Positions 1 to 64,000 of a stretch of 64,000 nt of DNA are shown in pieces. Both the position numbers and the translations under genes were made by a program. The stretch lies in contig JAUXNU010000158.1 of assembly GCA_030682655.1 (NCBI GenBank), forward strand, positions 1 through 64,000. The letters run 5' to 3'. The first letter of the stretch is position 1; each line of letters starts with the position of its first letter. The notes beneath the pieces are model-generated. The model did no database searches. It saw only the letters and a program-made list of their open reading frames with translations, and was not told the DNA's origin. This DNA comes from Actinomycetota bacterium (GTDB lineage: Bacteria > Actinomycetota > Coriobacteriia > Anaerosomatales > JAUXNU01).

Positions 1-1
1 C

Positions 2-337
2 GTGGTCGCGTACTCCGACAACGCGAAGATGACGCTCCTTGGCGTGGAAGCGCCCACGTTGCAGCGATACGGCGCAGTCAGTGCGCGAACTGCCGAGGAG
101 ATGGCGGCCGGCGCATGTCGCGCGCTCGGGGCGGATGTCGCGATCGCCACGACCGGCATCGCTGGTCCCAACGGCGGCTCGGAGGAGAAGCCTGTGGGGC
201 TCGTGTGGTTCGCGATCGCGGGCGCCGAAGGCGCGACATCGTGGAGTCTCAACCTGTTCGGCGACCGCCACGGTGTGCGCACGCGTGCAACGCTGGCGGC
301 ACTCGATGGGCTTCGACGCCACCTCAGGGGTCGCTGA
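2..337 (+). CDS. cinA: CinA family protein, C-terminal amidohydrolase domain (5' end outside window)
   Basis: This is the last ~111 residues of a CinA-family protein; the gene starts left of the window, so the GTG at base 2 is probably an internal valine. The visible part is the PncC-type domain that in CinA deamidates nicotinamide mononucleotide. It is recognised by the conserved stretch TGIAGPNGGSEEKPVGLVW at residue 51 and the start VAYSDNAK. It stops 2 bp before thpR. A cinA-thpR-recA order is common in actinobacteria and Firmicutes, which supports the call. Whether the N-terminal MoaB-like half is present cannot be seen. Confidence 0.9.
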   Translation: MVAYSDNAKMTLLGVEAPTLQRYGAVSARTAEEMAAGACRALGADVAIATTGIAGPNGGSEEKPVGLVWFAIAGAEGATSWSLNLFGDRHGVRTRATLAALDGLRRHLRGR

Positions 338-339
338 CC

Positions 340-927
340 GTGCGCGCGTTCTTCGCGGTGGAGCTGTCTGACGCCGTTCGCGAGGCACTCGCAGGAGTAC
401 GCGACAGCGTGATCTCGGCAGACCCGCAGTGGCGCAGCGCTACCTGGGTAGCGTCCGAGAACCTGCACGTAACGGTGAAGTTCCTTGGCGACATCGACGA
501 GGCGACAGCGAGCGGCCTCTGCGACTCGCTCGCCTGGCAGCTTGCCTGCGAGCTCCCTCCTCGGCTGACGTTCACGGGCCTGCGCGCGGTTCCCGGGGCG
601 CGTCGCGCGCGGATGCTGTGGGCCACCCTCGACGACGAGGACGGTCTCCTGGCGCGCGTTGCGGCCGTCGTGGAGGTGGCGTCTCCCGCAACGGATGTCG
701 AGTCGGGCCGACGCCCTTTCTCTCCGCACGTCACGCTCGTTCGTGCACGACGCCCGATGTCAATGTCCGAAGAGCCGCTCAAGCTCGCCGAGAATCATCT
801 CTTCACGATGCTCTCCGCAGGTAGGAGAGCAATGTCAGTGCCGTCGATTACGCTTGTCCGCAGTACGTTGACGCGAAACGGGCCGATCTACGAGACCATC
901 TCGTCGATTGCAGTCGGCAGCGATTGA
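340..927 (+). CDS. thpR: RNA 2',3'-cyclic phosphodiesterase
   Basis: A 2H-phosphoesterase of 195 residues, the usual family length. These enzymes open 2',3'-cyclic phosphates on RNA ends and were first described as 2'-5' RNA ligases. The two catalytic HxTx motifs are present: H43-V-T45 in ENLHVTVKFLG and H130-V-T132 in SPHVTLVRA. I chose the GTG at 340 because it gives the family's usual N-terminus (VRAFFAVEL) directly after the cinA stop. The reading frame stays open further upstream, but that extension overlaps cinA and is not protein-like. The stop codon overlaps the -35 hexamer of the recA promoter. Confidence 0.9.
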   Translation: MRAFFAVELSDAVREALAGVRDSVISADPQWRSATWVASENLHVTVKFLGDIDEATASGLCDSLAWQLACELPPRLTFTGLRAVPGARRARMLWATLDDEDGLLARVAAVVEVASPATDVESGRRPFSPHVTLVRARRPMSMSEEPLKLAENHLFTMLSAGRRAMSVPSITLVRSTLTRNGPIYETISSIAVGSD

Positions 928-952
928 CATCGAACACCTGTTCGTGTACGTT
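924..952 (+). promoter_or_regulatory. recA promoter with SOS (LexA) box
   Basis: TTGACA (924-929) and TACGTT (947-952) are 17 bp apart. Between them lies CGAACACCTGTTCG (931-944), an exact match to the Gram-positive/actinobacterial LexA operator pattern CGAAC-N4-GTTCG. A repressor bound here would sit between -35 and -10. The lexA gene at 14.2 kb has boxes of the same pattern, which supports the assignment. Confidence 0.85.
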
Positions 953-1002
953 CGCGTCAGCCCCGCAGGATCGCCCGATGATCAGCGAAGGAGCACGGGA
1001 GC

Positions 1003-2043
1003 ATGGATTCGGACAAGGCCAAGATTCTCGAAGTCACAAGGGAGCAGATCGACCGCAAGTTCGGCAAGGGCTCGCTCATGAAGCTCGGCGAGCACCCCGC
1101 CGTCGCGGCCATCCAGGCCATACCGACCGGGTCCCTGGCGCTTGATGCAGCCCTCGGGATCGGGGGAGTGCCGCGAGGCCGGGTCGTCGAGATCTACGGC
1201 CCGGAGGCGGGGGGCAAGACCACGCTAGCACTGCAGATCATCGCCGAGGCACAGGCGCTCGGCGGAGTAGCGGCCTTCATCGATGCCGAGCACGCACTCG
1301 ACCCGGCCTACGCCGCGCGTCTGGGCGTCGATATCGAAGAGATACTCATCAGTCAGCCTGACACCGGAGAACAGGCCCTTGAGATCGCGGACATGCTCGT
1401 TCGCAGCGGTGCCGTCGATGTCATCGTCATCGATTCGGTCGCCGCGCTCGTACCTCGCGCGGAACTCGAGGGCGAGATGGGCGACGTCTCCGTCGGCCTC
1501 CAGGCCCGGCTCATGAGCCAGGCTCTGCGCAAACTCGCCGGCTCCCTCAGCAAGTCCAACACGACCTGTATCTTCATCAACCAGCTCCGCGAGAAGATCG
1601 GCGTCATGTTCGGCAGCCCCGAGGTCACACCCGGAGGCCGCGCCCTCAAGTTCTTTTCCTCGATTCGCATCGACATCCGGCGGATCGACTCGATCAAGCA
1701 GGGTACGGATATCGTCGGCAACCGGGTCCGCGCGAAGGTCGTCAAGAACAAAGTCGCACCACCCTTCCGTCAGGCTGAGTTCGACCTCATGTATGGCCAG
1801 GGCATATCCAAGGAAGGTGGTCTCGTCGACCTCGGCGTCGAAGAGGGCATCGTGGCCAAGTCCGGCGCCTGGTACACGTACGGCGAGGAACGCCTTGGCC
1901 AAGGACGCGAAGCGGCGAAGGAGTTCCTCAAGGAACACATCGAACTGCGCAACGAGATCGAGACGCGCATCCGAGAGGCACTCGGGTTGCCACTACCCGG
2001 TACTGCACCAGTCGACCCCGAACCTGCGGACGACGGCGACTGA
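1003..2043 (+). CDS. recA: Recombinase RecA
   Basis: RecA of 346 residues, the normal length. It forms filaments on single-stranded DNA, drives strand exchange and activates LexA self-cleavage in the SOS response. The Walker A motif is GPEAGGKT at residues 66-73, where E. coli has GPESSGKT. The Walker B region ([20 protein letters not shown]), the L1/L2 DNA-binding loops and [12 protein letters not shown] are all recognisable. The C-terminus is acidic (EPADDGD), as usual. AAGGAG at 988-993 lies 9 bp before the ATG. recX follows after 23 bp and is probably co-transcribed, so both would be SOS-induced. Confidence 0.98.
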
Positions 2044-2066
2044 CGGGGAGACCCGCCGATGCTCCG

Positions 2067-2702
2067 ATGATCGAGATCCGCGACACCAAACCGGGTTCGA
2101 AGAGGCGAGAGCTTTGGGTCGACGACGAACTCGTGCGAGCTATCCCTGTAGATGTCCTCAGGGCATCCGGCATACGAGACGGCCATGCCGTCGAGCCGGA
2201 TGCCCTGCGCGACGCAATCGAGGCTGTAGAGAAGTCCTGCGCCCACGAACGTGCCCTGAGACTCATCGGCTATCGGGAGCGCTCGGTGCACGAGATCAGG
2301 ACGCGCCTCCTCGATGACGGCTACGAAGCCGGTGTCGTCGTCGCTATGGTCGAGCGCTTCGCAGATGTCGGGTTGCTCGACGACGCACGTTACGCCGGAG
2401 TCTATGTCCGGACCAAGCGCAGCGCCGGATGGGGGAGCCGCCGAATCGCCCGCGCCCTTGCCGACGCTGGTATCGATGAGCCCATAGCACTTGACGCGAT
2501 CACCCAAGAGCTTCCCCCAGAGGAGGAGCTCGGGCGTGCCGTCGCCATCCTTTCGAACCTCCGTCTGGACACCGTTTCCGGCCGACAACGCGCTCTTCGC
2601 AGACTCGTCGCGAGGGGTTTCGACTACCAAGTCGCACGAGAGGCGGTCAGGGCCGCCTCAGACCGGTTTCCGTCCGGAGACGCAACTACCTGCGATTCTT
2701 GA
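2067..2702 (+). CDS. recX: Regulatory protein RecX
   Basis: A 211-residue RecX, which binds RecA filaments and limits their activity. It has the three-helix repeat architecture: RALRLIGYRERSVHEIRTRL near residue 70, then ERFADVGLLDDARYAGVYV, and a C-terminal repeat RQRALRRLVARGFDYQVAREA. The first ~65 residues resemble the N-terminal extension of actinobacterial and Bacillus RecX. It lies 23 bp downstream of recA, the standard position. The ATG at 2067 has only a distant GGGGAG upstream, so translation may depend partly on coupling with recA. Confidence 0.93.
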   Translation: MIEIRDTKPGSKRRELWVDDELVRAIPVDVLRASGIRDGHAVEPDALRDAIEAVEKSCAHERALRLIGYRERSVHEIRTRLLDDGYEAGVVVAMVERFADVGLLDDARYAGVYVRTKRSAGWGSRRIARALADAGIDEPIALDAITQELPPEEELGRAVAILSNLRLDTVSGRQRALRRLVARGFDYQVAREAVRAASDRFPSGDATTCDS

Positions 2703-3010
2703 CGCTTTGCGCTGGTAGGACGTACTATTGCGTCGGCAAGTGTGATTCTCCGCCACGGGATGCGCGCCATGCATAACGGCGGTTTTGTGTGTTAGTGATA
2801 TGAACTCGATAAGTCGAACCGGGAGTCCGGTTCGGCTTATGGCGTCCCGTATGACGCACAGCCACACCGTGGCGACATCACATCTGCCGGGCGCATGTCG
2901 TCCGGTTTTCGCATGTCACGGGCTCGGTGAACGGACTCATGCGAACTCGGAAGCAACAGTAGCGCGCGCCCAAACAACGATGCACCGCGACTGAAAGGAG
3001 GGCGCGCACC
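2703..3010. other. Gene-free gap recX-rny with a strong inverted repeat
   Basis: No convincing gene is visible in these 308 bases. At 2809-2840 lies an inverted repeat with a 14-bp arm (ATAAGTCGAACCGG, 4-base loop, CCGGTTCGGCTTAT; one G-T pair). It has no T-tract, so it is not a classical terminator. Sequences 20-40 bp further out on both sides also resemble each other in inverted orientation, so the quasi-palindrome may be larger. The gap must also hold the rny promoter, which I could not fix. A ribosome-binding site AAAGGAGGG sits at 2994-3002. Confidence 0.55.
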
Positions 3011-4540
3011 ATGCAGGTATTCGGCATCATCATCGCCGTCGTAGTAGGCGTCGCCCTCGGCTTCGCTATCCAGAAGTACCTGGTTCAGGACAGAAGCACA
3101 CGCTCACGCGAAGGTGCCCAGCGAATAGTCCAGGACGCGGAGAAGCAGGCCGAGACGCTCAAGAGAGAAGCCTTGATAGAGGCGAAGGACCAGAACTTCC
3201 GCATGAAGGCCGAGGCGGAAGAGGAGCAGAAGGAACGCCGCAAGGAGCTGACCGCACTCGAGAACCGGCTCGGTCAGCGCGAAGAGACCATCGACCGTCG
3301 CGCCGAGTCCCTCGACAAGAGGGAGCACCAACTGTCCAGCATGCAAGGGCAGATCCAGAAGAGCGAGAAGGAACTCGAAACGCTGATCGCCGAGGAACGC
3401 GAGCGCCTGCAGGCGCTTGCCGGCATGACCACTGACGAGGCCAAGGCCGTACTGATGTCCCGCGTCGAGGACGAGGTCAAGCGCGATGCCGCGGCCTACA
3501 TCCGCGAGGCGGAGACCCGTGCCCGTGAAGAGGCCGACAAGAAAGCACGCAACATCGTCGGAATCGCCATACAGCGCGTCGCCGCGGACCATACGGCTGA
3601 GTCGACCGTATCCGTCGTGCACATCCCGAGCGACGACATGAAGGGCCGCATCATCGGCCGCGAGGGGCGCAATATCCGCGCCTTCGAGGCGCTCACGGGG
3701 ATCAATCTGATCATCGACGACACCCCCGAGGCAGTCATCCTGTCCAGCTTCGATCCCGTTCGCAGAGAGATCGGCCGACTCACGCTTGAGAGCTGCATTC
3801 AGGACGGTCGCATCCATCCGGCCCGCATCGAAGAGATGTTCAACAAGGCCGAGGGTATCGTCTCTCAGCAGGTGCAGGAGGCCGGCGAGCAAGCGGCATT
3901 CGATTCGGGCATCCACGGCCTGCATGCCGAGCTGGTACGCACGCTTGGTCGCCTCAAGTACCGCACCAGCTACGGCCAGAACGTGCTGAAGCATTCGCTC
4001 GAAGTCTCGCATCTTGCCGGTGTCATGGCCGCGGAACTTGGCGTCGACGTCAAGCTGTGCAAACGCGCTGGTCTGCTACACGACCTCGGCAAGGCGATCG
4101 ACCACGAGATCGAAGGACCGCACGCGGTCATCGGTGCCGACCTTGCGCGCCGCATGAACGAACCCAAGACGATTCTTCACTGCATCGAGGCACACCACGG
4201 CGATGTCGAGGCCTCCACCGTGGAAGCCGTCCTGGTGCAGGCTGCGGACGCCATTTCGGCCGCTAGGCCGGGAGCTCGTCGCGAGACCCTCGAGAGCTAC
4301 ATCAAGCGCCTTGAGAAGCTCGAGGCTGTCGCAGAGTCTCATCAGGGCGTCGAGAAGTGCTACGCGATGCAGGCCGGGCGCGAGATCAGGGTCATGGTCA
4401 AGCCCGACCAGATCAAGGACAGCGATGCAGTCGTGCTCGCGCGCGACATAGCCAAGCAGATCGAAGAGGAGCTTGAGTATCCCGGTCAGATCAAGGTGAT
4501 GGTCATCCGCGAGAGCCGGGCGATCGACTACGCCAAGTAG
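3011..4540 (+). CDS. rny: Ribonuclease Y
   Basis: RNase Y (509 residues) is the membrane-anchored endoribonuclease that starts mRNA decay in many Gram-positive bacteria. Residues 1-22 form one membrane helix, followed by a long charged coiled coil to about residue 190. A KH domain holds [10 protein letters not shown] at ~213-222. The HD metal-dependent phosphohydrolase domain has H327 and the H357-D358 doublet in [10 protein letters not shown]. Length and order match the family. A strong site (AAAGGAGGG) precedes the ATG. A hairpin follows the stop after about 40 bp, so the gene is probably monocistronic. Confidence 0.96.
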
Positions 4541-4579
4541 GCATTGCGCGATACACTCATAGGTGGCTACCAGCCATGC

Positions 4580-4606
4580 AGGAAGGCCGCTGTCAGCGGC
4601 CTTCCT
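4580..4606 (+). terminator. Hairpin terminator after rny
   Basis: A 12-bp perfect stem (arm AGGAAGGCCGCT, loop GTC, arm AGCGGCCTTCCT) lies 39 bp after the rny stop and just before the next gene's ribosome-binding site. The T-tract is short (TTGGT), so termination may be partial. Its position between two same-strand genes of unrelated function fits. Confidence 0.6.
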
Positions 4607-4622
4607 TGGTAAGGGGACCAAA

Positions 4623-5699
4623 GTGGCAGACCACGATTCACTCATAGACTTCGTCTCGGCTGTCTCGGGCGATTCATTCCTCAAGGTCGAGGAGAACCTG
4701 GGGGATGGGTTCGTTCGCCTCCGGATAGCCGAGGCAGAGCGCAGGCAGGCCAAACACGACATCCGCAACTTCGAGGACATCGTCGTAGAGCTGCTGCGAA
4801 ATGCCCGTGACGCTCATGCACAGCGCATCTTCATTGCCAGCTCCCGCGAGGGCGACACTCGGACGTTCACGATGATCGACGATGGCATCGGAGTGCCCGA
4901 ACAGATGCAGGAAGCGATCTTCGAGCCCCGCGTCACTTCCAAGCTCGAGACGATGGTCATGGACCGTTGGGGAGTCCACGGGCGCGGCATGGCGCTGTTT
5001 TCGGTACGCTCTAATGTCTCCTCGGCACGGGTCGCCGCGTCAGGACCTCACAAGGGCACTTCCGTGCAGGTCGTGGCATCAGCCCACGAGCTCTCCGAAC
5101 GCAGCGATCAGTCAACATGGCCGCTCGTGGAACGTGGAGAGGCCGGGTTGTTGGTTGTGAGCAAGGGGCCGCACAACATCATCCGCCGTATCCTGGAGTT
5201 CGCATGCGAGCATCCCGAAGTCGACATCTACCTCGGCTCTCAGGTCGAGGTGCTTGCCACTCTCCACGAGCTTGCCCGGGACACGCTCGAGAGTTCGGAT
5301 CTTCTGTTCTGCGACGATGTCGACCGGCTCGCGGTGTGGCAGAGACCTGCCGCTGCGTCTGACGCCTCGGACCTTGTCTGTATCGCCGATCGGATCGGAC
5401 TCAGTATCTCCGAACGCACCGCCCACCGGGTCTTCGCTTCCAATCTGGCCCCGCTCGAGCCCGTCCTGAACCAGGTTCTTGTCGAGGACGAGCCTACTCC
5501 GGCGCCGACTCCCGATATCTACAAAGACCGCCGAGGACTTCGCATCCATCACACAGACGTCACCGAGTTCAAGCGCGATCTCACGGCTTCATTCGATACG
5601 CTGGCAGACAAGTACTACCTGCATCTCAAGGGAGAACCTCGCATACACGTCGGTCGCAACGAGATCCGTGTCCGCTTCGAGGTCGAGAAGGAGGAGTAG
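4623..5699 (+). CDS. Orphan GHKL-type ATPase (HATPase fold, no kinase domain)
   Basis: A 358-residue soluble protein with a GHKL (histidine-kinase-like) ATP-binding domain near its N-terminus. The N box is ELLRNARDA (E56, N60, D63), the G1 box DDGIGVP (86-92) and the G2 box GVHGRGMALFSV (117-128). There is no phosphoacceptor histidine domain, receiver or membrane segment. The C-terminal ~200 residues match nothing I recognise. The combination of N box, DDGIG and glycine lid is closest in pattern to MutL/Hsp90-type or Morc-like ATPases, so ATP-driven dimer clamping is possible. The GTG at 4623 follows AAGGGG; an upstream start would run into the terminator hairpin. Confidence 0.7.
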   Translation: MADHDSLIDFVSAVSGDSFLKVEENLGDGFVRLRIAEAERRQAKHDIRNFEDIVVELLRNARDAHAQRIFIASSREGDTRTFTMIDDGIGVPEQMQEAIFEPRVTSKLETMVMDRWGVHGRGMALFSVRSNVSSARVAASGPHKGTSVQVVASAHELSERSDQSTWPLVERGEAGLLVVSKGPHNIIRRILEFACEHPEVDIYLGSQVEVLATLHELARDTLESSDLLFCDDVDRLAVWQRPAAASDASDLVCIADRIGLSISERTAHRVFASNLAPLEPVLNQVLVEDEPTPAPTPDIYKDRRGLRIHHTDVTEFKRDLTASFDTLADKYYLHLKGEPRIHVGRNEIRVRFEVEKEE

Positions 5700-5729
5700 C
5701 CGTGGGCGACCGCACGTGAGCTTCTGCGC

Positions 5730-5735
5730 TATAAT
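5730..5735 (+). promoter_or_regulatory. Probable -10 element of spoVS
   Basis: A perfect TATAAT lies 92 bp before the spoVS start; no good -35 is seen at 17 bp (CGACCG). The leader between this element and the gene contains a 7-bp hairpin (CATCGCA at 5773-5779, TGCGATG at 5788-5794) that could affect translation or mRNA stability. Confidence 0.45.
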
Positions 5736-5827
5736 CCGGAGCGAAGAATCTGACACACCAACGCCCCAACCACATCGCAACGCTTCGTGCGATGACGCAG
5801 CAGTGAATCCGCACACAGGGAGTAGCA

Positions 5828-6100
5828 GTGGAAGTGCTCAAAGTCTCCAGCAAGTCCAACCCCAACGCCGTCGCCGGAGCGCTCGCGGGCATCATCCGCG
5901 AACAGGGAGCCGTTGAAGTCCAGACTGTCGGCGCCGGCGCCCTGAACCAGGCAGTCAAAGCCATTGCGATCGCCCGCGGGTTCGTCGCTCCGTCGGGCCT
6001 CGAATTGACCTGCATCCCCGCGTTCGCGGACATTGAGATCAACGGCGAGGAGCGCACGGCTATCCGCCTTCTGATCGAACCCCGCGACATGCATCGCTAG
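5828..6100 (+). CDS. spoVS: Stage V sporulation protein S-like (SpoVS/Alba fold)
   Basis: A 90-residue protein with the full SpoVS sequence pattern: EVLKVSSKSNPNAVAGALAG at the start, then VGAGALNQAVKAIAIARG and a C-terminal RLLIEPR. SpoVS is a small Alba-like nucleic-acid-binding protein. In Bacillus it affects spore coat formation and septation, but it is also conserved in many non-sporulating bacteria. The GTG start has GGGAG 5 bp upstream. Its own promoter is likely (-10 at 5730). Sporulation cannot be inferred from this gene alone; an RNA- or chromatin-binding role is equally possible. Confidence 0.93.
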   Translation: MEVLKVSSKSNPNAVAGALAGIIREQGAVEVQTVGAGALNQAVKAIAIARGFVAPSGLELTCIPAFADIEINGEERTAIRLLIEPRDMHR

Positions 6101-6122
6101 CCATCCCCGCACTGGAGGTCAG

Positions 6123-6971
6123 GTGACCTTCGACCTCCACATACACAGCACCGCCTCCGACGGGTCGCTCTCTCCGGAGGAGATCGTGCGCGTCGCCGCG
6201 CATGGCGGAATGGCGGCAATCGCGATCACGGACCACGACTCGGTAGCCGGTATCCCCTCGGCCCTCACGGCCTCTGCCGCGGCCGGTATCCGGCTGATTC
6301 CCGGTGTCGAGCTTTCGGCGGTGCACGAAGGGTTGGATGTTCACATCCTTGGCTATTTCGTGGACCACAATGACCTTCGGTTGGCCGAACGCCTGAGCGA
6401 ACTGCGCGAGCTGCGCCGGGCCCGCGCTGCGGACATCGTAGGCGCACTGTACGCCGCCGGATACCATCTCGCCATCGACGAGGTGCTTATGCTCGCCGAA
6501 GGTGGAAGCGTCGGTCGGTCGCATGTTGCGCGTGCACTCGTCGAACGCGGTCACGCGGCCGACGTCGCTGACGCCTTCGAGAGGTTCATCGGCAGGGGAA
6601 GGCCATTCTACGTCCCAAAGCCGGTAGCCCGGCCGGCGCACGTCGTGAAGACCATACGTGATGCCGGCGGCCTGGCGGTTCTTGCACACCCCGGCATCAC
6701 GGGGATAGATGATGCCATCGACGAACTCGTGGCCGCAGGCCTTTCGGGCCTGGAGGCGTACCACGCCGAGCACACTCAGGAGCAGCGCGACCACTACGCT
6801 CGTCTCGCGGCGCAACGCGGACTGCTCGTGACGGGAGGCTCTGACTACCACGGGCCCAAAGCGCCAGGGGCTGAGATCGGATCTGTCGCCATACCTGACG
6901 AGGCGCTCGAAGCGCTGCTCGCAGCCGCTCCCTCGGGCCCGTCGGCAGCGCCTCCCACCGTGCTACACTAG
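6123..6971 (+). CDS. PHP-domain phosphoesterase (YciV/RNase AM-like)
   Basis: A 282-residue PHP (polymerase and histidinol phosphatase) domain protein. Metal-binding motifs are visible: DLHIHSTASDGSLSPEE at residue 4, ITDHDSV, PGVELSA, VLAHPG and the C-terminal GGSDYHGP. The closest characterised relatives are YciV/TrpH, which hydrolyse 3',5'-nucleoside bisphosphates or trim RNA 5' ends. The GTG at 6123 has GGAGG 4 bp upstream. It sits 22 bp after spoVS and 7 bp before miaB, suggesting a spoVS-PHP-miaB transcript. The exact substrate cannot be told from sequence. Confidence 0.85.
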   Translation: MTFDLHIHSTASDGSLSPEEIVRVAAHGGMAAIAITDHDSVAGIPSALTASAAAGIRLIPGVELSAVHEGLDVHILGYFVDHNDLRLAERLSELRELRRARAADIVGALYAAGYHLAIDEVLMLAEGGSVGRSHVARALVERGHAADVADAFERFIGRGRPFYVPKPVARPAHVVKTIRDAGGLAVLAHPGITGIDDAIDELVAAGLSGLEAYHAEHTQEQRDHYARLAAQRGLLVTGGSDYHGPKAPGAEIGSVAIPDEALEALLAAAPSGPSAAPPTVLH

Positions 6972-6978
6972 CGCGGCC

Positions 6979-8304
6979 ATGACGACGTTTGCCGTACGCA
7001 CTTTCGGGTGCCAGATGAACAAGCACGATTCCGAGAGGGTCACCGGGCTTCTCGAATCGTCCGGCATGACTCCAGTCGAAACCACCGACGACGCGGACGT
7101 TGTCGTGTTCCTGACCTGCTGCGTTCGCGACAAGGCCGACGAGCGTCTGCGCGGACAGGTCGCATCGCTCAAGGCCCTCAAGACCATACGTCCTGACGCG
7201 CTCATCGCGGTTGGCGGCTGCATCGGTCAGCGTGACGGCGAGATGCTCCTGCGCCAGCTGCCCCACGTGGATGTCGTGTTCGGCACCCACAACGTCGGAC
7301 GGCTCCCGGCTTTGCTCGATACGGCACGCACGTCCCGAACTCCAGTCGTTGAAGTCCTCCAGTCCTCGGACGACTTCACGAGCGACCTGCCGGGCAAACG
7401 CGAGCACGCCTGGCACGCCTGGGTGCCGATCACCGTCGGTTGCGACAACTTCTGTTCCTACTGCATCGTGCCTCACGTCCGCGGCCGCGAGCGCAGCCGC
7501 GCGCTCGATGACGTGGTCGACGAGTGCCGCAGGCTGGTCGAGGACGGCGTGCTCGAAGTGACCCTCCTTGGCCAGAACGTCAACTCGTACGGGCGCGACC
7601 TGTACGGATCGCCCCGGTTCGCCGAAGCGCTCGCCCGCGTCGCCGAGACCGGTATCGCCCGGATCAGATTCGCAACCAGCCACCCGAAGGATCTTTCCGA
7701 GGAGACCATAGCGGTGATGGCGTCGACACCGGCGGTCTGCCACTCGCTGCATCTGCCCGTGCAGTCCGGCTCCGATCGCGTGTTGACGGCCATGAACCGC
7801 CGCTATACGGCCGCCGACTACCTCGCGCTGGTGGAGCGCCTCTACGCTGCCATGCCCGACCTTGCACTTTCGACCGACATCATCGTCGGCTTCCCGGGTG
7901 AGACCGAGCAGGATTTCCTCGGCACGCTTGAAGTCGTTCGTACCGCCCGCTTCGATCAGGCCTTCACGTTCATCTACTCGCCGCGCGAGGGAACACCCGC
8001 GGCGAAGATGGGGGACCGTGTGCCGCGCGAAGTCGCCCAGGAGCGCTTCGCCCGGCTGGTTGCCGAGGTTCATGCGTCCGCGCTCGCGAAGAACGTGCTG
8101 CTTGAAGGTTCCGTGCAGCGCGTGCTCCTCGAAGGCACGTCCCGGCGCAACGACTCGATGCTCGCAGGCCGTACCGAAGGCAACAAGGTCGTCCATGCTC
8201 CGGTTCCCCCTGCAACCCCCGTCCCGCAACTCGCGGGCACGATGCGCGACGTGGAGATAGTCCGTGCGCAGACGTGGTTCCTCGAGGGCCGTCTGACGGG
8301 GTAA
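6979..8304 (+). CDS. miaB: tRNA-2-methylthio-N6-dimethylallyladenosine synthase
   Basis: MiaB (441 residues) is a radical-SAM methylthiotransferase acting on A37 of tRNAs after MiaA. The N-terminal UPF0004 domain carries the cluster cysteines (FGCQMN at C11, LTCCVRDKAD, GGCIGQ). The radical-SAM motif is C155-x3-C159-x2-C162 in VGCDNFCSYC, followed by the typical VPHVRGRERSR and LLGQNVNSYG. A TRAM domain is at the C-terminus. No clear ribosome-binding site precedes the ATG, which starts 7 bp after the PHP gene, so coupling is likely. Its partner miaA lies one gene downstream, with the MEMO-AMMECR1 gene between. Confidence 0.95.
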   Translation: MTTFAVRTFGCQMNKHDSERVTGLLESSGMTPVETTDDADVVVFLTCCVRDKADERLRGQVASLKALKTIRPDALIAVGGCIGQRDGEMLLRQLPHVDVVFGTHNVGRLPALLDTARTSRTPVVEVLQSSDDFTSDLPGKREHAWHAWVPITVGCDNFCSYCIVPHVRGRERSRALDDVVDECRRLVEDGVLEVTLLGQNVNSYGRDLYGSPRFAEALARVAETGIARIRFATSHPKDLSEETIAVMASTPAVCHSLHLPVQSGSDRVLTAMNRRYTAADYLALVERLYAAMPDLALSTDIIVGFPGETEQDFLGTLEVVRTARFDQAFTFIYSPREGTPAAKMGDRVPREVAQERFARLVAEVHASALAKNVLLEGSVQRVLLEGTSRRNDSMLAGRTEGNKVVHAPVPPATPVPQLAGTMRDVEIVRAQTWFLEGRLTG

Positions 8305-8344
8305 GTAACCAGGAGGAACTATTTCTGAGGAGGGGAGGTAGACG

Positions 8345-9700
8345 GTGGCTTCCGGGATCTTTGGCATAATCGCGCCGCATCCGCCGATCATGGTGCCCGC
8401 AGTCGGCGGGGCCGACGCCGATGTCACTCGCGCATCCGCAGATTCGATGGAGGTCGCAGCGAGGCTTCTGGCTTCGTACGACCCGGACACGGTCGTGGTC
8501 ATGTCGCCTCACAGCCCCGCGGTCGCGGGCTCCTTCGCCATCGACACTGCCGCCCGAACATCCGGCTCACTCGGGCAGTTCGGCGCCGCCCAGACCGCCA
8601 TCACCTGCCAAGGAGACCCCGCGCTCGCCGCCGCGCTCCTCGAACGACTCGAACGACGCGGCATTTCGGCCGTCGACCGGGCGTCCAACGCCGCCCTGCG
8701 CTCGGGTGAGCTCGACCACGGCGTCGTCGTCCCGATGAGCTTTCTCGATCCCGCCGGACGCTGGCCATTGCTGGTGCTCTCGCTGTCATACCTCCCGCTG
8801 GGGACACACGTTGCGCTCGGCGAGGAACTCGCCTCTGCTGCTGACGATCTCGGACGCCGCATCGCCTTCGTGGCGAGCGGGGATTGCAGCCACCGCCTGA
8901 CACACGATGCGCCCGCCGGCTACTCGCTCCGCGGCGCAGAACTCGACGCGACACTTGTCGAACTCATCGGCGCGTCGGATTTCGACGGTCTGACGCACAT
9001 CGATCCCGGCCTCGCGGAAGCCGGAGGGGAGTGCGGCTTGCGCTCGTTCGTCACCCTTGGCGGCGTCGCACGTCCGGCGCACGCTCGCGTCCTGTCCTAC
9101 GAGGGGCCATGGGGCGTCGGCTACCTGACCGCAATCGTGAACGAAGAGGCCGTCACGGCCGAGTCCGGCGCCAAACACGGCGCAGCCGGGTTCGACGAGT
9201 CGGAGATCGTCGTCCTGGCCCGCGCCGCCATCGAAGCGTTCGTCCGGACTCGCGAGGTGCTGGAGCCCGACCCGCTCGTCGACCCCGTCTTCCCGCCGCG
9301 CGCCGGCGCGTTCGTGTCCCTGCACCGGGGCGGCGCGCTCCGTGGCTGCATCGGCACCATCGCCCCGACCCGTGACACGCTGGCCGAGGAGGTCGTCAAC
9401 AACGCCGTCGAAGCCGCGACCCGCGACCCCAGATTCCCCCCGCTCACCATCCCTGAGCTCGACGCCCTCGACATCAAAGTGGACGTCCTGCACGAGCCCG
9501 AGAAGTGCGAATTCGAGGATCTGCACCCCCGCGACTATGGGGTCATCGTCACCGACGGATTCCGCCGCGGCCTTCTCCTGCCCGACCTCGAAGGCGTCGA
9601 CACCCCGGATCAGCAGGTAGATATCGCATGCCACAAGGCAGGCATCTCCCCGCACGAACGCATAAGCCTCGAGCGGTTCAAGGTCGACCGCTATGCCTGA
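8345..9700 (+). CDS. MEMO/LigB-like domain fused to AMMECR1 domain (AmmeMemoRadiSam system protein)
   Basis: A 451-residue two-domain protein. Residues 1-~265 are a class III extradiol-dioxygenase/MEMO-like domain (IAPHPPIMVP at the start, VVMSPHSPAV, SGDCSHRLTHDAP), with putative metal-binding histidines. Residues ~280-451 are an AMMECR1 domain (PRAGAFVSLHRGGALRGCIG, RDPRFPPLT, LLLPDLEGVDTPDQQ). These domains often occur as separate genes beside a radical-SAM gene; here they are one polypeptide. The GTG has a strong GGGGAGGT site. It overlaps miaA by 8 bp and lies between miaB and miaA. The activity is unknown, and no dedicated radical-SAM partner is nearby except MiaB. Confidence 0.85.
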   Translation: MASGIFGIIAPHPPIMVPAVGGADADVTRASADSMEVAARLLASYDPDTVVVMSPHSPAVAGSFAIDTAARTSGSLGQFGAAQTAITCQGDPALAAALLERLERRGISAVDRASNAALRSGELDHGVVVPMSFLDPAGRWPLLVLSLSYLPLGTHVALGEELASAADDLGRRIAFVASGDCSHRLTHDAPAGYSLRGAELDATLVELIGASDFDGLTHIDPGLAEAGGECGLRSFVTLGGVARPAHARVLSYEGPWGVGYLTAIVNEEAVTAESGAKHGAAGFDESEIVVLARAAIEAFVRTREVLEPDPLVDPVFPPRAGAFVSLHRGGALRGCIGTIAPTRDTLAEEVVNNAVEAATRDPRFPPLTIPELDALDIKVDVLHEPEKCEFEDLHPRDYGVIVTDGFRRGLLLPDLEGVDTPDQQVDIACHKAGISPHERISLERFKVDRYA

Positions 9701-10694
9701 CCGCGCGCGCGGTCCCGGCGACGAAGACCCGGCGCCCGGCGATCCCCGGCTCGAAGTCGTGGCGGTCGTCGGGCCGACAGCGGTGGGGAAGACCCGGCTG
9801 GCCGAGGATCTTGCGCGCGAACTCGACGGCGAGATCGTCACCGCTGATTCGATGCAGGTCTACCGCGGCCTCGACATCGGCACCGCGAAGACCCCTGCGG
9901 ACCACCGCACCGTCCCTCATCACTGTATCGACCTCATCGATCCGGGTACTGACTTCTCTGCGGCCCTGTACCAGGCCATCGCACGCGCAGCCATCGATGA
10001 CATCGCTTCGCGCGGACATCTCCCGCTCGTCGCGGGTGGCACGGGACTCTACGTCCGCGCCGCACTCGACGACATGTGTTTCCCGGGAGGGGAGACCTCC
10101 AGCCCTTCGCGCGACCGGCTCGAGGCCGAAGCTGCCGCTGTTGGTGCGCACGCGATGCACTCACGCCTCGCCACCCTCGATCCCGCCTCGGCGGCCCTCA
10201 TACACCCGAACAACGTGCGCAGGACCATACGGGCCCTTGAGATGGCCGAGGAGGGTGTTTCCTATGCCGGGCAGGCAGCTGGCTTCAGAGCGCGCACAAG
10301 CGTCTACAGCGCCTCCTTCCTTGGCCTGACCATGCGCAGGGACGTTCTGTACGACCGCATAGACGAGCGCGTCGACGTGATGCGCGACGCCGGCCTTCTC
10401 GACGAGGTGCGCTCGCTGCTTGCGTCGGACTTTCGAGCGGCGCTGACCGCGGCGCAGGCCATCGGCTACAAGGAACTCGTACCGGTCGTTGAGTCCGAGG
10501 CGGACCTGGGGGAGGCTCTCGACAGCGTCAAGCTGGCGACTCGCCGCTACGCGAAGCGTCAACTCACCTGGTTCCGTGGCGATCCTCGTGTCAGTTGGAT
10601 CGACGTAACCGACCTGTCACAGGACGAGACGCTGACGCGCGCGCTCGAACTGCTAGAATCGGGCAACCCGGCGACCTATCCGGAGAGTTGCTAG
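9693..10694 (+). CDS. miaA: tRNA dimethylallyltransferase
   Basis: MiaA (333 residues) adds the isopentenyl group to A37 of UNN-reading tRNAs, the step before MiaB. Walker A is GPTAVGKT, followed by the family signature TADSMQVYRGLDIGTAKT, then VAGGTGLYVRA and the C-terminal TRRYAKRQLTWFRGD. The first ~18 residues are a poorly conserved Pro/Asp-rich tail. Its ATG overlaps the end of the MEMO-AMMECR1 gene by 8 bp, so the two are translationally coupled. dapF follows 23 bp later. Confidence 0.95.
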   Translation: MPDRARGPGDEDPAPGDPRLEVVAVVGPTAVGKTRLAEDLARELDGEIVTADSMQVYRGLDIGTAKTPADHRTVPHHCIDLIDPGTDFSAALYQAIARAAIDDIASRGHLPLVAGGTGLYVRAALDDMCFPGGETSSPSRDRLEAEAAAVGAHAMHSRLATLDPASAALIHPNNVRRTIRALEMAEEGVSYAGQAAGFRARTSVYSASFLGLTMRRDVLYDRIDERVDVMRDAGLLDEVRSLLASDFRAALTAAQAIGYKELVPVVESEADLGEALDSVKLATRRYAKRQLTWFRGDPRVSWIDVTDLSQDETLTRALELLESGNPATYPESC

Positions 10695-10717
10695 CCAAGG
10701 CGACAGAAAGGATCTTC

Positions 10718-11584
10718 ATGCAGCTCGCCTTCACCAAGATGCACGGCCTGGGCAACGACTTCGTCGTCATCGAAGACCTGGCGTCGGAGATCGACTTCTC
10801 TCCTGAGGCCATCCAATGGTTCTGCGACCGCAACTTCGGAGTCGGCGCAGACGGGCTCATCCTCATCCGCCCGGCCACGACACCAGAGGCCGACTACCTC
10901 ATGCTGTATTTCAACGCTGACGGCTCGGCCGCAAAGATGTGCGGAAACGGTATCCGTTGCTTCACGAAGTATCTCGTGGACCACGGGATCCTGTCCGCCA
11001 AAGTGGATTCGCTCTTGGTTGAGACACTCGGCGGCCCCAAGCCGATAACCTTCTCGCGCGACCACGACGGCACCATGCACATGGCGACCGTCGATATGGG
11101 CGCACCGGCGCTCTCTCCGGACGAGATCCCGACGACCCTATCGGGAGAGCAGGTCTTCGAGTGCCCCTTCGAGACTCCATATGGCACCTTCCAGATAACC
11201 GCGGTATCGATGGGCAATCCCCACGTCGTGATCTGGGTCGACGACATCGATGACGCTCCGGTCGATACGGTCGGCCCCTACATCGAGACCCACGAGGCGT
11301 TTCCCGCGAAAACCAACGTGGAGTTCGCTCAGTTCCTTGGCGACGACACTATCGCACTCCGCGTGTGGGAGCGCGGGGTGGGGGAGACGCTCGCCTGCGG
11401 AACCGGTGCTTGCGCCACCCTCGTGGCGGCATCGCTGTCCTGTTTGGTGGGTCGTGCCGCCACCGTCCGACTGCCCGGTGGCGAGCTCCGCATCCATTGG
11501 GACGAAGACGGACACGTGTACATGACGGGACCTGCGACGCAGACGTTCCTTGGAACAATCGAACTACCCGAGGACGACGCCTAG
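10718..11584 (+). CDS. dapF: Diaminopimelate epimerase
   Basis: DapF (288 residues) converts LL- to meso-diaminopimelate for peptidoglycan and lysine. Both catalytic cysteines are present: C75 in MCGNGIRC and C227 in ACGTGAC. The N-terminal FTKMHGLGNDFVVIE is characteristic. The ATG at 10718 is preceded by AGAAAGGAT; a longer reading frame overlapping miaA is not supported. The next gene is an LL-diaminopimelate aminotransferase, so the pair supplies the last two steps of the aminotransferase variant of the pathway. Confidence 0.96.
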   Translation: MQLAFTKMHGLGNDFVVIEDLASEIDFSPEAIQWFCDRNFGVGADGLILIRPATTPEADYLMLYFNADGSAAKMCGNGIRCFTKYLVDHGILSAKVDSLLVETLGGPKPITFSRDHDGTMHMATVDMGAPALSPDEIPTTLSGEQVFECPFETPYGTFQITAVSMGNPHVVIWVDDIDDAPVDTVGPYIETHEAFPAKTNVEFAQFLGDDTIALRVWERGVGETLACGTGACATLVAASLSCLVGRAATVRLPGGELRIHWDEDGHVYMTGPATQTFLGTIELPEDDA

Positions 11585-11689
11585 ATTCTGCTACCATGTT
11601 CCGAACGATGCGCCGGATCCACGCGAGACCATGACGCCATCGAGCGAGAATGCGTACCGAGACACCCAGACGAAAGGGATGTTCGCACC

Positions 11690-12847
11690 GTGAGAACTGC
11701 GAAGCGCATGGCCAACCTGCCTCCGTACCTGTTCGCCGAGATCGATCGCAAGAAGGAGGCGAAGGTCGCGCAGGGCATCGACGTCATCTCGCTCGGAATA
11801 GGCGACCCCGACATGTCGACTCCCGACAACGTCGTCGACGCCATGGCGAAGGCCATCCGCAATCCCAAGAACCATCAGTATCCGGCCTACGCCGGCTCAA
11901 AGCCGTACCGCGCCGCGTGCGCGCAGTGGATGAAGAACCGCTTCTATGTCGATGTCGATCCCGATGCCGAGGTCCTCGCGCTCATCGGCAGCAAGGAAGG
12001 CATCGCGCACCTGTTCCCCGCCTTCGTCGATCAGGGCGAGTACACCCTCGTGCCCGGTTGCGGCTACCCGGTCTACCACACGGGCGGCATCCTCGTCGGC
12101 GGTCTCTCGCATTTCATGCCTATGACCGAGGAGAACGACTTCCTGGCCGACTTCGAGAGCACGCCCGCCGAGGTGCTCGCCCGGGCCAAGATGATGTTCA
12201 TCTCGTATCCGAACAACCCGACCTCGGCGATCGCCACCGAAGAGTACTTCGACCACGCCATCGCCTTCGCACGCGAGCACGACATCCTACTCATCCACGA
12301 CAACGCGTACTCGGAGATAGGTTTCGACGGGTATCGTCCGCCAAGTCTCATGCAGCGCCCCGGCGCTCGTGACGTGGCGATAGAGCTCTTCAGCTGCTCC
12401 AAGGCCTACAACATGACCGGCTGGCGTGCCGCGTTCGCGACCGGCAACGCCGAAGCCATCAAGGCGCTCGGCACGGTGAAGTCCAACATCGACTCCGGAA
12501 TCTTCACGGCGGTCCAAGAGGCCGCCATGGAGGCGATGCTCGGCCCGCAGGACATCACCTCGGAGATGTCCGTGATCTACCAGCGCCGGCGCGACATCGT
12601 CATGGACGCGCTCGGCAGCATCGGAATGCGCGCCCGCACGCCCAAGGGCACGATCTACATCTGGGCCCGCGTGCCCGATGGGTACGACTCCGCCGGGTTC
12701 GCGACCAAGGTACTCGAGGAAGCGAACGTCATCGTGGCGCCCGGCAACGCGTACGGGCCGAGCGGCGAGGGCTACATTCGCATCTCACTCGCTACCCCCG
12801 ATGAGCGCCTCGCCGAGGCCATCGAGCGCATCAAGAACACACTCTAG
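11690..12847 (+). CDS. dapL: LL-diaminopimelate aminotransferase (class I/II PLP enzyme)
   Basis: A 385-residue fold-type I aminotransferase resembling DapL, which makes LL-diaminopimelate directly from tetrahydrodipicolinate. Visible motifs are SLGIGDPDMSTP, YPAYAGSKPYRAA, SYPNNPTSAIA, and the PLP-lysine region FSCSKAYNMTGWRAAF (K in SKA; relatives usually have SK-T/A-YN). Position after dapF strongly supports DapL over other aminotransferases. The GTG has AAAGGGATG upstream. A 105-bp gap after dapF contains no obvious terminator. Related enzymes act on other amino acids, so substrate specificity is inferred from context. Confidence 0.85.
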   Translation: MRTAKRMANLPPYLFAEIDRKKEAKVAQGIDVISLGIGDPDMSTPDNVVDAMAKAIRNPKNHQYPAYAGSKPYRAACAQWMKNRFYVDVDPDAEVLALIGSKEGIAHLFPAFVDQGEYTLVPGCGYPVYHTGGILVGGLSHFMPMTEENDFLADFESTPAEVLARAKMMFISYPNNPTSAIATEEYFDHAIAFAREHDILLIHDNAYSEIGFDGYRPPSLMQRPGARDVAIELFSCSKAYNMTGWRAAFATGNAEAIKALGTVKSNIDSGIFTAVQEAAMEAMLGPQDITSEMSVIYQRRRDIVMDALGSIGMRARTPKGTIYIWARVPDGYDSAGFATKVLEEANVIVAPGNAYGPSGEGYIRISLATPDERLAEAIERIKNTL

Positions 12848-12858
12848 GGGGCGGCACC

Positions 12859-14169
12859 GTGTGCGCGCGGAATCGCCATTATCCCGAGACTGGCCAGGAC
12901 ATCGCAGGTCACACTGACCGCGCTGTCCTCGTCGGGGTCGATCGTGCCGAGACCGACTGGCCTGTCGAGGAGTCACTTGCGGAACTTGAGCGGCTCGCGC
13001 ACACCGCAGGCGCCGAGGTAGTTGCCTCGGTCACCCAGCGTCTCGACAAGCCAAACCCCCGTACCTTCATCGGTGCGGGGAAGGCCGAGGAAGTCGCGGC
13101 GATTGCCCACGACACCGACGCCAACCTCGTTGTGCTCGATGACGAACTCTCTCCTCGGCAGCAGGTCAACATCGAGGACCTGCTGCCTGAGACCCGCGTG
13201 ATGGACCGCACGGCTCTCATTCTCGACATCTTCGCCCTCCACGCAACAAGCCGTGAGGGTAAACTTCAGGTCGAGCTCGCGCAGCTGGAATACATGCTTC
13301 CACGGCTCCGGGGCATGTGGGGCCACCTGGACCGCGAACGGCTTGGCGGCGGACGCGGCACGCTATTCGGCGCGGGAGAATCTCAGCTCGAGGTTGACAG
13401 GCGCATGGCGCGCAAACGCATCGCAAGTCTCAAACGCGAGCTCAAGCACGTCAGCGGCGAACGGAAGCTGCAGCGCAAGCGTCGCGCACGCAGCGGTGTG
13501 TTCAGAATCTCGCTTGTGGGCTACACGAACGCGGGCAAGTCCACGCTCCTCAACGCTCTGACAGGCGAGCATGTCCTCGCCGAGGACATGCTCTTTGCGA
13601 CACTGGACTCGACGACACGGCGCCTTGCGCTGCAGGAAGGCCGCGAGCTCACCCTCACCGACACCGTCGGCTTCATCCACAAACTGCCTCACGGGCTCGT
13701 GGAAGCCTTCAAGTCCACTCTCGACGAGGTCGCCGAGGCCGACTTGCTCCTGCATGTCGCCGACGCGTCCACGCCCCAGCGCGAGGCCCAGATGCAGGCG
13801 GTCCGCGAGGTACTCCACGAGATCGATGCACACCGTACGCCCGCGCTTGTGGTCTTCAACAAGATCGACCTGCTCTCTGCCGAGGAATGCTCGCAACTCG
13901 CTCGTCGCTATCCCAATGCCGTCATGCTTTCCGCCGCAACCAGGACCGGCCTAGACGCGTTGCTCGAGCGAATCGCCGACGAAGGCGCGCGCGACAGTGT
14001 GACACTGACGTTGCTCGTGCCCTACACGCGAGGAGACCTCGTCAAGCTCGCTCACGAGCGAACACACTTGGTGTCGGAGAAGCATACGGCCGAGGGCACC
14101 GCACTCGTGATTCGCACCCCGAGATCACTTGCGGGAGCATTCGCGGAGTTCACGATCGAACAGGACTAG
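12859..14169 (+). CDS. hflX: Ribosome-associated GTPase HflX
   Basis: HflX (436 residues) binds the 50S subunit and splits stalled or hibernating ribosomes under stress. The N-terminal HflX domain has NPRTFIGAGKAEEV and the glycine-rich RLGGGRGTLFGAGES. The G domain has G1 GYTNAGKST, G3 DTVGF and G4 NKID. Length is typical. The GTG start is 11 bp after dapL. It is convergent with lexA (76 bp between stops) and no clear terminator is visible there. Confidence 0.95.
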   Translation: MCARNRHYPETGQDIAGHTDRAVLVGVDRAETDWPVEESLAELERLAHTAGAEVVASVTQRLDKPNPRTFIGAGKAEEVAAIAHDTDANLVVLDDELSPRQQVNIEDLLPETRVMDRTALILDIFALHATSREGKLQVELAQLEYMLPRLRGMWGHLDRERLGGGRGTLFGAGESQLEVDRRMARKRIASLKRELKHVSGERKLQRKRRARSGVFRISLVGYTNAGKSTLLNALTGEHVLAEDMLFATLDSTTRRLALQEGRELTLTDTVGFIHKLPHGLVEAFKSTLDEVAEADLLLHVADASTPQREAQMQAVREVLHEIDAHRTPALVVFNKIDLLSAEECSQLARRYPNAVMLSAATRTGLDALLERIADEGARDSVTLTLLVPYTRGDLVKLAHERTHLVSEKHTAEGTALVIRTPRSLAGAFAEFTIEQD

Positions 14170-14245
14170 GCGCTCGTTCGTGGTCTAGGCTACAACGAGT
14201 TGCCGCGACCGGCGAGGGAGCGGCTGGCGTCGAGGTCACCGGCGC

Positions 14246-14869
14246 TCAGACTCGCCTGAACAGCGCGACCACCTTGCCGAGGACCTCCACGTCACGCGCG
14301 TAGATTGGCTCAAGCGCGGGATTCTCCGGCTGCAGCCTGATGCGGTCCGGCTCCCGGAAGAACCGCTTCACCGTGGACTCGTCCTCCAGAAGCGCGACAA
14401 CGATGTCACCGTCGCTCGCGGTGGTCTGCTGGCGCACGACGACGAAGTCCCCGTCCAGTATCCCGGCGCCGACCATGCTGTCACCACGGACGCGCAAGAT
14501 GAAGTTGGCCTCTTCGGCCAGCTCGGGGGGGAGAGTGATCGTCGCTTCGATGTTCTCAGCGGCGAGGATCGGCGAGCCCGCAGCGACCTGCCCAACCAGC
14601 GGAACCGCGTGGAGCTGCCCGTAGTCGATCGCGCGGTCAGTGTCCCGGTAGTCGAGCACCTCGAGCGCGCGCGGTTTCGATGGATCACGACGCAGAAACC
14701 CCTTGGTCTCGAGAGCCGCAAGGTGAGAGTGGACGGTTGACGACGACGAAAGCCCCACAGCCTCGCCAATCTCCCGTACCGAAGGCGGGAAACCACGACG
14801 GTGGATCTCCCCGCGGATGAAATCGAGTATCTGGTGTTGCCTGTTCGTCAGTTCGCGCTTGTAGGCCAT
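14246..14869 (-). CDS. lexA: SOS repressor LexA
   Basis: LexA (207 residues) represses SOS genes and cleaves itself when RecA is activated. Residues 1-70 are the winged helix-turn-helix ([33 protein letters not shown]). The self-cleavage bond is A97-G98 in VGQVAAGSP, with catalytic S131 (RGDSMVGAG) and K168 (STVKRFF). I chose the ATG at 14869 because it gives the family N-terminus MAYKRELT and has GAGGGGG upstream. The frame remains open upstream but runs into the operator region. Autoregulation is expected from the boxes between this gene and the LysM gene. Confidence 0.97.
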
Positions 14870-14904
14870 CGTGACCCCCTCGAACCGAAAGTCTGTTCGT
14901 ATCG

Positions 14905-14944
14905 AGTCTAGAGTACCGACGCCAACCGTGCAAACACGTGTTCG
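14905..14944 (-). promoter_or_regulatory. lexA promoter with SOS box 1
   Basis: On the minus strand TTGCAC (14928-14933) and TAGACT (14905-14910) form a promoter with a 17-bp spacer. The SOS box at 14931-14944 (CAAACACGTGTTCG on the plus strand; one mismatch to CGAAC-N4-GTTCG) overlaps the -35 hexamer. This predicts LexA autorepression. Confidence 0.75.
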
Positions 14945-14952
14945 CTTTCCAC

Positions 14953-14999
14953 TTGCAATCGAACACGTGTTTGGTATGATGTTGACGAACACATGTTCG
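14953..14999 (+). promoter_or_regulatory. LysM-gene promoter with SOS boxes 2 and 3
   Basis: TTGCAA (14953-14958) and TATGAT (14975-14980) are 16 bp apart and point rightwards. Box 2, CGAACACGTGTTTG (14960-14973), fills the spacer. Box 3, CGAACACATGTTCG (14986-14999), is a perfect CGAAC-N4-GTTCG site over the expected transcription start. Tight LexA repression of the LysM gene is predicted. Confidence 0.8.
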
Positions 15000-15072
15000 A
15001 TGCGAAGCGATGTCAGACCCGAGAAGTATCTTCGTCGTATCACGTCGGACGGAAACTCAACTGGAGGATGCG

Positions 15073-15459
15073 ATGCACTGCACGACAGGCACTGTGGGGC
15101 AGATTCTCCCCATGCAGGCTTCAGCAGACGACACACCAGCGCCGGTCAGGTATCGTCGCAGGGCCTCGGTGGGGGAAGCGCTGCTCCTCGTCCTTACGTG
15201 CGCTCTCGTGTTCGTGGCCCTCGTCGCAGTCCGCCCGGGAGTCGCATCCTCCGACTTGCCCACTCGTGCTATCCGCGTCCGCGCCTCAGACACCCTTTGG
15301 GACATCGCATCCGAGAACCGGACCGAGGGCCTTTCCACTGCCCAGACGGTCGAGGTTCTCAAGACGTTGAACCGCCTCGACCATTCACGGATCGCCGTCG
15401 GCCAGAGCCTGTTGATCCCGAATACCGAGGAACCCGTTCTGACGCTAGCCAACCCATAG
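15073..15459 (+). CDS. SOS-controlled LysM membrane protein (YneA/DivS/ChiZ-type division inhibitor)
   Basis: A 128-residue protein with a short basic N-terminus, one membrane helix (about residues 34-56) and an extracytoplasmic LysM domain (about 66-118; [18 protein letters not shown] and GQSLLIPNT). Small single-span LysM proteins divergent from lexA are the SOS division inhibitors of Gram-positives: YneA in Bacillus, DivS in Corynebacterium, Rv2719c/ChiZ in Mycobacterium. The order lexA-LysM-nrdR matches Mycobacterium Rv2720-Rv2719c-Rv2718c. The ATG at 15073 has GGAGG 5 bp upstream; an in-frame ATG at 15010 lacks a good site. The division-inhibitor role is inference from synteny, architecture and operators. 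Confidence 0.85.
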
Positions 15460-15528
15460 CCGCGCCGCAACGCCTTCTCGAAGACGCCTCATTGGGGATT
15501 CTCTGTTCATGGCAATGCGGTCGTTGTA

Positions 15529-15577
15529 ACCCCATATATTGTGTGCTAGGCTCCCAGAAGGCCTAGATATAGGGGTG
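15529..15577 (+). promoter_or_regulatory. Candidate NrdR boxes upstream of nrdR
   Basis: ACCCCATATATTGTGT at 15529-15544 closely matches the NrdR-box pattern (ACAC-w-ATATAT-w-GTGT-like). A weaker second element, CCTAGATATAGG at 15562-15573, has its ATATA core 33 bp downstream of the first, about three helical turns, as in known tandem NrdR boxes. It suggests autoregulation of nrdR, probably together with nrdD. Confidence 0.6.
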
Positions 15578-15582
15578 GAACG

Positions 15583-16029
15583 ATGCGCTGCCCGTTCTGT
15601 GGTCACGATGAGACCAAGGTAGTCGATTCGCGTGTTTCCGAAGGCCAGGACGCCATACGGAGACGTCGCGAGTGCCTCAATTGCCAGCAACGCTTCACCA
15701 CGTACGAACGGCGCGAAGAGATGCCGCTCATGGTCTCAAAGAAGGATGGGGCCACCGAGCCGTTCGATCGGGGCAAGCTGCTCCGGGGTCTTGTCGTGGC
15801 GACGGCGCGTCGCAACGTTTCGACGGAGCGCCTGGAAGCCCTCATCGACGACATCGCAGCTGAGCTGTACAACTCCTTCAAGTACGAGATTCAGTCGAAG
15901 CAGCTCGGAGACATGGTTCTCAAGCGCCTCAAGGAACTGGACAAGGTGGCCTACATCCGGTTTGCCTCGGTCTACAAATCCTTTCAGGACCTCGATGAAT
16001 TCACGTCCGAACTCAAGAATCTCAAATAG
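15583..16029 (+). CDS. nrdR: Transcriptional repressor NrdR
   Basis: NrdR (148 residues) represses ribonucleotide reductase genes in response to ATP/dATP. The N-terminal zinc ribbon has C3-P-F-C6 and C31-L-N-C34; the ATP-cone follows (about 46-136; VSKKDGATEPFDRGKLLRGL, VAYIRFASVYKSFQDL). Length is standard. AGGGGTGG just before the ATG serves as ribosome-binding site. nrdD starts 62 bp downstream on the same strand, an obvious target. Confidence 0.97.
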   Translation: MRCPFCGHDETKVVDSRVSEGQDAIRRRRECLNCQQRFTTYERREEMPLMVSKKDGATEPFDRGKLLRGLVVATARRNVSTERLEALIDDIAAELYNSFKYEIQSKQLGDMVLKRLKELDKVAYIRFASVYKSFQDLDEFTSELKNLK

Positions 16030-16091
16030 CGAAACGGACCTCGCCAGTGGCGCCAATGCCGCTAGCGTGACATGAGGGCGGGAGGCCTACG

Positions 16092-18221
16092 GTGGTTATG
16101 GAGCGCATCGTCAACGTGATTCGGCCTGCAACAGGGGGCGGGACCGCGGACTCCACCGACATCGCGCTCCTTGTCTCCACCAACTCCCGCCAGGAGATCG
16201 ACTCGTGGGACAGACGCAAGATCGCCGACTCGCTAGTCAAGGAGGCCGGTGTTTCCTCGGCTGTTGCCGGAGAGATCGCATCCGCCGTTGAGGACCGCAT
16301 CGACCGCACGAACATGATGACGGTCACGACAGCCATCATCCGCGAGATAGTCGACCTTGAACTCCTCGAGCGTGGCATGACGATCGCCCACAAGAAGCAC
16401 AGCCACCTCGGTCTTCCGATGTGGGATGTGGAGCAGATCATCAACAACGCCAACAAGGAGAACTCCAACACCACACACAACCCCGAGTCCATCAACCTCA
16501 CCATAGCCGAGACGATTCTCAAGGAGTTCGCGCTGCGCCGTGTCTTCACCGAGGACGTGGCGGAGGCTCACTACGTCGGAGACATGCACCTCCATGACCT
16601 CGGCTTCATCATCCGACCGTATTGCGGCGGACACTCGCTCGAGTACATCAAGAAGTTCGGGCTCAACCTGCCCAACATCACGAGCGTGTCCAAGCCCGCG
16701 AAGCATCCAGAGGTTCTCATCGGCCACATGGTGAAGATGGCCTCCGCTCTCCAGGCTCACTATGCAGGCGCGGTAGGGTGGGAGGCCGTCAACGTCTTCT
16801 TCGCCCCCTACCTGGTCGACAAGACCGACGAGCAGATCGAACAGCTGGCAGAGATGCTCATCTTCGAGTTCAACCAGCTCGCGGGTGCACGCGGTAGCCA
16901 GGTCGTGTTCACGGACTTCAATCTCTACTACAACATCCCGCGCCACTTTGCCGACACTCCCGCCATCGGCCCGGGCGGCCAGTACACGGGCAAGACCTAC
17001 AGCGAATACGAGCGCGAGGCGCAGGCATTCATCACGGCGATGTTCAACGTCTACATGCGCGGGGACGCCACCGGCAAGACGTTCGTGTTCCCCAAGCCCC
17101 TACTACACATCAGCGAGGACTTCTTCCAGACTTCCGGCCACAAGGAGTTCTTTGATCTCGCATGTACGGTTGCGTCGAAGCAGGGCATTACCTACTTCGT
17201 CTTCGACCGGGGAGATGAGATCACCGTCTCCCAGTGCTGTAGGCTCAAGCTCAAGTTGAGCCAGGAACAGCTCAGTGACACCAAGACCCCCGAACGCATG
17301 CGTTTCTCGGCACTCCAGAATGTCACCATCAACCTTCCACGCATCGCCTACAAGGCCAGAGGGAACGACTCCGCATTGTTCATGGAGCTCAACAAGGCTC
17401 TCGAACTCGTGGCCAAGGCGCACGTGCAGAAGCGCGAGTTCATTCAGACGCTCGTCGACCTCGGCGAGACAGGGCCGCTTGGCCTGCTCACGCAGCGACT
17501 TGACGACGAGCCGTACCTCAAGATGGAAGAGCTGACCTACCTGGCCGGCCTGATCGGCCTGAACGAACTCGTTCAGGTCCACACCGGTTCTCAGCTCCAC
17601 GAATCGGATGAGGCCCTCAGGTTCGGGTTGAAGGTCATATCAGCAATGAGCCTCAAGTCCAAGGAACTGTCCGAGAGGTACGGAATCAATCTCGTTCTCG
17701 AGGAGAGCCCGGCCGAGTCCGCTGGATACCGTCTGGCCAAGCTCGACATGAAGTACTGGCCCGAGCAGGCCGTCCACGTTGTCAAGGGCGACCTGACCGC
17801 CGGGAACTTCTACTACACCAACTCGGTTCATATCGCCGTGGACGCAGACGTCAACTACATCGATCGAGTCGAGAAGCAGTCTCGCTTCCACCCGCTGATC
17901 GAAGCCGGAGCGATCGTGCACGTGTGGCTCGGCGAGAGCGAGCCACACCCGGGCGCCATACGTTCCTTCGTCGAGAAGACATTCCGGAACACTCAGTGTT
18001 CCCAGATAGCCTTCAGTCCCGAGTTCACCGTCTGCGAATCCTGTCGCCGCACGTCGCGCGGCCTGAAGGCGCAGTGCCCGCTGTGTGGTTCGATGGACGT
18101 CTACGGCGTGACCCGCATCGTCGGCTACTACTCAAAGATCCAGACATGGAATCGCAGCAAGGTCGGAGAGCTCTACGACCGGGTCCGCACCGACTTGCAT
18201 GACATCGACCCGGCGGCCTAG
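16092..18221 (+). CDS. nrdD: Anaerobic ribonucleoside-triphosphate reductase (class III)
   Basis: NrdD (709 residues) makes deoxyribonucleoside triphosphates without oxygen using a glycyl radical. An N-terminal ATP-cone-like segment (SWDRRKIADSLVKEAGVSS) is followed by the 10-stranded barrel. The C-terminal zinc site is CESC...CPLC. The glycyl-radical loop reads RIVGYYSKIQTWNRSK. GTG at 16092 has GCGGGAGG 6-7 bp upstream; an ATG two codons later (16098) is an alternative. It is followed by a glutaredoxin-like gene and the activase nrdG. No aerobic reductase occurs in the window. Confidence 0.97.
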   Translation: MVMERIVNVIRPATGGGTADSTDIALLVSTNSRQEIDSWDRRKIADSLVKEAGVSSAVAGEIASAVEDRIDRTNMMTVTTAIIREIVDLELLERGMTIAHKKHSHLGLPMWDVEQIINNANKENSNTTHNPESINLTIAETILKEFALRRVFTEDVAEAHYVGDMHLHDLGFIIRPYCGGHSLEYIKKFGLNLPNITSVSKPAKHPEVLIGHMVKMASALQAHYAGAVGWEAVNVFFAPYLVDKTDEQIEQLAEMLIFEFNQLAGARGSQVVFTDFNLYYNIPRHFADTPAIGPGGQYTGKTYSEYEREAQAFITAMFNVYMRGDATGKTFVFPKPLLHISEDFFQTSGHKEFFDLACTVASKQGITYFVFDRGDEITVSQCCRLKLKLSQEQLSDTKTPERMRFSALQNVTINLPRIAYKARGNDSALFMELNKALELVAKAHVQKREFIQTLVDLGETGPLGLLTQRLDDEPYLKMEELTYLAGLIGLNELVQVHTGSQLHESDEALRFGLKVISAMSLKSKELSERYGINLVLEESPAESAGYRLAKLDMKYWPEQAVHVVKGDLTAGNFYYTNSVHIAVDADVNYIDRVEKQSRFHPLIEAGAIVHVWLGESEPHPGAIRSFVEKTFRNTQCSQIAFSPEFTVCESCRRTSRGLKAQCPLCGSMDVYGVTRIVGYYSKIQTWNRSKVGELYDRVRTDLHDIDPAA

Positions 18222-18266
18222 GTCCTCGTGAGCCACGGCACAGCCTAGAGAGAAAGGGAGACCGAA

Positions 18267-18512
18267 GTGCACGTCAAGCTCTTCATGAAAGAGGACTGCC
18301 CAAAGTGTCCAGCGGCGAAGCGTGCCGTTGAGGGTCTCGAGTGCGTAGAGGTCTTTGACGTAGCGAGTCTAGACGGACTTGCAGAAGCGTCCTTCTACAG
18401 CGTACTCGCTACGCCCTCGATACTCGTTGTTGACTCCAGCGGCAACGAGATCGAGAGCTGGCGAGGGGTCGTGCCGGATCCCGAAAGCCTGCGCAACGTC
18501 CTCGCCCAATGA
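18267..18512 (+). CDS. Glutaredoxin/thioredoxin-like protein (NrdH-like position)
   Basis: An 81-residue thioredoxin-fold protein with a CPKC redox motif (MKEDCPKCPAAKRAVEG) and the cis-proline loop LATPSILVVDSSG. Its place between nrdD and nrdG suggests it supplies reducing equivalents to the reductase, as NrdH or glutaredoxins do, although class III enzymes often use formate instead. Start is GTG with AAAGGGAG upstream. nrdG begins 7 bp after its stop. Confidence 0.8.
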   Translation: MHVKLFMKEDCPKCPAAKRAVEGLECVEVFDVASLDGLAEASFYSVLATPSILVVDSSGNEIESWRGVVPDPESLRNVLAQ

Positions 18513-18519
18513 CACGTCG

Positions 18520-19257
18520 ATGACCACGCGACTGGCGGACGCCGACCCGTGCTTGACGCGCGCGCCCTCAGAGAGGGTTGCGGCATGGATGCCGGCGGGC
18601 ATGCTCGACTGGCCAGGAAGAGTCGCGACCACGGTGTTCATAGCCGGCTGCAATTTCCGTTGCCCCTACTGCCATAACTCTTCCCTGGTCCAGGGCTCGG
18701 GCAGCCCGGAAGCCTGGCAGACTCTCGCATCGCACATTCGCACCCGTAGAGACTGGATCGACGGGGTGGTCATCACCGGTGGCGAACCGACTACGGACCC
18801 GGGACTCCTCGGTCTCCTGAACGAGTTCGCATCGTGGTCTGTGCCCGTGAAGTTGGACACCAATGGCACCAACCCGCGTCTGCTCTCCGATATCCTTGAC
18901 TCCGGACTGGTCGCACATGTCGCCCTCGACATCAAGTCGTCTCCGGAGCGCTACTCATCGGCGTGTGGGGTTGCATCCGCCTGGCCTGCGGTATCCGAAA
19001 GCATCAGCGCGGTCATAGATAGTGGGATTCCACACGAGTTCCGAACGACCGCGTACCCCTTGGTCGTTACCCGTGACGACCTGACCTCGATCGCGGCGAT
19101 CCTCTCCGAGGGGAACCTGTACGTCCTTCAGCAGTTCCGACCGGGCGAAACGCTTCTGCCTGAGGCTTCATCGGTGGAGCCGTACTCTCCTGACGTCCTT
19201 CTCGACATCGCACAAGCATGCTCATCCTGGATCCCGACCGTGACCCGGGGAGTGTGA
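18520..19257 (+). CDS. nrdG: Anaerobic ribonucleotide reductase activating protein (radical SAM)
   Basis: A 245-residue radical-SAM activase that installs the glycyl radical on NrdD. The cluster motif is C44-x3-C48-x2-C51 in [12 protein letters not shown], followed by [15 protein letters not shown] and a [11 protein letters not shown] strand. The sequence belongs to the longer NrdG2-like subgroup rather than the short E. coli type. Start ATG 18520 lies 7 bp after the glutaredoxin-like gene; a longer open frame upstream overlaps that gene and is rejected. The end is 5 bp before dut, so nrdD to dut form an operon. Confidence 0.9.
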
Positions 19258-19262
19258 GGGAC

Positions 19263-19694
19263 ATGCGGATGGAGATACGCCGGCTCGATCCGGACCTCCC
19301 GCTGCCGCGCTACGCGCACATGGGCGACGCGGGACTCGACCTGTTTGCCGCAAGCGATATCACCCTTGAGCCCTTCCAGCGAGCCCTCGTTCCGACAGGC
19401 ATCGCCGTGGCCATTCCGGAAGGTTTCGCGGGGTTCGTTCAGCCGAGAAGCGGTCTGGCGATCAAGCAGGGACTCAGCCTTGTGAACACACCCGGGCTGA
19501 TAGACAGCCACTACCGGGGGGAGATCAAGGCGATTGCCATCAACCTCGACCCGACAACGCCCATCACCATCCGGCGTGGCGACAAGATAGCCCAACTGGT
19601 CATCCAGCCGATCACCTCTGCAGAGCTCACCGAAGTCGCCGACCTGGATGAAACCGTCAGGGGGGAGGGGGGCTTTGGCAGCACAGGCCTCTAG
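19263..19694 (+). CDS. dut: Deoxyuridine 5'-triphosphate nucleotidohydrolase
   Basis: dUTPase (143 residues) removes dUTP and supplies dUMP for thymidylate synthesis. All five trimeric-dUTPase motifs are visible: [42 protein letters not shown] and the C-terminal [13 protein letters not shown] 19263 is preceded by GAGGG overlapping the nrdG end; ATG 19269 is an alternative. Grouping with nrdDG and a Nudix hydrolase makes a dNTP supply and sanitation cluster. Confidence 0.96.
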
Positions 19695-19695
19695 G

Positions 19696-20142
19696 ATGCC
19701 ACGTGTGCGCGTCGCCGCCCTGCTCCTGTTGGGCGATTCTGTCGTCACCGTCCGCCATCGGGCGGGCAACGCAACCTATCATCTGCTCCCGGGCGGCGGC
19801 GTCGATTGGGGAGAGTCTCTCGGACAGGCCCTCATCCGTGAGGTCGCCGAGGAGACCGGGCTCACCTGCGCTGTCGGTCGTCCGGTGGTCGTCAACGACA
19901 CCATCGCACCGGACGGGAGCCGGCACATCATCAACATCACTTTCGAGTGCTCGGTGACCGGTGGAGCAATCACGGACGAACCTCTGGATCCTCGCGTTGA
20001 GGCTGTTGATCTTGTCGCACCGTCGGCCCTCGGCGGCCTGGATCTGAGGCCGCCGATCGCGTCACATCTGCTCGAGGCGCTTGACCGCAAGGCTTCCCAC
20101 GGAGCGATCTACGTCGGCAGCATCTACACTCCAGATGCCTAG
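19696..20142 (+). CDS. Nudix hydrolase
   Basis: A 148-residue Nudix protein with a complete Nudix box (GGGVDWGESLGQALIREVAE followed by ETGL). Such enzymes hydrolyse nucleoside diphosphate derivatives, often oxidised dNTPs; the substrate is not predictable. The ATG directly follows the dut stop (TAGGATG), implying translational coupling. An upstream start inside dut is possible but the first residues then match nothing. It is the last gene of the nrd cluster, before a 521-bp gene-free gap. Confidence 0.88.
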   Translation: MPRVRVAALLLLGDSVVTVRHRAGNATYHLLPGGGVDWGESLGQALIREVAEETGLTCAVGRPVVVNDTIAPDGSRHIINITFECSVTGGAITDEPLDPRVEAVDLVAPSALGGLDLRPPIASHLLEALDRKASHGAIYVGSIYTPDA

Positions 20143-20663
20143 CGTACTGTACATAAGTCTACCGTCGACTCGTGGAAAGCAGCATCCACTACAGCCACAC
20201 CCGCAACCTGATCCTATCGAGCATTGTCCTGGTCGTGGACATCGGGATGGAGTCAACCACACGACTATCCCGATCGGCACGGACTACGTGCTACCGGGCC
20301 TTGGAGGAGAACCGGCCATGGAGGCGCCTGCAGACTAGTCGAACACCGTCGCGCGTCGGTTCGCCCAGAAGCGACGCGCGACGTGTTCAATGTCGGCCCC
20401 GGACTGCGAGCTCAGCGCGGTCCGGGGCCGCAGCTCCTACGCTTCAACGTGCGGCGCGGTACAACCATCCTGCCGCATTACCACTGCGGGCGGCATCTCT
20501 CATAGCCCGCACAGGCGCACTACGCACACATGTATGTCGGATAATCTATCTTATGGTAAGTCACTACTTCGGGTTCCTCCGTGGTGCTCCTCGCCCGCCG
20601 GAACCGGTCCCTGGGTCCGGGCGTCCTGCCGCTCGTGCGGCGACAGTCGCGACGAAGAGTCGA
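20143..20663. other. Gene-free convergent gap with tandem hairpins (candidate structured RNA)
   Basis: No credible gene is seen in 521 bp between the Nudix gene (+) and a small gene (-). Inverted repeats follow each other: ATCGGGAT/ATCCCGAT (20241-20274); GCACG/CGTGC (20277-20291); a 17-bp stem with one bulged C (20341-20358 with 20372-20388); a 15-bp stem with one G-T pair (20394-20408 with 20416-20430); TGCGGC/GCCGCA (20450-20477); TGCGGGC/GCCCGCA (20485-20511). They are followed by an AT-rich patch (20531-20560). No T-tract follows any of them. Frames across the region look non-protein-like. Confidence 0.6.
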
Positions 20664-20969
20664 TCAGCCGGTGGCGAGAAAGGCTTCCTCGAATTGGGAC
20701 TTGGTGAGAGTCTCGAGTTCCTCCTGAAGCGTCTCGAGCGCGTCGTGTGCGCCTTCGGCGTCCTCGTACTTCGCAACGAGCCGCACGTCGTCCTCATCGT
20801 CCACATTGACAGCTTCGACCCGCCATACCTCGCGTTCCGGTACGGTTTGCTGCGGCGGCTCGCGATAGAGAATGTCGTCACGCCACTCCAGATCGAGCGC
20901 GCCGCTGTCGTCGAGCCGGGTGACGCGCAGCCGGTAGAAGTCCGAGGCTGCGCCGATGGTGCTTCCCAT
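20664..20969 (-). CDS. Hypothetical protein, 101 aa
   Basis: I do not recognise this protein. From ATG 20969 it is acidic (about 101 residues), with a predicted beta-rich middle (LDLEWRDDILYREPP, VWRVEAVNVDDEDDVRLVA) and a C-terminal helix (AHDALETLQEELETLTKSQF). It has no signal peptide or membrane helix. GGGGGAGG lies immediately before the ATG. It follows a secreted SH3 protein gene on the same strand by 20 bp, so it may be the last gene of that operon. Confidence 0.65.
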   Translation of the reverse strand: MGSTIGAASDFYRLRVTRLDDSGALDLEWRDDILYREPPQQTVPEREVWRVEAVNVDDEDDVRLVAKYEDAEGAHDALETLQEELETLTKSQFEEAFLATG

Positions 20970-20989
20970 CCTCCCCCTACCCCCCTCTG

Positions 20990-21382
20990 CTACTGGAGTT
21001 CCGTGTACTTGTCGCTGGACGTCACATAGCCCTCCGTGCCGTCGGAAGCGCGTACCTTGAACCAATCCCCGTCCGTTTCCAGGTATGCAAGCTCGTCACC
21101 CTTCTTGAGTCCGCGGATGAGCTTCCCGTTCTTTTCGGGTGACTTCCGGAAGTTGAGACCGTCAGTGAGTACGAGCACGGTCTGCGAATCCGCCTCGCCG
21201 TTGCCCGCCTCACCTGGTTCGTCCCCACCGGTGCTCTCCGATGAGCCTGCTGTCGCGGTTGTCTCGCGAGAGGGCCCCGTGGCCTCACGGTAGTGGCCCC
21301 AGTAGCTCGTCACGAACATCGCGACGAGTGCGAGCGCCGCAACCGCGGCAACAGCGCGCAGGAGTCTACCCGTAAGGTTCAT
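20990..21382 (-). CDS. Membrane-anchored bacterial SH3-domain protein
   Basis: A 130-residue protein with an N-terminal membrane helix or uncleaved signal (about residues 8-28), a Ser/Gly/Glu-rich linker, and a C-terminal SH3b domain (LNFRKSPEKNGKLIRGLKKG, WFKVRASDGTEGYVTSS). Bacterial SH3 domains of this kind bind peptidoglycan, so it probably sits outside the membrane. Its ATG overlaps the stop of the upstream gene (ATGA), showing translational coupling. Function beyond wall binding is unknown. Confidence 0.8.
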   Translation of the reverse strand: MNLTGRLLRAVAAVAALALVAMFVTSYWGHYREATGPSRETTATAGSSESTGGDEPGEAGNGEADSQTVLVLTDGLNFRKSPEKNGKLIRGLKKGDELAYLETDGDWFKVRASDGTEGYVTSSDKYTELQ

Positions 21383-21942
21383 ATGTACAGTCCTCCGCCG
21401 TATACAGACGCCTCTTCGACATCATAGTGCTCGCACGCCTGGTTCACGATCATGTCAGCGGCTTCTGTGTCCACCAGCGCTCGCCCGAGATCGACCTTGC
21501 CAAGCGCAGCGAGAGCGTCACCAGGCGACATGTCCTCCTTGACCCTGCCCGCTTCCTCGGAGATGGCCGTCGCCGCATCCCCAAGTGCCTCTCCCGCCGG
21601 CCAAAGCCCCTTCGGGAGCGGCATCGTGTACAGCTCATCGGCAAGAACAGCAGCGCGCTGGGCCACTTCCTGGAAAGCTTTGCGATCGAGTGAGTGCTCG
21701 TCGGTGGCGAACTCCTCAAGCGTTGCATCGGACGTGCCTGCGAGATGGCGAACGACCTCATCGAGCGACTTCAGCGCCGCACGCACGCTCTCACGCCGGC
21801 CAATGAGGGTCACCAGATACCGCCTGGATACGCGAAACCACGCCCACTTCCAGCCGAAATACCCACCGGCGCCGACAACAACCACGACGGCAACGATGGC
21901 CACGACCCAGGTCCCCGTCGGAACCGATGCGAGATCAGACAC
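21379..21942 (-). CDS. Single-span membrane protein with helical cytoplasmic domain
   Basis: A 187-residue protein of unknown family. The GTG at 21942 has ACGGAGG 6 bp upstream. A membrane helix covers about residues 10-30 (TWVVAIVAVVVVVGAGGYF), followed by a largely helical soluble part rich in Ala/Glu/Leu. It is coupled to the SH3 protein downstream (4-bp overlap) and begins 31 bp after the paaK stop, so it may be transcribed with the ior/liv/paaK operon although the functions look unrelated. A longer frame upstream enters paaK and is not favoured. Confidence 0.7.
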   Translation of the reverse strand: MSDLASVPTGTWVVAIVAVVVVVGAGGYFGWKWAWFRVSRRYLVTLIGRRESVRAALKSLDEVVRHLAGTSDATLEEFATDEHSLDRKAFQEVAQRAAVLADELYTMPLPKGLWPAGEALGDAATAISEEAGRVKEDMSPGDALAALGKVDLGRALVDTEAADMIVNQACEHYDVEEASVYGGGLYI

Positions 21943-21973
21943 GCATGTCCTCCGTTGCAGATTTCGGGAGGGT

Positions 21974-23278
21974 CTAGCAGCCCTCCCGCTTGTCCAGCAC
22001 CCGCTGCGCCTTCCCAGCGGTCCGCTCGATCGTACCCGGCTCCACCAGCGTGACTTTGACCTGGAGTCCAAGGACCGCCTGGAGGCGTTCCGAGACATGC
22101 TTGGTGAACGCCACCATGTCAGCCATGATATCCGAAAACACCTCTTCGGCGACCTCGATGCGCAGTTCTACGTCGTCAAGGCCGTGCTTGCGGTCCACGA
22201 CGATGAGGTAGTGAGGACGGATTCCCTCTATCTTGAAGAGCACGTCTTCGACCTGGCTGGGAAAGACATTCACGCCGCGGATTATGAGCATGTCGTCGGT
22301 GCGCTCGCGAACCTTCTCCATGCGTGAAAGCGTTCGACCGCACTCGCACCGATCCGTGTGGAGACGGGTGAGATCGTGGGTGCGATAGCGCAGCACCGGG
22401 AACGCCTCCTTGGTCAGCGGCGTGATCACGAGCTCACCCTCGCGGCCGTCAGGCAACGACTCACCGCTAGTCGGATCCACGATCTCCACAAGGAAATGAT
22501 CCTCGTTGATGTGCAGCCCCGCCTGAGCTTCACACTCGCCCGAAACACCGGGACCCATGACCTCGGAGAGACCGTAGTTGTCCGTGGCGACGATGTGTAG
22601 CTTCTCTTCGATCTCGCGACGGGCCGCCTCGCTACAAGGCTCCGCGCCAAACAGGCCTAGCCGAAGACGAAGCTGGGCGAAGTCGATGCCGATCTGCTCT
22701 GCGACCTCGGCGATGTACAGCGCGTACGAGGGGGTCGATACCAACACCGTCGTGCCGAAGTCCTGCATCATCATCAGGTGACGCTCCGTGTTTCCGGCGC
22801 TTGCAGGGATGACGGTTGCGCCAACCCGCTCGAGCCCGTAGTGCATTCCGAAACCCCCGGTGAACATGCCGTACCCGAACGCCATCTGCGCACGGTCGGT
22901 GTGGACCACACCGGCCGCACTCGCCACGCGAGCGGTGAGCTCCGTCCACGTAGAGATGTCGCCACGCGTGTAGCCGACCACGGTCGGCTTGCCGGTGGTT
23001 CCCGAGGAGGAGTGGATGCGCACGACCTCATCGAGGTCGACCGCAAACAGCCCGAAGGGATATGTGTCGCGCAGCGTTATCTTGTCCGTGAACGGCAACT
23101 TCGCAACATCCGCAAGCGACTTGATGTCCCGCGGCCTAACTCCCCTGCTCTCGAGTGCACTCCGGTAGTACGGAACGCGTTCGTAGACCCACGCGACCAT
23201 CGCCTGGAGTCGTCTCAGCTGCAGATCGCGCAGCGCGGCGCGCTCCATGGTTTCGTATTCGGCATTCCAGATAGGCAT
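21974..23278 (-). CDS. paaK: Phenylacetate-CoA ligase family protein (copy 1)
   Basis: A 434-residue AMP-forming aryl-acid CoA ligase of the PaaK family. The ATP-binding motif is SSSGTTGKPTVVGYT, with DNYGLSEVMGPG, YRTHDLTRL and the C-terminal GVNVFPSQVEDVL also present. The ATG at 23278 gives the normal start (MPIWNAEYETM). It is the last metabolic gene of an operon with indolepyruvate oxidoreductase and a branched-chain amino-acid-type transporter. It could activate aryl acetates for reductive conversion to aryl pyruvates, or work backwards on aryl-acetyl-CoA. A second copy of equal length lies at 46.0-47.3 kb. Confidence 0.92.
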   Translation of the reverse strand: MPIWNAEYETMERAALRDLQLRRLQAMVAWVYERVPYYRSALESRGVRPRDIKSLADVAKLPFTDKITLRDTYPFGLFAVDLDEVVRIHSSSGTTGKPTVVGYTRGDISTWTELTARVASAAGVVHTDRAQMAFGYGMFTGGFGMHYGLERVGATVIPASAGNTERHLMMMQDFGTTVLVSTPSYALYIAEVAEQIGIDFAQLRLRLGLFGAEPCSEAARREIEEKLHIVATDNYGLSEVMGPGVSGECEAQAGLHINEDHFLVEIVDPTSGESLPDGREGELVITPLTKEAFPVLRYRTHDLTRLHTDRCECGRTLSRMEKVRERTDDMLIIRGVNVFPSQVEDVLFKIEGIRPHYLIVVDRKHGLDDVELRIEVAEEVFSDIMADMVAFTKHVSERLQAVLGLQVKVTLVEPGTIERTAGKAQRVLDKREGC

Positions 23279-23291
23279 CGTCACTACTCCC

Positions 23292-24056
23292 CTACTCCGG
23301 CGGCGCTGCCGCGCCGGTCTTCTCGTCCCCGTGCCAACCGCCAAGGTAGATAAGCCGCACGTCATCGTTGGCAAGCAGCTCCTCGGCAGTACCCGAGAGA
23401 GCGACGCTTCCGGTCCGCATGACGTACCCGCGATCCGCGTGTTTGAGCGCCAATCGCGCATCCTGCTCGACAAGCAGAATCGTCATCCCGCTCGACCGCA
23501 GGACATCGAGAGCTGCGAAGATCTCCGCAACCACCTTCGGTGCCAGGCCCAGCGACGGCTCGTCGAGCAGAAGCATCCTCGGGGAGGCCATCAATGCACG
23601 GCCGACGGCCAGCATCTGCTGCTCGCCACCGGAAAGGGTCTCGGCAGACTGATCGGCACGCTCTCCGAGAACCGGGAACAGTCCGTGGACACGGTCCCAC
23701 GCCGCCGCGACATCCGACGCATCCGACAGTGAATACGCACCCAATTCCAGGTTCTCGGCCACCGACATCGAACCGAAGAGCAGCCGACCCTCGGGCACCA
23801 GCGCCATGCCGAGACGCACGGCACGCTCGGGAGTGACCTTCGTGATGTCACTGCCCTCAAACGTCACGGTGCCGCATGTCGAACCGATCATCCCGACGAT
23901 CGTCTTGAGTAGCGTCGACTTCCCTGCCCCGTTGCTTCCGATAAGCGTGACAAGCTCGCCGCGTCCTACCGCCAGCGAGACATCCTCGAGTACTCCGACC
24001 TTCCCGTACCCGCTGCAAAGACCGTCCACGCTCAGGACGACATCGAGTTCAGCCAT
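23292..24056 (-). CDS. livF: Branched-chain amino-acid-type ABC transporter ATPase LivF
   Basis: A 254-residue LivF-type ATPase. Walker A is GSNGAGKST, the signature LSGGEQQMLAVGRAL, Walker B MLLLDEPSLGLAP, and the H-loop region is replaced by the usual LivF LLVEQD. The ATG at 24056 lies within the end of livG (8-bp overlap). With LivG, LivM, LivH and LivK it makes a complete HAAT-family importer. In this operon the substrate may be aromatic or branched-chain amino acids. Confidence 0.93.
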   Translation of the reverse strand: MAELDVVLSVDGLCSGYGKVGVLEDVSLAVGRGELVTLIGSNGAGKSTLLKTIVGMIGSTCGTVTFEGSDITKVTPERAVRLGMALVPEGRLLFGSMSVAENLELGAYSLSDASDVAAAWDRVHGLFPVLGERADQSAETLSGGEQQMLAVGRALMASPRMLLLDEPSLGLAPKVVAEIFAALDVLRSSGMTILLVEQDARLALKHADRGYVMRTGSVALSGTAEELLANDDVRLIYLGGWHGDEKTGAAAPPE

Positions 24057-24822
24057 CGCCCGGCTCCTCCTCTCCGAGGTACGCCGTGACGACTTTCGGA
24101 TCCTTCTGGATAAGCCGAGGAGGGCCTTGAGCGATGCGCGCGCCGCGGTCCAACACGATGATCTCGTCACTGATCTCCATGACGAGCCCCATGTCGTGCT
24201 CGACCACGACAAGAGTCACACCGTGATCTCGAATCCTGAATAGCGTTTCCGCAAGCAACGCGGTCTCTGTGGTGTTGAGGCCGGCAGCCGGCTCGTCGAG
24301 GAGCATGAGCCTCGGCTTCGTGGCCAGCGCGCGGGCGATCTCAAGCGAACGCCTCAGCCCATTGGGCAGGTCCGTGGCGGGCGCTGGCTTCCACGCCTCC
24401 AATCCGACCAGCCGAAGAAGCCGCATCGCCTCTTCCTCGGCGAGCCGCTCTTCCCTGAGCGTCCAGGGAAGCCTCAGCGCGGCGGCAGCGAAGCCCGCTT
24501 TCGTGGTGGCGTGGCACCCGACCATGACGTTGTCCAGCGCCGACATCTCCTCGAAGAGCTGCGTATTCTGGAAGGTGCGCGCCACCCCGGCTCGCACGAT
24601 GCGGTCGGGTCGCATTCCAGTTATGTCCTCATCGGCGAACAGCACGTGCCCCGAATCCGCACCATCGAAGCCGGTCACGACATTGAAGAGGGTGGTCTTG
24701 CCCGCCCCATTCGGGCCGATGACAGCTTTGATCTCGCCTTCGAACACATCGAAGGAGACCGAATCGACGGCCGTGAGCCCACCGAACCTCCTCGATATGT
24801 CCCGAACCGAAAGGAGGCTCAT
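24049..24822 (-). CDS. livG: Branched-chain amino-acid-type ABC transporter ATPase LivG
   Basis: A 257-residue LivG-type ATPase: Walker A GPNGAGKTT, LivG-typical GVARTFQNTQLF, Walker B LMLLDEPAAGLN, and VVEHDMGLVM. The ABC signature reads LPNGLRRSLEIARAL, where LivG usually has LSYGQQRRLEIARAL; the Ser-Gly core of LSGGQ is thus altered to PNG. It overlaps livM by 4 bp upstream and livF by 8 bp downstream. Confidence 0.93.
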   Translation of the reverse strand: MSLLSVRDISRRFGGLTAVDSVSFDVFEGEIKAVIGPNGAGKTTLFNVVTGFDGADSGHVLFADEDITGMRPDRIVRAGVARTFQNTQLFEEMSALDNVMVGCHATTKAGFAAAALRLPWTLREERLAEEEAMRLLRLVGLEAWKPAPATDLPNGLRRSLEIARALATKPRLMLLDEPAAGLNTTETALLAETLFRIRDHGVTLVVVEHDMGLVMEISDEIIVLDRGARIAQGPPRLIQKDPKVVTAYLGEEEPGDG

Positions 24823-25820
24823 GCCCGCTCACCTCGACCGGAACGCATCTTCCGCAAGACGCCGGAGACCCCATCCGGCAGGAACAGCATCACAACGATG
24901 ATGATGAGACCATACACATCGGCCTCCCACTCCTGCATGACCGCGAGCGCTCCTCGCGAAAGGCCGGGCAGCACGGCATCGGCGTAGGGTATCAGCGAAA
25001 GCAGCGCTGCTGCAGCTGCCGGGCCCAGCAACGACCGTGTCCCGCCAAGGACCGCCATCGCGAGAAGCACAACGGAGAGGTGAAGCGTGAACGTCGACGG
25101 GGAAACGAAGCCCACCGCGTGGGCGTAGAGAGAACCGGCCACGCCAGCGAAGACGGCAGAGATCGTGAACACGCGGACCTTCAGGCCGACGACGCTCACG
25201 CCCGAAGCCATCGCGCCGAGCTCCGACCCGTGCAAAGCGAGCATCGAGCGACCGGGACGGCCCCGGACGATATTGGCCGATACCCACAGAACAACGCCCG
25301 CAGCGGCCCACACCAACCAGTAGTTCAGCTGAGGCGTATCGAACCGCAGAGCGCCGATCGAGGCATACGGGATGCCCGACAGCCCATCAGGTCCCCCTGT
25401 GATCGCCCGGACCTCGACGAAGCCGACTCGCATGATCTCGCCAAACCCAAGTGTCGCCATCGCCAGATAGTGCCCTTTGAGTCGCAGGCTCGGCAAAGCG
25501 AGCGTCACGCCTCCCAGTGCCGTCACGGCGACCGCACCCGCGAGACCGACCAGCCAGGGCAAGCCAAGGGCGGTGGTCAGGTACGCCGATGTGTAGGCCC
25601 CAAGGCCGAAGAAGCCCGCGTGACCCAGCGACACCTGGCCCGCGTGTCCGAAGAGCAAAGCAAGCCCGGTGACGATGATGACGTTGATTCCGACGAAACT
25701 CAGCACCTTGAGCACGTACCGGGCGTCGGAGCCCACCACAAGAAACGGGACGACGCCGATAACCAGGCAGGCCGAAGCTACGCCGAGACTCTTCCAGGTA
25801 GTGTGGGCGGGAGTCCTCAT
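24819..25820 (-). CDS. livM: Branched-chain amino-acid-type ABC permease LivM
   Basis: A 333-residue permease with about nine or ten membrane helices. LivM signatures: LLFGHAGQVSLGHAGFFGLGAY, split here as LLFGHAGQVSLGH and AGFFGLGAY, LPSLRLKGHYLAMATLGF, and the C-terminal MAVLGGTRSLLGP. ATG 25820 is used; it overlaps the end of livH by 4 bp. A much longer open frame upstream is the shadow of livH. Confidence 0.93.
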   Translation of the reverse strand: MRTPAHTTWKSLGVASACLVIGVVPFLVVGSDARYVLKVLSFVGINVIIVTGLALLFGHAGQVSLGHAGFFGLGAYTSAYLTTALGLPWLVGLAGAVAVTALGGVTLALPSLRLKGHYLAMATLGFGEIMRVGFVEVRAITGGPDGLSGIPYASIGALRFDTPQLNYWLVWAAAGVVLWVSANIVRGRPGRSMLALHGSELGAMASGVSVVGLKVRVFTISAVFAGVAGSLYAHAVGFVSPSTFTLHLSVVLLAMAVLGGTRSLLGPAAAAALLSLIPYADAVLPGLSRGALAVMQEWEADVYGLIIIVVMLFLPDGVSGVLRKMRSGRGERA

Positions 25821-26698
25821 ACCTTCTGCCTCCCGCCGCGCCCCAGCAACCCCTGGGGCCGCACGAACAGCATGATCAGAAGGACCGCCAGGGATATCGC
25901 ATCCTTGTATGACGACGAGATGAACGCGATCGACATCGACTCGAGCATGCCAAGCACAAGCCCGCCGACGACAGCCGCCATGGGGTTCCCGAGACCGCCA
26001 AGAATCGCTGCTGCGAAGCCCTTCACGCCGAATGAAGGTCCGATGTTGAACGCTGTCTGCGTTAGCGGCGTCGTGACCAATCCCGCCAGACCGCCAAGTG
26101 CAGCAGCCAGGGCGAACGACATCGTCACCATGACCTTGGGGTCGATACCTACGAGACGTGCAGCCGAGCGGTTGATGGAGCACGCTCTCATCGCCTTGCC
26201 CAATTTGGTGTAGCGATACATCACCATGAGCACGGCGACTGCAACGCCCGTCAGCCCGAGGATCCACAGAGACTGCCTGTCAAGTGAGGCTCCCAGAAGG
26301 CGGACGGAGTCGCCCGGCGTGAATGACGGCAGGGCTCGCTCTGTGGGCCCCAAGAAGTGCCGGGCCAACGACGAGAGCAACATGGATCCACCCACCGTGA
26401 TGATGATCAGCGCGAGTGGGTCCCCGTCCTTCCTGGGGCGGATGGCGAGAAGCTCAAAGACGACGCCCACAATCGCAGTAGCCGCGATGCCGAAGACTCC
26501 CGCCAGTGCGAGCGGCAACCCAAGGGCCGTGTACGCCCATACAGAAAGCATTCCGCCGAGCATCACGAACTCGCCCTGCGCGAAGTTCACCACGCCGGTC
26601 GATGCGTAGACGATCGTGAAGCCGAGTGCCACAAGTGCGTAGATGGAACCGTTCTTGAGGCCAGCCAGCGCGAATTGCAGCAACTCGGCAGCGCCCAC
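25817..26698 (-). CDS. livH: Branched-chain amino-acid-type ABC permease LivH
   Basis: A 293-residue LivH permease with about eight helices. Motifs: GLKNGSIYALVALGFTIVY, NFAQGEFVMLGG, and the conserved cytoplasmic MRACSINRSAARLVGI. Start is GTG 26698. The gap to the upstream livK is unusual: it is occupied by the remains of a second binding-protein gene (26702-26953). Confidence 0.93.
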   Translation of the reverse strand: MGAAELLQFALAGLKNGSIYALVALGFTIVYASTGVVNFAQGEFVMLGGMLSVWAYTALGLPLALAGVFGIAATAIVGVVFELLAIRPRKDGDPLALIIITVGGSMLLSSLARHFLGPTERALPSFTPGDSVRLLGASLDRQSLWILGLTGVAVAVLMVMYRYTKLGKAMRACSINRSAARLVGIDPKVMVTMSFALAAALGGLAGLVTTPLTQTAFNIGPSFGVKGFAAAILGGLGNPMAAVVGGLVLGMLESMSIAFISSSYKDAISLAVLLIMLFVRPQGLLGRGGRQKV

Positions 26699-26701
26699 GG
26701 G

Positions 26702-26953
26702 CTACTTGTCCCCCTCAGCGAACGTCCCTTTCCCACAGGAGATCTGGTACATCACGAAATCGTTCTCCCTCAAGCCGCTGTGGTCAGCGGCCGAATGGGT
26801 GAATGCCCTACCCATCCCGGTATCGCCGCTCGTCTTCTCTATCTTGCCTCGCACCGCAACTGGCACACCGATACCCGCATAGGGACCGATCAGTGAAGAC
26901 CCGGCCCCTATGCGGATAGGCTCGGCGCTAGTAGCTACTTGGCCTCGGTCCAT
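26702..26953 (-). pseudogene. Internally deleted livK copy (N- and C-terminal ends only)
   Basis: An 83-codon open frame whose two halves match the two ends of LivK. Its first part, EPIRIGAGSSLIGPYAGIG, aligns with EPYRIGAVLSLSGTYAGLG of the intact LivK (about residues 42-60). The rest, DHSGLRENDFVMY, aligns with DHNGMTENDIVMY at LivK's C-terminus. About 300 codons of the middle and the signal peptide are missing. Identity is moderate, so it is an old paralogue that lost its core rather than a recent duplication. It begins inside the 3' end of livK and lies before livH. The product could not bind ligand as a normal periplasmic-type protein. Confidence 0.75.
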
Positions 26954-28131
26954 GCACCGTTCTTGACCTCGTACATGACAATGTCGTTCTCGGTCATACC
27001 GTTGTGGTCTGTCTCCGAGAAGGTGAACGTGCCGCCGATCCCAACGAACCCGCTCGTGGCTTCGATGGCATCGCGTAGTGCCGCGCTATCGAATCCCTCG
27101 TCCAGCGTCTTCATCGCGTTGACGGTGAGATAGAGCGCGTCATAGGCGTGACCCGCGAACGTATCTGGGGCCTTCCCGTACTCCGCCGTGTAGCGCTCGA
27201 TGAAGTCGGTGGCAACCTCATAGTTCTCAGTGTCTGCACCGTACAGTTCCGGAATGAGGACCTTGCCGGCCGCGAAGCGGAACCCCTCCGCTGCAGGACC
27301 AGCGCCCTCGATGAACTCCTTGCGGGCATTGCCGTGTGTACCGAACAGCGGAACATCCATACCCAGATCCATCATGTTCTTCGCAACGATGGCGGCTTCC
27401 TTGCCTGCGGAGACCATGAGAACCGCCTGAACATCGGTGCCCTTGATCTTCGTCAGCTGCGCGGTCATGTCGGTGTCGCCAGCGTTGAAGGTCTCTTCCG
27501 CTACGACGGTGATTCCGGCCGCCGTGGCCGCTTCCTTCGCGACTGCGGCGCCGTCAGCACCGAACCCGCCACTGTCCGAGATCAGCCCGATCTTTGAGAT
27601 GCCCTGCTTCTCCATGTGCGCGAACGTATACGGCATCACGAGCGAGTTCGACCACGGGGTCTGGAAGACCAGCGCGTCGAACGTTGAAGTGATAACCGTT
27701 CCACCGGCGATGGAGACCTGCGGAATCCCAGCACGGTCGATTTCCTGCCGCATGGCCATCGACTGGCCTGTGCCCGTGGCACCGATGATCGCAAGGACAC
27801 CCTCCTTGTCGATCAGCCGTGTTGTGGCCGCAACAGCTGTGTCGGCATCGGTCGCGTCGTCCTCGTAGACGATCTCGATCAGATGTCCGTTGACGCCCCC
27901 AGCGTCGTTGATGCGTGCTACTTCCAGTTCGAGCGTGTTCTTCTCTGGCTCTCCCAAACCCGCGTACGTGCCGCTAAGCGACAGTACCGCCCCAATGCGG
28001 TAGGGTTCCTTCGTCTCGTCAGCCTTCTCGGTCGTCTCCCCGCTGTCGGACGTACATCCCGTGAGCGGTACCACGCCGAGCGCCACGACGAGCACCAGTG
28101 CGAGCCAGAAGTACCGGCTTCCTGCTCTCAT
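26935..28131 (-). CDS. livK: Branched-chain amino-acid-type ABC substrate-binding lipoprotein LivK
   Basis: A 398-residue type I periplasmic-binding-fold lipoprotein. The signal peptide ends in the lipobox LTGC with Cys26 as lipidated residue; a charged linker follows, then the ligand-binding domain (YRIGAVLSLSGTYAGLGEP, IGATGTGQSMAMRQEIDRAG, GHAYDALYLTVNAM). GGAGGGTGGGG precedes the ATG. It is the receptor for the LivHMGF importer encoded downstream. Association with iorAB and paaK hints at aromatic amino acids or aryl acids, but the ligand cannot be read from sequence. Confidence 0.93.
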   Translation of the reverse strand: MRAGSRYFWLALVLVVALGVVPLTGCTSDSGETTEKADETKEPYRIGAVLSLSGTYAGLGEPEKNTLELEVARINDAGGVNGHLIEIVYEDDATDADTAVAATTRLIDKEGVLAIIGATGTGQSMAMRQEIDRAGIPQVSIAGGTVITSTFDALVFQTPWSNSLVMPYTFAHMEKQGISKIGLISDSGGFGADGAAVAKEAATAAGITVVAEETFNAGDTDMTAQLTKIKGTDVQAVLMVSAGKEAAIVAKNMMDLGMDVPLFGTHGNARKEFIEGAGPAAEGFRFAAGKVLIPELYGADTENYEVATDFIERYTAEYGKAPDTFAGHAYDALYLTVNAMKTLDEGFDSAALRDAIEATSGFVGIGGTFTFSETDHNGMTENDIVMYEVKNGAWTEAK

Positions 28132-28161
28132 GACTCCCCACCCTCCTATTCAACAAGCCTC

Positions 28162-28578
28162 CTAGACACTAGCAATCTCATCTTGAGATACCAGCTGCAC
28201 AGGTTGGTCTGAAAGCAGCTGGAGTGCCCTGCCCACGTCCGCCACGTTGATCACCACGTACGTCGATATCAGTGAGTAGACGTACTCGATGTTCACCCCC
28301 GCGTCGGACACAACCTTGAGAACACCGGCAAGCCCACCGGGCTCATCCGGGAGATTGATGCAGATGACGTCGCTCTCCTTGACAGTGAAGCCCTCCCCTT
28401 TCAGGGCGACAAGACCCGCCTCGGGCTTGTCCACCACAAGCCGCAGAATCCCGTAGTCCGCGGTGTCGGACACTGAGAATCCGCGGATGTTCACGCCGTG
28501 TTCACCAAGGATCTCTGTTACCTCGCTGACCCTGCCCGCCTTGTTCTCGATGAATACCGAGAGCTGGGAGACCTTCAT
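28162..28578 (-). CDS. Tandem ACT-domain protein (copy 1)
   Basis: A 138-residue protein made of two ACT domains: VSQLSVFIENKAGRVSEVTE at the N-terminus and INLPDEPGGLAGVLKVVSDA at ~75. Free-standing ACT pairs bind amino acids and regulate neighbours; versions beside PaaK/Ior genes are common in anaerobes. ATG 28578 overlaps the iorB stop (ATGA), with AGAAGGAG 9 bp upstream. Probable role: sensing aromatic amino acids for this operon. A paralogue lies beside the second paaK (45.6 kb). Confidence 0.85.
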   Translation of the reverse strand: MKVSQLSVFIENKAGRVSEVTEILGEHGVNIRGFSVSDTADYGILRLVVDKPEAGLVALKGEGFTVKESDVICINLPDEPGGLAGVLKVVSDAGVNIEYVYSLISTYVVINVADVGRALQLLSDQPVQLVSQDEIASV

Positions 28579-29165
28579 CGCATGCACTCCTTCTCCCGGC
28601 AAGTTGTCCGTCCCAGTTCAAACGCGCGCAGATTCGTGTCGACCGTCTTGGCGGGAACGCGTGCGCGGATCACCTCTCGCCAGAGGTCCTCGGCGAAATC
28701 GAGTCCCGTGGACAACGCACCCATCAGCACGATGTTAGCCGACTTGGGGCTTCCAGCCTCACACGCGAGCGCCTCAGCGTCCAGGAACACCGCCTCTTCG
28801 GCATCCAGCCGCGGCTCCAGACCTTCGGGCGCATCGACCAGGCCGATGAGAACGGGTAGGGGCTGAATCGTCCGGGCGTTGACGAGCAGGCGCCCGCTGG
28901 GCTTCACATAGTGAAGGCGCCTGGCGGCCTCGATCATCTCGAAAGCCACGAGATGATCTGCGCACCCGGGATCGGTGGTAGAGCCGTGAACGCACTCTCC
29001 GAAGCGAACCACCGTATCGACCGATCCGCCTCTCTGGGCCATGCCGTGAACCTCGGAGAGCTTCACGTCGAGCCCAGCACCTACCGCGACCTTGGCCAGG
29101 ACATCGGCTGCCAGGATCGTGCCTTGGCCGCCGACTCCGCAAAGCATGACGGTAACGACTCCCAT
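28575..29165 (-). CDS. iorB: Indolepyruvate:ferredoxin oxidoreductase beta subunit
   Basis: A 196-residue gamma-domain subunit of the 2-oxoacid:ferredoxin oxidoreductase family. Motifs: CGVGGQGTILAADVLA at the start, then SEVHGMAQRGGSV and LVAFEMIEAAR. With IorA it oxidises aryl pyruvates to aryl-acetyl-CoA and CO2, reducing ferredoxin, or runs reductively. The ATG at 29165 overlaps the iorA stop by one base (TGATG), so subunits are made in equal amounts. Confidence 0.93.
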   Translation of the reverse strand: MGVVTVMLCGVGGQGTILAADVLAKVAVGAGLDVKLSEVHGMAQRGGSVDTVVRFGECVHGSTTDPGCADHLVAFEMIEAARRLHYVKPSGRLLVNARTIQPLPVLIGLVDAPEGLEPRLDAEEAVFLDAEALACEAGSPKSANIVLMGALSTGLDFAEDLWREVIRARVPAKTVDTNLRAFELGRTTCREKECMR

Positions 29166-30931
29166 CACACGCCCCCGATGTCGCACGCCGGGCCGGTAGC
29201 CTCGATAGCATCGAACTTGCACACCTGAACGCAGTCCGCACATCCAACGCACACGGTCACGTCTATCTCAGCCTGCTTGTCAGCGCGCATCCCGATTGCG
29301 GGACAGCCGAGCTTCACACATGCACCGCACGCCGTGCATGCCTCGTCGTCGACAGCATAGGGTTGCTCCCTCTCGCGAAGAAGCAATGCGCAAGGGCTGC
29401 GGAACACGATCACACTAAGCTCGTCGCGAGCGACTTCCTCTTTCAGAACGGACTCTGTCAGGTCGAGATCGTGCGGATCCACTACCCGAACGGCTGAGAT
29501 ACCGAGTGCTTCACATAGCTTCTCTACATCGATCTCCGCGCCCATCTCACCGTCCAGCGTCCGGCCCATCATCGGGTTGCCCTGATGCCCGGTCATGGCG
29601 GTGATACGGTTGTCGAGGATGGCGATAGTCCCTACGCCGCGGTTGTAGGACATGTGCGCAAGGCCGGTGATACCGCTGTGGGCAAAGGTCGAATCGCCAA
29701 TGACAGCGACGATCGGACGCGTCTGGTCTCCATTCCCGATGGTCATCCCATGGGCCATGCCGATGCTCGCACCCATGCACACGCAGCTATCCATGGACGA
29801 AGTTGGCGGTAATGCTCCAAGCGTGTAGCAGCCGATATCGCCCGTCACGATCGCGCGCACCTTCCGAAGCGCATGAAACACCCCGCGGTGTGGGCATCCC
29901 GGACACATGAGCGGAGGACGCGCGGGAAGACCGCCCACGGGCTCCCGAACATCCGGACCGGGACGACCGAACGCCGCTCCGACACTCCCAGCTGACAGCT
30001 CGCCCGTTGCCGGAAGAGCGGATTCTCCGACCTCAAGGCCCATGGACCTCAACCTCGTCTTGAGGTATGGGTCGGCCTCCTCGACGACAGACAGTTGTCC
30101 CACTTGGGCAGCGAAATCAGCGAGTGCTAGCTCCGGAAGAGGCCACACCATGCCCAGCTTGAAGACCGAGACGTCCGGCAGGGCCTCGCGCACGTACTCG
30201 TAGCTGACTCCCGATGTGACGATCCCAAGGGATGCATCTCGCATTTCTACTCGATTGAAGTCGCAGGTTGCGGCATACGTTGTCAGGCGTCGCATGCGCT
30301 CCTCGAGATCCACCCGTCTGATGCGCGCGTTCGCAGGCATCATCACCCACTTGCCCGCGGACTTCTCGTAGACCACTCGCTCAGGGACGTCGCGCTCCCC
30401 TACCTCGACGAGTCCCTTGGAATGGGACACGCGAGTTGTTGACCGAACGATGACAGGAAGGTCGAACTCCTCGGAAAGCTCGAATGCACGCATGGTGAAC
30501 TCGCGTGCCTCGACGCTGTTTGACGGCTCGAGAACGGGAACTCGCGCGAACGGACCCCAGTTTCGCGAGTCTTGTTCGTTCTGCGAAGAGTGCATGCCCG
30601 GATCATCGGCCACCAGGATGACAAGGCCGCCGCCAACGCCCGTGTAGGCCAGCGTGAATAGTGGGTCTGCAGCGACATTGGCGCCGACGTGCTTCATGGT
30701 CACAAGGGTCCGAACGCCGCTCATGCTCGAGCCCGCACCTACCTCAAGGGCGACCTTCTCGTTTGGGGCCCATTCGCACCGAACGTCGGGCATGCGCACG
30801 AGGTTCTCGAGTGTCTCAGTCGATGGAGTCCCGGGATATGCGACGCCCACTGCGACGCCAGCCTCCCACGCCCCGCGCGCGACGGCTTCATTGCCAGACA
30901 GTAGGGTAAGTCCCACCCGTGCCCCTTCCAT
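29165..30931 (-). CDS. iorA: Indolepyruvate:ferredoxin oxidoreductase alpha subunit
   Basis: A 588-residue IorA. N-terminal pyrimidine domain (LSGNEAVARGAWEAGVAVG, AYPGTPSTE), a TPP-binding domain (GDIGCYTLGALPP, GDSTFAHSGITGL, ILDNRITAMTGHQ), and two C-terminal [4Fe-4S] motifs. The second is canonical (CVGCADCVQVC). The first is CTACGACVKLGC, with four residues before the last Cys, as seen in other IorA proteins. It is the first gene of the operon iorA-iorB-ACT-livKHMGF-paaK. It is oxygen-sensitive chemistry, consistent with an anaerobe. Confidence 0.95.
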   Translation of the reverse strand: MEGARVGLTLLSGNEAVARGAWEAGVAVGVAYPGTPSTETLENLVRMPDVRCEWAPNEKVALEVGAGSSMSGVRTLVTMKHVGANVAADPLFTLAYTGVGGGLVILVADDPGMHSSQNEQDSRNWGPFARVPVLEPSNSVEAREFTMRAFELSEEFDLPVIVRSTTRVSHSKGLVEVGERDVPERVVYEKSAGKWVMMPANARIRRVDLEERMRRLTTYAATCDFNRVEMRDASLGIVTSGVSYEYVREALPDVSVFKLGMVWPLPELALADFAAQVGQLSVVEEADPYLKTRLRSMGLEVGESALPATGELSAGSVGAAFGRPGPDVREPVGGLPARPPLMCPGCPHRGVFHALRKVRAIVTGDIGCYTLGALPPTSSMDSCVCMGASIGMAHGMTIGNGDQTRPIVAVIGDSTFAHSGITGLAHMSYNRGVGTIAILDNRITAMTGHQGNPMMGRTLDGEMGAEIDVEKLCEALGISAVRVVDPHDLDLTESVLKEEVARDELSVIVFRSPCALLLREREQPYAVDDEACTACGACVKLGCPAIGMRADKQAEIDVTVCVGCADCVQVCKFDAIEATGPACDIGGV

Positions 30932-30967
30932 TCAGCCGAACGAGCCGGAGGCCAAGGAATTGGCCGA

Positions 30968-30976
30968 ATGATACCA
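30968..30976 (-). promoter_or_regulatory. Probable extended -10 for the ior-liv-paaK operon
   Basis: On the minus strand TGGTATCAT is an extended -10 (TGN plus TATCAT at 30968-30973), 37 bp before the iorA start. The -35 region (near ACATTC) is weak, as often with extended -10 promoters. No operator was recognised. Confidence 0.4.
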
Positions 30977-31056
30977 CAGGAAAATGCCTGAATGTGCAGG
31001 TGTCCTGCCGTCGGTACCCGCAGAAACGCGTACGGCGTACTGGTGTCGGCGTGCGG

Positions 31057-32202
31057 TCAGAATCGGACAGCGCCCACATAGTCACCGGAGGAAGCGATCC
31101 GGCCCGTCAGCGACGACACCTGGACGTTCTGGCCCGTCATCGGCGCATGCAAGTAGTTGCCGCTGCCCACATAGATCCCGACATGGTGCACGCGGTCAGG
31201 ATCGCCACCATAACCGAAGAAGACGAGGTCCCCCGGCATCAGAAGGTCGAGCCGCTCCGGAGCGATGTACGCACCCTCCTTGAACTGAGCACGGCTGGAC
31301 CGTGAGATGCTTATGCCGATCTGCGCGTACACGTAGTGCGTCAACCCGGAACAATCGAACCCGTCTGGGGAGGCTCCTCCCCAGACATACGGAACACCCA
31401 CATACTTGAGCCCGACGTCGACCGCTTCAGGGTGGCCCGAACCGAGCCCGCCGGGGTCGGAAACACGGCCAGCACCGGTGCTACTGTTCGCCTTTGCCTT
31501 CGCCTTTGCCTTCGCTGCGGCTTCCGCAGCGGCTCGAGCCCGCTCCTCGGCGAGCTTCTCCTGACGTAGGCGCTCCTCTTCGACCAGCTTGGCGACCTCG
31601 GCGTTGAGGCCCCCCACGAACGCCTTCTGCGCGGCAAGTGCGTCTTCGACCTCGCGTCGCTTCGCAGCCGCCTTGTCACGCAGGACGATTTGCTCCTGCT
31701 CCCGTCTCTCCAAGCTGTTCTTGCTCTCGGTCACCCGTTGCCGCGCTTCCTTCACGCCGGCGACGAGACTCGCGTCGGACCGGCTCACCCTGCGCAACCA
31801 GTCCATGCGTGTGATGAAGTCCTCGAACGATGTGGTGCCAAGGAGAACTTCGAGCAGGTCGACCTGCCCGCCCCGGTAGATTCGCTCCGCGCGTTCGGAA
31901 AGCAAGGTCTGCGCTATCGCCAAGTCCCGATCTGCTCTGACAAGATCGGCCTTGACCTGCGAGATCTCGGCACGGGTGGACTGCAGTTGGGAGTCGATCA
32001 CGGCGTGCTCTTCTCCCCGCAATTCGAGTTGTGTGGCGAGAGCATCCAGCTCTCGTTGAGCCCCGGCGGCCTCCGCCTTCTTGGCCTCGATGGTGGCCGA
32101 AGCGGGTGTCCCGATCGCTGGATTCGGAGTCAGCGCGACAACAGCGATCGACAGTGCGACCGCGACAACCTGTCGTGCGACTTTCGAGAGCACGGGCTGC
32201 AC
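31057..32202 (-). CDS. NlpC/P60 cell-wall endopeptidase with PcsB-like coiled coil
   Basis: A secreted 381-residue peptidoglycan hydrolase. The GTG at 32202 has AGGAGG 5 bp upstream and starts a signal peptide (about residues 1-36). A long coiled coil follows with the PcsB-type segment AERIYRGGQVDLLEVLLGT and a later Ala/Lys-rich linker (AKAKAKAKA). The NlpC/P60 domain has catalytic C284 (DGFDCSGL) and H340 (VHHVGIYVG). It resembles CwlO/PcsB/RipA-type D,L-endopeptidases, whose coiled coil is activated by FtsEX. It diverges from an RlpA-type gene. A start 23 codons upstream is possible but lacks this site. Confidence 0.88.
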   Translation of the reverse strand: MQPVLSKVARQVVAVALSIAVVALTPNPAIGTPASATIEAKKAEAAGAQRELDALATQLELRGEEHAVIDSQLQSTRAEISQVKADLVRADRDLAIAQTLLSERAERIYRGGQVDLLEVLLGTTSFEDFITRMDWLRRVSRSDASLVAGVKEARQRVTESKNSLERREQEQIVLRDKAAAKRREVEDALAAQKAFVGGLNAEVAKLVEEERLRQEKLAEERARAAAEAAAKAKAKAKANSSTGAGRVSDPGGLGSGHPEAVDVGLKYVGVPYVWGGASPDGFDCSGLTHYVYAQIGISISRSSRAQFKEGAYIAPERLDLLMPGDLVFFGYGGDPDRVHHVGIYVGSGNYLHAPMTGQNVQVSSLTGRIASSGDYVGAVRF

Positions 32203-32276
32203 GCGACCTCCTGCTACGTCGTGTTCTGCGTTTCGAGGCAATCCGGACCCTCCCGGCACTGCCCGGCTCATCGTTC

Positions 32277-32286
32277 ATGATATCAT
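32277..32286. promoter_or_regulatory. Palindromic ATGATATCAT shared -10 region
   Basis: A perfect 10-bp palindrome in the 148-bp gap between the divergent wall genes. Read rightwards it gives TATCAT (32281-32286), read leftwards TATCAT (32277-32282), so it could serve as overlapping -10 elements for both genes. No strong -35 is seen on either side. Confidence 0.35.
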
Positions 32287-32350
32287 ACGAGGTCCGCGTC
32301 GTCCCTGCTGAGAGCCCTCGCGCGGCCCCGAGGAAAGGCGCACGCAGAAC

Positions 32351-33391
32351 GTGAGACGCGCCATATGCACAGCACTCTTCGCGGCAATCATGGCGCTGGC
32401 AGCGGCCAGCCCTTGCATGGCCGCTCCTTCGGAGACTACAGCGACGCCCACGCTCGACACCGCCACGCAACGCGCCCTCGAGCTCGAGCTTCAGATCGAG
32501 GAGAACCGGGCCGAGTCGATCTCCATCGAGGAACGCATCTCGGTCACCAACATCCGGATCTTCCAGCAGCAGGAGGCCCTGGCAGGGGCTCGCGAACGTC
32601 TCGACGCTGCACGGACCCAGTACCAGAGCCGTTTGGTGAGAATGTACAAGTCCAACGCACTGAACCCCTTGTCGATCCTGCTCACCGCCGAGACGGTGTC
32701 CGATTTCTACGCACGGGCACTCATGCTGGCGCGCATCGCAGAGCGTGACCACCAGTCCCTGGCGGACGCCTTGCTCGCCGCCGCGGAGGCCGAGTATCAG
32801 GCTGCTGTGCTCGATGACCTCAAAGCCCAGGACCTCGCTCTTCGGCAGATACAGAACGTCAGGCATCGCAGCCTCGAAGATGCCCTCCTCGAGCAGAACC
32901 AACTCGTGGCCAGACTCTCGGTCGAGGCGAAGAAGACGCTCGAAGCGGCACGTGCGGCAAACCGATCGACCCGCCAGCAGTGGCGCGATTCCTCCATACC
33001 CCTGGACAGCTCGATCCCTCTCAAGACAGCGGTCGTGCAGCCCTACACTGACCGTTCGTATCTTGTACCGGAGTATCAGCCATCCGACTACCGCTCACAG
33101 GGGAAGGTGATGAGCGCGGTGTGTTCGTGGTACGGCAATGAGTTCAACGGACGGCCGACGGCCTCCGGCCAGATATTCAACCAGGACGACTTCACCTGCG
33201 CGTCGAAAACGCTGCCATTCGGCACACGCCTGGCACTGACTCGCGGCGATCGGCGCATCATCGTGGTCGTCACCGATCGGGGTCCGTTCATCGCGGGACG
33301 CGATCTCGACCTCTCACGCGGAGCTGCCCGGGCTCTCGGCTTCTCGGGGGTAGCTACCGTCGAAGCCGAATTCGTCGAAGCGGCGCCGTAG
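32351..33391 (+). CDS. RlpA-type double-psi beta-barrel wall protein with PcsB-like coiled coil
   Basis: A secreted 346-residue protein. Signal peptide at residues 1-25, then a coiled coil whose centre (RLVRMYKSNALNPLSILLT, SDFYARALMLARIAERD) resembles the PcsB segment of the neighbouring NlpC/P60 protein. The C-terminal ~90 residues form a double-psi beta-barrel of the RlpA/3D type (CSWYGNEFNGRPTASGQIFN, AS-KTLPFGTRLALTR, VTDRGPFIAGRDLDLS with the acidic DLS). Such domains are lytic transglycosylases or glycan binders. Start GTG 32351, with AAAGG about 12 bp upstream. Confidence 0.85.
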   Translation: MRRAICTALFAAIMALAAASPCMAAPSETTATPTLDTATQRALELELQIEENRAESISIEERISVTNIRIFQQQEALAGARERLDAARTQYQSRLVRMYKSNALNPLSILLTAETVSDFYARALMLARIAERDHQSLADALLAAAEAEYQAAVLDDLKAQDLALRQIQNVRHRSLEDALLEQNQLVARLSVEAKKTLEAARAANRSTRQQWRDSSIPLDSSIPLKTAVVQPYTDRSYLVPEYQPSDYRSQGKVMSAVCSWYGNEFNGRPTASGQIFNQDDFTCASKTLPFGTRLALTRGDRRIIVVVTDRGPFIAGRDLDLSRGAARALGFSGVATVEAEFVEAAP

Positions 33392-33432
33392 CGCCAGTCC
33401 GGCCTCACGCGCGTGGAGCATCGTGCGAAGCG

Positions 33433-33948
33433 CTAGTCGATGTGGATGAGCGAGAACACCTTGCTGCCCTTGAGCTTCGAACGACCGCCAAGGAAGTCGA
33501 GCTCGATCAGAAACGCGAAGCCCGCCAGGGTGGCTCCTGTACTGGTCGCAAGCTGAGCCTTGGCTGCGGCCGTTCCTCCCGTCGCAAGAACGTCATCAAC
33601 GATCAGGACGATGTCGTCGGTGTCGATGGCATCGAGATGCATCTCCAGGGAGTCGAACCCGTACTCGAGCGCGTACTCCGCCTTGGTGGTCTGCCACGGC
33701 AGCTTGCCCGGCTTGCGGGCGGGTATGAATCCTGCGTTCAACTTGTACGCTAGCGCTCCACCAAAGATGAAGCCACGCGCCTCGGCGCCGAGGACCTTCG
33801 TCACCCCTGCATCCGCGTATTCCTCGGCGATGGTATCGATCGCCTGGCAGAACCCCCCAGGGCTTGCGAGCAGCGGCGTGATGTCCTTGAAGATGATGCC
33901 TTCCTTCGGAAAGTCCGGAATGTCGCGAATGAAGGTGTTCAGATCCAC
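33433..33948 (-). CDS. apt: Adenine phosphoribosyltransferase
   Basis: Apt (171 residues) salvages adenine to AMP. The PRPP-binding motif is VLIVDDVLATGGTAAA; the N-terminal RDIPDFPKEGIIFKDITPLL and AEARGFIFGGALA are diagnostic. GTG 33948 has AGGAGG upstream. It is the last gene of a long minus-strand operon that also contains hpt; the two salvage genes are separated by a potassium channel gene. Confidence 0.96.
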   Translation of the reverse strand: MDLNTFIRDIPDFPKEGIIFKDITPLLASPGGFCQAIDTIAEEYADAGVTKVLGAEARGFIFGGALAYKLNAGFIPARKPGKLPWQTTKAEYALEYGFDSLEMHLDAIDTDDIVLIVDDVLATGGTAAAKAQLATSTGATLAGFAFLIELDFLGGRSKLKGSKVFSLIHID

Positions 33949-33991
33949 AGTTCCTCCTAGTAGTAGGCCTGCCCGATAGCGTAGCGGTTCG

Positions 33992-34978
33992 TCACACAGA
34001 CTGCATCACAGCCTGAATCTGGGCACCGGTGCCAAGGACGACCAGGCGGTCGCCCGCTCGCATCACGGTGTCCGGCGACGGGTTGGTGTTCGCGGAACCT
34101 CCAGGGGCCTGCACTGCGAGCACGTACGCGCCGGTGGAGTCTCGCACCTGCGCCTCACGGATGCTCTTTCCATCGAACGCAGAACCGGCTCGTATCTCGA
34201 TGTCCTGGAGCCTGTACTCGACGCTGTCGCCGTGTGTGACCAGGTCCAGGTAGTCGGACACGGCCGGATGAAGAACCATCGAAGCCATACGACGTCCACC
34301 CACGACGTTCGGCGTCATGACCCGGTTCGCCCCCGCCCTGCGCAGCTTCTCCTCCGAGGATTCATGCGATGACCGCGCCACGATGAACACATCAGGGCTC
34401 AGAGAGCGCGCGGAAAAGGTCACGAAGAGGTTGTCGGCGTCGGTGTCCAGCGCCGTCACCAGAGACGCGGCACGCTCGATGCCTGCGGCAAGCAGCGTCG
34501 ACTCCTCGGTCGCATCCGCGTTGACGACAGACCACCCCATCTCCACGGCCCAAGCTGCGTTGTCGTCCGCGTGTTCGATGACGACGAAGGGCGCGCCCTC
34601 GTCTGCCAGCGCGCGCGCCACGACTGACCCAACGCGACCGAGACCGGCCACAATGTGATGGCCCGTGAGGTTCTTGATGCGACTTTCCATGCGTCGACCC
34701 TCCAAAAAACCCCTGAGATGTCCTTCGACAACGAAATCCACGAACGTGCCAAATGCGAACAGCAGCGCACCGAACCCGGCGAGAATGAGTGCCATCGTGA
34801 AGGCTTCGCCTGCACGGCTGAGAGTCTGGACTTCGCGGAACCCGACCGTCCCCACCGTGATCACCGTCATATACAGCGCGTCGAACCACACCCAGCCTTC
34901 GATGACAACATAGCCGACCGTGCCGAGGACCAGAACGGCAACAAGAGCACCGAATGCCATGGCGACTCGCCTCAACAC
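33992..34978 (-). CDS. Two-TM potassium channel with RCK (TrkA-N/TrkA-C) domains
   Basis: A 328-residue channel subunit: two membrane helices (about 7-29 and 58-82) around a pore loop, then an RCK nucleotide-binding domain (HHIVAGLGRVGSVVARAL) and a TrkA-C domain. The filter region reads TVGTVGFREV, where classical K+ channels have TVGYGD; Tyr is Phe and the next Gly is Arg. The start is GTG 34978, overlapping the hpt stop by 7 bp; ATG 34960 is an alternative. Selectivity for K+ is likely from the family but not proven by the filter. Confidence 0.85.
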   Translation of the reverse strand: MLRRVAMAFGALVAVLVLGTVGYVVIEGWVWFDALYMTVITVGTVGFREVQTLSRAGEAFTMALILAGFGALLFAFGTFVDFVVEGHLRGFLEGRRMESRIKNLTGHHIVAGLGRVGSVVARALADEGAPFVVIEHADDNAAWAVEMGWSVVNADATEESTLLAAGIERAASLVTALDTDADNLFVTFSARSLSPDVFIVARSSHESSEEKLRRAGANRVMTPNVVGGRRMASMVLHPAVSDYLDLVTHGDSVEYRLQDIEIRAGSAFDGKSIREAQVRDSTGAYVLAVQAPGGSANTNPSPDTVMRAGDRLVVLGTGAQIQAVMQSV

Positions 34979-35526
34979 CCGGGAACCACCGCCTCATCGC
35001 GCAAGCTTGCCACGTACGGCAGGTTCCTCAGCAGGCCATGGTTGTCGAGTCCGTAGCCCACGACGAACCGGTCAGGAATCGAGAATCCGCAGTACGCCAC
35101 CGGGATATCGACGATTCGTCTCACATCCTTGTCCAGAAGCGTGCACACCTCGAGGCTTTCCGGCTGCCGGCTGCGCAGGTTGTGCAAGACATAGTTCAAC
35201 GTCATGCCGGTGTCGATGATGTCCTCCACCACGAGAACGGCCGCACCTTCTATGGCGTCGTCGAGGTCCTTGGTGATCCGGACTGCGCCCGGCATCCCGT
35301 CCGCGTAGGTAGAAACCGCCATGAAGTCCACCTCGAGAGGCATCGTGACGGCCCGGCAAAGATCGGCCAGAAAGAACAGCCCTCCTTTGAGGACTGTCAC
35401 CAGCCTGAGATCGCGTCCGGCGTAGTCCTCGGCAATTGCGGCGCCCAGCTCCTGGACGCGCCGGGCGATCGTCTCCTCGGAAAGCAGGACCCTATCGATG
35501 CACTCGGGCACATATCGCGGGGACAT
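34972..35526 (-). CDS. hpt: Hypoxanthine phosphoribosyltransferase
   Basis: Hpt (184 residues) converts hypoxanthine/guanine to IMP/GMP. The PRPP motif is VLVVEDIIDTGMTL; VTVLKGGLFFLADL and the flexible loop region AVSTYADGM are also typical, as is the C-terminal YRNLPYV-like LLRNLPYVA. It lies 4 bp after a nuclease-like gene and overlaps the channel gene. Confidence 0.95.
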   Translation of the reverse strand: MSPRYVPECIDRVLLSEETIARRVQELGAAIAEDYAGRDLRLVTVLKGGLFFLADLCRAVTMPLEVDFMAVSTYADGMPGAVRITKDLDDAIEGAAVLVVEDIIDTGMTLNYVLHNLRSRQPESLEVCTLLDKDVRRIVDIPVAYCGFSIPDRFVVGYGLDNHGLLRNLPYVASLRDEAVVPGC

Positions 35527-35530
35527 CGGG

Positions 35531-35956
35531 CTATTCGTCCTCGTCCGGGTGTGCGATCAGTCCCCCGCCTTCGTCGTGCGGTTGCTCCCTCACCGGAATG
35601 CCATACTTGAGCAAGAGGCTCCTGAAATCCTTCTGGTAGAAGATCTTGATGTTGATGTCAGGATACAACTCCCTGAGCCGTCGGACCTTCCGGTTCTTCT
35701 TGGTTACGAGCTTCTGGCTCATCGTGGTGAGCTCGATGTAGAGGTCGAAGTCGGGAAGGTAGAAATCGGGTGTGAATGAGGCGATCACGTTTCCGCGCGA
35801 ATCCCATTCGATCGGGAAGTTCGTCGGTTCGTAGTCCCACCGGATCCGGTAGAAATCCAGGATCTGAGCGGCAACCCTCTCACTCGGATGCGCGAACTCG
35901 ATATCGAGCGCGTCTGCCTCGACTACCCCGTCGCGATGTTCTTCGGCCTCGGCCAT
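35531..35956 (-). CDS. Small PD-(D/E)XK-like nuclease-fold protein
   Basis: A 141-residue soluble protein I cannot name. The central stretch (FTPDFYLPDFDLYIELT) followed by TKKNRKVRRLRELYPDI and IKIFYQKDF resembles the Vsr/DUF559 branch of PD-(D/E)XK nucleases: an acidic residue in TPDFYLP, a Glu in YIELT, and a basic helix. The usual lysine two residues after Glu is Thr here. The ends are acidic and probably disordered. It lies 6 bp after the MerR gene and 4 bp before hpt. Confidence 0.55.
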   Translation of the reverse strand: MAEAEEHRDGVVEADALDIEFAHPSERVAAQILDFYRIRWDYEPTNFPIEWDSRGNVIASFTPDFYLPDFDLYIELTTMSQKLVTKKNRKVRRLRELYPDINIKIFYQKDFRSLLLKYGIPVREQPHDEGGGLIAHPDEDE

Positions 35957-35962
35957 CGTCCC

Positions 35963-36670
35963 CTACGACAAGTCGTCGAACTTGCGTCCAAGCGCACGAC
36001 GCAGTAGGTGGCTCTTGAGATCGCCGGTGAGACCTTGCAGCTCACCGAGCGTCTCGACGAGCTTCTGGCGGGTTTCCGGCGTCCTGTGCCGAAACGTGGG
36101 CATGAGTATCTGAGAGAACAGCACCGCTTCCCGCTCTGCAAACGTCTCGTACATGCGCAGATGCCGAGGCTCGACACCGAATCGGCGAAGATCCCAGCAT
36201 GCGTGAGCCACATGTACGTCTGTCCGCGAGATCTCTGCACCGTTCTCGCCACGCAAGATCTCCACAAGCCCGAAGTCCGCGAGCTCCTCGATGAACGAAG
36301 ACGGTAGTCCCAAGGAGGACTGTGCGTCCTCGAGCCTCAGCGTCTCGGCATCCTCGAACGGAAGCGCGACCGGCTCGGCCACCGCCCCGCCCTGCGGGCG
36401 GAATTCGGACGGCAGCTTGCCTTTGTCGAAGTCCGCAAGCTTGTCACGGATGACGGCAAGAGGCAGGAAATGGTCCTTCTGTAGTCGCAGTATGAGTTCG
36501 ACGCGCGCGACGTCAGCCTGCGTGAACTTCCTGTATCCACCTGCGGTACGTTCCGGGGACACAAGCCCCTCTTCTTCAAGGAATCGCACTTTGGAGATCG
36601 ACAGGTCGGGATACGCGGGCGAAAGGCGCTCGACGACCTCGCCGATCGTCATGTAGTCGCGACTGGCCAT
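35963..36670 (-). CDS. MerR-family regulator (FtsR/Rv1828-like)
   Basis: A 235-residue MerR-type regulator. The N-terminal winged helix has MTIGEVVERLSPAYPDLSIS, KVRFLEEEGLVSPERT, GYRKFTQADVARVELILRLQ. The C-terminal part (about 110-235) lacks the metal-binding cysteines of MerR/CueR. The order FHA gene then MerR gene matches Mycobacterium garA (Rv1827)-Rv1828; Corynebacterium FtsR, a positive regulator of ftsZ, belongs to this group. ATG 36670 lies 4 bp after the FHA gene. Target genes are unknown here; cell division or glycine metabolism are reasonable guesses. Confidence 0.85.
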   Translation of the reverse strand: MASRDYMTIGEVVERLSPAYPDLSISKVRFLEEEGLVSPERTAGGYRKFTQADVARVELILRLQKDHFLPLAVIRDKLADFDKGKLPSEFRPQGGAVAEPVALPFEDAETLRLEDAQSSLGLPSSFIEELADFGLVEILRGENGAEISRTDVHVAHACWDLRRFGVEPRHLRMYETFAEREAVLFSQILMPTFRHRTPETRQKLVETLGELQGLTGDLKSHLLRRALGRKFDDLS

Positions 36671-36674
36671 GGCG

Positions 36675-37121
36675 CTACTCCCCCGCTCCGCTGAGAAACA
36701 CCATCTGGAAGGTGCCCACCTGCACGGAGTCACCGTTGCGAAGCGGCGCCTTGTCGACACATACGCCGTTCACGTAGGTCCCGTTCAGCGACCCGGCATC
36801 CTCGATCGAGACCTCCGGGCCGGCAGAAGACAACACAGCGTGGTTCCGCGAGACCGTGACATCATTGAGGAAGATATCGCTGGAGGGATCTCGCCCGATG
36901 GACAGACGCGGCCTGTCGATGTAGAACCTCTCGCCGACATCGCGACCCTTTCGCACAACGAGCACCGGTCCGGTGTCGCTCGAAGCACCTGGTGTAGTCG
37001 CACCATCCTCGACACCCACCGGCTCGAACGACTCTGTCGCGCCCTCCAACCGCGCGCCGCAGTCAGCGCAGGTCTCAGCACCCGTTTCGACCGATCCACC
37101 ACAACGCGGGCAAGTGGCCAT
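36675..37121 (-). CDS. Zinc-ribbon FHA-domain protein (GarA/OdhI-like position)
   Basis: A 148-residue protein with a zinc ribbon (CPRC...CADC, residues 4-22), a flexible acidic linker, and an FHA phosphothreonine-binding domain (LSIGRDPSSDIFLNDVTVSR, then NHAVL and AGSLNGTYVNG). GarA of mycobacteria and OdhI of corynebacteria, encoded beside an Rv1828-type MerR gene, are small FHA proteins that switch 2-oxoglutarate metabolism after Ser/Thr kinase action. This protein has a zinc ribbon instead of their ETTS-type phosphosite; a TTP in the linker is a possible site. ATG 37121 is spaced well from GAGGAG; ATG 37127 is also possible. Confidence 0.8.
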   Translation of the reverse strand: MATCPRCGGSVETGAETCADCGARLEGATESFEPVGVEDGATTPGASSDTGPVLVVRKGRDVGERFYIDRPRLSIGRDPSSDIFLNDVTVSRNHAVLSSAGPEVSIEDAGSLNGTYVNGVCVDKAPLRNGDSVQVGTFQMVFLSGAGE

Positions 37122-37157
37122 AGCCATTGCTCCTCACATCTGACGAAAGCACACGCG

Positions 37158-37418
37158 CTACTCGGAGAACCCGAACTCCCGCTTCTGGAACGACGAGGCT
37201 ATCTGCTCCTCCAGAGCCGAGATGATCTCGGGGTTCTCGAGAACCTGGGCCAACTTCTCGTCACTCAAGCGATTCTTCACATACGGATCGCGCAACGCCT
37301 CGCTAAGCCTGCGACCGTTGTGAACCTCCCGTACGACATACTCCACGACGCGCTCTTCAACCGCATCGGTCGCGAGATCGTCCATGAATTCCTGCAGTCT
37401 TTCCGTGATCGATGCCAC
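37158..37418 (-). CDS. Hypothetical small helical protein, 86 aa
   Basis: An 86-residue soluble protein, mainly helical, with no family I can name. It has an amphipathic start (ITERLQEFMDDLATDAVEE), RVVEYVVREVHNGRRLSEAL and a repeated L-x-D/N-P pattern (ALRDPYVKNRL, VLENPEIISALEEQ). GAGGAGGG lies before GTG 37418. It sits between the RsiG-like and FHA genes in a compact operon, so it may belong to the same regulatory pathway. Confidence 0.75.
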   Translation of the reverse strand: MASITERLQEFMDDLATDAVEERVVEYVVREVHNGRRLSEALRDPYVKNRLSDEKLAQVLENPEIISALEEQIASSFQKREFGFSE

Positions 37419-37453
37419 GTGCCCTCCTCGTGCCGGTACGCGCGTTCGTGAGT

Positions 37454-37765
37454 CTAGAAGTCATCCTCGTCATCGGGCTCCGCGACATCCACATTCGATA
37501 CTCCGCGAAGATCATTCGCGAGTATGTCTATGAGTCGGTCCACGTCACCAACCGAGATAACGTCCTCCCCTGCCTCGCGCTGCGCCTTGAGACGACGCAC
37601 AAGCTCCGCTCGCAGGATGTCGATCTTGCCATGCAACACCCGGCGTCGATAGGAGATTCGCTGCTCCTCCGCGTATAGCTCGTTCAGGATCTCGCGCAGT
37701 TCATCGTTGGACTTCGAACCGAGGCCGAGAAGCGCATCCTCGATCCGATCATTGCGATCGGACAT
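37454..37765 (-). CDS. rsiG: Single-motif RsiG-like c-di-GMP-binding anti-sigma factor
   Basis: A 103-residue, coiled-coil-rich protein. Residues 34-49 read E34-x3-S38-x2-R41-x3-H45-x3-D49. This matches the c-di-GMP-binding signature of RsiG, E(X)3S(X)2R(X)3Q(X)3D, with His at the Gln position. Streptomyces RsiG has two such motifs in one chain. Basal actinobacteria such as Rubrobacter have a single-motif form that dimerises, holds the sigma factor WhiG when bound to c-di-GMP, and controls type IV pili. ATG 37765 has GGAGGGG upstream. The C-terminus is acidic (EPDDEDDF). The whiG partner is not in the window. Confidence 0.7.
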   Translation of the reverse strand: MSDRNDRIEDALLGLGSKSNDELREILNELYAEEQRISYRRRVLHGKIDILRAELVRRLKAQREAGEDVISVGDVDRLIDILANDLRGVSNVDVAEPDDEDDF

Positions 37766-37810
37766 GACCCCTCCACTCTCACGCAACCGACCATCTTGCT
37801 GACCTGACCG

Positions 37811-37819
37811 ATTGTACCA
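37811..37819 (-). promoter_or_regulatory. Probable extended -10 of the rsiG-FHA-merR-hpt-apt operon
   Basis: On the minus strand TGGTACAAT (TGN plus TACAAT at 37811-37816) lies 45 bp before the RsiG-like gene. No good -35 is visible at 17 bp, consistent with an extended -10. All genes down to apt follow with gaps of at most 44 bp. Confidence 0.45.
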
Positions 37820-37890
37820 GACCCAGAGCCCCATTTACCCTCAGCCTGCACCCTACATCCAGGCACTGACATCGGGGGTGCTCGCTGGTG

Positions 37891-38658
37891 CTACACCACG
37901 CTCTCACCTGCGAGCCGTGCGGCCGTCATGTGCTCCCATTCGCTGAAACTGCCGCTATCAAGGCGCACTCCCAGCGAGTCACCGAAGCCCTTCACAAGGG
38001 CCTGTGCGATCTGCTCGAATGACGGCAATGTACCGAGAACGTCCTCGAGCGTGAATGCCGTCATGGCCAAGGACCGCTGCTCTGCGTCGTCTAGCCCAAA
38101 CACCGCCGTCTCCCGCGAGATATCGCGAGACCGCGTGATCGAGCCATGCTGGAGGCACGTGTCACCCGCCCACACCTGCGCGCTGCCTGACAGTTTCGCC
38201 CGTCCGACTGACAAATCGGCCGGACTCGAATGCAGGTAGCACGCCGAAGAACCGCGAATCCCTCGTGGGCGGCCGACAAGTTCGGCATCGACCCCCAACG
38301 ACGAGTACGCACGAACCAGACCCGAGCTGAGCACGCGGTAGCTCGAAGTGGTCGCCCTTGGAATGCCGTCGTCAGTGCTGGCGACAATGGAGTATGTCAT
38401 CTCATCGTCGTGCAGGACACCGCGTCCGCCTGTGTGCCGCCGCACCACTTCGACGCCCAGGTCGCGGCAGACGTCCAGGTCGATGGAGCCCACGTCTTGA
38501 AAGCGCCCGAGCGACAAGGTTGGACGGGCCCACCGGTACAGCCGCACCGTTGCTGGAGACTCGCCAGCCTCCCGGGCGAGCTGCATCGCACGATCGAGCG
38601 CCATGTTCTCGATGCCGTCGCGCGCGTCGTCGATGACAAGTCGCCACACGCCTCGCAT
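37891..38658 (-). CDS. lipM: Lipoate/octanoate protein ligase family (LipM-like octanoyltransferase)
   Basis: A 255-residue member of the LplA/LipB/LipM superfamily. VVRRHTGGRGVLHDDEMTYS is the conserved acyl-binding motif. C140 (SSACYLHSS) and K155 (VGRAKLSGSAQ), followed by LQHGSI, match LipM, which loads octanoate onto GcvH through a cysteine thioester. It starts 8 bp after gcvPB, so it probably lipoylates the GcvH made from the same transcript. A lipoyl synthase is not in the window. A true LplA ligase is less likely given the Cys. Confidence 0.8.
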   Translation of the reverse strand: MRGVWRLVIDDARDGIENMALDRAMQLAREAGESPATVRLYRWARPTLSLGRFQDVGSIDLDVCRDLGVEVVRRHTGGRGVLHDDEMTYSIVASTDDGIPRATTSSYRVLSSGLVRAYSSLGVDAELVGRPRGIRGSSACYLHSSPADLSVGRAKLSGSAQVWAGDTCLQHGSITRSRDISRETAVFGLDDAEQRSLAMTAFTLEDVLGTLPSFEQIAQALVKGFGDSLGVRLDSGSFSEWEHMTAARLAGESVV

Positions 38659-38666
38659 GAGACCGC

Positions 38667-40157
38667 CTACTCCGGATTCCAGCGCAGGTCGGGCTGGCGA
38701 ACCGCACGGGCTTCATCGAGGCGTCTTACGGGGGCGGTATAGGGAGCGTTCTTGACGATCTCCGGATCGGACGCCGCTTCCTTGGCTATTGCACGCATCG
38801 CGTCGACGAAGGCGTCGAGGGACTCGAGTGACTCGGTCTCGGTCGGTTCGATCATCAGTGCCTCTTCGACCAGCAGCGGGAAGTAGACGGTCGGCGGGTG
38901 GAAGCCATAGTCCAGAAGGCGTTTCGCGATGTCGAGCGTGCGCACCCCGTGCTCGCGCTTCTGCCGCGCACCCGAGAGCACGAACTCGTGCATGCAGGTA
39001 CGGTCGTAGGGCAGCTCGAACACGTTCTTGAGTCGCTCCTTGAGGTAGTTCGCCGACAAGACCGCCTGCTCGCTCGCCTCGCGAAGGCCCACGCCTCCGA
39101 GGGCGCGGATGTACGTGTACGCCCTGACGAGAACGCCGACATTGCCAAGGAACGACCGGACCCGCCCTATCGAGTGCTCCGGGTGTACAAGCACGTACTG
39201 TCCGTCTTCGAGCGCGACCAACGGTCCGGGCAGATACTGCGCGAGTTCCTCCGTGACACATACGGGTCCGGCACCGGGGCCGCCTCCGCCATGCGGGGTC
39301 GAGAATGTCTTGTGCAGGTTGATGTGCAGTCCGTCAAAACCCATGTCCCCCGGGCGCACCTTGCCCATGATGGCGTTGAGATTCGCTCCATCGCAGTAGG
39401 CGAGCGCCCCGACAGCGTGCACGGCATCGGTGATCTCGCAGATCTGGGGATCGAACAGGCCCACCGTGTTGGGGTTGGTGAGCATCAGGGCAGCGACATC
39501 GGTGTCGAGCACGCCCTTCAGCGCGTCGAGGTCCACCAGACCCTGTTCATTGCTGGGGATCGTGACCGTCTGATAGCCGCACATCGTCACGGTGGCCGGG
39601 TTCGTTCCGTGGGCCGTGTCGGGAATGATGACCTTCGCCCTTGGATTCCCCGATGAGGCGTGATAGGCGCGGAAGCACATCAGTGCAGCGAGTTCGCCGT
39701 GTGCGCCCGCTGCGGGTTGCAGGGTGACGCCTGCAAGCCCCGATACCTCGGCCAGCGCCTCCTGGAGGCCGTACATGAGCTCTAGAACGCCCTGGACGCT
39801 CTCGACCGGCTGGTACGGGTGAAGCCCGGCGAAGCCCGGCAAACGACATGTGTCTTCGTTGACGCGCGGGTTGTACTTCATGGTGCATGAGCCGAGCGGG
39901 TACGGGCCACTGTCCACGCCGAAGTTCATCGAGGCCAGGTGGGTGTAATGGCGCGCAATCTCCACCTCGGTCACATGCGGCAGGGCGGGCGGATCGAGGC
40001 GCACACGGTGCCCGAGTGCGCTTGACACCGTCGCACCCGCACCGTCAACGCCGGACACGACACCTCCGCCTGCGCCAGCCCCGCCCGTCTCGAGGATCAG
40101 AGAGCGCGGGCCCCTGGCCGGAGCACCGGCGGGTCGCCTGGTCGCGTGATCGCTCAC
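38667..40157 (-). CDS. gcvPB: Glycine dehydrogenase (decarboxylating) subunit 2
   Basis: The C-terminal-type half of P-protein (496 residues), which holds PLP and releases CO2 from glycine. The PLP lysine is in [33 protein letters not shown] and GSCTMKYNP are diagnostic. The first ~45 residues are an Ala/Gly-rich extension. GTG 40157 overlaps the gcvPA stop by 4 bp. The split PA/PB form is typical of many anaerobes and Gram-positives. Confidence 0.95.
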
Positions 40158-41488
40158 AGGCTGCTCACCGCCTGAGTGAACGCGTCGATCTCCGACTCCG
40201 TCCGGCGTTCGGTGACCGCGAACAGAACGCAGTCGCTCACTACGTCCTCGAAACGCCCGAGGTCCAGACCCGCGACGAATCCCCTCTCAAACATCGCCGA
40301 TCGCATCGACACGACATCCCCAAAGTACCTGAGAGCGAACTCGTGCGCAAAGGGAGCCGCGAACACGTCCTCGAACCGCCCTGTGGCGATAAGGGCGTCG
40401 TGCAGCCGATGTGCCTTGGCAATGCACGCTTCGCCCACGTCGCGCAGGCCGCCGGCGCCCATACACGACAGGTACACGCTTGCTGCAAGGGCGTTGAGAG
40501 CGTGGTTCGAACAGATGTTGCTGGTGGCCTTCTCCCGGCGAATGTGCTGCTCACGGGTCTGCATCGTGAGCACGAACGCAGTCGCACCGTCCGCATCCAC
40601 AGTGCGCCCGACGATGCGGCCCGGCATCCGGCGAAGGTACTCGTCGCGGCAGGAGAACATCCCCAGCCCGGGACCGCCGTACGACATGGCATTCCCCAGG
40701 GGCTGGCCCTCCGCGACAACGACGTCCGCGCCGTATGCGGAAGGTGGTTCTAGCACGCCAAGGAGAATCGGGCTCACCGCCACGACGAGAAGAGCTCCGA
40801 CCTCAGCAGCCACCTCCCGAATCGCCCGGACGTCTTCAAGACATCCGTAGAAGTTGGGATCTGCAATCATCACGGCAGCGGCATCGGCCGCAAGCCCGCG
40901 CAGTGCAGCGACGTCCGTCACGCCATCCAGTGTCGGCGCCTCGACAACCTCAAGGAGCCCGGCGCGCGCATACGTGCGCAGTGTCTCGCGCCACTCCGGG
41001 TGGACCGATGCCGAGACGACAACCCGGCTTCGCTTCGTCTGATGGACGGCCAGGTAGGCAGCCTCGACGAAAGCGGTGGCCCCGTCGTACATGGAGGCGT
41101 TGGCCACGTCCATGCCCGTAAGCGAACACACCATCGACTGGAACTCGTAGATCGCCTGCAGGGTACCCTGGCTGACTTCGGGCTGGTAGGGCGTGTACGC
41201 CGTAAAGAACTCGGGCTTTCGCAACACATGATCGACGATTGACGGGATGTAGTGGTCGTAGCAACCCGCACCCAGAAACGACACCAGCTCACCCGTATGC
41301 GCGTTGGCACGGGCGAGTCCATCGAGGTGTCCTGCGAGATCCATCTCGGACAGCCCACCCGGAATATCAAGCTCGCGACCGAGCCTGACGCATTCGGGGA
41401 TGTCCGAGAACAGCTCGTCGACGCTCGACACGCCGACAGCGCGAAGCATGGTCTCCCGTTGAGCGTCCGTAACAGGTACGAATCGCAT
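40154..41488 (-). CDS. gcvPA: Glycine dehydrogenase (decarboxylating) subunit 1
   Basis: The N-terminal-type half of P-protein (444 residues). Motifs: [50 protein letters not shown], and [19 protein letters not shown]. It pairs with GcvPB in the glycine cleavage complex. The ATG is 7 bp after gcvH; the end overlaps gcvPB. Confidence 0.95.
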
Positions 41489-41495
41489 CGAGCCC

Positions 41496-41879
41496 TTACG
41501 CTTCCTCGGAGACGAAGGCCTCGTATTCCTCGGCGGACAGCATGTCGTCGACCTGGCTTGGGTCGGCCATCTTGACCTTGATCATCCAGCCCTCGCCGTA
41601 GGGATCTTCGTTCACGATCTCGGGCGCGTCGTCGAGCGCCACGTTCACTTCGACGATCTCGCCGGAAAGAGGAGAGTACAGCTCGGATACCGACTTGACC
41701 GACTCGATCTCGCCGAATGTCTCGCCGGCGATCGCAGCGTCGCCCTCGGAGGGCAGATCCACGTACACGACCTCGCCGAGCTGGTCCTGCGCAAAGTGAG
41801 AGATGCCAAGAGTGGCTACGTCGCCGTCCACCCGCACCCATTCATGCTCTTTGTCGTACTTCAGCTCGCTCGGATACAT
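41496..41879 (-). CDS. gcvH: Glycine cleavage system H protein
   Basis: GcvH (127 residues) carries lipoate between P, T and L proteins. The lipoyl lysine is in GEIESVKSVSELYSP. KYDKEHEWVRVDGD and the C-terminal GEGWMIKVKMADP are typical. I chose ATG 41879, preceded by AAAGGAG (11-bp spacing) and giving the standard length; GTG 41912, overlapping the gcvT stop, is the alternative. Confidence 0.96.
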   Translation of the reverse strand: MYPSELKYDKEHEWVRVDGDVATLGISHFAQDQLGEVVYVDLPSEGDAAIAGETFGEIESVKSVSELYSPLSGEIVEVNVALDDAPEIVNEDPYGEGWMIKVKMADPSQVDDMLSAEEYEAFVSEEA

Positions 41880-41908
41880 AGGTACTGACGCTCCTTTCGG
41901 GGTCGTGC

Positions 41909-43054
41909 TCACGCGGACAACGACGTTGTTACGAACGGCGGCCTCTTGACCGTCGCAGGAGCGGTCTTCTTGCGAATCGCAACCTCAAGGCGGGTCCCGG
42001 GAGTCGAAAGCTCCGCGGGGACGTATGCCGTCGCGATGCCCTTCTCCAGCGTCGGCGAGAACGTACCGCTTGCCACCTTACCGACCTCTTCCCCTTCACG
42101 CAACACGGCGAAACCTGGCCGAGGAATACCATCCTCGACAAGCAGGCCGACGAGCTTTCGCACCGGTCCCGCCTCGCGCACGCGCTCAATCGCCTCGCGG
42201 CCAACGTACTCGCCCTTGTCGCGCGCCACAACCCAACCCAAACCTGCGGAGATCGGATCCACTCCCCTGTCCATGTCGCTCCCGTACAGGGCGTATCCCA
42301 TCTCCAATCTCAGAGTGTCGCGTGCACCAAGGCCACACGGCGTGACCTCGGGAAAGCTCAGCAGCGCACGCCACAGAGCGGCCGCCTGCGAGACATGGCA
42401 CAGCACCTCTACGCCATCCTCGCCCGTGTAGCCCGTGCGCGCGACCAGCGCCGGCACGGTGTCCAGCACGGCTTCGCGGATCGCGAACCGCGCCGGCGGC
42501 GAGAATCCCTCGCCCGCGAGTTCCGAAAGCACCTCCAGCGCACGGGGGCCCTGAAGCGCTATCAGCGCCGTGCGATCGGACTCGTCGACGAGTTCGACGA
42601 TGCCGTCTTCCGGCGAGTGCTCCGCAACCGTCTCGCAGGCAACCGTCGTACCCCGCGGAGCATGACCGCGCAGCCAGTCGAAGTCCGTGATCCGGTTGGC
42701 AGCGTTCGCGATGATCAGGTACTCGATGTCCCCGGTGTGATACACGATCAGGTCGTCGATTATGCCGCCGTCTTCGTCGCACATGAGCGTGTACTGGGCG
42801 GTACCGATCTCGCTGGCGCGCTCCAGGTCGTTGGTCAGCACACCCTGCAGAAAGGCCTTGGCTCCGAAGCCGAACACCCTGAACTGCGCCATGTGGCAGA
42901 CATCGAACACACCCGCCGAGGAGCGAACCGCCCGATGCTCCTCGATGATTCCTGCGTATTGGACCGGCATCTCCCATCCGGCAAAGGGCGCCATCCGCGC
43001 CCCGAGGGCGATATGCTCCTCGTACAGCGGCGTGCGTCGCAGATCTTCGGCCAT
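41909..43054 (-). CDS. gcvT: Aminomethyltransferase (glycine cleavage T protein)
   Basis: GcvT (381 residues) moves the methylene group to tetrahydrofolate. It begins RRTPLYEEHIALGARMAPFA and has the conserved MPVQYAGIIEEHRAVRS, GIIDDLIVYH, RTGYTGEDGVEV and GLGARDTLRLEMGYALYG. GGGAGGAG precedes ATG 43054. Order is gcvT-gcvH-gcvPA-gcvPB-lipM. Only 44 bp separate it from the upstream carboxypeptidase gene, too short for a glycine riboswitch, and none was seen. Confidence 0.95.
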   Translation of the reverse strand: MAEDLRRTPLYEEHIALGARMAPFAGWEMPVQYAGIIEEHRAVRSSAGVFDVCHMAQFRVFGFGAKAFLQGVLTNDLERASEIGTAQYTLMCDEDGGIIDDLIVYHTGDIEYLIIANAANRITDFDWLRGHAPRGTTVACETVAEHSPEDGIVELVDESDRTALIALQGPRALEVLSELAGEGFSPPARFAIREAVLDTVPALVARTGYTGEDGVEVLCHVSQAAALWRALLSFPEVTPCGLGARDTLRLEMGYALYGSDMDRGVDPISAGLGWVVARDKGEYVGREAIERVREAGPVRKLVGLLVEDGIPRPGFAVLREGEEVGKVASGTFSPTLEKGIATAYVPAELSTPGTRLEVAIRKKTAPATVKRPPFVTTSLSA

Positions 43055-43098
43055 GATGCTCCTCCCAAACGCGGCCAGATGCCAACCTGGCGGTTCCT

Positions 43099-44319
43099 TC
43101 ACGATACTGCAGGCTCGCCCGCAATGGAGCGCCACGCCCTGACGAGCCCGATCCAGATTCTCTCGAAGAACCCCGGAGCCGGGACGTCGGACGTCGAGAT
43201 GATCGGCACCTGCACGAGAAGCCGCTCCCCCTGCGTGACACTAAGGGTGCCGATCCGCTGGCCAACTGCTACTGGAGCATCGACCGACTCGGGCAGAGCG
43301 ACGGTTCGCCCCACCTCCCCGTCCAGGTCAAAGACCGGAACCACCGCATCGGAGGCGACCACTGCGGCTATCGAGCGGTCGAGGTAGTCGGCGACCGGCA
43401 CGGTGCCGATGCTTTCCTCGGCAGATGCGAGCCGCTTCATCCCGTAGTGATCGAACCCCCAATCGAGCAGCCGCCTAGCATGGCGAAAGCGCGCGGACTC
43501 CGCTTCGATCCCAAGAACGACCGCGATGAGCTCGACGCCATCGCGCTTCGCACTGGCAACGAGACAGTATCCCGCGTCATTGGTCCAGCCGGTCTTGACG
43601 CCGGTCGCATCGGGATAGTCGCCGATGAGCAGGTTGGAATTCTCGAGCTTGTCGCGGCCCTGCGACCCCGTGATCGTGACATCGTCAAGCCCGACGATTC
43701 TTCTGAACTCGGGATTCTCCATCGCCACGCGCGTGACAGTTGCGAGATCAGCGGCTGATGTGCGATGCCCCGGGGCGTCCAGTCCGTGCGGGTTCGCGAA
43801 GCGCGTTGCTGTCAGACCGAGCTCCTCCGCCCGCCTGTTCATCAGCTCGACGAACCCGGGCTCGGTACCCGCGACATGCTCTGCCAGGGCGATGGCTGCG
43901 TCGTTTCCGGATTTCACCAGCATGGCCTCGAGAAGCTCACCGACCGCGTAACGGTCGCCCTCCTTCAGGTCCACGCCTGACTCACCGATGTGCGCGGCGT
44001 ACCCCGAGACCTTGACCGTGCTGTCGAGATCCGCGCGCTCGAGAACGAGCAGGGCGGTCATGATCTTGGTGGTGCTCGCCATCGCGCGGGACTCATCGGC
44101 CTTGCGCGACCACAGCTCCCGTCCGTCCGGAGCAACGAGAACGCCCGCAGCCATCTCGACATCGGGAGCCGCGTCCTTGACGCGCGACGGCGCATTCGAT
44201 ACGCGCGTTCCTCCCACGAAGTCCGAGCCCGGCCGAGAAGCGACGACGACCCCCGGAACGCCAAGAACGGACAGCGCGAAGCACAGCACGACGATCGCAC
44301 GTATGCTGCGGTCTCTCAA
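43099..44319 (-). CDS. dacF: D-alanyl-D-alanine carboxypeptidase (PBP5/DacF type)
   Basis: A 406-residue secreted class C-type penicillin-binding protein that trims the terminal D-Ala of peptidoglycan. Signal peptide at ~1-27; catalytic SxxK in ASTTKIM; SxN in KSGND; KTG in GVKTGWTND. A C-terminal beta domain and an amphipathic helix (FFERIWIGLVRAWRSIAG) probably anchor it to the membrane. The only in-frame start giving the full signal peptide is TTG 44319, so the start is less sure than the rest. Confidence 0.92.
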   Translation of the reverse strand: MRDRSIRAIVVLCFALSVLGVPGVVVASRPGSDFVGGTRVSNAPSRVKDAAPDVEMAAGVLVAPDGRELWSRKADESRAMASTTKIMTALLVLERADLDSTVKVSGYAAHIGESGVDLKEGDRYAVGELLEAMLVKSGNDAAIALAEHVAGTEPGFVELMNRRAEELGLTATRFANPHGLDAPGHRTSAADLATVTRVAMENPEFRRIVGLDDVTITGSQGRDKLENSNLLIGDYPDATGVKTGWTNDAGYCLVASAKRDGVELIAVVLGIEAESARFRHARRLLDWGFDHYGMKRLASAEESIGTVPVADYLDRSIAAVVASDAVVPVFDLDGEVGRTVALPESVDAPVAVGQRIGTLSVTQGERLLVQVPIISTSDVPAPGFFERIWIGLVRAWRSIAGEPAVS

Positions 44320-44359
44320 GTCTGCCTAATCCGTCCCGATACTATGGAATAATGAGGTG

Positions 44360-44374
44360 TGGTTCAGTGAACCA
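44360..44374. promoter_or_regulatory. Palindrome between divergent dacF and pilin genes
   Basis: TGGTTCA-G-TGAACCA is a perfect 7-bp inverted repeat with one central base, nested in a wider CTATGG (44342-44347)/CCATAG (44372-44377) repeat. It lies in the 85-bp gap between the two starts and looks like a dimeric repressor site. No regulator is assigned. Confidence 0.4.
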
Positions 44375-44404
44375 TAGGGTGAGGCGAGACGCCAGGAGCT
44401 GAAG

Positions 44405-44740
44405 ATGCGGCGGCGGATCAGGCGTGACGAGGGGTTCTCGATGCTCGAGTTGATGGTCGTTGTCGCCATCCTCGGCATACTCGTGATGATCGCAGTTGCT
44501 TCATACCGCATGTCGACCAGCACGGCGCGCCGGGTCACCTGCAAGGAGAACCAGCGCAACCTGACGACGTCCGTCTCACTCTACGAACAAGATCATGACG
44601 GTGCCAGACCGGCCGTCCTTGTCGACCTGACCCCGTACGTCACGAACTACGCCAGCGCGTCCAAGTGCCCCAACGGCGACGGCACGCTACTCGTGTACGA
44701 CCCTGTGGGGAATCGCGTGACATGTCCCAATCATCCATGA
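44405..44740 (+). CDS. Type IV pilin-like protein (prepilin)
   Basis: A 111-residue prepilin: a short basic leader (MRRRIRRDEG) with processing expected after Gly10, then F-S-M-L-E (E5 present) and a hydrophobic helix (MLELMVVVAILGILVMIAVA). The small C-terminal head contains three cysteines (TCKENQRN, SKCPNGDG, TCPNHP). It resembles ComGC/PilA minor pilins. No assembly ATPase, platform or peptidase genes are adjacent, so it is an isolated pilin gene. Ribosome-binding site AGGAGCTGA lies just upstream. Confidence 0.88.
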   Translation: MRRRIRRDEGFSMLELMVVVAILGILVMIAVASYRMSTSTARRVTCKENQRNLTTSVSLYEQDHDGARPAVLVDLTPYVTNYASASKCPNGDGTLLVYDPVGNRVTCPNHP

Positions 44741-44773
44741 TGCTGTCGTGAGCACGATCGGAATGGAGGCTTG

Positions 44774-45586
44774 ATGAAGTACTCGCGCTTCGAGGCGCTC
44801 GTCCTGGTGGTCGGTGTCGGGGCCGTCGCGGGAAGCATCTTGTTCTCGTTCGATGGTGTACCCGTCGCCGAGGAAGTCTTCGCCCAGGTCCTGCTCCTTG
44901 GCGTACTGCTCGGAGCCGTGCACTGGGGCCGGAGCGGCGGCTCGCTCGCGGCACTTGCCGCTGCCGCGCTCTACATCGTGATGCGCCTACCGCTGGTCTT
45001 GAGTGCTCAAGGCCTGTCCCTCGATATCGCAACACTCGTCATCGTACGGATTCTGACCTATGGACTCATCGGCATCGTCGGCGGCGAACTGTGCACCCGC
45101 ATCAAGTACATCTTTGCCCGGTTGGAGAGATCCAGCAGTATCGATGACTGGAGTCAGGTCTACAACCAGCGCTTCATCCTTCGCACACTGACTGCAGCAG
45201 GCGGACAGTATGCACGCTATGACACGCCGTATACGGTGGTACTCATCAAAGTCGCGCCAGCGATCATGGACGGCCTCCGCGTCTCGAAACAGCGCTCGCT
45301 CGTCCGCGGTATCGCCTCCCACATCCGTGGAGACATACGCCTTGTGGACGAGGCTGGCAGGCTTGAGGATGGTACGTTCATCGCGGTGTTGCCTCACACT
45401 CCCAAGGCGGGAGGGGCTGTAGTTGCCGAGAGGCTCCGGGCCGGAGTGATGCGCGTCCTGGGCGCCCGCGAGGAATCCGTTACCGCAACCCTTCTGGGCG
45501 CACCCGAGGACTCGCAGGAGCTCGACGTGCTCAGAGAGAGCCTCGGCTCCGGTGAACCGTCTCAGGCGAGCGCATCCTTCTCGTAG
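44774..45586 (+). CDS. Membrane protein with degenerate GGDEF domain
   Basis: A 270-residue protein: about four N-terminal membrane helices (residues 8-110), then a GGDEF-like fold (IDDWSQVYNQRFILRTLTAA, ARYDTPYTVVLIKV, SHIRGDIRLVDEAGRLEDGT). At the active-site position it reads RLEDGTF instead of GGDEF, so catalysis of c-di-GMP synthesis is unlikely; it may bind nucleotide or act as a scaffold. ATG 44774 has GGAGG 4 bp upstream. The 3' end overlaps the convergent ACT gene by 25 bp. It follows the pilin gene by 33 bp. Confidence 0.75.
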   Translation: MKYSRFEALVLVVGVGAVAGSILFSFDGVPVAEEVFAQVLLLGVLLGAVHWGRSGGSLAALAAAALYIVMRLPLVLSAQGLSLDIATLVIVRILTYGLIGIVGGELCTRIKYIFARLERSSSIDDWSQVYNQRFILRTLTAAGGQYARYDTPYTVVLIKVAPAIMDGLRVSKQRSLVRGIASHIRGDIRLVDEAGRLEDGTFIAVLPHTPKAGGAVVAERLRAGVMRVLGAREESVTATLLGAPEDSQELDVLRESLGSGEPSQASASFS

Positions 45587-46008
45587 AGCCGTTCGGGCTC
45601 GATGACCGTGATCCCCGCGCTCGCTAGAACGCGAACGGCGCGCTCGTCGTCGACTTTGAAGATGTCCACCGCAGCCTCGGCTCCGGGCTCAACGAATGCG
45701 TAGGCGTACTCGACGTTGACTCCCGCATCGCCAAGTACGTCGAGGACGTCGGCCAGACCACCGGGCCTGTCGGGAATCTCCACGGCGATGACCCGCGTGA
45801 TCGAGACTCCGAAACCCTCGCCTTCGAGTACCTCCTTGGCCACGTTGGGGGTGTCGCAGATAATGCGCACGACGCCAAAGTTCTCGGTGTCGGCCACCAT
45901 GAGTGCGCGCATGTTGATGCTCGCGTTGGCGAGCGTGCGCGTGAGACGGGCCAGATGGCCGGGGCTGTTCTCGAGAAACACCGACACTTGTTCTATCACG
46001 ATGTTCAC
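45562..46008 (-). CDS. Tandem ACT-domain protein (copy 2)
   Basis: A 148-residue double ACT protein (EQVSVFLENSPGHLARLTRT; VEIPDRPGGLADVLDVLGDA). It is a paralogue of the ACT protein in the ior operon. GTG 46008 overlaps the paaK2 stop (GTGA), so it is coupled to the ligase gene. Likely role: amino-acid sensing tied to the aryl-CoA ligase. Its 3' end overlaps the convergent GGDEF-like gene. Confidence 0.85.
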   Translation of the reverse strand: MNIVIEQVSVFLENSPGHLARLTRTLANASINMRALMVADTENFGVVRIICDTPNVAKEVLEGEGFGVSITRVIAVEIPDRPGGLADVLDVLGDAGVNVEYAYAFVEPGAEAAVDIFKVDDERAVRVLASAGITVIEPERLYEKDALA

Positions 46009-47309
46009 ACTCCCCCTTGCTCGGCGCGAAGATCCACGACTCGCTTCGCCTTGCCTTCGCTCCGCGCGATCGACTTGGGCTCAACGAGCTTCACCCCGAT
46101 CGACACGGCCAATGCAGATTCGATCTCACCCTTCACGCGACGCTGAAGCGCCTCGAGTTCCCGGATCTCGTCGAAGTTCGTGTCTGCAGCAACCTCGACG
46201 TTGACGTCCACGGTGTCCATCGCACCCCGCTTGCCAAGGATGACCTGGTAGTGCGGCGCCACTCCTGCTATCCCCGCGAGGACCTGTTCGATCTGGCTCG
46301 GGAAGACATTCACCCCTCGCACGATGATCATGTCGTCGGAACGGCCCGTGATGCGCTCCATCCGGCGGAAGGTCCGCCCGCAGGAGCACTCGCCGGGGAT
46401 GATCCGGGAGATGTCGCGGGTTCGGTAGCGGATGACAGGGATGCCTTCCTTGGTCAGCGTTGTGAACACGACCTCGCCGATCTCACCGTCCGGCACCGGG
46501 CGCAGAGTTTCGGGATCGACTATCTCGATGAGGAAGTGGTCCTCGTTCACATGGAGTCCGTGCTGAGCGCTGCACTCGGATGCGACGCCCGGGCCGAGGA
46601 CCTCCGATAGACCGTAGATGTCGAGGGCGGTGATGCCCATCATCTCCTCGATCTGCTTGCGCATGTTGTCGCTCCACGGCTCGGCCCCGAAGATGCCTGC
46701 CTTGAGAGACAGACTGCGGATGTCGATACCCATGTCCGCGGCGGTCTCGGCGATGAGAATGGCATACGAGGGCGTGCACGCAAGGATGGTCGTGCCAAAG
46801 TCCTGGAGCACCTGCACCTGGCGCTTGGTGTTGCCGCCGGAGATGGGAATCGTGATCGCGCCGAGACGCTCAGATCCGTAGTGGACGCCGAGCCCGCCTG
46901 TGAACAGCCCGTATCCGTAGGTGACCTGAACGACATCGTCGGGTCCGCCGCCGGCCGCAGCGATCGTGCGCGCCATGAGATCTGCCCAGTTGCTGATGTC
47001 GTTGGCGGTGTAGCCGACGACGGTGATCTGGCCGGTCGTACCCGAAGACGAATGCACGCGCACGATATCGCGCAGCGGAACCGCGAACATGCCGTATGGG
47101 AATACGGAGCGCATGTCGTCTTTGACGGTGAACGGGAACTTTGCGAACTCCCCGAACGAGGAAACCTCGGGTGCGAGACCCGCCTCATCGAACTTGCGCC
47201 TGTACAAGTCAACGTTGTCGTAGACGCGTCTCAGCACGGTGTTGAGTCGCTCAATCTGAAGACCTTCGAGAGAATCCCTCGTCAGAGCCTCGTACTCCGG
47301 CTGGAACAT
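46005..47309 (-). CDS. paaK: Phenylacetate-CoA ligase family protein (copy 2)
   Basis: A second 434-residue PaaK-type ligase, the same length as copy 1 but clearly diverged. ATP motif SSSGTTGQITVVGYT; LDIYGLSEVLGPGVASEC; YRTRDISRI; GVNVFPSQIEQVL. ATG 47309 gives MFQPEYEAL. It forms a two-gene unit with an ACT protein. The two copies may prefer different aryl acids (phenyl-, hydroxyphenyl- or indole-acetate), which is inference. Confidence 0.92.
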   Translation of the reverse strand: MFQPEYEALTRDSLEGLQIERLNTVLRRVYDNVDLYRRKFDEAGLAPEVSSFGEFAKFPFTVKDDMRSVFPYGMFAVPLRDIVRVHSSSGTTGQITVVGYTANDISNWADLMARTIAAAGGGPDDVVQVTYGYGLFTGGLGVHYGSERLGAITIPISGGNTKRQVQVLQDFGTTILACTPSYAILIAETAADMGIDIRSLSLKAGIFGAEPWSDNMRKQIEEMMGITALDIYGLSEVLGPGVASECSAQHGLHVNEDHFLIEIVDPETLRPVPDGEIGEVVFTTLTKEGIPVIRYRTRDISRIIPGECSCGRTFRRMERITGRSDDMIIVRGVNVFPSQIEQVLAGIAGVAPHYQVILGKRGAMDTVDVNVEVAADTNFDEIRELEALQRRVKGEIESALAVSIGVKLVEPKSIARSEGKAKRVVDLRAEQGGV

Positions 47310-47337
47310 CCCCCCACCCCTCCCTCTCCGTCCGCCC

Positions 47338-49272
47338 TCAGTCGGCGCTAGCCGTCGCCTCCTTGGACGTCGTCTTCTTCGTGCCCAACCTGACGACCTC
47401 CACCTTCGGTTTGTACACCGAAGTGAATGAGTCCGTGCGAACGAGTTCGCCATCCTTCTCAACGATGCGCTTGACGACGATGCTGCGCCCGTCGATACCT
47501 GTGTCTTCCACAACACGGGCGCCCTTTGGCATCGTCGGGTCCTTTACCTCCTCGACACCATGCGGCTTGATGCTGGTCCATGCGCCTATCTCGGCGGTCA
47601 CATCGTAGCCGGGATCGGTGCCGTACAAACTGACGGTCAGAGAGGAACTCGAGAAACCGGTGGCCACGAGCACCCAGTCCTCGGTGTCGTTCTTGAACTT
47701 GAAGTCAGGTCCGCCCCAAGACACAGTCGCATCCCGTCCGCGAGGATAGTGAGAGATGTAGAAGGAGTGGTTCCGGCGTTCAACGACCGGCAGGCCGGAC
47801 TCGAACACAGTGTTGAATATCGTCGTCCCTACCTGGCAGATACCTCCACCGAGCTGGGGAACGAGTTTGCCGTTCACGATGGCTGGAGCCTCTTGATAGC
47901 CCTTCGCGGCTGTTCGGGGCCCCACTGCCTCGTTGAACGAGAACGTGCCGCCCGGGGGAATGAGCGTGCCATCAAGTGCATCAGCCAGAGTATGGATGTT
48001 GTTCACGCGGGGCGTGTTCGAAGCGTCGAATGTGGTCGTATACGTGGAGATCCTCTCCTCGATCCCCATCTTCTCGGCATCTTCGGTCGTGACCTCGGGT
48101 TCGACCTTCATCGTCCGAAGCTCGACAACCCGGCGCTCTTCCGAGACAAGAACGCGCGTGAGCTGTTGCGCAAGTGCCTCGATGTCCGGCCCGATGCCCA
48201 CCTTGGAGGGGACGATCGTGACTGTGCCGCCCGATACCCTGAAGGTTGCGTCTTGCGCAGGACGACCGGTCTCCCCCACCTTGGGACCCACGGTCTCCGA
48301 CGTCTTGTCGGCATCGATGAATGCTTCGAGGCTCATCCGCTTGGGGCCGGGGGTGGCGCTTGCTTCCGCCGCTACCGCGCTGGAACCGTCGCTCGACTCC
48401 GAGGGGGTGCCGGTGTTCTCCTCGGCCGGCACTTTCCTGAAGTCTATCCACCCAGAGATGTCGCTCGGCTTGAACTCCCAGCTCTTGGACTCGTACGTCA
48501 CCGTAGCGGGCGCAGACATCATCTTCCCGGCAGCGGCCAGGGCGGCATCCGCGTCGGAATCGCTGACGCTTACCGGTACGAAGTCCACCGGAACCGGAAC
48601 CTCACGCGATTCCTCGGCAAATGCAGTCAGGAGGTCCTGCTCGAATTGGGAGGCACGCACGGCGAGACCCACGACAGCCGGCTCGATCCGGGCGTCCGTA
48701 CCATCGATGACTACCCGGGCATCCTTGGGTTTGCGCCCGACCGCGTCCTCGATCGTCAGCACTACCTCGGCCAGCGCCTCGGCCTCCCCGATGACGGCAG
48801 GTCTTATCTCGATCGGGCGGAACCACGCCAGGAAACGTTCCTTGGCCCTCTCGGTGAAGCTACCGGTCCTGCCGACGGCCATCGCCTGTGCGACCACGGT
48901 CTCGGTATCGAGCCGTGCAGAGACGCTCGCGGCCTCCACCGGCCAAGTGTGATTCTCGAACACGACGGACACCGGGGTCTGCATGCGCTGTTCGATGCCC
49001 TCGGCGATCGCTCGTACCGCTGACTTCGAACCCTTCCCGCCCACAGGGACGCCGGCCACATGAACGCCGGGATGTATCCTCCCGACGCTGGCGGCTGCTT
49101 CGATAGCTCCAGCCGCAACTACGATCGCGATCAAGGCCGCCGGGATCCCGATCACAACGCGCTGCCAGACGGGACGGAGGAGGAACCATTGCACCAGCGC
49201 TCCGCCGAGACGAGGGCGGGTCTCCGGCCGGCGCGTACGGCGTGGCGTGCGGGTCTCGAATGCGTCGTCCAC
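47338..49272 (-). CDS. VanW-family protein with YoaR-type and G5 domains
   Basis: A 644-residue protein anchored by one N-terminal membrane helix (about 36-62). Two YoaR/PG-binding-4-like repeats follow (e.g. VHVAGVPVGGKGSKSAVRAI), then a VanW domain (NIHTLADALDGTLIPPGGTF, GGGICQVGTTIFNTVFESGL) and a C-terminal G5 domain. The G5 domain binds wall glycans. VanW proteins are common in glycopeptide gene clusters but occur widely; no van genes are here. Start GTG 49272 has GAAGGAG 14 bp upstream, somewhat far. Confidence 0.85.
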   Translation of the reverse strand: MDDAFETRTPRRTRRPETRPRLGGALVQWFLLRPVWQRVVIGIPAALIAIVVAAGAIEAAASVGRIHPGVHVAGVPVGGKGSKSAVRAIAEGIEQRMQTPVSVVFENHTWPVEAASVSARLDTETVVAQAMAVGRTGSFTERAKERFLAWFRPIEIRPAVIGEAEALAEVVLTIEDAVGRKPKDARVVIDGTDARIEPAVVGLAVRASQFEQDLLTAFAEESREVPVPVDFVPVSVSDSDADAALAAAGKMMSAPATVTYESKSWEFKPSDISGWIDFRKVPAEENTGTPSESSDGSSAVAAEASATPGPKRMSLEAFIDADKTSETVGPKVGETGRPAQDATFRVSGGTVTIVPSKVGIGPDIEALAQQLTRVLVSEERRVVELRTMKVEPEVTTEDAEKMGIEERISTYTTTFDASNTPRVNNIHTLADALDGTLIPPGGTFSFNEAVGPRTAAKGYQEAPAIVNGKLVPQLGGGICQVGTTIFNTVFESGLPVVERRNHSFYISHYPRGRDATVSWGGPDFKFKNDTEDWVLVATGFSSSSLTVSLYGTDPGYDVTAEIGAWTSIKPHGVEEVKDPTMPKGARVVEDTGIDGRSIVVKRIVEKDGELVRTDSFTSVYKPKVEVVRLGTKKTTSKEATASAD

Positions 49273-49280
49273 TCTCTGAA

Positions 49281-50063
49281 TCAGTCTCCTTCAACGGGTC
49301 GCCCGAGGGTCAGACCCGGGTCTTGTGCAGCAGCGAGTTCCAGCTCATCCGCAAGATCGATCTCCACGGTCACCCCTGGGAAGGCGGACAGCGTCGATTT
49401 CAGACCTCCGGGTAGTGTAAGCGATTGCTGGAGCGCCGTCGGCTCGCCTATCGCCTGGATCACGTACCCGCGTTTCAGCGCGGTGGTGCCCAGCGTCAAG
49501 TGGCCATCGGTCGCGGAAAACCCCGTCGTGGCAGAGACACGCCTGCCGTTGACCGCGATCGCCTCGGCTCCTCCCGCCCGCAACTCATGGATCAACGCAA
49601 CGAAGTCTTGCGGGAGCAAGACGCTATCGGGATCCTCGATCCGGATGGTCACGCCCGGACCGGACGCAGGTTCGAGCCCGCTCATGACGCGGATTGCGTT
49701 GAGCTCCTTGGCGGCCTCGTTGAGGACTTCGCCCCTGTCCTTGGTCTGCCTCTCGGCCTCAAGGATTCGCAGCTGCAAACGCATGACCTCGCCTCTGAGT
49801 GCGACATTCTCTGTTGTGAGCTGTTGAACGATTATGGCAAGGCTCTGATCGCTCTGCCGATCGAGCTGGGTAGACACCGTCGCGTTGCCCTTCCACTGTG
49901 CAACGAGCAAGAACCCGACCAAGAGCACACCCACGGCCAGGCTCATCATCAGCCGGGCTTCGTGGAATCTGCGCTCGACCGCCTTCTCGGACTGGACGAT
50001 GCGACGAATCGACTCGTTCCGAAGGTGGATCAGGGTCTCCTTCGGCTTGCGTTGAGACGGCAT
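49281..50063 (-). CDS. DUF881 family membrane protein (second)
   Basis: A 260-residue DUF881 protein: one membrane helix (about 40-58), a coiled coil, and the DUF881 core (GPGVTIRIEDPD, LIHELRAGGAEAIAVNGRRV, YVIQAIGEP). In Mycobacterium the DUF881-Sbp-DUF881 trio (Rv1823-Rv1825) is beside pgsA2, gcvH and garA, as here. Function is unknown; a role in the division or envelope machinery is suspected. ATG 50063 overlaps the sbp stop (TGATG). Confidence 0.88.
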   Translation of the reverse strand: MPSQRKPKETLIHLRNESIRRIVQSEKAVERRFHEARLMMSLAVGVLLVGFLLVAQWKGNATVSTQLDRQSDQSLAIIVQQLTTENVALRGEVMRLQLRILEAERQTKDRGEVLNEAAKELNAIRVMSGLEPASGPGVTIRIEDPDSVLLPQDFVALIHELRAGGAEAIAVNGRRVSATTGFSATDGHLTLGTTALKRGYVIQAIGEPTALQQSLTLPGGLKSTLSAFPGVTVEIDLADELELAAAQDPGLTLGRPVEGD

Positions 50064-50407
50064 CACTCCCACCCCCGGCGCTGGAATACCAGTCGCCGCA
50101 CGGTGGCAAGATTCTCAAAGACGCGCATCCCGAAGGCGACCACGGCGGCAAGATAGAGCTCCCGAACACCGATCCGGTCTCCAATGAAGACGATGAACGC
50201 TGCCATCAGAGTATTCGTCAGAAAGCCGAACACGAAGGCCTTGTCGTCGAATGTCTGCTCTAGCGCGGCCCTCACACCACCGAGACACGAGTCGATCGCG
50301 GCCAGCACCGCTACGCCGAGGTACGTCAGCAGGCCCGCGGGAACGCCGAAGTTTGTGAGGAGCCCCAAAGTGACACCGAGCGCGAGCGCGAGAAGCAAGA
50401 CCAGCAT
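50063..50407 (-). CDS. sbp: Small basic protein Sbp (DUF1290)
   Basis: A 114-residue membrane protein with about three helices (MLVLLLALALGVTLGLL; AAIDSCLGGVRAALE; AAFIVFIGDRIGV). The invariant LAAIDSCLGGVRA motif identifies Sbp, first described near ftsZ in Bacillus. Flanked by DUF881 genes on both sides with overlapping ends, so the three proteins likely form one complex. Confidence 0.92.
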   Translation of the reverse strand: MLVLLLALALGVTLGLLTNFGVPAGLLTYLGVAVLAAIDSCLGGVRAALEQTFDDKAFVFGFLTNTLMAAFIVFIGDRIGVRELYLAAVVAFGMRVFENLATVRRLVFQRRGWE

Positions 50408-51138
50408 CAGGGCGCACCTCCCGAGGCAAGCTCGGCGTACTTCGGCCTGAGCGAGCCCTTGAATGCAGCCACGTTCGTCTCGCTCATACGTGTGATAGAA
50501 ACCTGAAGCCCATACTGGGTTTTGTACGTCGTGAACAGCAGCGAAGCCATGTCGTCCTGCATCACCGCACCCTCAAGGGCGAGCGGCTCTCCTATCGCAC
50601 GCACGGTGTACGGGCTGCCCAGCCGGCTGGAGTTCACCAGAATGGTCGTGCCCGCACACCGGATCGGAGTGGTCGCAACAACCCGCTCGCCATTCACGTC
50701 GACCGCCTCGGCTCCGCCGGCAAACAAAGCGTTGACGACCGCGGCAATATCCGTGTCGTGTATCAGGAAGTCGTTTGGGTCGCCCACGGGCGCCGCCTCG
50801 CTGCCATCACCGAGAACCACCTGTACGCCGGGACCGGTGACACCTGTCAATCCGGCGGCTTCACGCGCAACATCGAGTTCCCGCGAGAACGATTCACGCA
50901 CTCCCGAGTCCTCTGCGGCCTCTCGTTCAAGTCCGTCCATCTGCGTCCTGAGTTCCGCCAGACGACCCTGCAACTCATCGCGCTGATTCTCCATGTCCTC
51001 GACGACGCCCACCAGATCGCTCACCCGACTCGGTTGCGCGTCAGCGAACCTATGGGTGCTGTTGAAGGCGATCGCAACGACAAACCCAAGAACGCCGATG
51101 ACGGCGATCAGAGCAGGACGATACTGGACGTTGTTCAT
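50407..51138 (-). CDS. DUF881 family membrane protein (first)
   Basis: A 243-residue DUF881 protein: membrane helix (about 8-26), coiled coil (about 40-90), core with GPGVQVVLGDGSE, ALFAGGAEAVDVNGERV and YTVRAIGEPLAL. It is a paralogue of the gene two positions downstream. ATG 51138 is used; GTG 51153 is an alternative. Its stop overlaps the sbp start. Confidence 0.88.
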   Translation of the reverse strand: MNNVQYRPALIAVIGVLGFVVAIAFNSTHRFADAQPSRVSDLVGVVEDMENQRDELQGRLAELRTQMDGLEREAAEDSGVRESFSRELDVAREAAGLTGVTGPGVQVVLGDGSEAAPVGDPNDFLIHDTDIAAVVNALFAGGAEAVDVNGERVVATTPIRCAGTTILVNSSRLGSPYTVRAIGEPLALEGAVMQDDMASLLFTTYKTQYGLQVSITRMSETNVAAFKGSLRPKYAELASGGAP

Positions 51139-51227
51139 CGAGGCACGCTCCACGAGGGGACTGAGGCCTGGATTATAGCAGCTGAACGGCGGTCTCGACA
51201 GCAGCGGAGACCGGCGTGCGGAGACCG

Positions 51228-53759
51228 CTACTCCCCGGCCCCGACGTCCTCGGCTTCCAAGTCCATCGCTACCTGGATGATCTCAGTCCACCGCGAGACG
51301 AGTGCGTCCGCAGTCTCGCCATCCGAACCCTCGGCAATGAGCATCACGCTCGGGTCACTTGCGTGCGGCAGTACGAGAACCCACCCATCATCGAATGACG
51401 CACGAACCCCCTCGGTAAGATCGGTCTCCATGGTGGCCGTTGCCCGCGTGACCTCCCGCATCACCGCTCCCTTGCGGTGGATAGGACAGAAGACGTTCAC
51501 AGTACGCTTGTGGAACTCCGGAATCGCATCGACGATCTCCTCGAACGTCGTCCCCGTCTCCGAGAGCATTCTGCTTATCATCCCAAGACTCATGACAGCA
51601 TCGTAGCCGGCCAGGAACTCGGAGAAGATGAAGCCCCCGGTGGTGTTCCCTGCGAAACCGACCACTCCCTCGAGCGCCACAGCAGCGAGGGCACGGCTGG
51701 TGCGGCCGGGGCGCAGCACCTTGTGCCCGGTGCGGCCCGCGACCCGCTCGACGGCACTGGTCGCGGCGAGCGGGACCGCGATCGGTATGTTGGACGCATC
51801 AGTCCTGCACCACAGGTCGACGACAGCGAGCAACGCTTCCTCTCCGCTAAGCACGCGCCCAGCGCGCGTGACGAGCGTCAACCGCTCGCCGGCAGAGTCG
51901 AAACGCACCCCGAAGTCCGCCTGGAAGAAGCCCAGGGCATTCTGCAATTCACCGCTTGACCCTGACTCGAACGCACCGGGAACCGTCGTCCGCTCAGCGT
52001 CGAGGAACGGGTTCAGTGACACGAGATTGAGCTGCCACGATGACGAGACCTGCGGTAGGACGACCGAGGCAACACCATGGTTCAGGTCAGCAACCACCTT
52101 CAGCCAGCGACCCTCAGGCACCCGACGGCGCTCAAGCGCGTACGTGAGACCCGCAGCATAGTAGTCCATCGCCCGCGGCGGGTAGATGATATCGCCCACC
52201 TCATCGAGAAACGCGCGACGGAACTCCCCCCTGAAGTACAGGCGCTCGATCTTCTTCTCTTCCCATGGCGCGATATCAAGCCCTGACTTCTCGTAGAAGT
52301 GGATTTCGAGTGTCTGGGGATCACGTGCTGACTGGCAGACATGGACGCCGCCCACGCAACGGGTGTCCCGGGTCGTGAACCGGTTGATGGCCGAGGATGC
52401 AACGCGCAGGTCCCTGACCGTACATGTGGCGGAGTTGAGGCCTGCCACCATCGCCCGCTTGACCATCCGGGCGGCCCGACTCGAGTCGCGACTCACCACA
52501 ACGTGCGTGCCCTTTGGAAGAAGCGACCCGAACGCCTGCGCCGCCTTCAGCGCAAGCTCCGGAGTGATGTCCACACCGATCAGCCCGGAGATGCCGTCTT
52601 GCCCGAAGATCGAGCGCGATCCCGTGCTCTCCCAGATCAGGGAGTCCGTTACTACAGCGGCCGGCTCTACCCTCTTGTAGGGGTAGATCTGCACGTCAGC
52701 GCGCACCTGGGCATCGTGACCGATCATCGTCTCATCCCCGACGACAGCGCCGACATCCACGCGGGCACGGGAACGCACGTCCACCTTTCTGCACAGAACG
52801 GCGCCTCGCACCGAGGAGTTCTTGCCAACGAAAGTGTCGTTCCACAGAACGGAGTGGCTGACCCGGGCGTCGGCACCGATGACGCAGTTGTCACCGAGTA
52901 CGCAGTAGTCGCCAACATTGACTCCAGCCCGGATGGTCACGTTCTTCCCGATGACCACCTTGTTGCCCAGCACCGCGTCCTGATGAATCTTGGCACCTTC
53001 ACCCACCCACAGACTGTCACGAGCCTGCACGCCCGGTGTGAAGATCCTCGCCTTGCCGTCGAGTATGTCCCGGTGTACCTGCATGTAGGACTCGAAGCTG
53101 CCGACATCGCACCAGTACCCGTCGACCACGCAGCCGTACAGCGGGTAGCCCATCTCCATAAGCTTGGGAAAGAGCTGTGATGAGAAGTCGTATGGCTGCT
53201 TGTCCGGGATATGGTCGAGTACCTCTCGTTCGATCACGTAGATGCCCGTGTTGATCGTGTCCGAGAACACCTGACCCCAGGTCGGCTTCTCCAAGAACCG
53301 CTCGATCTTGCCGTCCTCGTCGGTGATCACGACGCCGAACTCAAGGGGGTCAGGCACGCTCTTCAAGGCAATCGTCACTGCCGCGCCGCGCCGCTTGTGG
53401 AAATCGATGACCGCCGTGAGGTCGATGTCGGTGAGCGCATCGCCGGAGATCACCAGTAGACCGTCGTCGCCAAGGAGTGGCTCGGCGTTCTTCACCGATC
53501 CGGCCGTCCCAAGCGGTACCTCCTCGAGGGCGTAGGCCATGCTCATGTCCCATTCGTCGCCTTCGCCGAAGTAGTCCTCGATGACCTGCGGCATGAACGC
53601 CAGAGTAGCCACGGCCTCGGTTATGCCGTGGTGCTTCACCAGACCGAGGATGTGCTCCATCACCGGCTGGTTCACGATAGGAACCATCGGCTTTGGCCTC
53701 AGGCTCGTGAGCGGTCGCAGGCGAGTACCTTCCCCGCCCGCCATGATGACGGCTCGCAT
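51228..53759 (-). CDS. Sugar-phosphate nucleotidyltransferase fused to phosphomannomutase-like domain
   Basis: An 843-residue fusion. Residues 1-~235 are a GT-A nucleotidyltransferase ([42 protein letters not shown]); ~240-370 is a left-handed beta-helix; ~375-820 is a phosphohexomutase-like region. In the last, the phosphoserine loop (normally TASHNP) reads CQSARDP, and the sugar-binding loop (GEPSGH-like) reads GNTTGGF. So mutase activity is doubtful. Such ManC/ManB-like fusions are common in actinobacteria and cyanobacteria. Likely role: GDP-mannose or related sugar supply for envelope glycans. It lies between DUF881 and pgsA. Confidence 0.85.
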
Positions 53760-53795
53760 GGCGATGCACCTCCCCCAGTGTCTGTTGCGCCCGTC

Positions 53796-54419
53796 CTACC
53801 CGGCGCGATCCGACCGTCCAGCCCGGGCGACCATGGCTCTGGCCTTGAATGTGTACTGCACTGCAGTGGATACCGATAGGACAATGCCCGCGTACATGAA
53901 GAACAGGCCGACGAGAACCCCCCGGCCACCGACCACGACCGTCGGCCAGTTCAAAATCATGAGCGAGAATCCCGACAGAAGCACCGCCGTGGTCATCTTG
54001 CCCATGTAGGTGACGGGCATTCTCAGACGGTAGTGCTCAAGACGCCAGGCGCCCCAGAGAAGATAGACATCGCGCGCCACGAGCAGGACCAGAACCCAAA
54101 GCGGCAACCGCTTCGCGATGTATAGACCGATCACCCCGGAGGCGATGAGGAGCCTGTCGACAAGCGGATCGATCGCCTTCCCGATGGCGGTCACAGTGCC
54201 GGTGCGCCGTGCGATCTGACCGTCGAGCCAGTCGGTCGACGCCGCCGTGGCGAAGAGCGCGAACGCCAGAACATCAGAACGGTCGGAGATGAGAGTAGAG
54301 AAGAAGATGGGGATAAGAACCAGTCTCAGGACCGTGATGATATTGGCAACGGTCCAGATATCGTGTCCGTGCTCTCCCGCGTCCTCGTGTTGCGAGATCT
54401 CCCTGCCGTCGTCTACCAC
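53796..54419 (-). CDS. pgsA: CDP-alcohol phosphatidyltransferase (PgsA-like)
   Basis: A 207-residue membrane enzyme with about five or six helices and the complete CDP-alcohol motif D-x2-DG-x2-AR-x8-G-x3-D-x3-D (DWLDGQIARRTGTVTAIGKA followed by IDPLVDR). It makes phosphatidylglycerophosphate or another phosphatidyl alcohol. Its place beside the DUF881/Sbp genes parallels Rv1822 (pgsA2). GTG 54419 overlaps the corA stop by 7 bp. Confidence 0.88.
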   Translation of the reverse strand: MVDDGREISQHEDAGEHGHDIWTVANIITVLRLVLIPIFFSTLISDRSDVLAFALFATAASTDWLDGQIARRTGTVTAIGKAIDPLVDRLLIASGVIGLYIAKRLPLWVLVLLVARDVYLLWGAWRLEHYRLRMPVTYMGKMTTAVLLSGFSLMILNWPTVVVGGRGVLVGLFFMYAGIVLSVSTAVQYTFKARAMVARAGRSDRAG

Positions 54420-55360
54420 CAGTCTCTCCTCTTGAAGAACACGAGCATCACGACCGTTATGACCAGCATAGCCGCAATGACCGCCGGGTAGGCGTATGTC
54501 ATGCGCAGCTCAGGCATGTGCTGGAAGTTCATACCATATATACCCGTTATCAGCTGCAGCGGCAGGATGATCGCAGCGACGATCGTGAGCTGCTTCATGA
54601 TCTGGTTCATGCGATTCGAAACCGCCGACAAGTAGACGTCCATCGCAGATGCCGCGACCTCTCGGTATGTGTCCACCGCATCTCCCACCTGGGTGAGATG
54701 GTCGGCCACGTCCTGGAAGTAGCGGTATGCCTCCTGGCTGACCAGCTCGGTCTCACGAGTCAGCGAACGCAGTCCGTCACGCTCGGGCGCGATGATCTTG
54801 TGAAGCGCCAGCAGCTCACGACGGCTTTCGTAGAGTTCCTGGAGGTGCCGCCGTTCGGCCCGCTCGATCATCCGGTCCTGCAGGTCTTCGAGACGGTCGC
54901 CGAGTGCATCAACCACAGGGAAGACCGCGTCAACGAGCCGGTCGACGATCGAATGGAACACCCACTCTTCACCCAGCGCCAGTTGTGCGCCGGCTTCTGC
55001 GGCCACTTCGTCAATCGCTTTGAGCGGCTCCCGGTGAACCGTCACGAGCCATCCTTCGCCGAGGAAGATGTCGACCTCACGCATCTCGAGCGCGCCCGGT
55101 CCGCCGGTAGCCGTCACCCACACGACAAACAAAGAGCCGTTGTCCCGCTCGATCTTGGGTCGTTGCGGGAAGTGGAGACAATCCTCCAGGGAAAGCGGAT
55201 GAAGCCCGAAGACCTTGCCAACGCTGGCCAGAAGATGCTCATCGGGACCGAAGACATCGACCCATGTGCACGACGAGGGTGTCAGCTTCTCGAGCTCGTC
55301 GAGCCCTCCGATCGTGAGCTTTCCCGCGTCGAGCCGTCTCACGCTGACAGCCGCAGTCAT
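54413..55360 (-). CDS. corA: CorA-family divalent cation channel
   Basis: A 315-residue CorA: a large cytosolic funnel domain, a long helix, and two C-terminal membrane helices with the filter motif YGMNF followed by MPEL. It moves Mg2+ (or Co2+/Ni2+). The C-terminus is basic (FFKRRDWW), as usual. It begins about 100 bp downstream of the toxin-antitoxin pair on the same strand. Confidence 0.94.
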   Translation of the reverse strand: MTAAVSVRRLDAGKLTIGGLDELEKLTPSSCTWVDVFGPDEHLLASVGKVFGLHPLSLEDCLHFPQRPKIERDNGSLFVVWVTATGGPGALEMREVDIFLGEGWLVTVHREPLKAIDEVAAEAGAQLALGEEWVFHSIVDRLVDAVFPVVDALGDRLEDLQDRMIERAERRHLQELYESRRELLALHKIIAPERDGLRSLTRETELVSQEAYRYFQDVADHLTQVGDAVDTYREVAASAMDVYLSAVSNRMNQIMKQLTIVAAIILPLQLITGIYGMNFQHMPELRMTYAYPAVIAAMLVITVVMLVFFKRRDWW

Positions 55361-55462
55361 CGTCGCCCCTCCCTCTCCCGCATCGGCCTCAGCATATCCT
55401 GCGCGGAGAGCTTGCGGAAGAAGGGAGCAGTGACCGCTGCGACTAGCAGCGTCCCGGTTCGC

Positions 55463-55840
55463 TCATCGCTCCGCACCCCTGTGCTTGCCGAGTTCTCGCA
55501 GCAGCGAATCAGCCGCGTCGCCGACTGTCGGCACCTTCTCCACGACGATCTGCCAGATTCGCGCGCGATCAATCGTGGCGTAGCCGTGCACGACGATATT
55601 GCGCGCCGAACGCATGCCGGGTGGGTCGAGTTCGGGGTGCGCCTCAACGTAGTCTCCGTGCCGATTGCGTAGTTGAGAAGCGATCTCGCCGAGCTGGATG
55701 ATCCCGCGCTCGATCGCCCACGAGCCCGTGTGTGTGGTCATGAATGTCTCACGGTCCGTCTCAGCGACGAGACGACCCACGCCATCGACCGTGTCGCGCA
55801 TGTCGTGCAGGAACTGCTCGATTGTGCGGTCCTGGCTCAT
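55463..55840 (-). CDS. hepT: HepT-like toxin (HEPN/DUF86)
   Basis: A 125-residue HEPN-fold protein. The RNase motif is R80-N-x3-H85-G-Y87 (ARNIVVHGYATID), matching the RX4HXY motif of HepT, where the Tyr is AMPylated by the partner antitoxin. EIASQLRNRHGDY and the family's pattern of helices also fit. ATG 55840 overlaps the antitoxin stop by one base (GTG 55843 is an alternative). Together with the upstream gene it forms a type VII toxin-antitoxin module. Confidence 0.88.
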   Translation of the reverse strand: MSQDRTIEQFLHDMRDTVDGVGRLVAETDRETFMTTHTGSWAIERGIIQLGEIASQLRNRHGDYVEAHPELDPPGMRSARNIVVHGYATIDRARIWQIVVEKVPTVGDAADSLLRELGKHRGAER

Positions 55841-56340
55841 CACAGGGGCACCGACTCTCTCTCAACGCTCTCCCGCACGTGGGGCTTCAGGCACTTGCGC
55901 TCACCGAGATCGACCTTCCGGCCGAGTGCTGCGCTCATCGCTTCCTCGATCACGGCAACAGCGAACAGGTCAAGACTCTCAGGTATGTCGGCCACAAGGT
56001 CCAGGTCGCTGTCAGGGGTGTCTGTCCCATGCGCGACCGAACCGAACACGACGACATGCTCAAGACCGTATTCCTCGGCAATCCTCGTGAGTTCGTCGCG
56101 ATGGCGCTCCAAGAGCACCGAAGGTCGCTCAGGTGCAAGCGACACGGCCGGCTCACGCCCGAGGGCTGCGGCCGCGCGCGACAGTGTGGAGAGCGTCACG
56201 GACTCGTCAGCTGGGTCTAGAACGCGGGCGACAGTCGAGCGGCTGGTGTGCATGCGCCTCGCAAGTTCGGCGCGGCTCACACCGTCGCGCTCCATGACTG
56301 CGGTCAGCTCAGCGGCGTAGGCCGTCTTGGTCGCGGGCAT
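55840..56340 (-). CDS. mntA: MntA-like nucleotidyltransferase antitoxin with N-terminal HTH
   Basis: A 166-residue protein. Residues 1-~65 form an XRE-type helix-turn-helix (SRAELARRMHTSRSTVARVL). Residues ~75-166 are a minimal nucleotidyltransferase with G100-S101-x10-D112-x-D114 (GSVAHGTDTPDSDLDLV), the MntA active site that AMPylates HepT. The fused DNA-binding domain, absent from the classical Shewanella MntA, suggests it represses its own operon. A near-palindrome lies 22 bp upstream. Confidence 0.88.
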   Translation of the reverse strand: MPATKTAYAAELTAVMERDGVSRAELARRMHTSRSTVARVLDPADESVTLSTLSRAAAALGREPAVSLAPERPSVLLERHRDELTRIAEEYGLEHVVVFGSVAHGTDTPDSDLDLVADIPESLDLFAVAVIEEAMSAALGRKVDLGERKCLKPHVRESVERESVPL

Positions 56341-56362
56341 CGGACCTGCTCCCTTCTGGTAG

Positions 56363-56384
56363 GGTGTCTCACATATGATACACC
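56363..56384. promoter_or_regulatory. Candidate operator of the mntA-hepT operon
   Basis: GGTGTCTCACATATGATACACC is a 22-bp near-palindrome (18 of 22 positions symmetric; arms GGTGT/ACACC at 56363-56367 and 56380-56384) located 22-44 bp before the mntA start. It is a natural target for the antitoxin's own HTH domain. Base evidence only; no promoter hexamers were fixed. Confidence 0.5.
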
Positions 56385-56407
56385 ATCGATTCCCGCCGGT
56401 AGACGAA

Positions 56408-56431
56408 ACGAGACACCCGAAGGTGCCCCGT
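56408..56431. repeat. UUCG-loop hairpin repeat, copy 1 (degenerate)
   Basis: Arm ACGAGACACC, loop CGAA, arm GGTGCCCCGT: a 10-bp stem with two A-C mismatches. Read on the minus strand the loop is TTCG closed by C-G and is followed by a T-rich tail (TCTCGTTTCGTC), like an intrinsic terminator pointing left. It lies in the divergent gap between mntA and the ABC-F gene, where no leftward gene ends. Related copies are at 59683 and 63636. Confidence 0.6.
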
Positions 56432-56590
56432 CAAATCCGCTGGTCGGGCTTGGTGGACGCGTTTGTGACTGCTGCACTACCTCGGTAGATCCCACCCCAC
56501 CGACATGACACGGCAGGTATCCTGTGTGCTGATGCAATGCAATGGTGTTGTTCGTGCACACAAACTCTGCGAGGATTGAGGTTCGCGCTC

Positions 56591-58417
56591 GTGGCATATC
56601 TGCTTGGATGTGAGAACGTCCACCTGGAATACCCGACGAAGAAGGTCTTCGACTCGGTCACGCTCGGCATCAATGAGGGCGACCGCATCGGCATCGTCGG
56701 CGGCAACGGCGATGGCAAGTCGACGCTCCTTTCGCTACTTGCGGGTTCGGTTGAGCCGGACGACGGCCGCATCATGCGGCGCCGCGGAACCACTGTACGT
56801 ATGCTCGAGCAGACCGATTCCCTCGATCCGGAAGCGACTGTCTCCCATACGGTCGTCGGGGACGCGCCCGAGTACACATGGGCGTCAGATCCCCGGATCC
56901 GCAACATCATTCGCGGGCTCATCGCGGATATCCCCTGGGATGGCCGCATCGGCGAACTCTCCGGCGGGCAGCGGCGTCGCGTGGATCTTGCTCGCGTGCT
57001 GATTGCGGACTGCGATGTGCTCATGCTCGACGAGCCAACCAACCATCTCGATGTTCACGGTATCGCGTGGCTGGCCGACCACCTCAAGAACCGTTGGCCC
57101 AAGAAGTCAGGCGCGCTCCTCGTCGTCACGCATGACCGCTGGTTTCTCGATGAAGTCTGCTCAGGGATGTGGGAGGTGCGCGGCGGGCGGGTAGAGCAGT
57201 TCGAGGGCGGCTACTCAGCATATGTGCTCCAGCGCGTCGAACGCGCAGAGGCTGCGAGCACGGCCGAGCAGAAGCGCAAGAACCTCATGCGCAAGGAACT
57301 TGCGTGGCTCTCGCGCGGCTCTCGCGCCCGATCGACCAAGCCGAAGTTCCATATCGAAGCGGCGCGCGCTCTCATCGCTGACGAACCGCCCGTGCGCAAC
57401 TCGGTCGAGCTGAAGCGGACGGCGATCTCTCGTTTGGGCAAGCAGGTTGTCGACCTTGTCGACGTAACCGAGTGCTTCGGCGACAAGACGGTCATCGACG
57501 ACGTCACGTGGCTCATCGGCCCAGGAGACAGGTTCGGCATCCTGGGTGAGAATGGGTCGGGCAAGACAACGCTTCTGAATCTCATCCGGGGCTCGCTCGA
57601 GCCGACATCAGGTCATGTGAAGACCGGCAAGAGCGTCAAGTTCGCCGTCCTGTCGCAACACCTCGACGAGTTGAACGAGTTGGGAAGCTCCCGGGTCCGC
57701 GAGGTTCTCTCGCGATACAAGACGCGCTACGAGATCGATGGCAAGGAGTTGACCCCGGCCCAGCTGTTGGAGCGTCTCGGGTTCGGAGCTGCCCAGCTGT
57801 CCACGGCAGTATCTGATCTGTCCGGCGGAGAGAAGCGCCGTCTCCAGCTGATGCTCATCCTCTTGGACAGGCCGAACGTGCTGATCTTGGATGAGCCGGA
57901 CAACGACCTGGATATCGACATGCTCGCGGTCGTGGAGAGTCTCCTGGACACGTGGCCCGGCACACTTCTCCTCATCACCCATGATCGCCACCTGATGGAA
58001 CGCGTCACCGACGATCAGTTCGCCTTGGTTGACGGGAAGGTCCGCCATGTCCCAGGCGGCATCGACGAGTACCTGCGGCTTCTGGACGAGCGCCGCGACG
58101 CGAACGCGGAAGCCAAGCCCGAGAATCAGAAGCCGAAGGAAGGCGCGACCAGCCGGTCGATTGGCGAATCAGATGAGGAGCGCAAACAAGTCTTGTCGAG
58201 GGCGGACGAATACGGTCTGAAGAAGGAGCTCGCGTCTACCGAGCGCAAGTTGGAGACACTCGGCAGCAAGGCTGACGCAATTCGTGCAGAGATGAAGGTG
58301 ACGGATTCTTCCGACTACGTCGCCTTGCTCGACGTCCAAGCACGGCTTCAGAGTGTCGAGCAGCAGGTCTCTGACCTCGAGGACGAATGGGTGGAACTGT
58401 CCGAGAAGCTCACCTGA
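56591..58417 (+). CDS. ABC-F family ATPase
   Basis: A 608-residue ABC-F protein: two ATPase domains without membrane segments. Walker A1 GGNGDGKST, signature LSGGQRRRVDLARVL, Walker B with DEPTNHLD; Walker A2 GENGSGKTT, signature LSGGEKRRLQLMLIL, second DEPDNDLD. The C-terminus (about 510-608) is a charged coiled coil, as in Uup. ABC-F proteins act on ribosomes (stalling relief, antibiotic protection). GTG 56591 gives the family N-terminus (VAYLLGCENVHLEY); GAGG lies 10 bp upstream. A frame starting 18 codons earlier is not favoured. Confidence 0.9.
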   Translation: MAYLLGCENVHLEYPTKKVFDSVTLGINEGDRIGIVGGNGDGKSTLLSLLAGSVEPDDGRIMRRRGTTVRMLEQTDSLDPEATVSHTVVGDAPEYTWASDPRIRNIIRGLIADIPWDGRIGELSGGQRRRVDLARVLIADCDVLMLDEPTNHLDVHGIAWLADHLKNRWPKKSGALLVVTHDRWFLDEVCSGMWEVRGGRVEQFEGGYSAYVLQRVERAEAASTAEQKRKNLMRKELAWLSRGSRARSTKPKFHIEAARALIADEPPVRNSVELKRTAISRLGKQVVDLVDVTECFGDKTVIDDVTWLIGPGDRFGILGENGSGKTTLLNLIRGSLEPTSGHVKTGKSVKFAVLSQHLDELNELGSSRVREVLSRYKTRYEIDGKELTPAQLLERLGFGAAQLSTAVSDLSGGEKRRLQLMLILLDRPNVLILDEPDNDLDIDMLAVVESLLDTWPGTLLLITHDRHLMERVTDDQFALVDGKVRHVPGGIDEYLRLLDERRDANAEAKPENQKPKEGATSRSIGESDEERKQVLSRADEYGLKKELASTERKLETLGSKADAIRAEMKVTDSSDYVALLDVQARLQSVEQQVSDLEDEWVELSEKLT

Positions 58418-58515
58418 CGCGCACCTCAGAACCGCGACCCCGGACTTGCAGCCCATAGGGCATCTTGTGTCCGAGTAGTACCTGACAGCACGTGGAGGGT
58501 ATATCCAATATCACC

Positions 58516-59634
58516 ATGACCACTATGGATACCCCCACGAATCGCCCTGCCCAAGACGGCCCCGCCGCGTCCTTCGACGCAGGCTCGTCTTCGGTCTCCC
58601 CCCCGACGCCCGCGGAAACCGCTGCTGCGCCCCCTTCGCTCGGCCAGCAGCAGCACGCGAAGGGCCAGCAGATGGCCGCCGAGGCATCGTGGGAGCCCGA
58701 GGATGCTGTTTGGGCGGATGAGGCCGTCGAAAAGGAGGGCGAGGCGCTGTTCCGCTCCATCTACGAGCGCTCCGCTGTCGGCATCGCGCTGGTGGACCTC
58801 AAGGGGTGCATCTCCACGTGCAACCCTGCGCTCGCGAACATGCTCGACTACACCGTCGACGACCTTCTGGGGCGGGCGTTCACCGACCTCGCCCATCCGG
58901 AGGACGGCACGCTCGACCAGCAGCAGTTTGACGTACTCATAGCGGGGCAGGGCGACCACTACACGATCGAGAAGCGCTACGTTCGCCAGGATGGCTCGAT
59001 CCTCTGGGGGCAAATGACGGCCTCTCTGATCTCAAGGGAACACAACATCCCACGGTTCGTCATTGGCATAGTCGAGGACGTCTCGGAGCGCCACCACGCC
59101 GAGGAAGCGATCCGGCAGCGCGACCTCGGTATCCGCGAGGCGTACAGCCAGGTCATCGCAGCAGTGACCGGGGGCAGGCTCGTGCTGATGGGGACGGATG
59201 AGATCGTCGCGGAACTGGGAGACGAGGTATGGAACGCGGGTACGATCGAGTCTGCCGCGGATCTGACCGACGCCCGCCACCGGTTGTGCGCAGTTCTGGA
59301 GGAGCGCTTCGGCGACCTCCCGAACGCGGACAGGCTCGTGCTCGCCGCCAGCGAGGCGACGGTGAACGCCTTCCAGCACGGAGGCAACGTGCGAATGCGG
59401 CTCCTCGAGAAGGACGGCCTGATCCAGGCCGAGGTGGTCGACGACGGTCCGGGAATCGACTTCTCGGACCTCCCGAAGGCGACACTCGTCCCCGGGTACT
59501 CGTGCACGATGTCCCTCGGCATGGGCTTCACGTTGATGCTCGCAGAGTGCGACCGCGTCCTACTCGCCACTGGGCCGTCAGGCACGGCCGTCGTCCTGGA
59601 GGCGCGACGGAGCGACGAGCGAGATTCACCGTAG
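58516..59634 (+). CDS. PAS-domain protein with anti-sigma-type (HATPase_c_2) kinase domain
   Basis: About 372 residues. A Pro/Ala/Ser-rich N-terminus (about 70 residues) is followed by a PAS/PAC domain (FRSIYERSAVGIALVDLKG, YTVDDLLGRAFTDLAHPED). The C-terminal RsbW-type ATPase has N box SEATVNAFQHGG, G1 VDDGPGID and G2 LGMGFTLML. No His phosphorylation domain is present. This arrangement is typical of sensors that phosphorylate anti-sigma antagonists in partner-switching systems; no sigma or STAS gene is adjacent. The start is uncertain: GTG 58492 or ATG 58516/58525. Confidence 0.78.
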   Translation: MTTMDTPTNRPAQDGPAASFDAGSSSVSPPTPAETAAAPPSLGQQQHAKGQQMAAEASWEPEDAVWADEAVEKEGEALFRSIYERSAVGIALVDLKGCISTCNPALANMLDYTVDDLLGRAFTDLAHPEDGTLDQQQFDVLIAGQGDHYTIEKRYVRQDGSILWGQMTASLISREHNIPRFVIGIVEDVSERHHAEEAIRQRDLGIREAYSQVIAAVTGGRLVLMGTDEIVAELGDEVWNAGTIESAADLTDARHRLCAVLEERFGDLPNADRLVLAASEATVNAFQHGGNVRMRLLEKDGLIQAEVVDDGPGIDFSDLPKATLVPGYSCTMSLGMGFTLMLAECDRVLLATGPSGTAVVLEARRSDERDSP

Positions 59635-59682
59635 GGATTTCGTGGGTCGGCGCTCACGAAGAAACCGGACACGCATCCACAG

Positions 59683-59718
59683 ACGAATTCGGGGCACCCG
59701 AAGGTGCCCCGAATTCGT
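59683..59718. terminator. Bidirectional terminator; UUCG-loop hairpin repeat, copy 2
   Basis: A 16-bp perfect stem (ACGAATTCGGGGCACC, loop CGAA, GGTGCCCCGAATTCGT) between the convergent PAS gene and flavoprotein gene. On the minus strand it has a stable C(UUCG)G loop and lies 56 bp past the flavoprotein stop. The core GGGGCACC-CGAA-GGTGCCCC is shared with copies at 56408 and 63636. Confidence 0.7.
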
Positions 59719-59773
59719 TCAATCGTCGCTCGTTCGAAAGACTCTCTCCAGGGAATCGCCTACCTGCGCTCTC

Positions 59774-61399
59774 TCACCCGTAGGTTGCGAGAACCGCCTC
59801 GGCACAGCGCATGCCATCCACCGCAGCAGACATGATGCCGCCCGCATAGCCGGCGCCCTCCCCGCAGGGATACACGCCCCGCAGATTCGACTGCAACGCG
59901 TCATCGCGCAGCACGCGCACCGGAGAAGACGAGCGCGTCTCCACCCCCGTGAGAAGCGCGTCCGCCGTCGCGAACCCGCGCATCCGGCGATCCAACATCG
60001 GCGCCGCCTCGCGCAGCGATGACACGGCGAAGTCCGGCAGGCACAGCGCAAGATCGGCGTACTCGACTCCGAGTGGATACGTTGGCTGCACACCACCCGC
60101 GGCCGAGGAAGCGACACCCTGCAGGAAGTCGCCCATCAGTTGAGCAGGAGCACGGAAGCCCCTTCCGCCGAGCTCGAACGCGGCGTGCTCCCAGCGCCGC
60201 TGGAAACGCACGCCCGCCAACGGGTGGTCGTCCCCGAAGTCCCCGGGCGAGACGCTCACCAGAAGGGCCGCATTCGCGTTCGTGCCCTCGCGGGCGAATC
60301 GGCTCATTCCGTTCGTGACGACGCCCCCAGCCTCGCTCGTCGCCGCCACCACAAGGCCGCCGGGACACATGCAAAACGTGTAGACCCCGCGACCGGAGGG
60401 CAGGTGGCATGAGAGCTTGTACTCCGCCGCACCGAGCGCGGGATGACCCGCCGAGGAGCCATACTGCGCGCGGTCCACCATGAGCTGATCGTGCTCGATC
60501 CGGACCCCGATCGAGAACGGCTTCTGTACGAGACGCGCACCGCGGCTGTGCAGCATGTCGAAGGTGTCGCGTGCGCTGTGGCCTGTCGCCAGGATGAGCG
60601 CCTCGGCCGCGAACTCCTCGCGTCCGCGATCACTCTGTGTCACAACGCCATGGAGCCTGTCATCTGAGTCGCGGATGAGGTCGGAGAGCCGCGTCCCGAA
60701 ACGGACTTCACCGCCGAGCGACTCGATCTCCTCCCGCAGTCTCTTCACGACCCCGGTGAGGTGGTCAGTACCGATATGCGGTTTCGCCTGCCAGAGTATC
60801 TCCTCGGCCGCACCCGCACCGACGAGTCTCGTGAGCACGCTGCGGCATCGGGGGTCGTGTGTGTTGGTGGTGAGCTTGCCGTCGGAGAAGGTCCCCGCAC
60901 CGCCTTCGCCGAACTGTATGTTCGAGTCCGGGTCGAGCGCGCCTTCGCGGATGAAAGTGTCCACCGCACGCACGCGCTCCCCCACCGCGGCACCGCGCTC
61001 GAGCACGAGCGGCCGCGCACCCGACCGCGCCAGAACGAGCGCCGCGAAGAGTCCCGCCGGGCCGGTGCCCACGACTACAGGACGCACCTGGGGGGCGATT
61101 GCGAGACTCGCGATGGCAGGCAGCGGCTCGGTGGTGGCAATGAACACGTCGTCGTCTCCGACGCAACGCACCACGGCCTCCTCGCCTTCGTCGATCGCGT
61201 CATCGAGCGTCACACCGAGCGATACCACGAAGTGGACGTTGCTCTTGCGACGGGCGTCGACAGAGCGCTTGAGCAGGCGTAGCGAAGCTATGCGGCCCTC
61301 GTCGATGCGCAGGCGTCTGGCGGCCGCGCCCTTCAGCACCTCTTGGGACGATGGACCGCCCGCGGACAGCGGGAGCGCCAAGTTCCTGATCTCTATCAC
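59774..61399 (-). CDS. FAD-dependent oxidoreductase (NAD(P)/FAD dehydrogenase family)
   Basis: A 541-residue flavoprotein. An N-terminal ~95-residue domain (EVLKGAAARRLRIDEGRIAS, RRKSNVHFVVSLGV) precedes the FAD-binding GxGxxG (VVGTGPAGLFAALVLARSG), SNIQFGEGGAGTFSDGKL and a C-terminal PCGEGAGYAGGIMSAAVDG. This architecture is common in Firmicutes and actinobacteria as an uncharacterised 'FAD-dependent protein'; the substrate is unknown. GTG 61399 overlaps the upstream flavoprotein gene by 4 bp. Confidence 0.85.
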   Translation of the reverse strand: MIEIRNLALPLSAGGPSSQEVLKGAAARRLRIDEGRIASLRLLKRSVDARRKSNVHFVVSLGVTLDDAIDEGEEAVVRCVGDDDVFIATTEPLPAIASLAIAPQVRPVVVGTGPAGLFAALVLARSGARPLVLERGAAVGERVRAVDTFIREGALDPDSNIQFGEGGAGTFSDGKLTTNTHDPRCRSVLTRLVGAGAAEEILWQAKPHIGTDHLTGVVKRLREEIESLGGEVRFGTRLSDLIRDSDDRLHGVVTQSDRGREEFAAEALILATGHSARDTFDMLHSRGARLVQKPFSIGVRIEHDQLMVDRAQYGSSAGHPALGAAEYKLSCHLPSGRGVYTFCMCPGGLVVAATSEAGGVVTNGMSRFAREGTNANAALLVSVSPGDFGDDHPLAGVRFQRRWEHAAFELGGRGFRAPAQLMGDFLQGVASSAAGGVQPTYPLGVEYADLALCLPDFAVSSLREAAPMLDRRMRGFATADALLTGVETRSSSPVRVLRDDALQSNLRGVYPCGEGAGYAGGIMSAAVDGMRCAEAVLATYG

Positions 61400-62637
61400 T
61401 CGGAGGCCTTCGAGCTGACGTCGCGATCGGCGGCACGCGCCATGGCCGAACGAGCGGCGGCCTCGCCCGCTACGATGCCCGACGCCCAGGCCCAGTGCAG
61501 GTTCAAGCCACCGGAGCGACCATCGATGTCGAGCACCTCACCCGCCGCGAACAGCCCGTCCACGACACGCGAAGCCATCGCGTTCGGATCGAATCCCTCA
61601 ACCGACGCGCCACCGCGGGTCACCTGCGCCTGCCTGGCATCACCCATGCCGAGGACTCCCAGTCGGAAGTCTTTGAGGAGCGCGGCCAGTCGGGCCACGG
61701 GCAACTTCTCGACCGGCGTGTCCCGACCGATTCCCGCGGCGCGCATGATTGCCCGTGCGACCCGGTCGTGGAGCATACCGGCGAAATACGTTTCCACGGT
61801 TCGCCAAGGAAGGTCCGCGGAGCGTTGCTCGATCATCGTCCGGAGCTCCGGCAGGGAGACGTCCGGGAAGAAATCGATCGAGATGGCGCATCCGTCTCCA
61901 AGGTAGCGAGAGAGGTCGAAGACCATGATCCCGCTCACTCCGTAGTCGCGGAACAGCAGCTCACCGCGTTCGGTCGCGACCGCATTGCCGCCGGTGTTGT
62001 CGTCATCGACACCAACGAGCAGCGTCGCGGCGCACCTCACGCGCACACCGGAGAGTCCGCGGATAGGCTCGGCTTCCGTCTTGATGGGTCCGAGCACGGG
62101 AACCCTCTCGATCATTCCGTGTCCCAAACCCGCAAGGAGCGAGCCACCGCCGCCGGTCGTAACGACCACGGCTTCCGCGCGAACCGTCTCGCCGTCTTGA
62201 GAGAGCACCTCGAAGCCGCCGGAGCCGGGTTCCTCGGAGATGCGCTCGACCTCGAATCCGCATCGCGTCTCCACGCCGAGGTGCGCGCACTCCAGCCGCA
62301 ACGCGTCCAGCACAGAGCTGGCGGCGTTCGTCACGGGATAGACACGCCCTTCGTCATCGGCATGTGTGAGCAGGCCTATTTCGCCGAAGAAGGAGCAGAT
62401 GGCCTCGCAGGGATACGCGCCGAGAACCGGCTCGACGAAGTCGGGATGGTTGTAGGCGGACGGCGATGCCGAGAGGTTCGAGAGGTTGCAGCGCCCGTTG
62501 CCGCTCTCCAGGATCTTTCTCCCCACGCGAGCGCCCGCCTCGAGAAGCATCACGCCGGCGCCAAGGCGCGCCGCAACTATGGCCGCCGAGAGCCCGGCCG
62601 CTCCCCCACCGATGATGAGCACTCTCGACTCTGGCAT
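61396..62637 (-). CDS. HI0933/YhiN-family flavoprotein
   Basis: A 413-residue NAD(P)/FAD-binding protein of the HI0933 family. FAD site VLIIGGGAAGLSAAIVAARL, then RVGRKILESGNGRCNLSN (the family signature), VTRGGASVEGFDPNAM and LFAAGEVLDIDGRSGGLNLH at the end. Biochemical role is unknown; relatives are sometimes annotated as aminoacetone oxidase-like. It is encoded in an operon with a second flavoprotein and a methyltransferase. Confidence 0.9.
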   Translation of the reverse strand: MPESRVLIIGGGAAGLSAAIVAARLGAGVMLLEAGARVGRKILESGNGRCNLSNLSASPSAYNHPDFVEPVLGAYPCEAICSFFGEIGLLTHADDEGRVYPVTNAASSVLDALRLECAHLGVETRCGFEVERISEEPGSGGFEVLSQDGETVRAEAVVVTTGGGGSLLAGLGHGMIERVPVLGPIKTEAEPIRGLSGVRVRCAATLLVGVDDDNTGGNAVATERGELLFRDYGVSGIMVFDLSRYLGDGCAISIDFFPDVSLPELRTMIEQRSADLPWRTVETYFAGMLHDRVARAIMRAAGIGRDTPVEKLPVARLAALLKDFRLGVLGMGDARQAQVTRGGASVEGFDPNAMASRVVDGLFAAGEVLDIDGRSGGLNLHWAWASGIVAGEAAARSAMARAADRDVSSKASE

Positions 62638-62670
62638 CGCGTCCCTGTTCTCTCTCCCGCGTACTCGCCT

Positions 62671-63525
62671 CTACGAACGGGTCCAGCGTGCCCACACACC
62701 GGCGCTCACCGGACGCACATCACTCGCGCCGGTCAACTTCATCTCGCCGGATGCGATGTCGCCGCCGTCCAACACGTCTCTTAGCAGAGTATCAAGTCGC
62801 CCCGACGTCACGCCCTGGGTATGCGACGTGAGAAGAACGAATGCAGGTTCCTCGGTCAGTAGCGCTTTGCATTGTCCCAGCGTAGCGGCGAGATCCCGAT
62901 CGATTCTGTACTGCTCGCCCTTGGTGCCGCGTCCGAACGAGGGCGGGTCGAGCATGATCGCATCGTAGGCGCGACCACGACGGATCTCGCGATCCAGAAA
63001 CTTGCCGACGTCCTCAACGATCCATCGTATGGGGGCCGCCTCCAATTGGTTCAAAACGGCGTTCTCTCGTGCGCGCGTGACCATTGATTTGGATGAGTCC
63101 ACGTGGCACACCGAACAGCCCGCGCGCGCGGCGGCAAGCGTTGCGCCACCCGAGTACGCGAAGAGGTTGAGAACGTTCGCTCGTGGCCTGTCGGGCGACT
63201 TCAGGGTGTCGCCGATCCAATCCCACAGAAGGCGCGTCTCCGGGAACACGCCGAGGTGACCGGCAGGTGTGGGCTTGAGTCTCATTGCGATGTCGTTGAT
63301 CGTGACGACCCAGCTTGAGGGCAGCTCGGCGTTGCCATACGTCTGCCATCCGCCATCCCGATCGAAGGAGGCGACAGCCCTCGCCCACAGCTCAGGCCCC
63401 TGTCGCTCCCAGAGGGCCTGGCCACATGGACGCGACAGAACCACATCGCCAAAGCGTTCGAGCTTGCGCCCGGCGCCACTATCCAGCAACTTGTATTCGT
63501 TGTGCATCGTGTGTCGCGTGCCCAT
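62671..63525 (-). CDS. Class I SAM-dependent methyltransferase (RlmI-like C-terminal domain)
   Basis: A 284-residue Rossmann methyltransferase. Motif I is VLNLFAYSGGATLAAARAGC, then CHVDSSKSMVTRARENAVLN and the catalytic-type motif IV LDPPSFGRGTKGE. It resembles the catalytic half of RlmI/RlmK 23S rRNA m5C/m7G methyltransferases but lacks the N-terminal PUA domain, so the target may be different. First gene of the three-gene leftward operon. ATG 63525 is used; ATG 63507 is possible; neither has a clear ribosome-binding site. Confidence 0.83.
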   Translation of the reverse strand: MGTRHTMHNEYKLLDSGAGRKLERFGDVVLSRPCGQALWERQGPELWARAVASFDRDGGWQTYGNAELPSSWVVTINDIAMRLKPTPAGHLGVFPETRLLWDWIGDTLKSPDRPRANVLNLFAYSGGATLAAARAGCSVCHVDSSKSMVTRARENAVLNQLEAAPIRWIVEDVGKFLDREIRRGRAYDAIMLDPPSFGRGTKGEQYRIDRDLAATLGQCKALLTEEPAFVLLTSHTQGVTSGRLDTLLRDVLDGGDIASGEMKLTGASDVRPVSAGVWARWTRS

Positions 63526-63635
63526 CGTAGATGACAGTCCAGGGATGCTTGCACCAGGATAGCGCTCGCGATGTCCGCCTGACGCGCTTGCTCGATGTCA
63601 ACCGCCTCACCAGCAATCCCGCAGCAGAACGAAAC

Positions 63636-63655
63636 AGGGCACCCGAAGGTGCCCT
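63636..63655. repeat. UUCG-loop hairpin repeat, copy 3
   Basis: AGGGCACC, loop CGAA, GGTGCCCT: an 8-bp perfect stem. On the minus strand the loop is TTCG and the tail TGTTTCGTTC is T-rich. Its flank ACGAAAC matches the flank of copy 1. It lies upstream of the methyltransferase gene, facing it, next to a second terminator. Confidence 0.65.
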
Positions 63656-63667
63656 CAGACTGCTGAC

Positions 63668-63701
63668 AAACCCCCGCTGGTCTCACGACTCGCGGGGGTT
63701 T
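63668..63701. terminator. Strong intrinsic terminator
   Basis: A perfect 10-bp stem, AAACCCCCGC / GCGGGGGTTT, with a 14-base loop. On the plus strand it is followed by a T-rich stretch (TCGTCGTTTCT); on the minus strand by TTTGTCAG. It separates the methyltransferase operon from the transposase gene. Confidence 0.75.
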
Positions 63702-63805
63702 CGTCGTTTCTCCCGCCGGAGACGGTTTCCAACGAGAGTACTGGCAAATACTGGGAATGTGTGCTAGACTATCATCGACGGTCGGGACTGCCGGGAGGGG
63801 CTTCG

Positions 63806-64000
63806 ATGTTCTCTGAGAACACGAACCGCCAGACGAAGGCCGAGTTCGTCACCACCGAGGAGCTGATGCCTGCCAACCACCTGCTCCGAAAGCTCGACGC
63901 GGTCATCGACTTCTCCTTCATCAACGAGATCTGCCGCCCCTACTACTGTGCCGACAACGGCCGTCCGGCCATCGAGCCGGAGATTCTCTTCAAAATGCTC
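63806..64000 (+). mobile_element. IS1182-like transposase, 5' part (runs off window)
   Basis: The first 65 codons of a transposase gene. The product contains LMPANHLLRKLDAVIDFSFI and NGRPAIEPEILFKML, the N-terminal pattern of IS1182-family (DDE) transposases (typically 'H-LLRKID-VIDFSF ... NGRP-ID-E-L-K'). GGGAGGGG lies just before the ATG. The left end of the element must lie between the terminator at 63701 and the gene; no inverted repeat could be defined because the right end is outside the window. Confidence 0.85.

What the first reader, a model, noticed from the sequence alone, without database searches (positions are those of the whole stretch)
37454..37765. Single-motif RsiG-like anti-sigma factor with Gln-to-His change
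Residues 34-49 fit E(X)3S(X)2R(X)3Q(X)3D except His45 for Gln. Single-motif RsiG of basal actinobacteria dimerises around c-di-GMP and holds WhiG, controlling type IV pili in Rubrobacter. Here the gene leads an operon with FHA and MerR regulators. A lone pilin and a degenerate GGDEF protein lie 7 kb away. That suggests a c-di-GMP-sigma switch in a non-filamentous anaerobe, possibly with altered ligand contact.
Basis: partly seen in the sequence, partly recalled or inferred. Interest (0 to 1): 0.65.

Follow-up and report, generated by a model that had tools for sequence, protein, structure and literature searches.

The report
Single-motif RsiG switch in Anaerosomatales
The gene encodes a normal one-motif RsiG, a protein that uses the messenger c-di-GMP to hold back the sigma factor WhiG; its histidine is a known variant, and comparison with relatives suggests the switch controls type IV pili and a previously undescribed small RNA in a group of subsurface anaerobes.

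Summary
The Gln-to-His 'change' is not special: His is in all 62 RsiGs read from the order, and published His-type RsiG (Conexibacter woesei) binds c-di-GMP. The proposed refutation fails: the genome has a WhiG (286 bits) carrying the K-G-R c-di-GMP contacts. RsiG and WhiG occur together in 62 of 69 Anaerosomatales genomes and in none of 329 other Coriobacteriia. rsiG-FHA-ftsR is a conserved block in single-motif lineages. WhiG-type promoters are enriched in the order (29 sites vs 1 control) and precede the major type IV pilin, in this genome too (1 mismatch). In the window, one (44316-44342) precedes the conserved pilin-degenerate GGDEF pair. New: the genome's only exact WhiG promoter precedes a structured, unclassified ~120-nt RNA with an invariant C-rich loop, found in 39/69 order-mates; all 29 checkable copies carry a WhiG-type promoter at nearly fixed spacing. 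Its loop is complementary to the rsiG Shine-Dalgarno region (9 nt), so feedback is possible but unproven. Verdict: an ordinary RsiG in a new lineage, with an unexpected RNA output. All binding and regulation is inferred from sequence.

The parts
37454..37765 (-). rsiG, single-motif anti-sigma factor, 103 aa
   Evidence: PF22802 E=1e-18; PDB RsiG hits; AlphaFold2 single-sequence model helix 3-16, helix 20-64, helix 72-88, mean pLDDT 78
37619..37666 (-). c-di-GMP motif E34xxxS38xxR41xxxH45xxxD49
   Evidence: translation; His in 62 of 62 RsiGs read from the order
37768..37776 (-). GTGGAGGGG in the rsiG leader, Shine-Dalgarno region; 9-nt perfect complement of the loop of the WhiG-linked RNA (hypothesis only)
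   Evidence: sequence; complement searches
37158..37418 (-). 86-aa protein of unknown family, conserved between rsiG and FHA in the order
   Evidence: no Pfam hit over cut-off; found in 82 of 114 rsiG loci
36675..37127 (-). zinc-ribbon/FHA protein, OdhI/GarA-like
   Evidence: FHA E=1.3e-18; OdhI model 110 bits, below its cut-off of 200
35963..36670 (-). MerR-type regulator FtsR
   Evidence: NCBIfam FtsR 211 bits, cut-off 150; start chosen from the domain match
44316..44342 (+). WhiG-type promoter TCAAGTCTGCCTAATCCGTCCCGATAC, 62 nt before the pilin start
   Evidence: weight-matrix score 20.0, no equal in 4000 random 160-nt windows; three mismatches to the strict consensus
44405..44740 (+). type IV pilin-like protein
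   Evidence: N_methyl 30.6 bits; conserved at this place in 14 of 20 order-mates
44771..45586 (+). membrane protein with degenerate GGDEF domain (LEDGTF)
   Evidence: GGDEF 22.5 bits; conserved at this place in 18 of 20 order-mates, GGDEF signature lost in all

Best explanation
This is an orthologous single-motif RsiG. [quoted passage not shown] When c-di-GMP falls, WhiG is released and transcribes genes with TAAAG-N-GCCGATAA-like promoters: the major type IV pilin, the pilin/degenerate-GGDEF pair in the window, and a structured small RNA. Shown here: RsiG and WhiG identity, co-occurrence, contact residues, promoter placement and conservation, RNA structure and covariation. Inferred: dimerisation, c-di-GMP binding, WhiG binding, and that WhiG is the sigma factor using these promoters.
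For: RsiG identity. WhiG at G000:C74:10799-11473, 286 bits, closest solved relative S. venezuelae WhiG 5.7e-97; the K..GR residues that touch c-di-GMP in WhiG (K53, G57, R58 in R. radiotolerans) are present, and the same segment in the FliA chains shown lacks the G-R; kept in 30 of 30 order members read. Over cut-off, RsiG in 65 and WhiG in 66 of 69 order genomes (62 with both) and in 0 of 329 others of the class. Exact WhiG promoters: 29 sites vs 1 control in 69 genomes, 26 of 29 with an unrequested G after TAAA; nine lie just upstream of a major-pilin-like gene, with a prepilin peptidase seen downstream in three. This genome's major pilin has a 1-mismatch site (L133:17188) in a cluster with T2SSE ATPases, PilC-type and prepilin peptidase genes. 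13 GGDEF matches over cut-off besides the window's degenerate one.
Against: No binding, expression or genetic data for any member of this order. whiG is not next to rsiG. Promoter calls are by consensus; the pilin-GGDEF promoter is clear in only 8 of 14 order-mates that have the pilin. The genome is a 221-contig assembly, 97.4% complete, 4.6% contamination.
Confidence: 0.8

Rival explanations
1. His45 alters or abolishes the c-di-GMP contact, so this RsiG responds differently or to another ligand.
For: His replaces the Gln of the R. radiotolerans structure.
Against: His is in all RsiGs read from the order; C. woesei His-type RsiG binds c-di-GMP and not c-di-AMP (PMC8325347); the other four motif residues are intact.
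Confidence: 0.05
2. The WhiG-linked RNA pairs with the rsiG leader and lowers RsiG synthesis when WhiG is free, a positive feedback that would sharpen the switch (an addition to the best explanation rather than an alternative).
For: 9-nt perfect complement over the rsiG Shine-Dalgarno region; complements of 8 or more nt in 26% of 62 rsiG leaders against 1.1% of 543 other leaders.
Against: Most rsiG leaders in the order lack a long complement; complements are no commoner in genomes where the RNA was detected (10 with the RNA, 12 without, at 7 nt or more, counted); GGAGG is the ordinary ribosome-binding core; the leaders come from related genomes and are not independent; other start-codon candidates in the window score as well.
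Confidence: 0.2
3. The promoters are read by another sigma factor and RsiG-WhiG controls something else.
For: No direct proof of which sigma factor reads them; a second, weaker match to the sigma model exists (132.7 bits, below cut-off).
Against: TAAA...GCCGATAA is the published WhiG/flagellar consensus (PMC8325347); only one sigma factor over the FliA_WhiG cut-off was found in this genome; no flagellin.
Confidence: 0.1

Closest known systems
(RsiG)2-(c-di-GMP)2-WhiG switch of Rubrobacter radiotolerans (PMC8325347; PDB 7lq2-7lq4)
   Same: Small single-motif RsiG, same motif, WhiG partner with K-G-R contact residues, WhiG-type promoters before type IV pilin genes and in places before c-di-GMP enzymes
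   Different: Different class (Coriobacteriia, Anaerosomatales); His in place of Gln; rsiG sits in a gcv-lplA-rsiG-86aa-FHA-ftsR block; WhiG-type promoters also precede a structured RNA and a pilin/degenerate-GGDEF pair
Conexibacter woesei RsiG (PMC8325347)
   Same: Single motif with His; shown to bind c-di-GMP, enhanced by WhiG
   Different: Class Thermoleophilia
Twin-motif RsiG of Streptomyces (PDB 6pfj, 6pfv)
   Same: Same family and partner sigma factor
   Different: Two motifs in one chain; controls sporulation; FHA-ftsR not found beside the twin-motif loci examined, whose flanks were 1.5 kb
6C RNA of Actinobacteria (for the WhiG-linked RNA; described from memory)
   Same: Structured RNA with C-rich loops
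   Different: No Rfam family, 6C included, matched the RNA at E<=10; here one C-rich loop in the middle hairpin of three

Membership tests
RsiG (PF22802) | Match to the family profile over its cut-off | tested here: met
   67.2 bits vs 27
RsiG (PF22802) | E(X)3S(X)2R(X)3[Q/H](X)3D motif | tested here: met
   EQRISYRRRVLHGKID
Single-motif RsiG | One motif only, short protein with N- and C-terminal extensions | tested here: met
   One Pfam stretch, 103 aa; three predicted helices
RsiG-WhiG switch | WhiG sigma factor in the genome with c-di-GMP contact residues | tested here: met
   (sigma region 2 contacts; region 4 contacts were not compared residue by residue)
RsiG-WhiG switch | Homodimer, c-di-GMP binding, WhiG binding | not testable with these tools
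   needs purified proteins or complex modelling
RsiG-WhiG switch of Rubrobacter type | WhiG-type promoters before type IV pilus genes | tested here: met
FtsR (NF050798) | MerR neighbour over the FtsR cut-off | tested here: met
   211 bits vs 150
OdhI/GarA | FHA neighbour over the OdhI cut-off | tested here: not met
   110 bits vs 200; FHA domain itself met
6C RNA or any Rfam family (for the WhiG-linked RNA) | Covariance-model match | tested here: not met
   no plausible match at the RNA at E<=10

The most novel reading that the evidence does not exclude
In Anaerosomatales the c-di-GMP-RsiG-WhiG switch drives, besides pili, a new structured RNA with an anti-Shine-Dalgarno C-rich loop that represses rsiG (and perhaps other mRNAs), closing a feedback loop; a WhiG-transcribed degenerate GGDEF protein may in addition compete with RsiG for WhiG, as the GGDEF domain of RmdB does in Streptomyces (PMC13232838).
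Probability: 0.15. Interest if true: 0.8.

Novelty: new variant of a known kind. Interest (0 to 1): 0.55.

Why it matters
It moves the c-di-GMP-sigma switch into an order of subsurface anaerobes that has cultured members (Anaerosoma, Parvivirga), where pili-like appendages of one strain appear only with ferrihydrite (PMC9686372), and makes the control of those pili testable. It also identifies a non-coding RNA tied to WhiG-type promoters, for which no Rfam family or paper was found in the libraries searched.

Tried and rejected
Altered ligand contact by His45: rejected. Flagellar role for WhiG: no flagellin. Strict-consensus promoter scan of the window alone gave no excess over chance (14 vs 13.6); only the order-wide comparison and the matrix from the RNA promoters were informative. 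First two motif extractions failed through a strand and a pattern error and were redone. RNAalifold on four sequences misplaced the middle hairpin; replaced by an arm-swapping test, 0 of 2000 permutations as good as the real pairs (five arms were cut short by the script and add noise). No sigma-70 promoter match before rsiG.

Full report
Observation. The gene lies on the minus strand, 37765 to 37454, 103 aa. It matches Pfam RsiG at 67.2 bits against a cut-off of 27, and its best solved relatives are RsiG of S. venezuelae and R. radiotolerans.

The histidine. All 62 RsiGs read from the order, this one included, have His at this position (the script required the other motif letters or close substitutes but left this position free). 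The founding paper reports that His is frequent in motif 1 of twin-motif RsiGs, and that the single-motif C. woesei RsiG with His binds c-di-GMP, Kd 25 uM alone and 1.7 uM with WhiG (PMC8325347). The 'change' is therefore ordinary.

Organism and distribution. The order is Anaerosomatales, the former OPB41 (PMC9686372): the 510163-base contig of order-mate G028 is the contig titled 'Anaerosomatales bacterium'. In 398 genomes of the class, RsiG is over cut-off in 65 of 69 order genomes and none of 329 others; FliA_WhiG in 66 of 69 and none of 329; 62 genomes have both. In a sample of the phylum 246 of 396 have RsiG. The published survey found single-motif forms in five Rubrobacteria and Thermoleophilia and does not mention Coriobacteriia in its main text.

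WhiG. One sigma factor in this genome is over the FliA_WhiG cut-off; it is closer to Streptomyces WhiG than to FliA. The c-di-GMP-contacting K, G and R of sigma region 2 are present, while the same segment in the FliA chains shown lacks the G-R; 30 of 30 order members read keep them.

Gene neighbourhood. rsiG is followed by FHA and ftsR genes in 112 of 114 loci from Anaerosomatales, Aquicultor, Subteraquimicrobium and Solirubrobacterales-type contigs. Several genomes were fetched twice, so these are not 114 independent genomes; the two exceptions are one contig end fetched twice. FHA and ftsR were not found within the 1.5 kb flanks of the Streptomyces-like twin-motif loci. ftsR beside odhI/garA is a known conserved actinobacterial pair whose upstream gene varies (PMC6683498); in these lineages rsiG is that upstream gene, with the 86-aa gene between in most Anaerosomatales.

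Promoters. The exact WhiG/flagellar consensus occurs 29 times in the 69 order genomes, and once when read backwards; 26 of the 29 have G after TAAA although the pattern did not ask for it. Nine lie just upstream of a major-pilin-like gene, three of these with a prepilin peptidase in view downstream; one precedes a protein that reads as PAS-GGDEF-EAL and one a histidine kinase (the last two named from sequence, not scanned). In this genome the major pilin, in a cluster with T2SSE ATPases carrying MshEN domains, PilC-type and prepilin peptidase genes, has a site with one mismatch, L133:17188.

The window's pilin and GGDEF gene. The pair is conserved beside dacF-gcv in the order: GGDEF in 18 of 20, pilin in 14 of 20. 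The GGDEF signature is lost in all. A WhiG-type site at 44316-44342 scores 20.0, above 4000 random windows, and 8 of the 14 order-mates with the pilin have a site at p<0.02. In Streptomyces a GGDEF domain (RmdB) binds WhiG and keeps RsiG off it (PMC13232838), so such a role here is worth testing.

The RNA. The genome's single exact WhiG-type site, G000:C112:33103-33130, is followed by no plausible gene but by three hairpins. A covariance model built from four such RNAs, without the promoter, finds 39 of 69 order genomes and two borderline hits among 329 others. All 29 copies with upstream sequence have a WhiG-type promoter with at most 3 mismatches in 13, 5-7 nt before the model start, against about 1% of random windows; 24 of these copies were not used in the model. 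Folding z-scores are -3.9 to -5.1. Outer helices covary (11 of 17 pairs with changes on both sides, 0 of 500 shuffles as high, on an alignment fitted to the model), and middle-hairpin arms fit their own partners. The loop GG[CU]G[CU]CCCUCC is present in all 30 copies. The RNA lies after a V-type ATPase subunit D-like gene (named from sequence) in 23 of 30 loci. Nothing in Rfam matches.

Possible feedback. The loop is complementary over 9 nt to the rsiG leader in this genome. Such complements are enriched in rsiG leaders (related genomes, not independent) but do not follow the detected presence of the RNA, and other start-codon candidates score as well. This stays a hypothesis.

Standing. Identity of RsiG and WhiG, their co-occurrence, and the promoter and RNA conservation are shown. 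Binding, dimerisation and regulation are inferred.

Noticed in passing
L276:1501-1620 (G000:C112:33136-33255): Structured RNA with invariant C-rich loop behind a WhiG-type promoter, in 39 of 69 order genomes, no Rfam match
   Followed up: yes
L252, L258, L259: Exact WhiG-type promoters before predicted secreted proteins that share a stretch HE[IV]WHIIDWRDNG
   Followed up: no
L133:7000-8676 and 13088-14758 (G000:C127): Two T2SSE (PilB-type) ATPases with MshEN domains, a known c-di-GMP-binding domain: a second possible c-di-GMP input to the pili
   Followed up: partly
window 44771-45586: Membrane protein with degenerate GGDEF domain, conserved in 18 of 20 order-mates, in most next to a pilin gene
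   Followed up: partly
window 37158-37418: 86-aa protein of no known family between rsiG and FHA, conserved through most of the order and in some related lineages
   Followed up: partly
L250: Exact WhiG-type site 195 nt before a multiheme cytochrome-like protein
   Followed up: no
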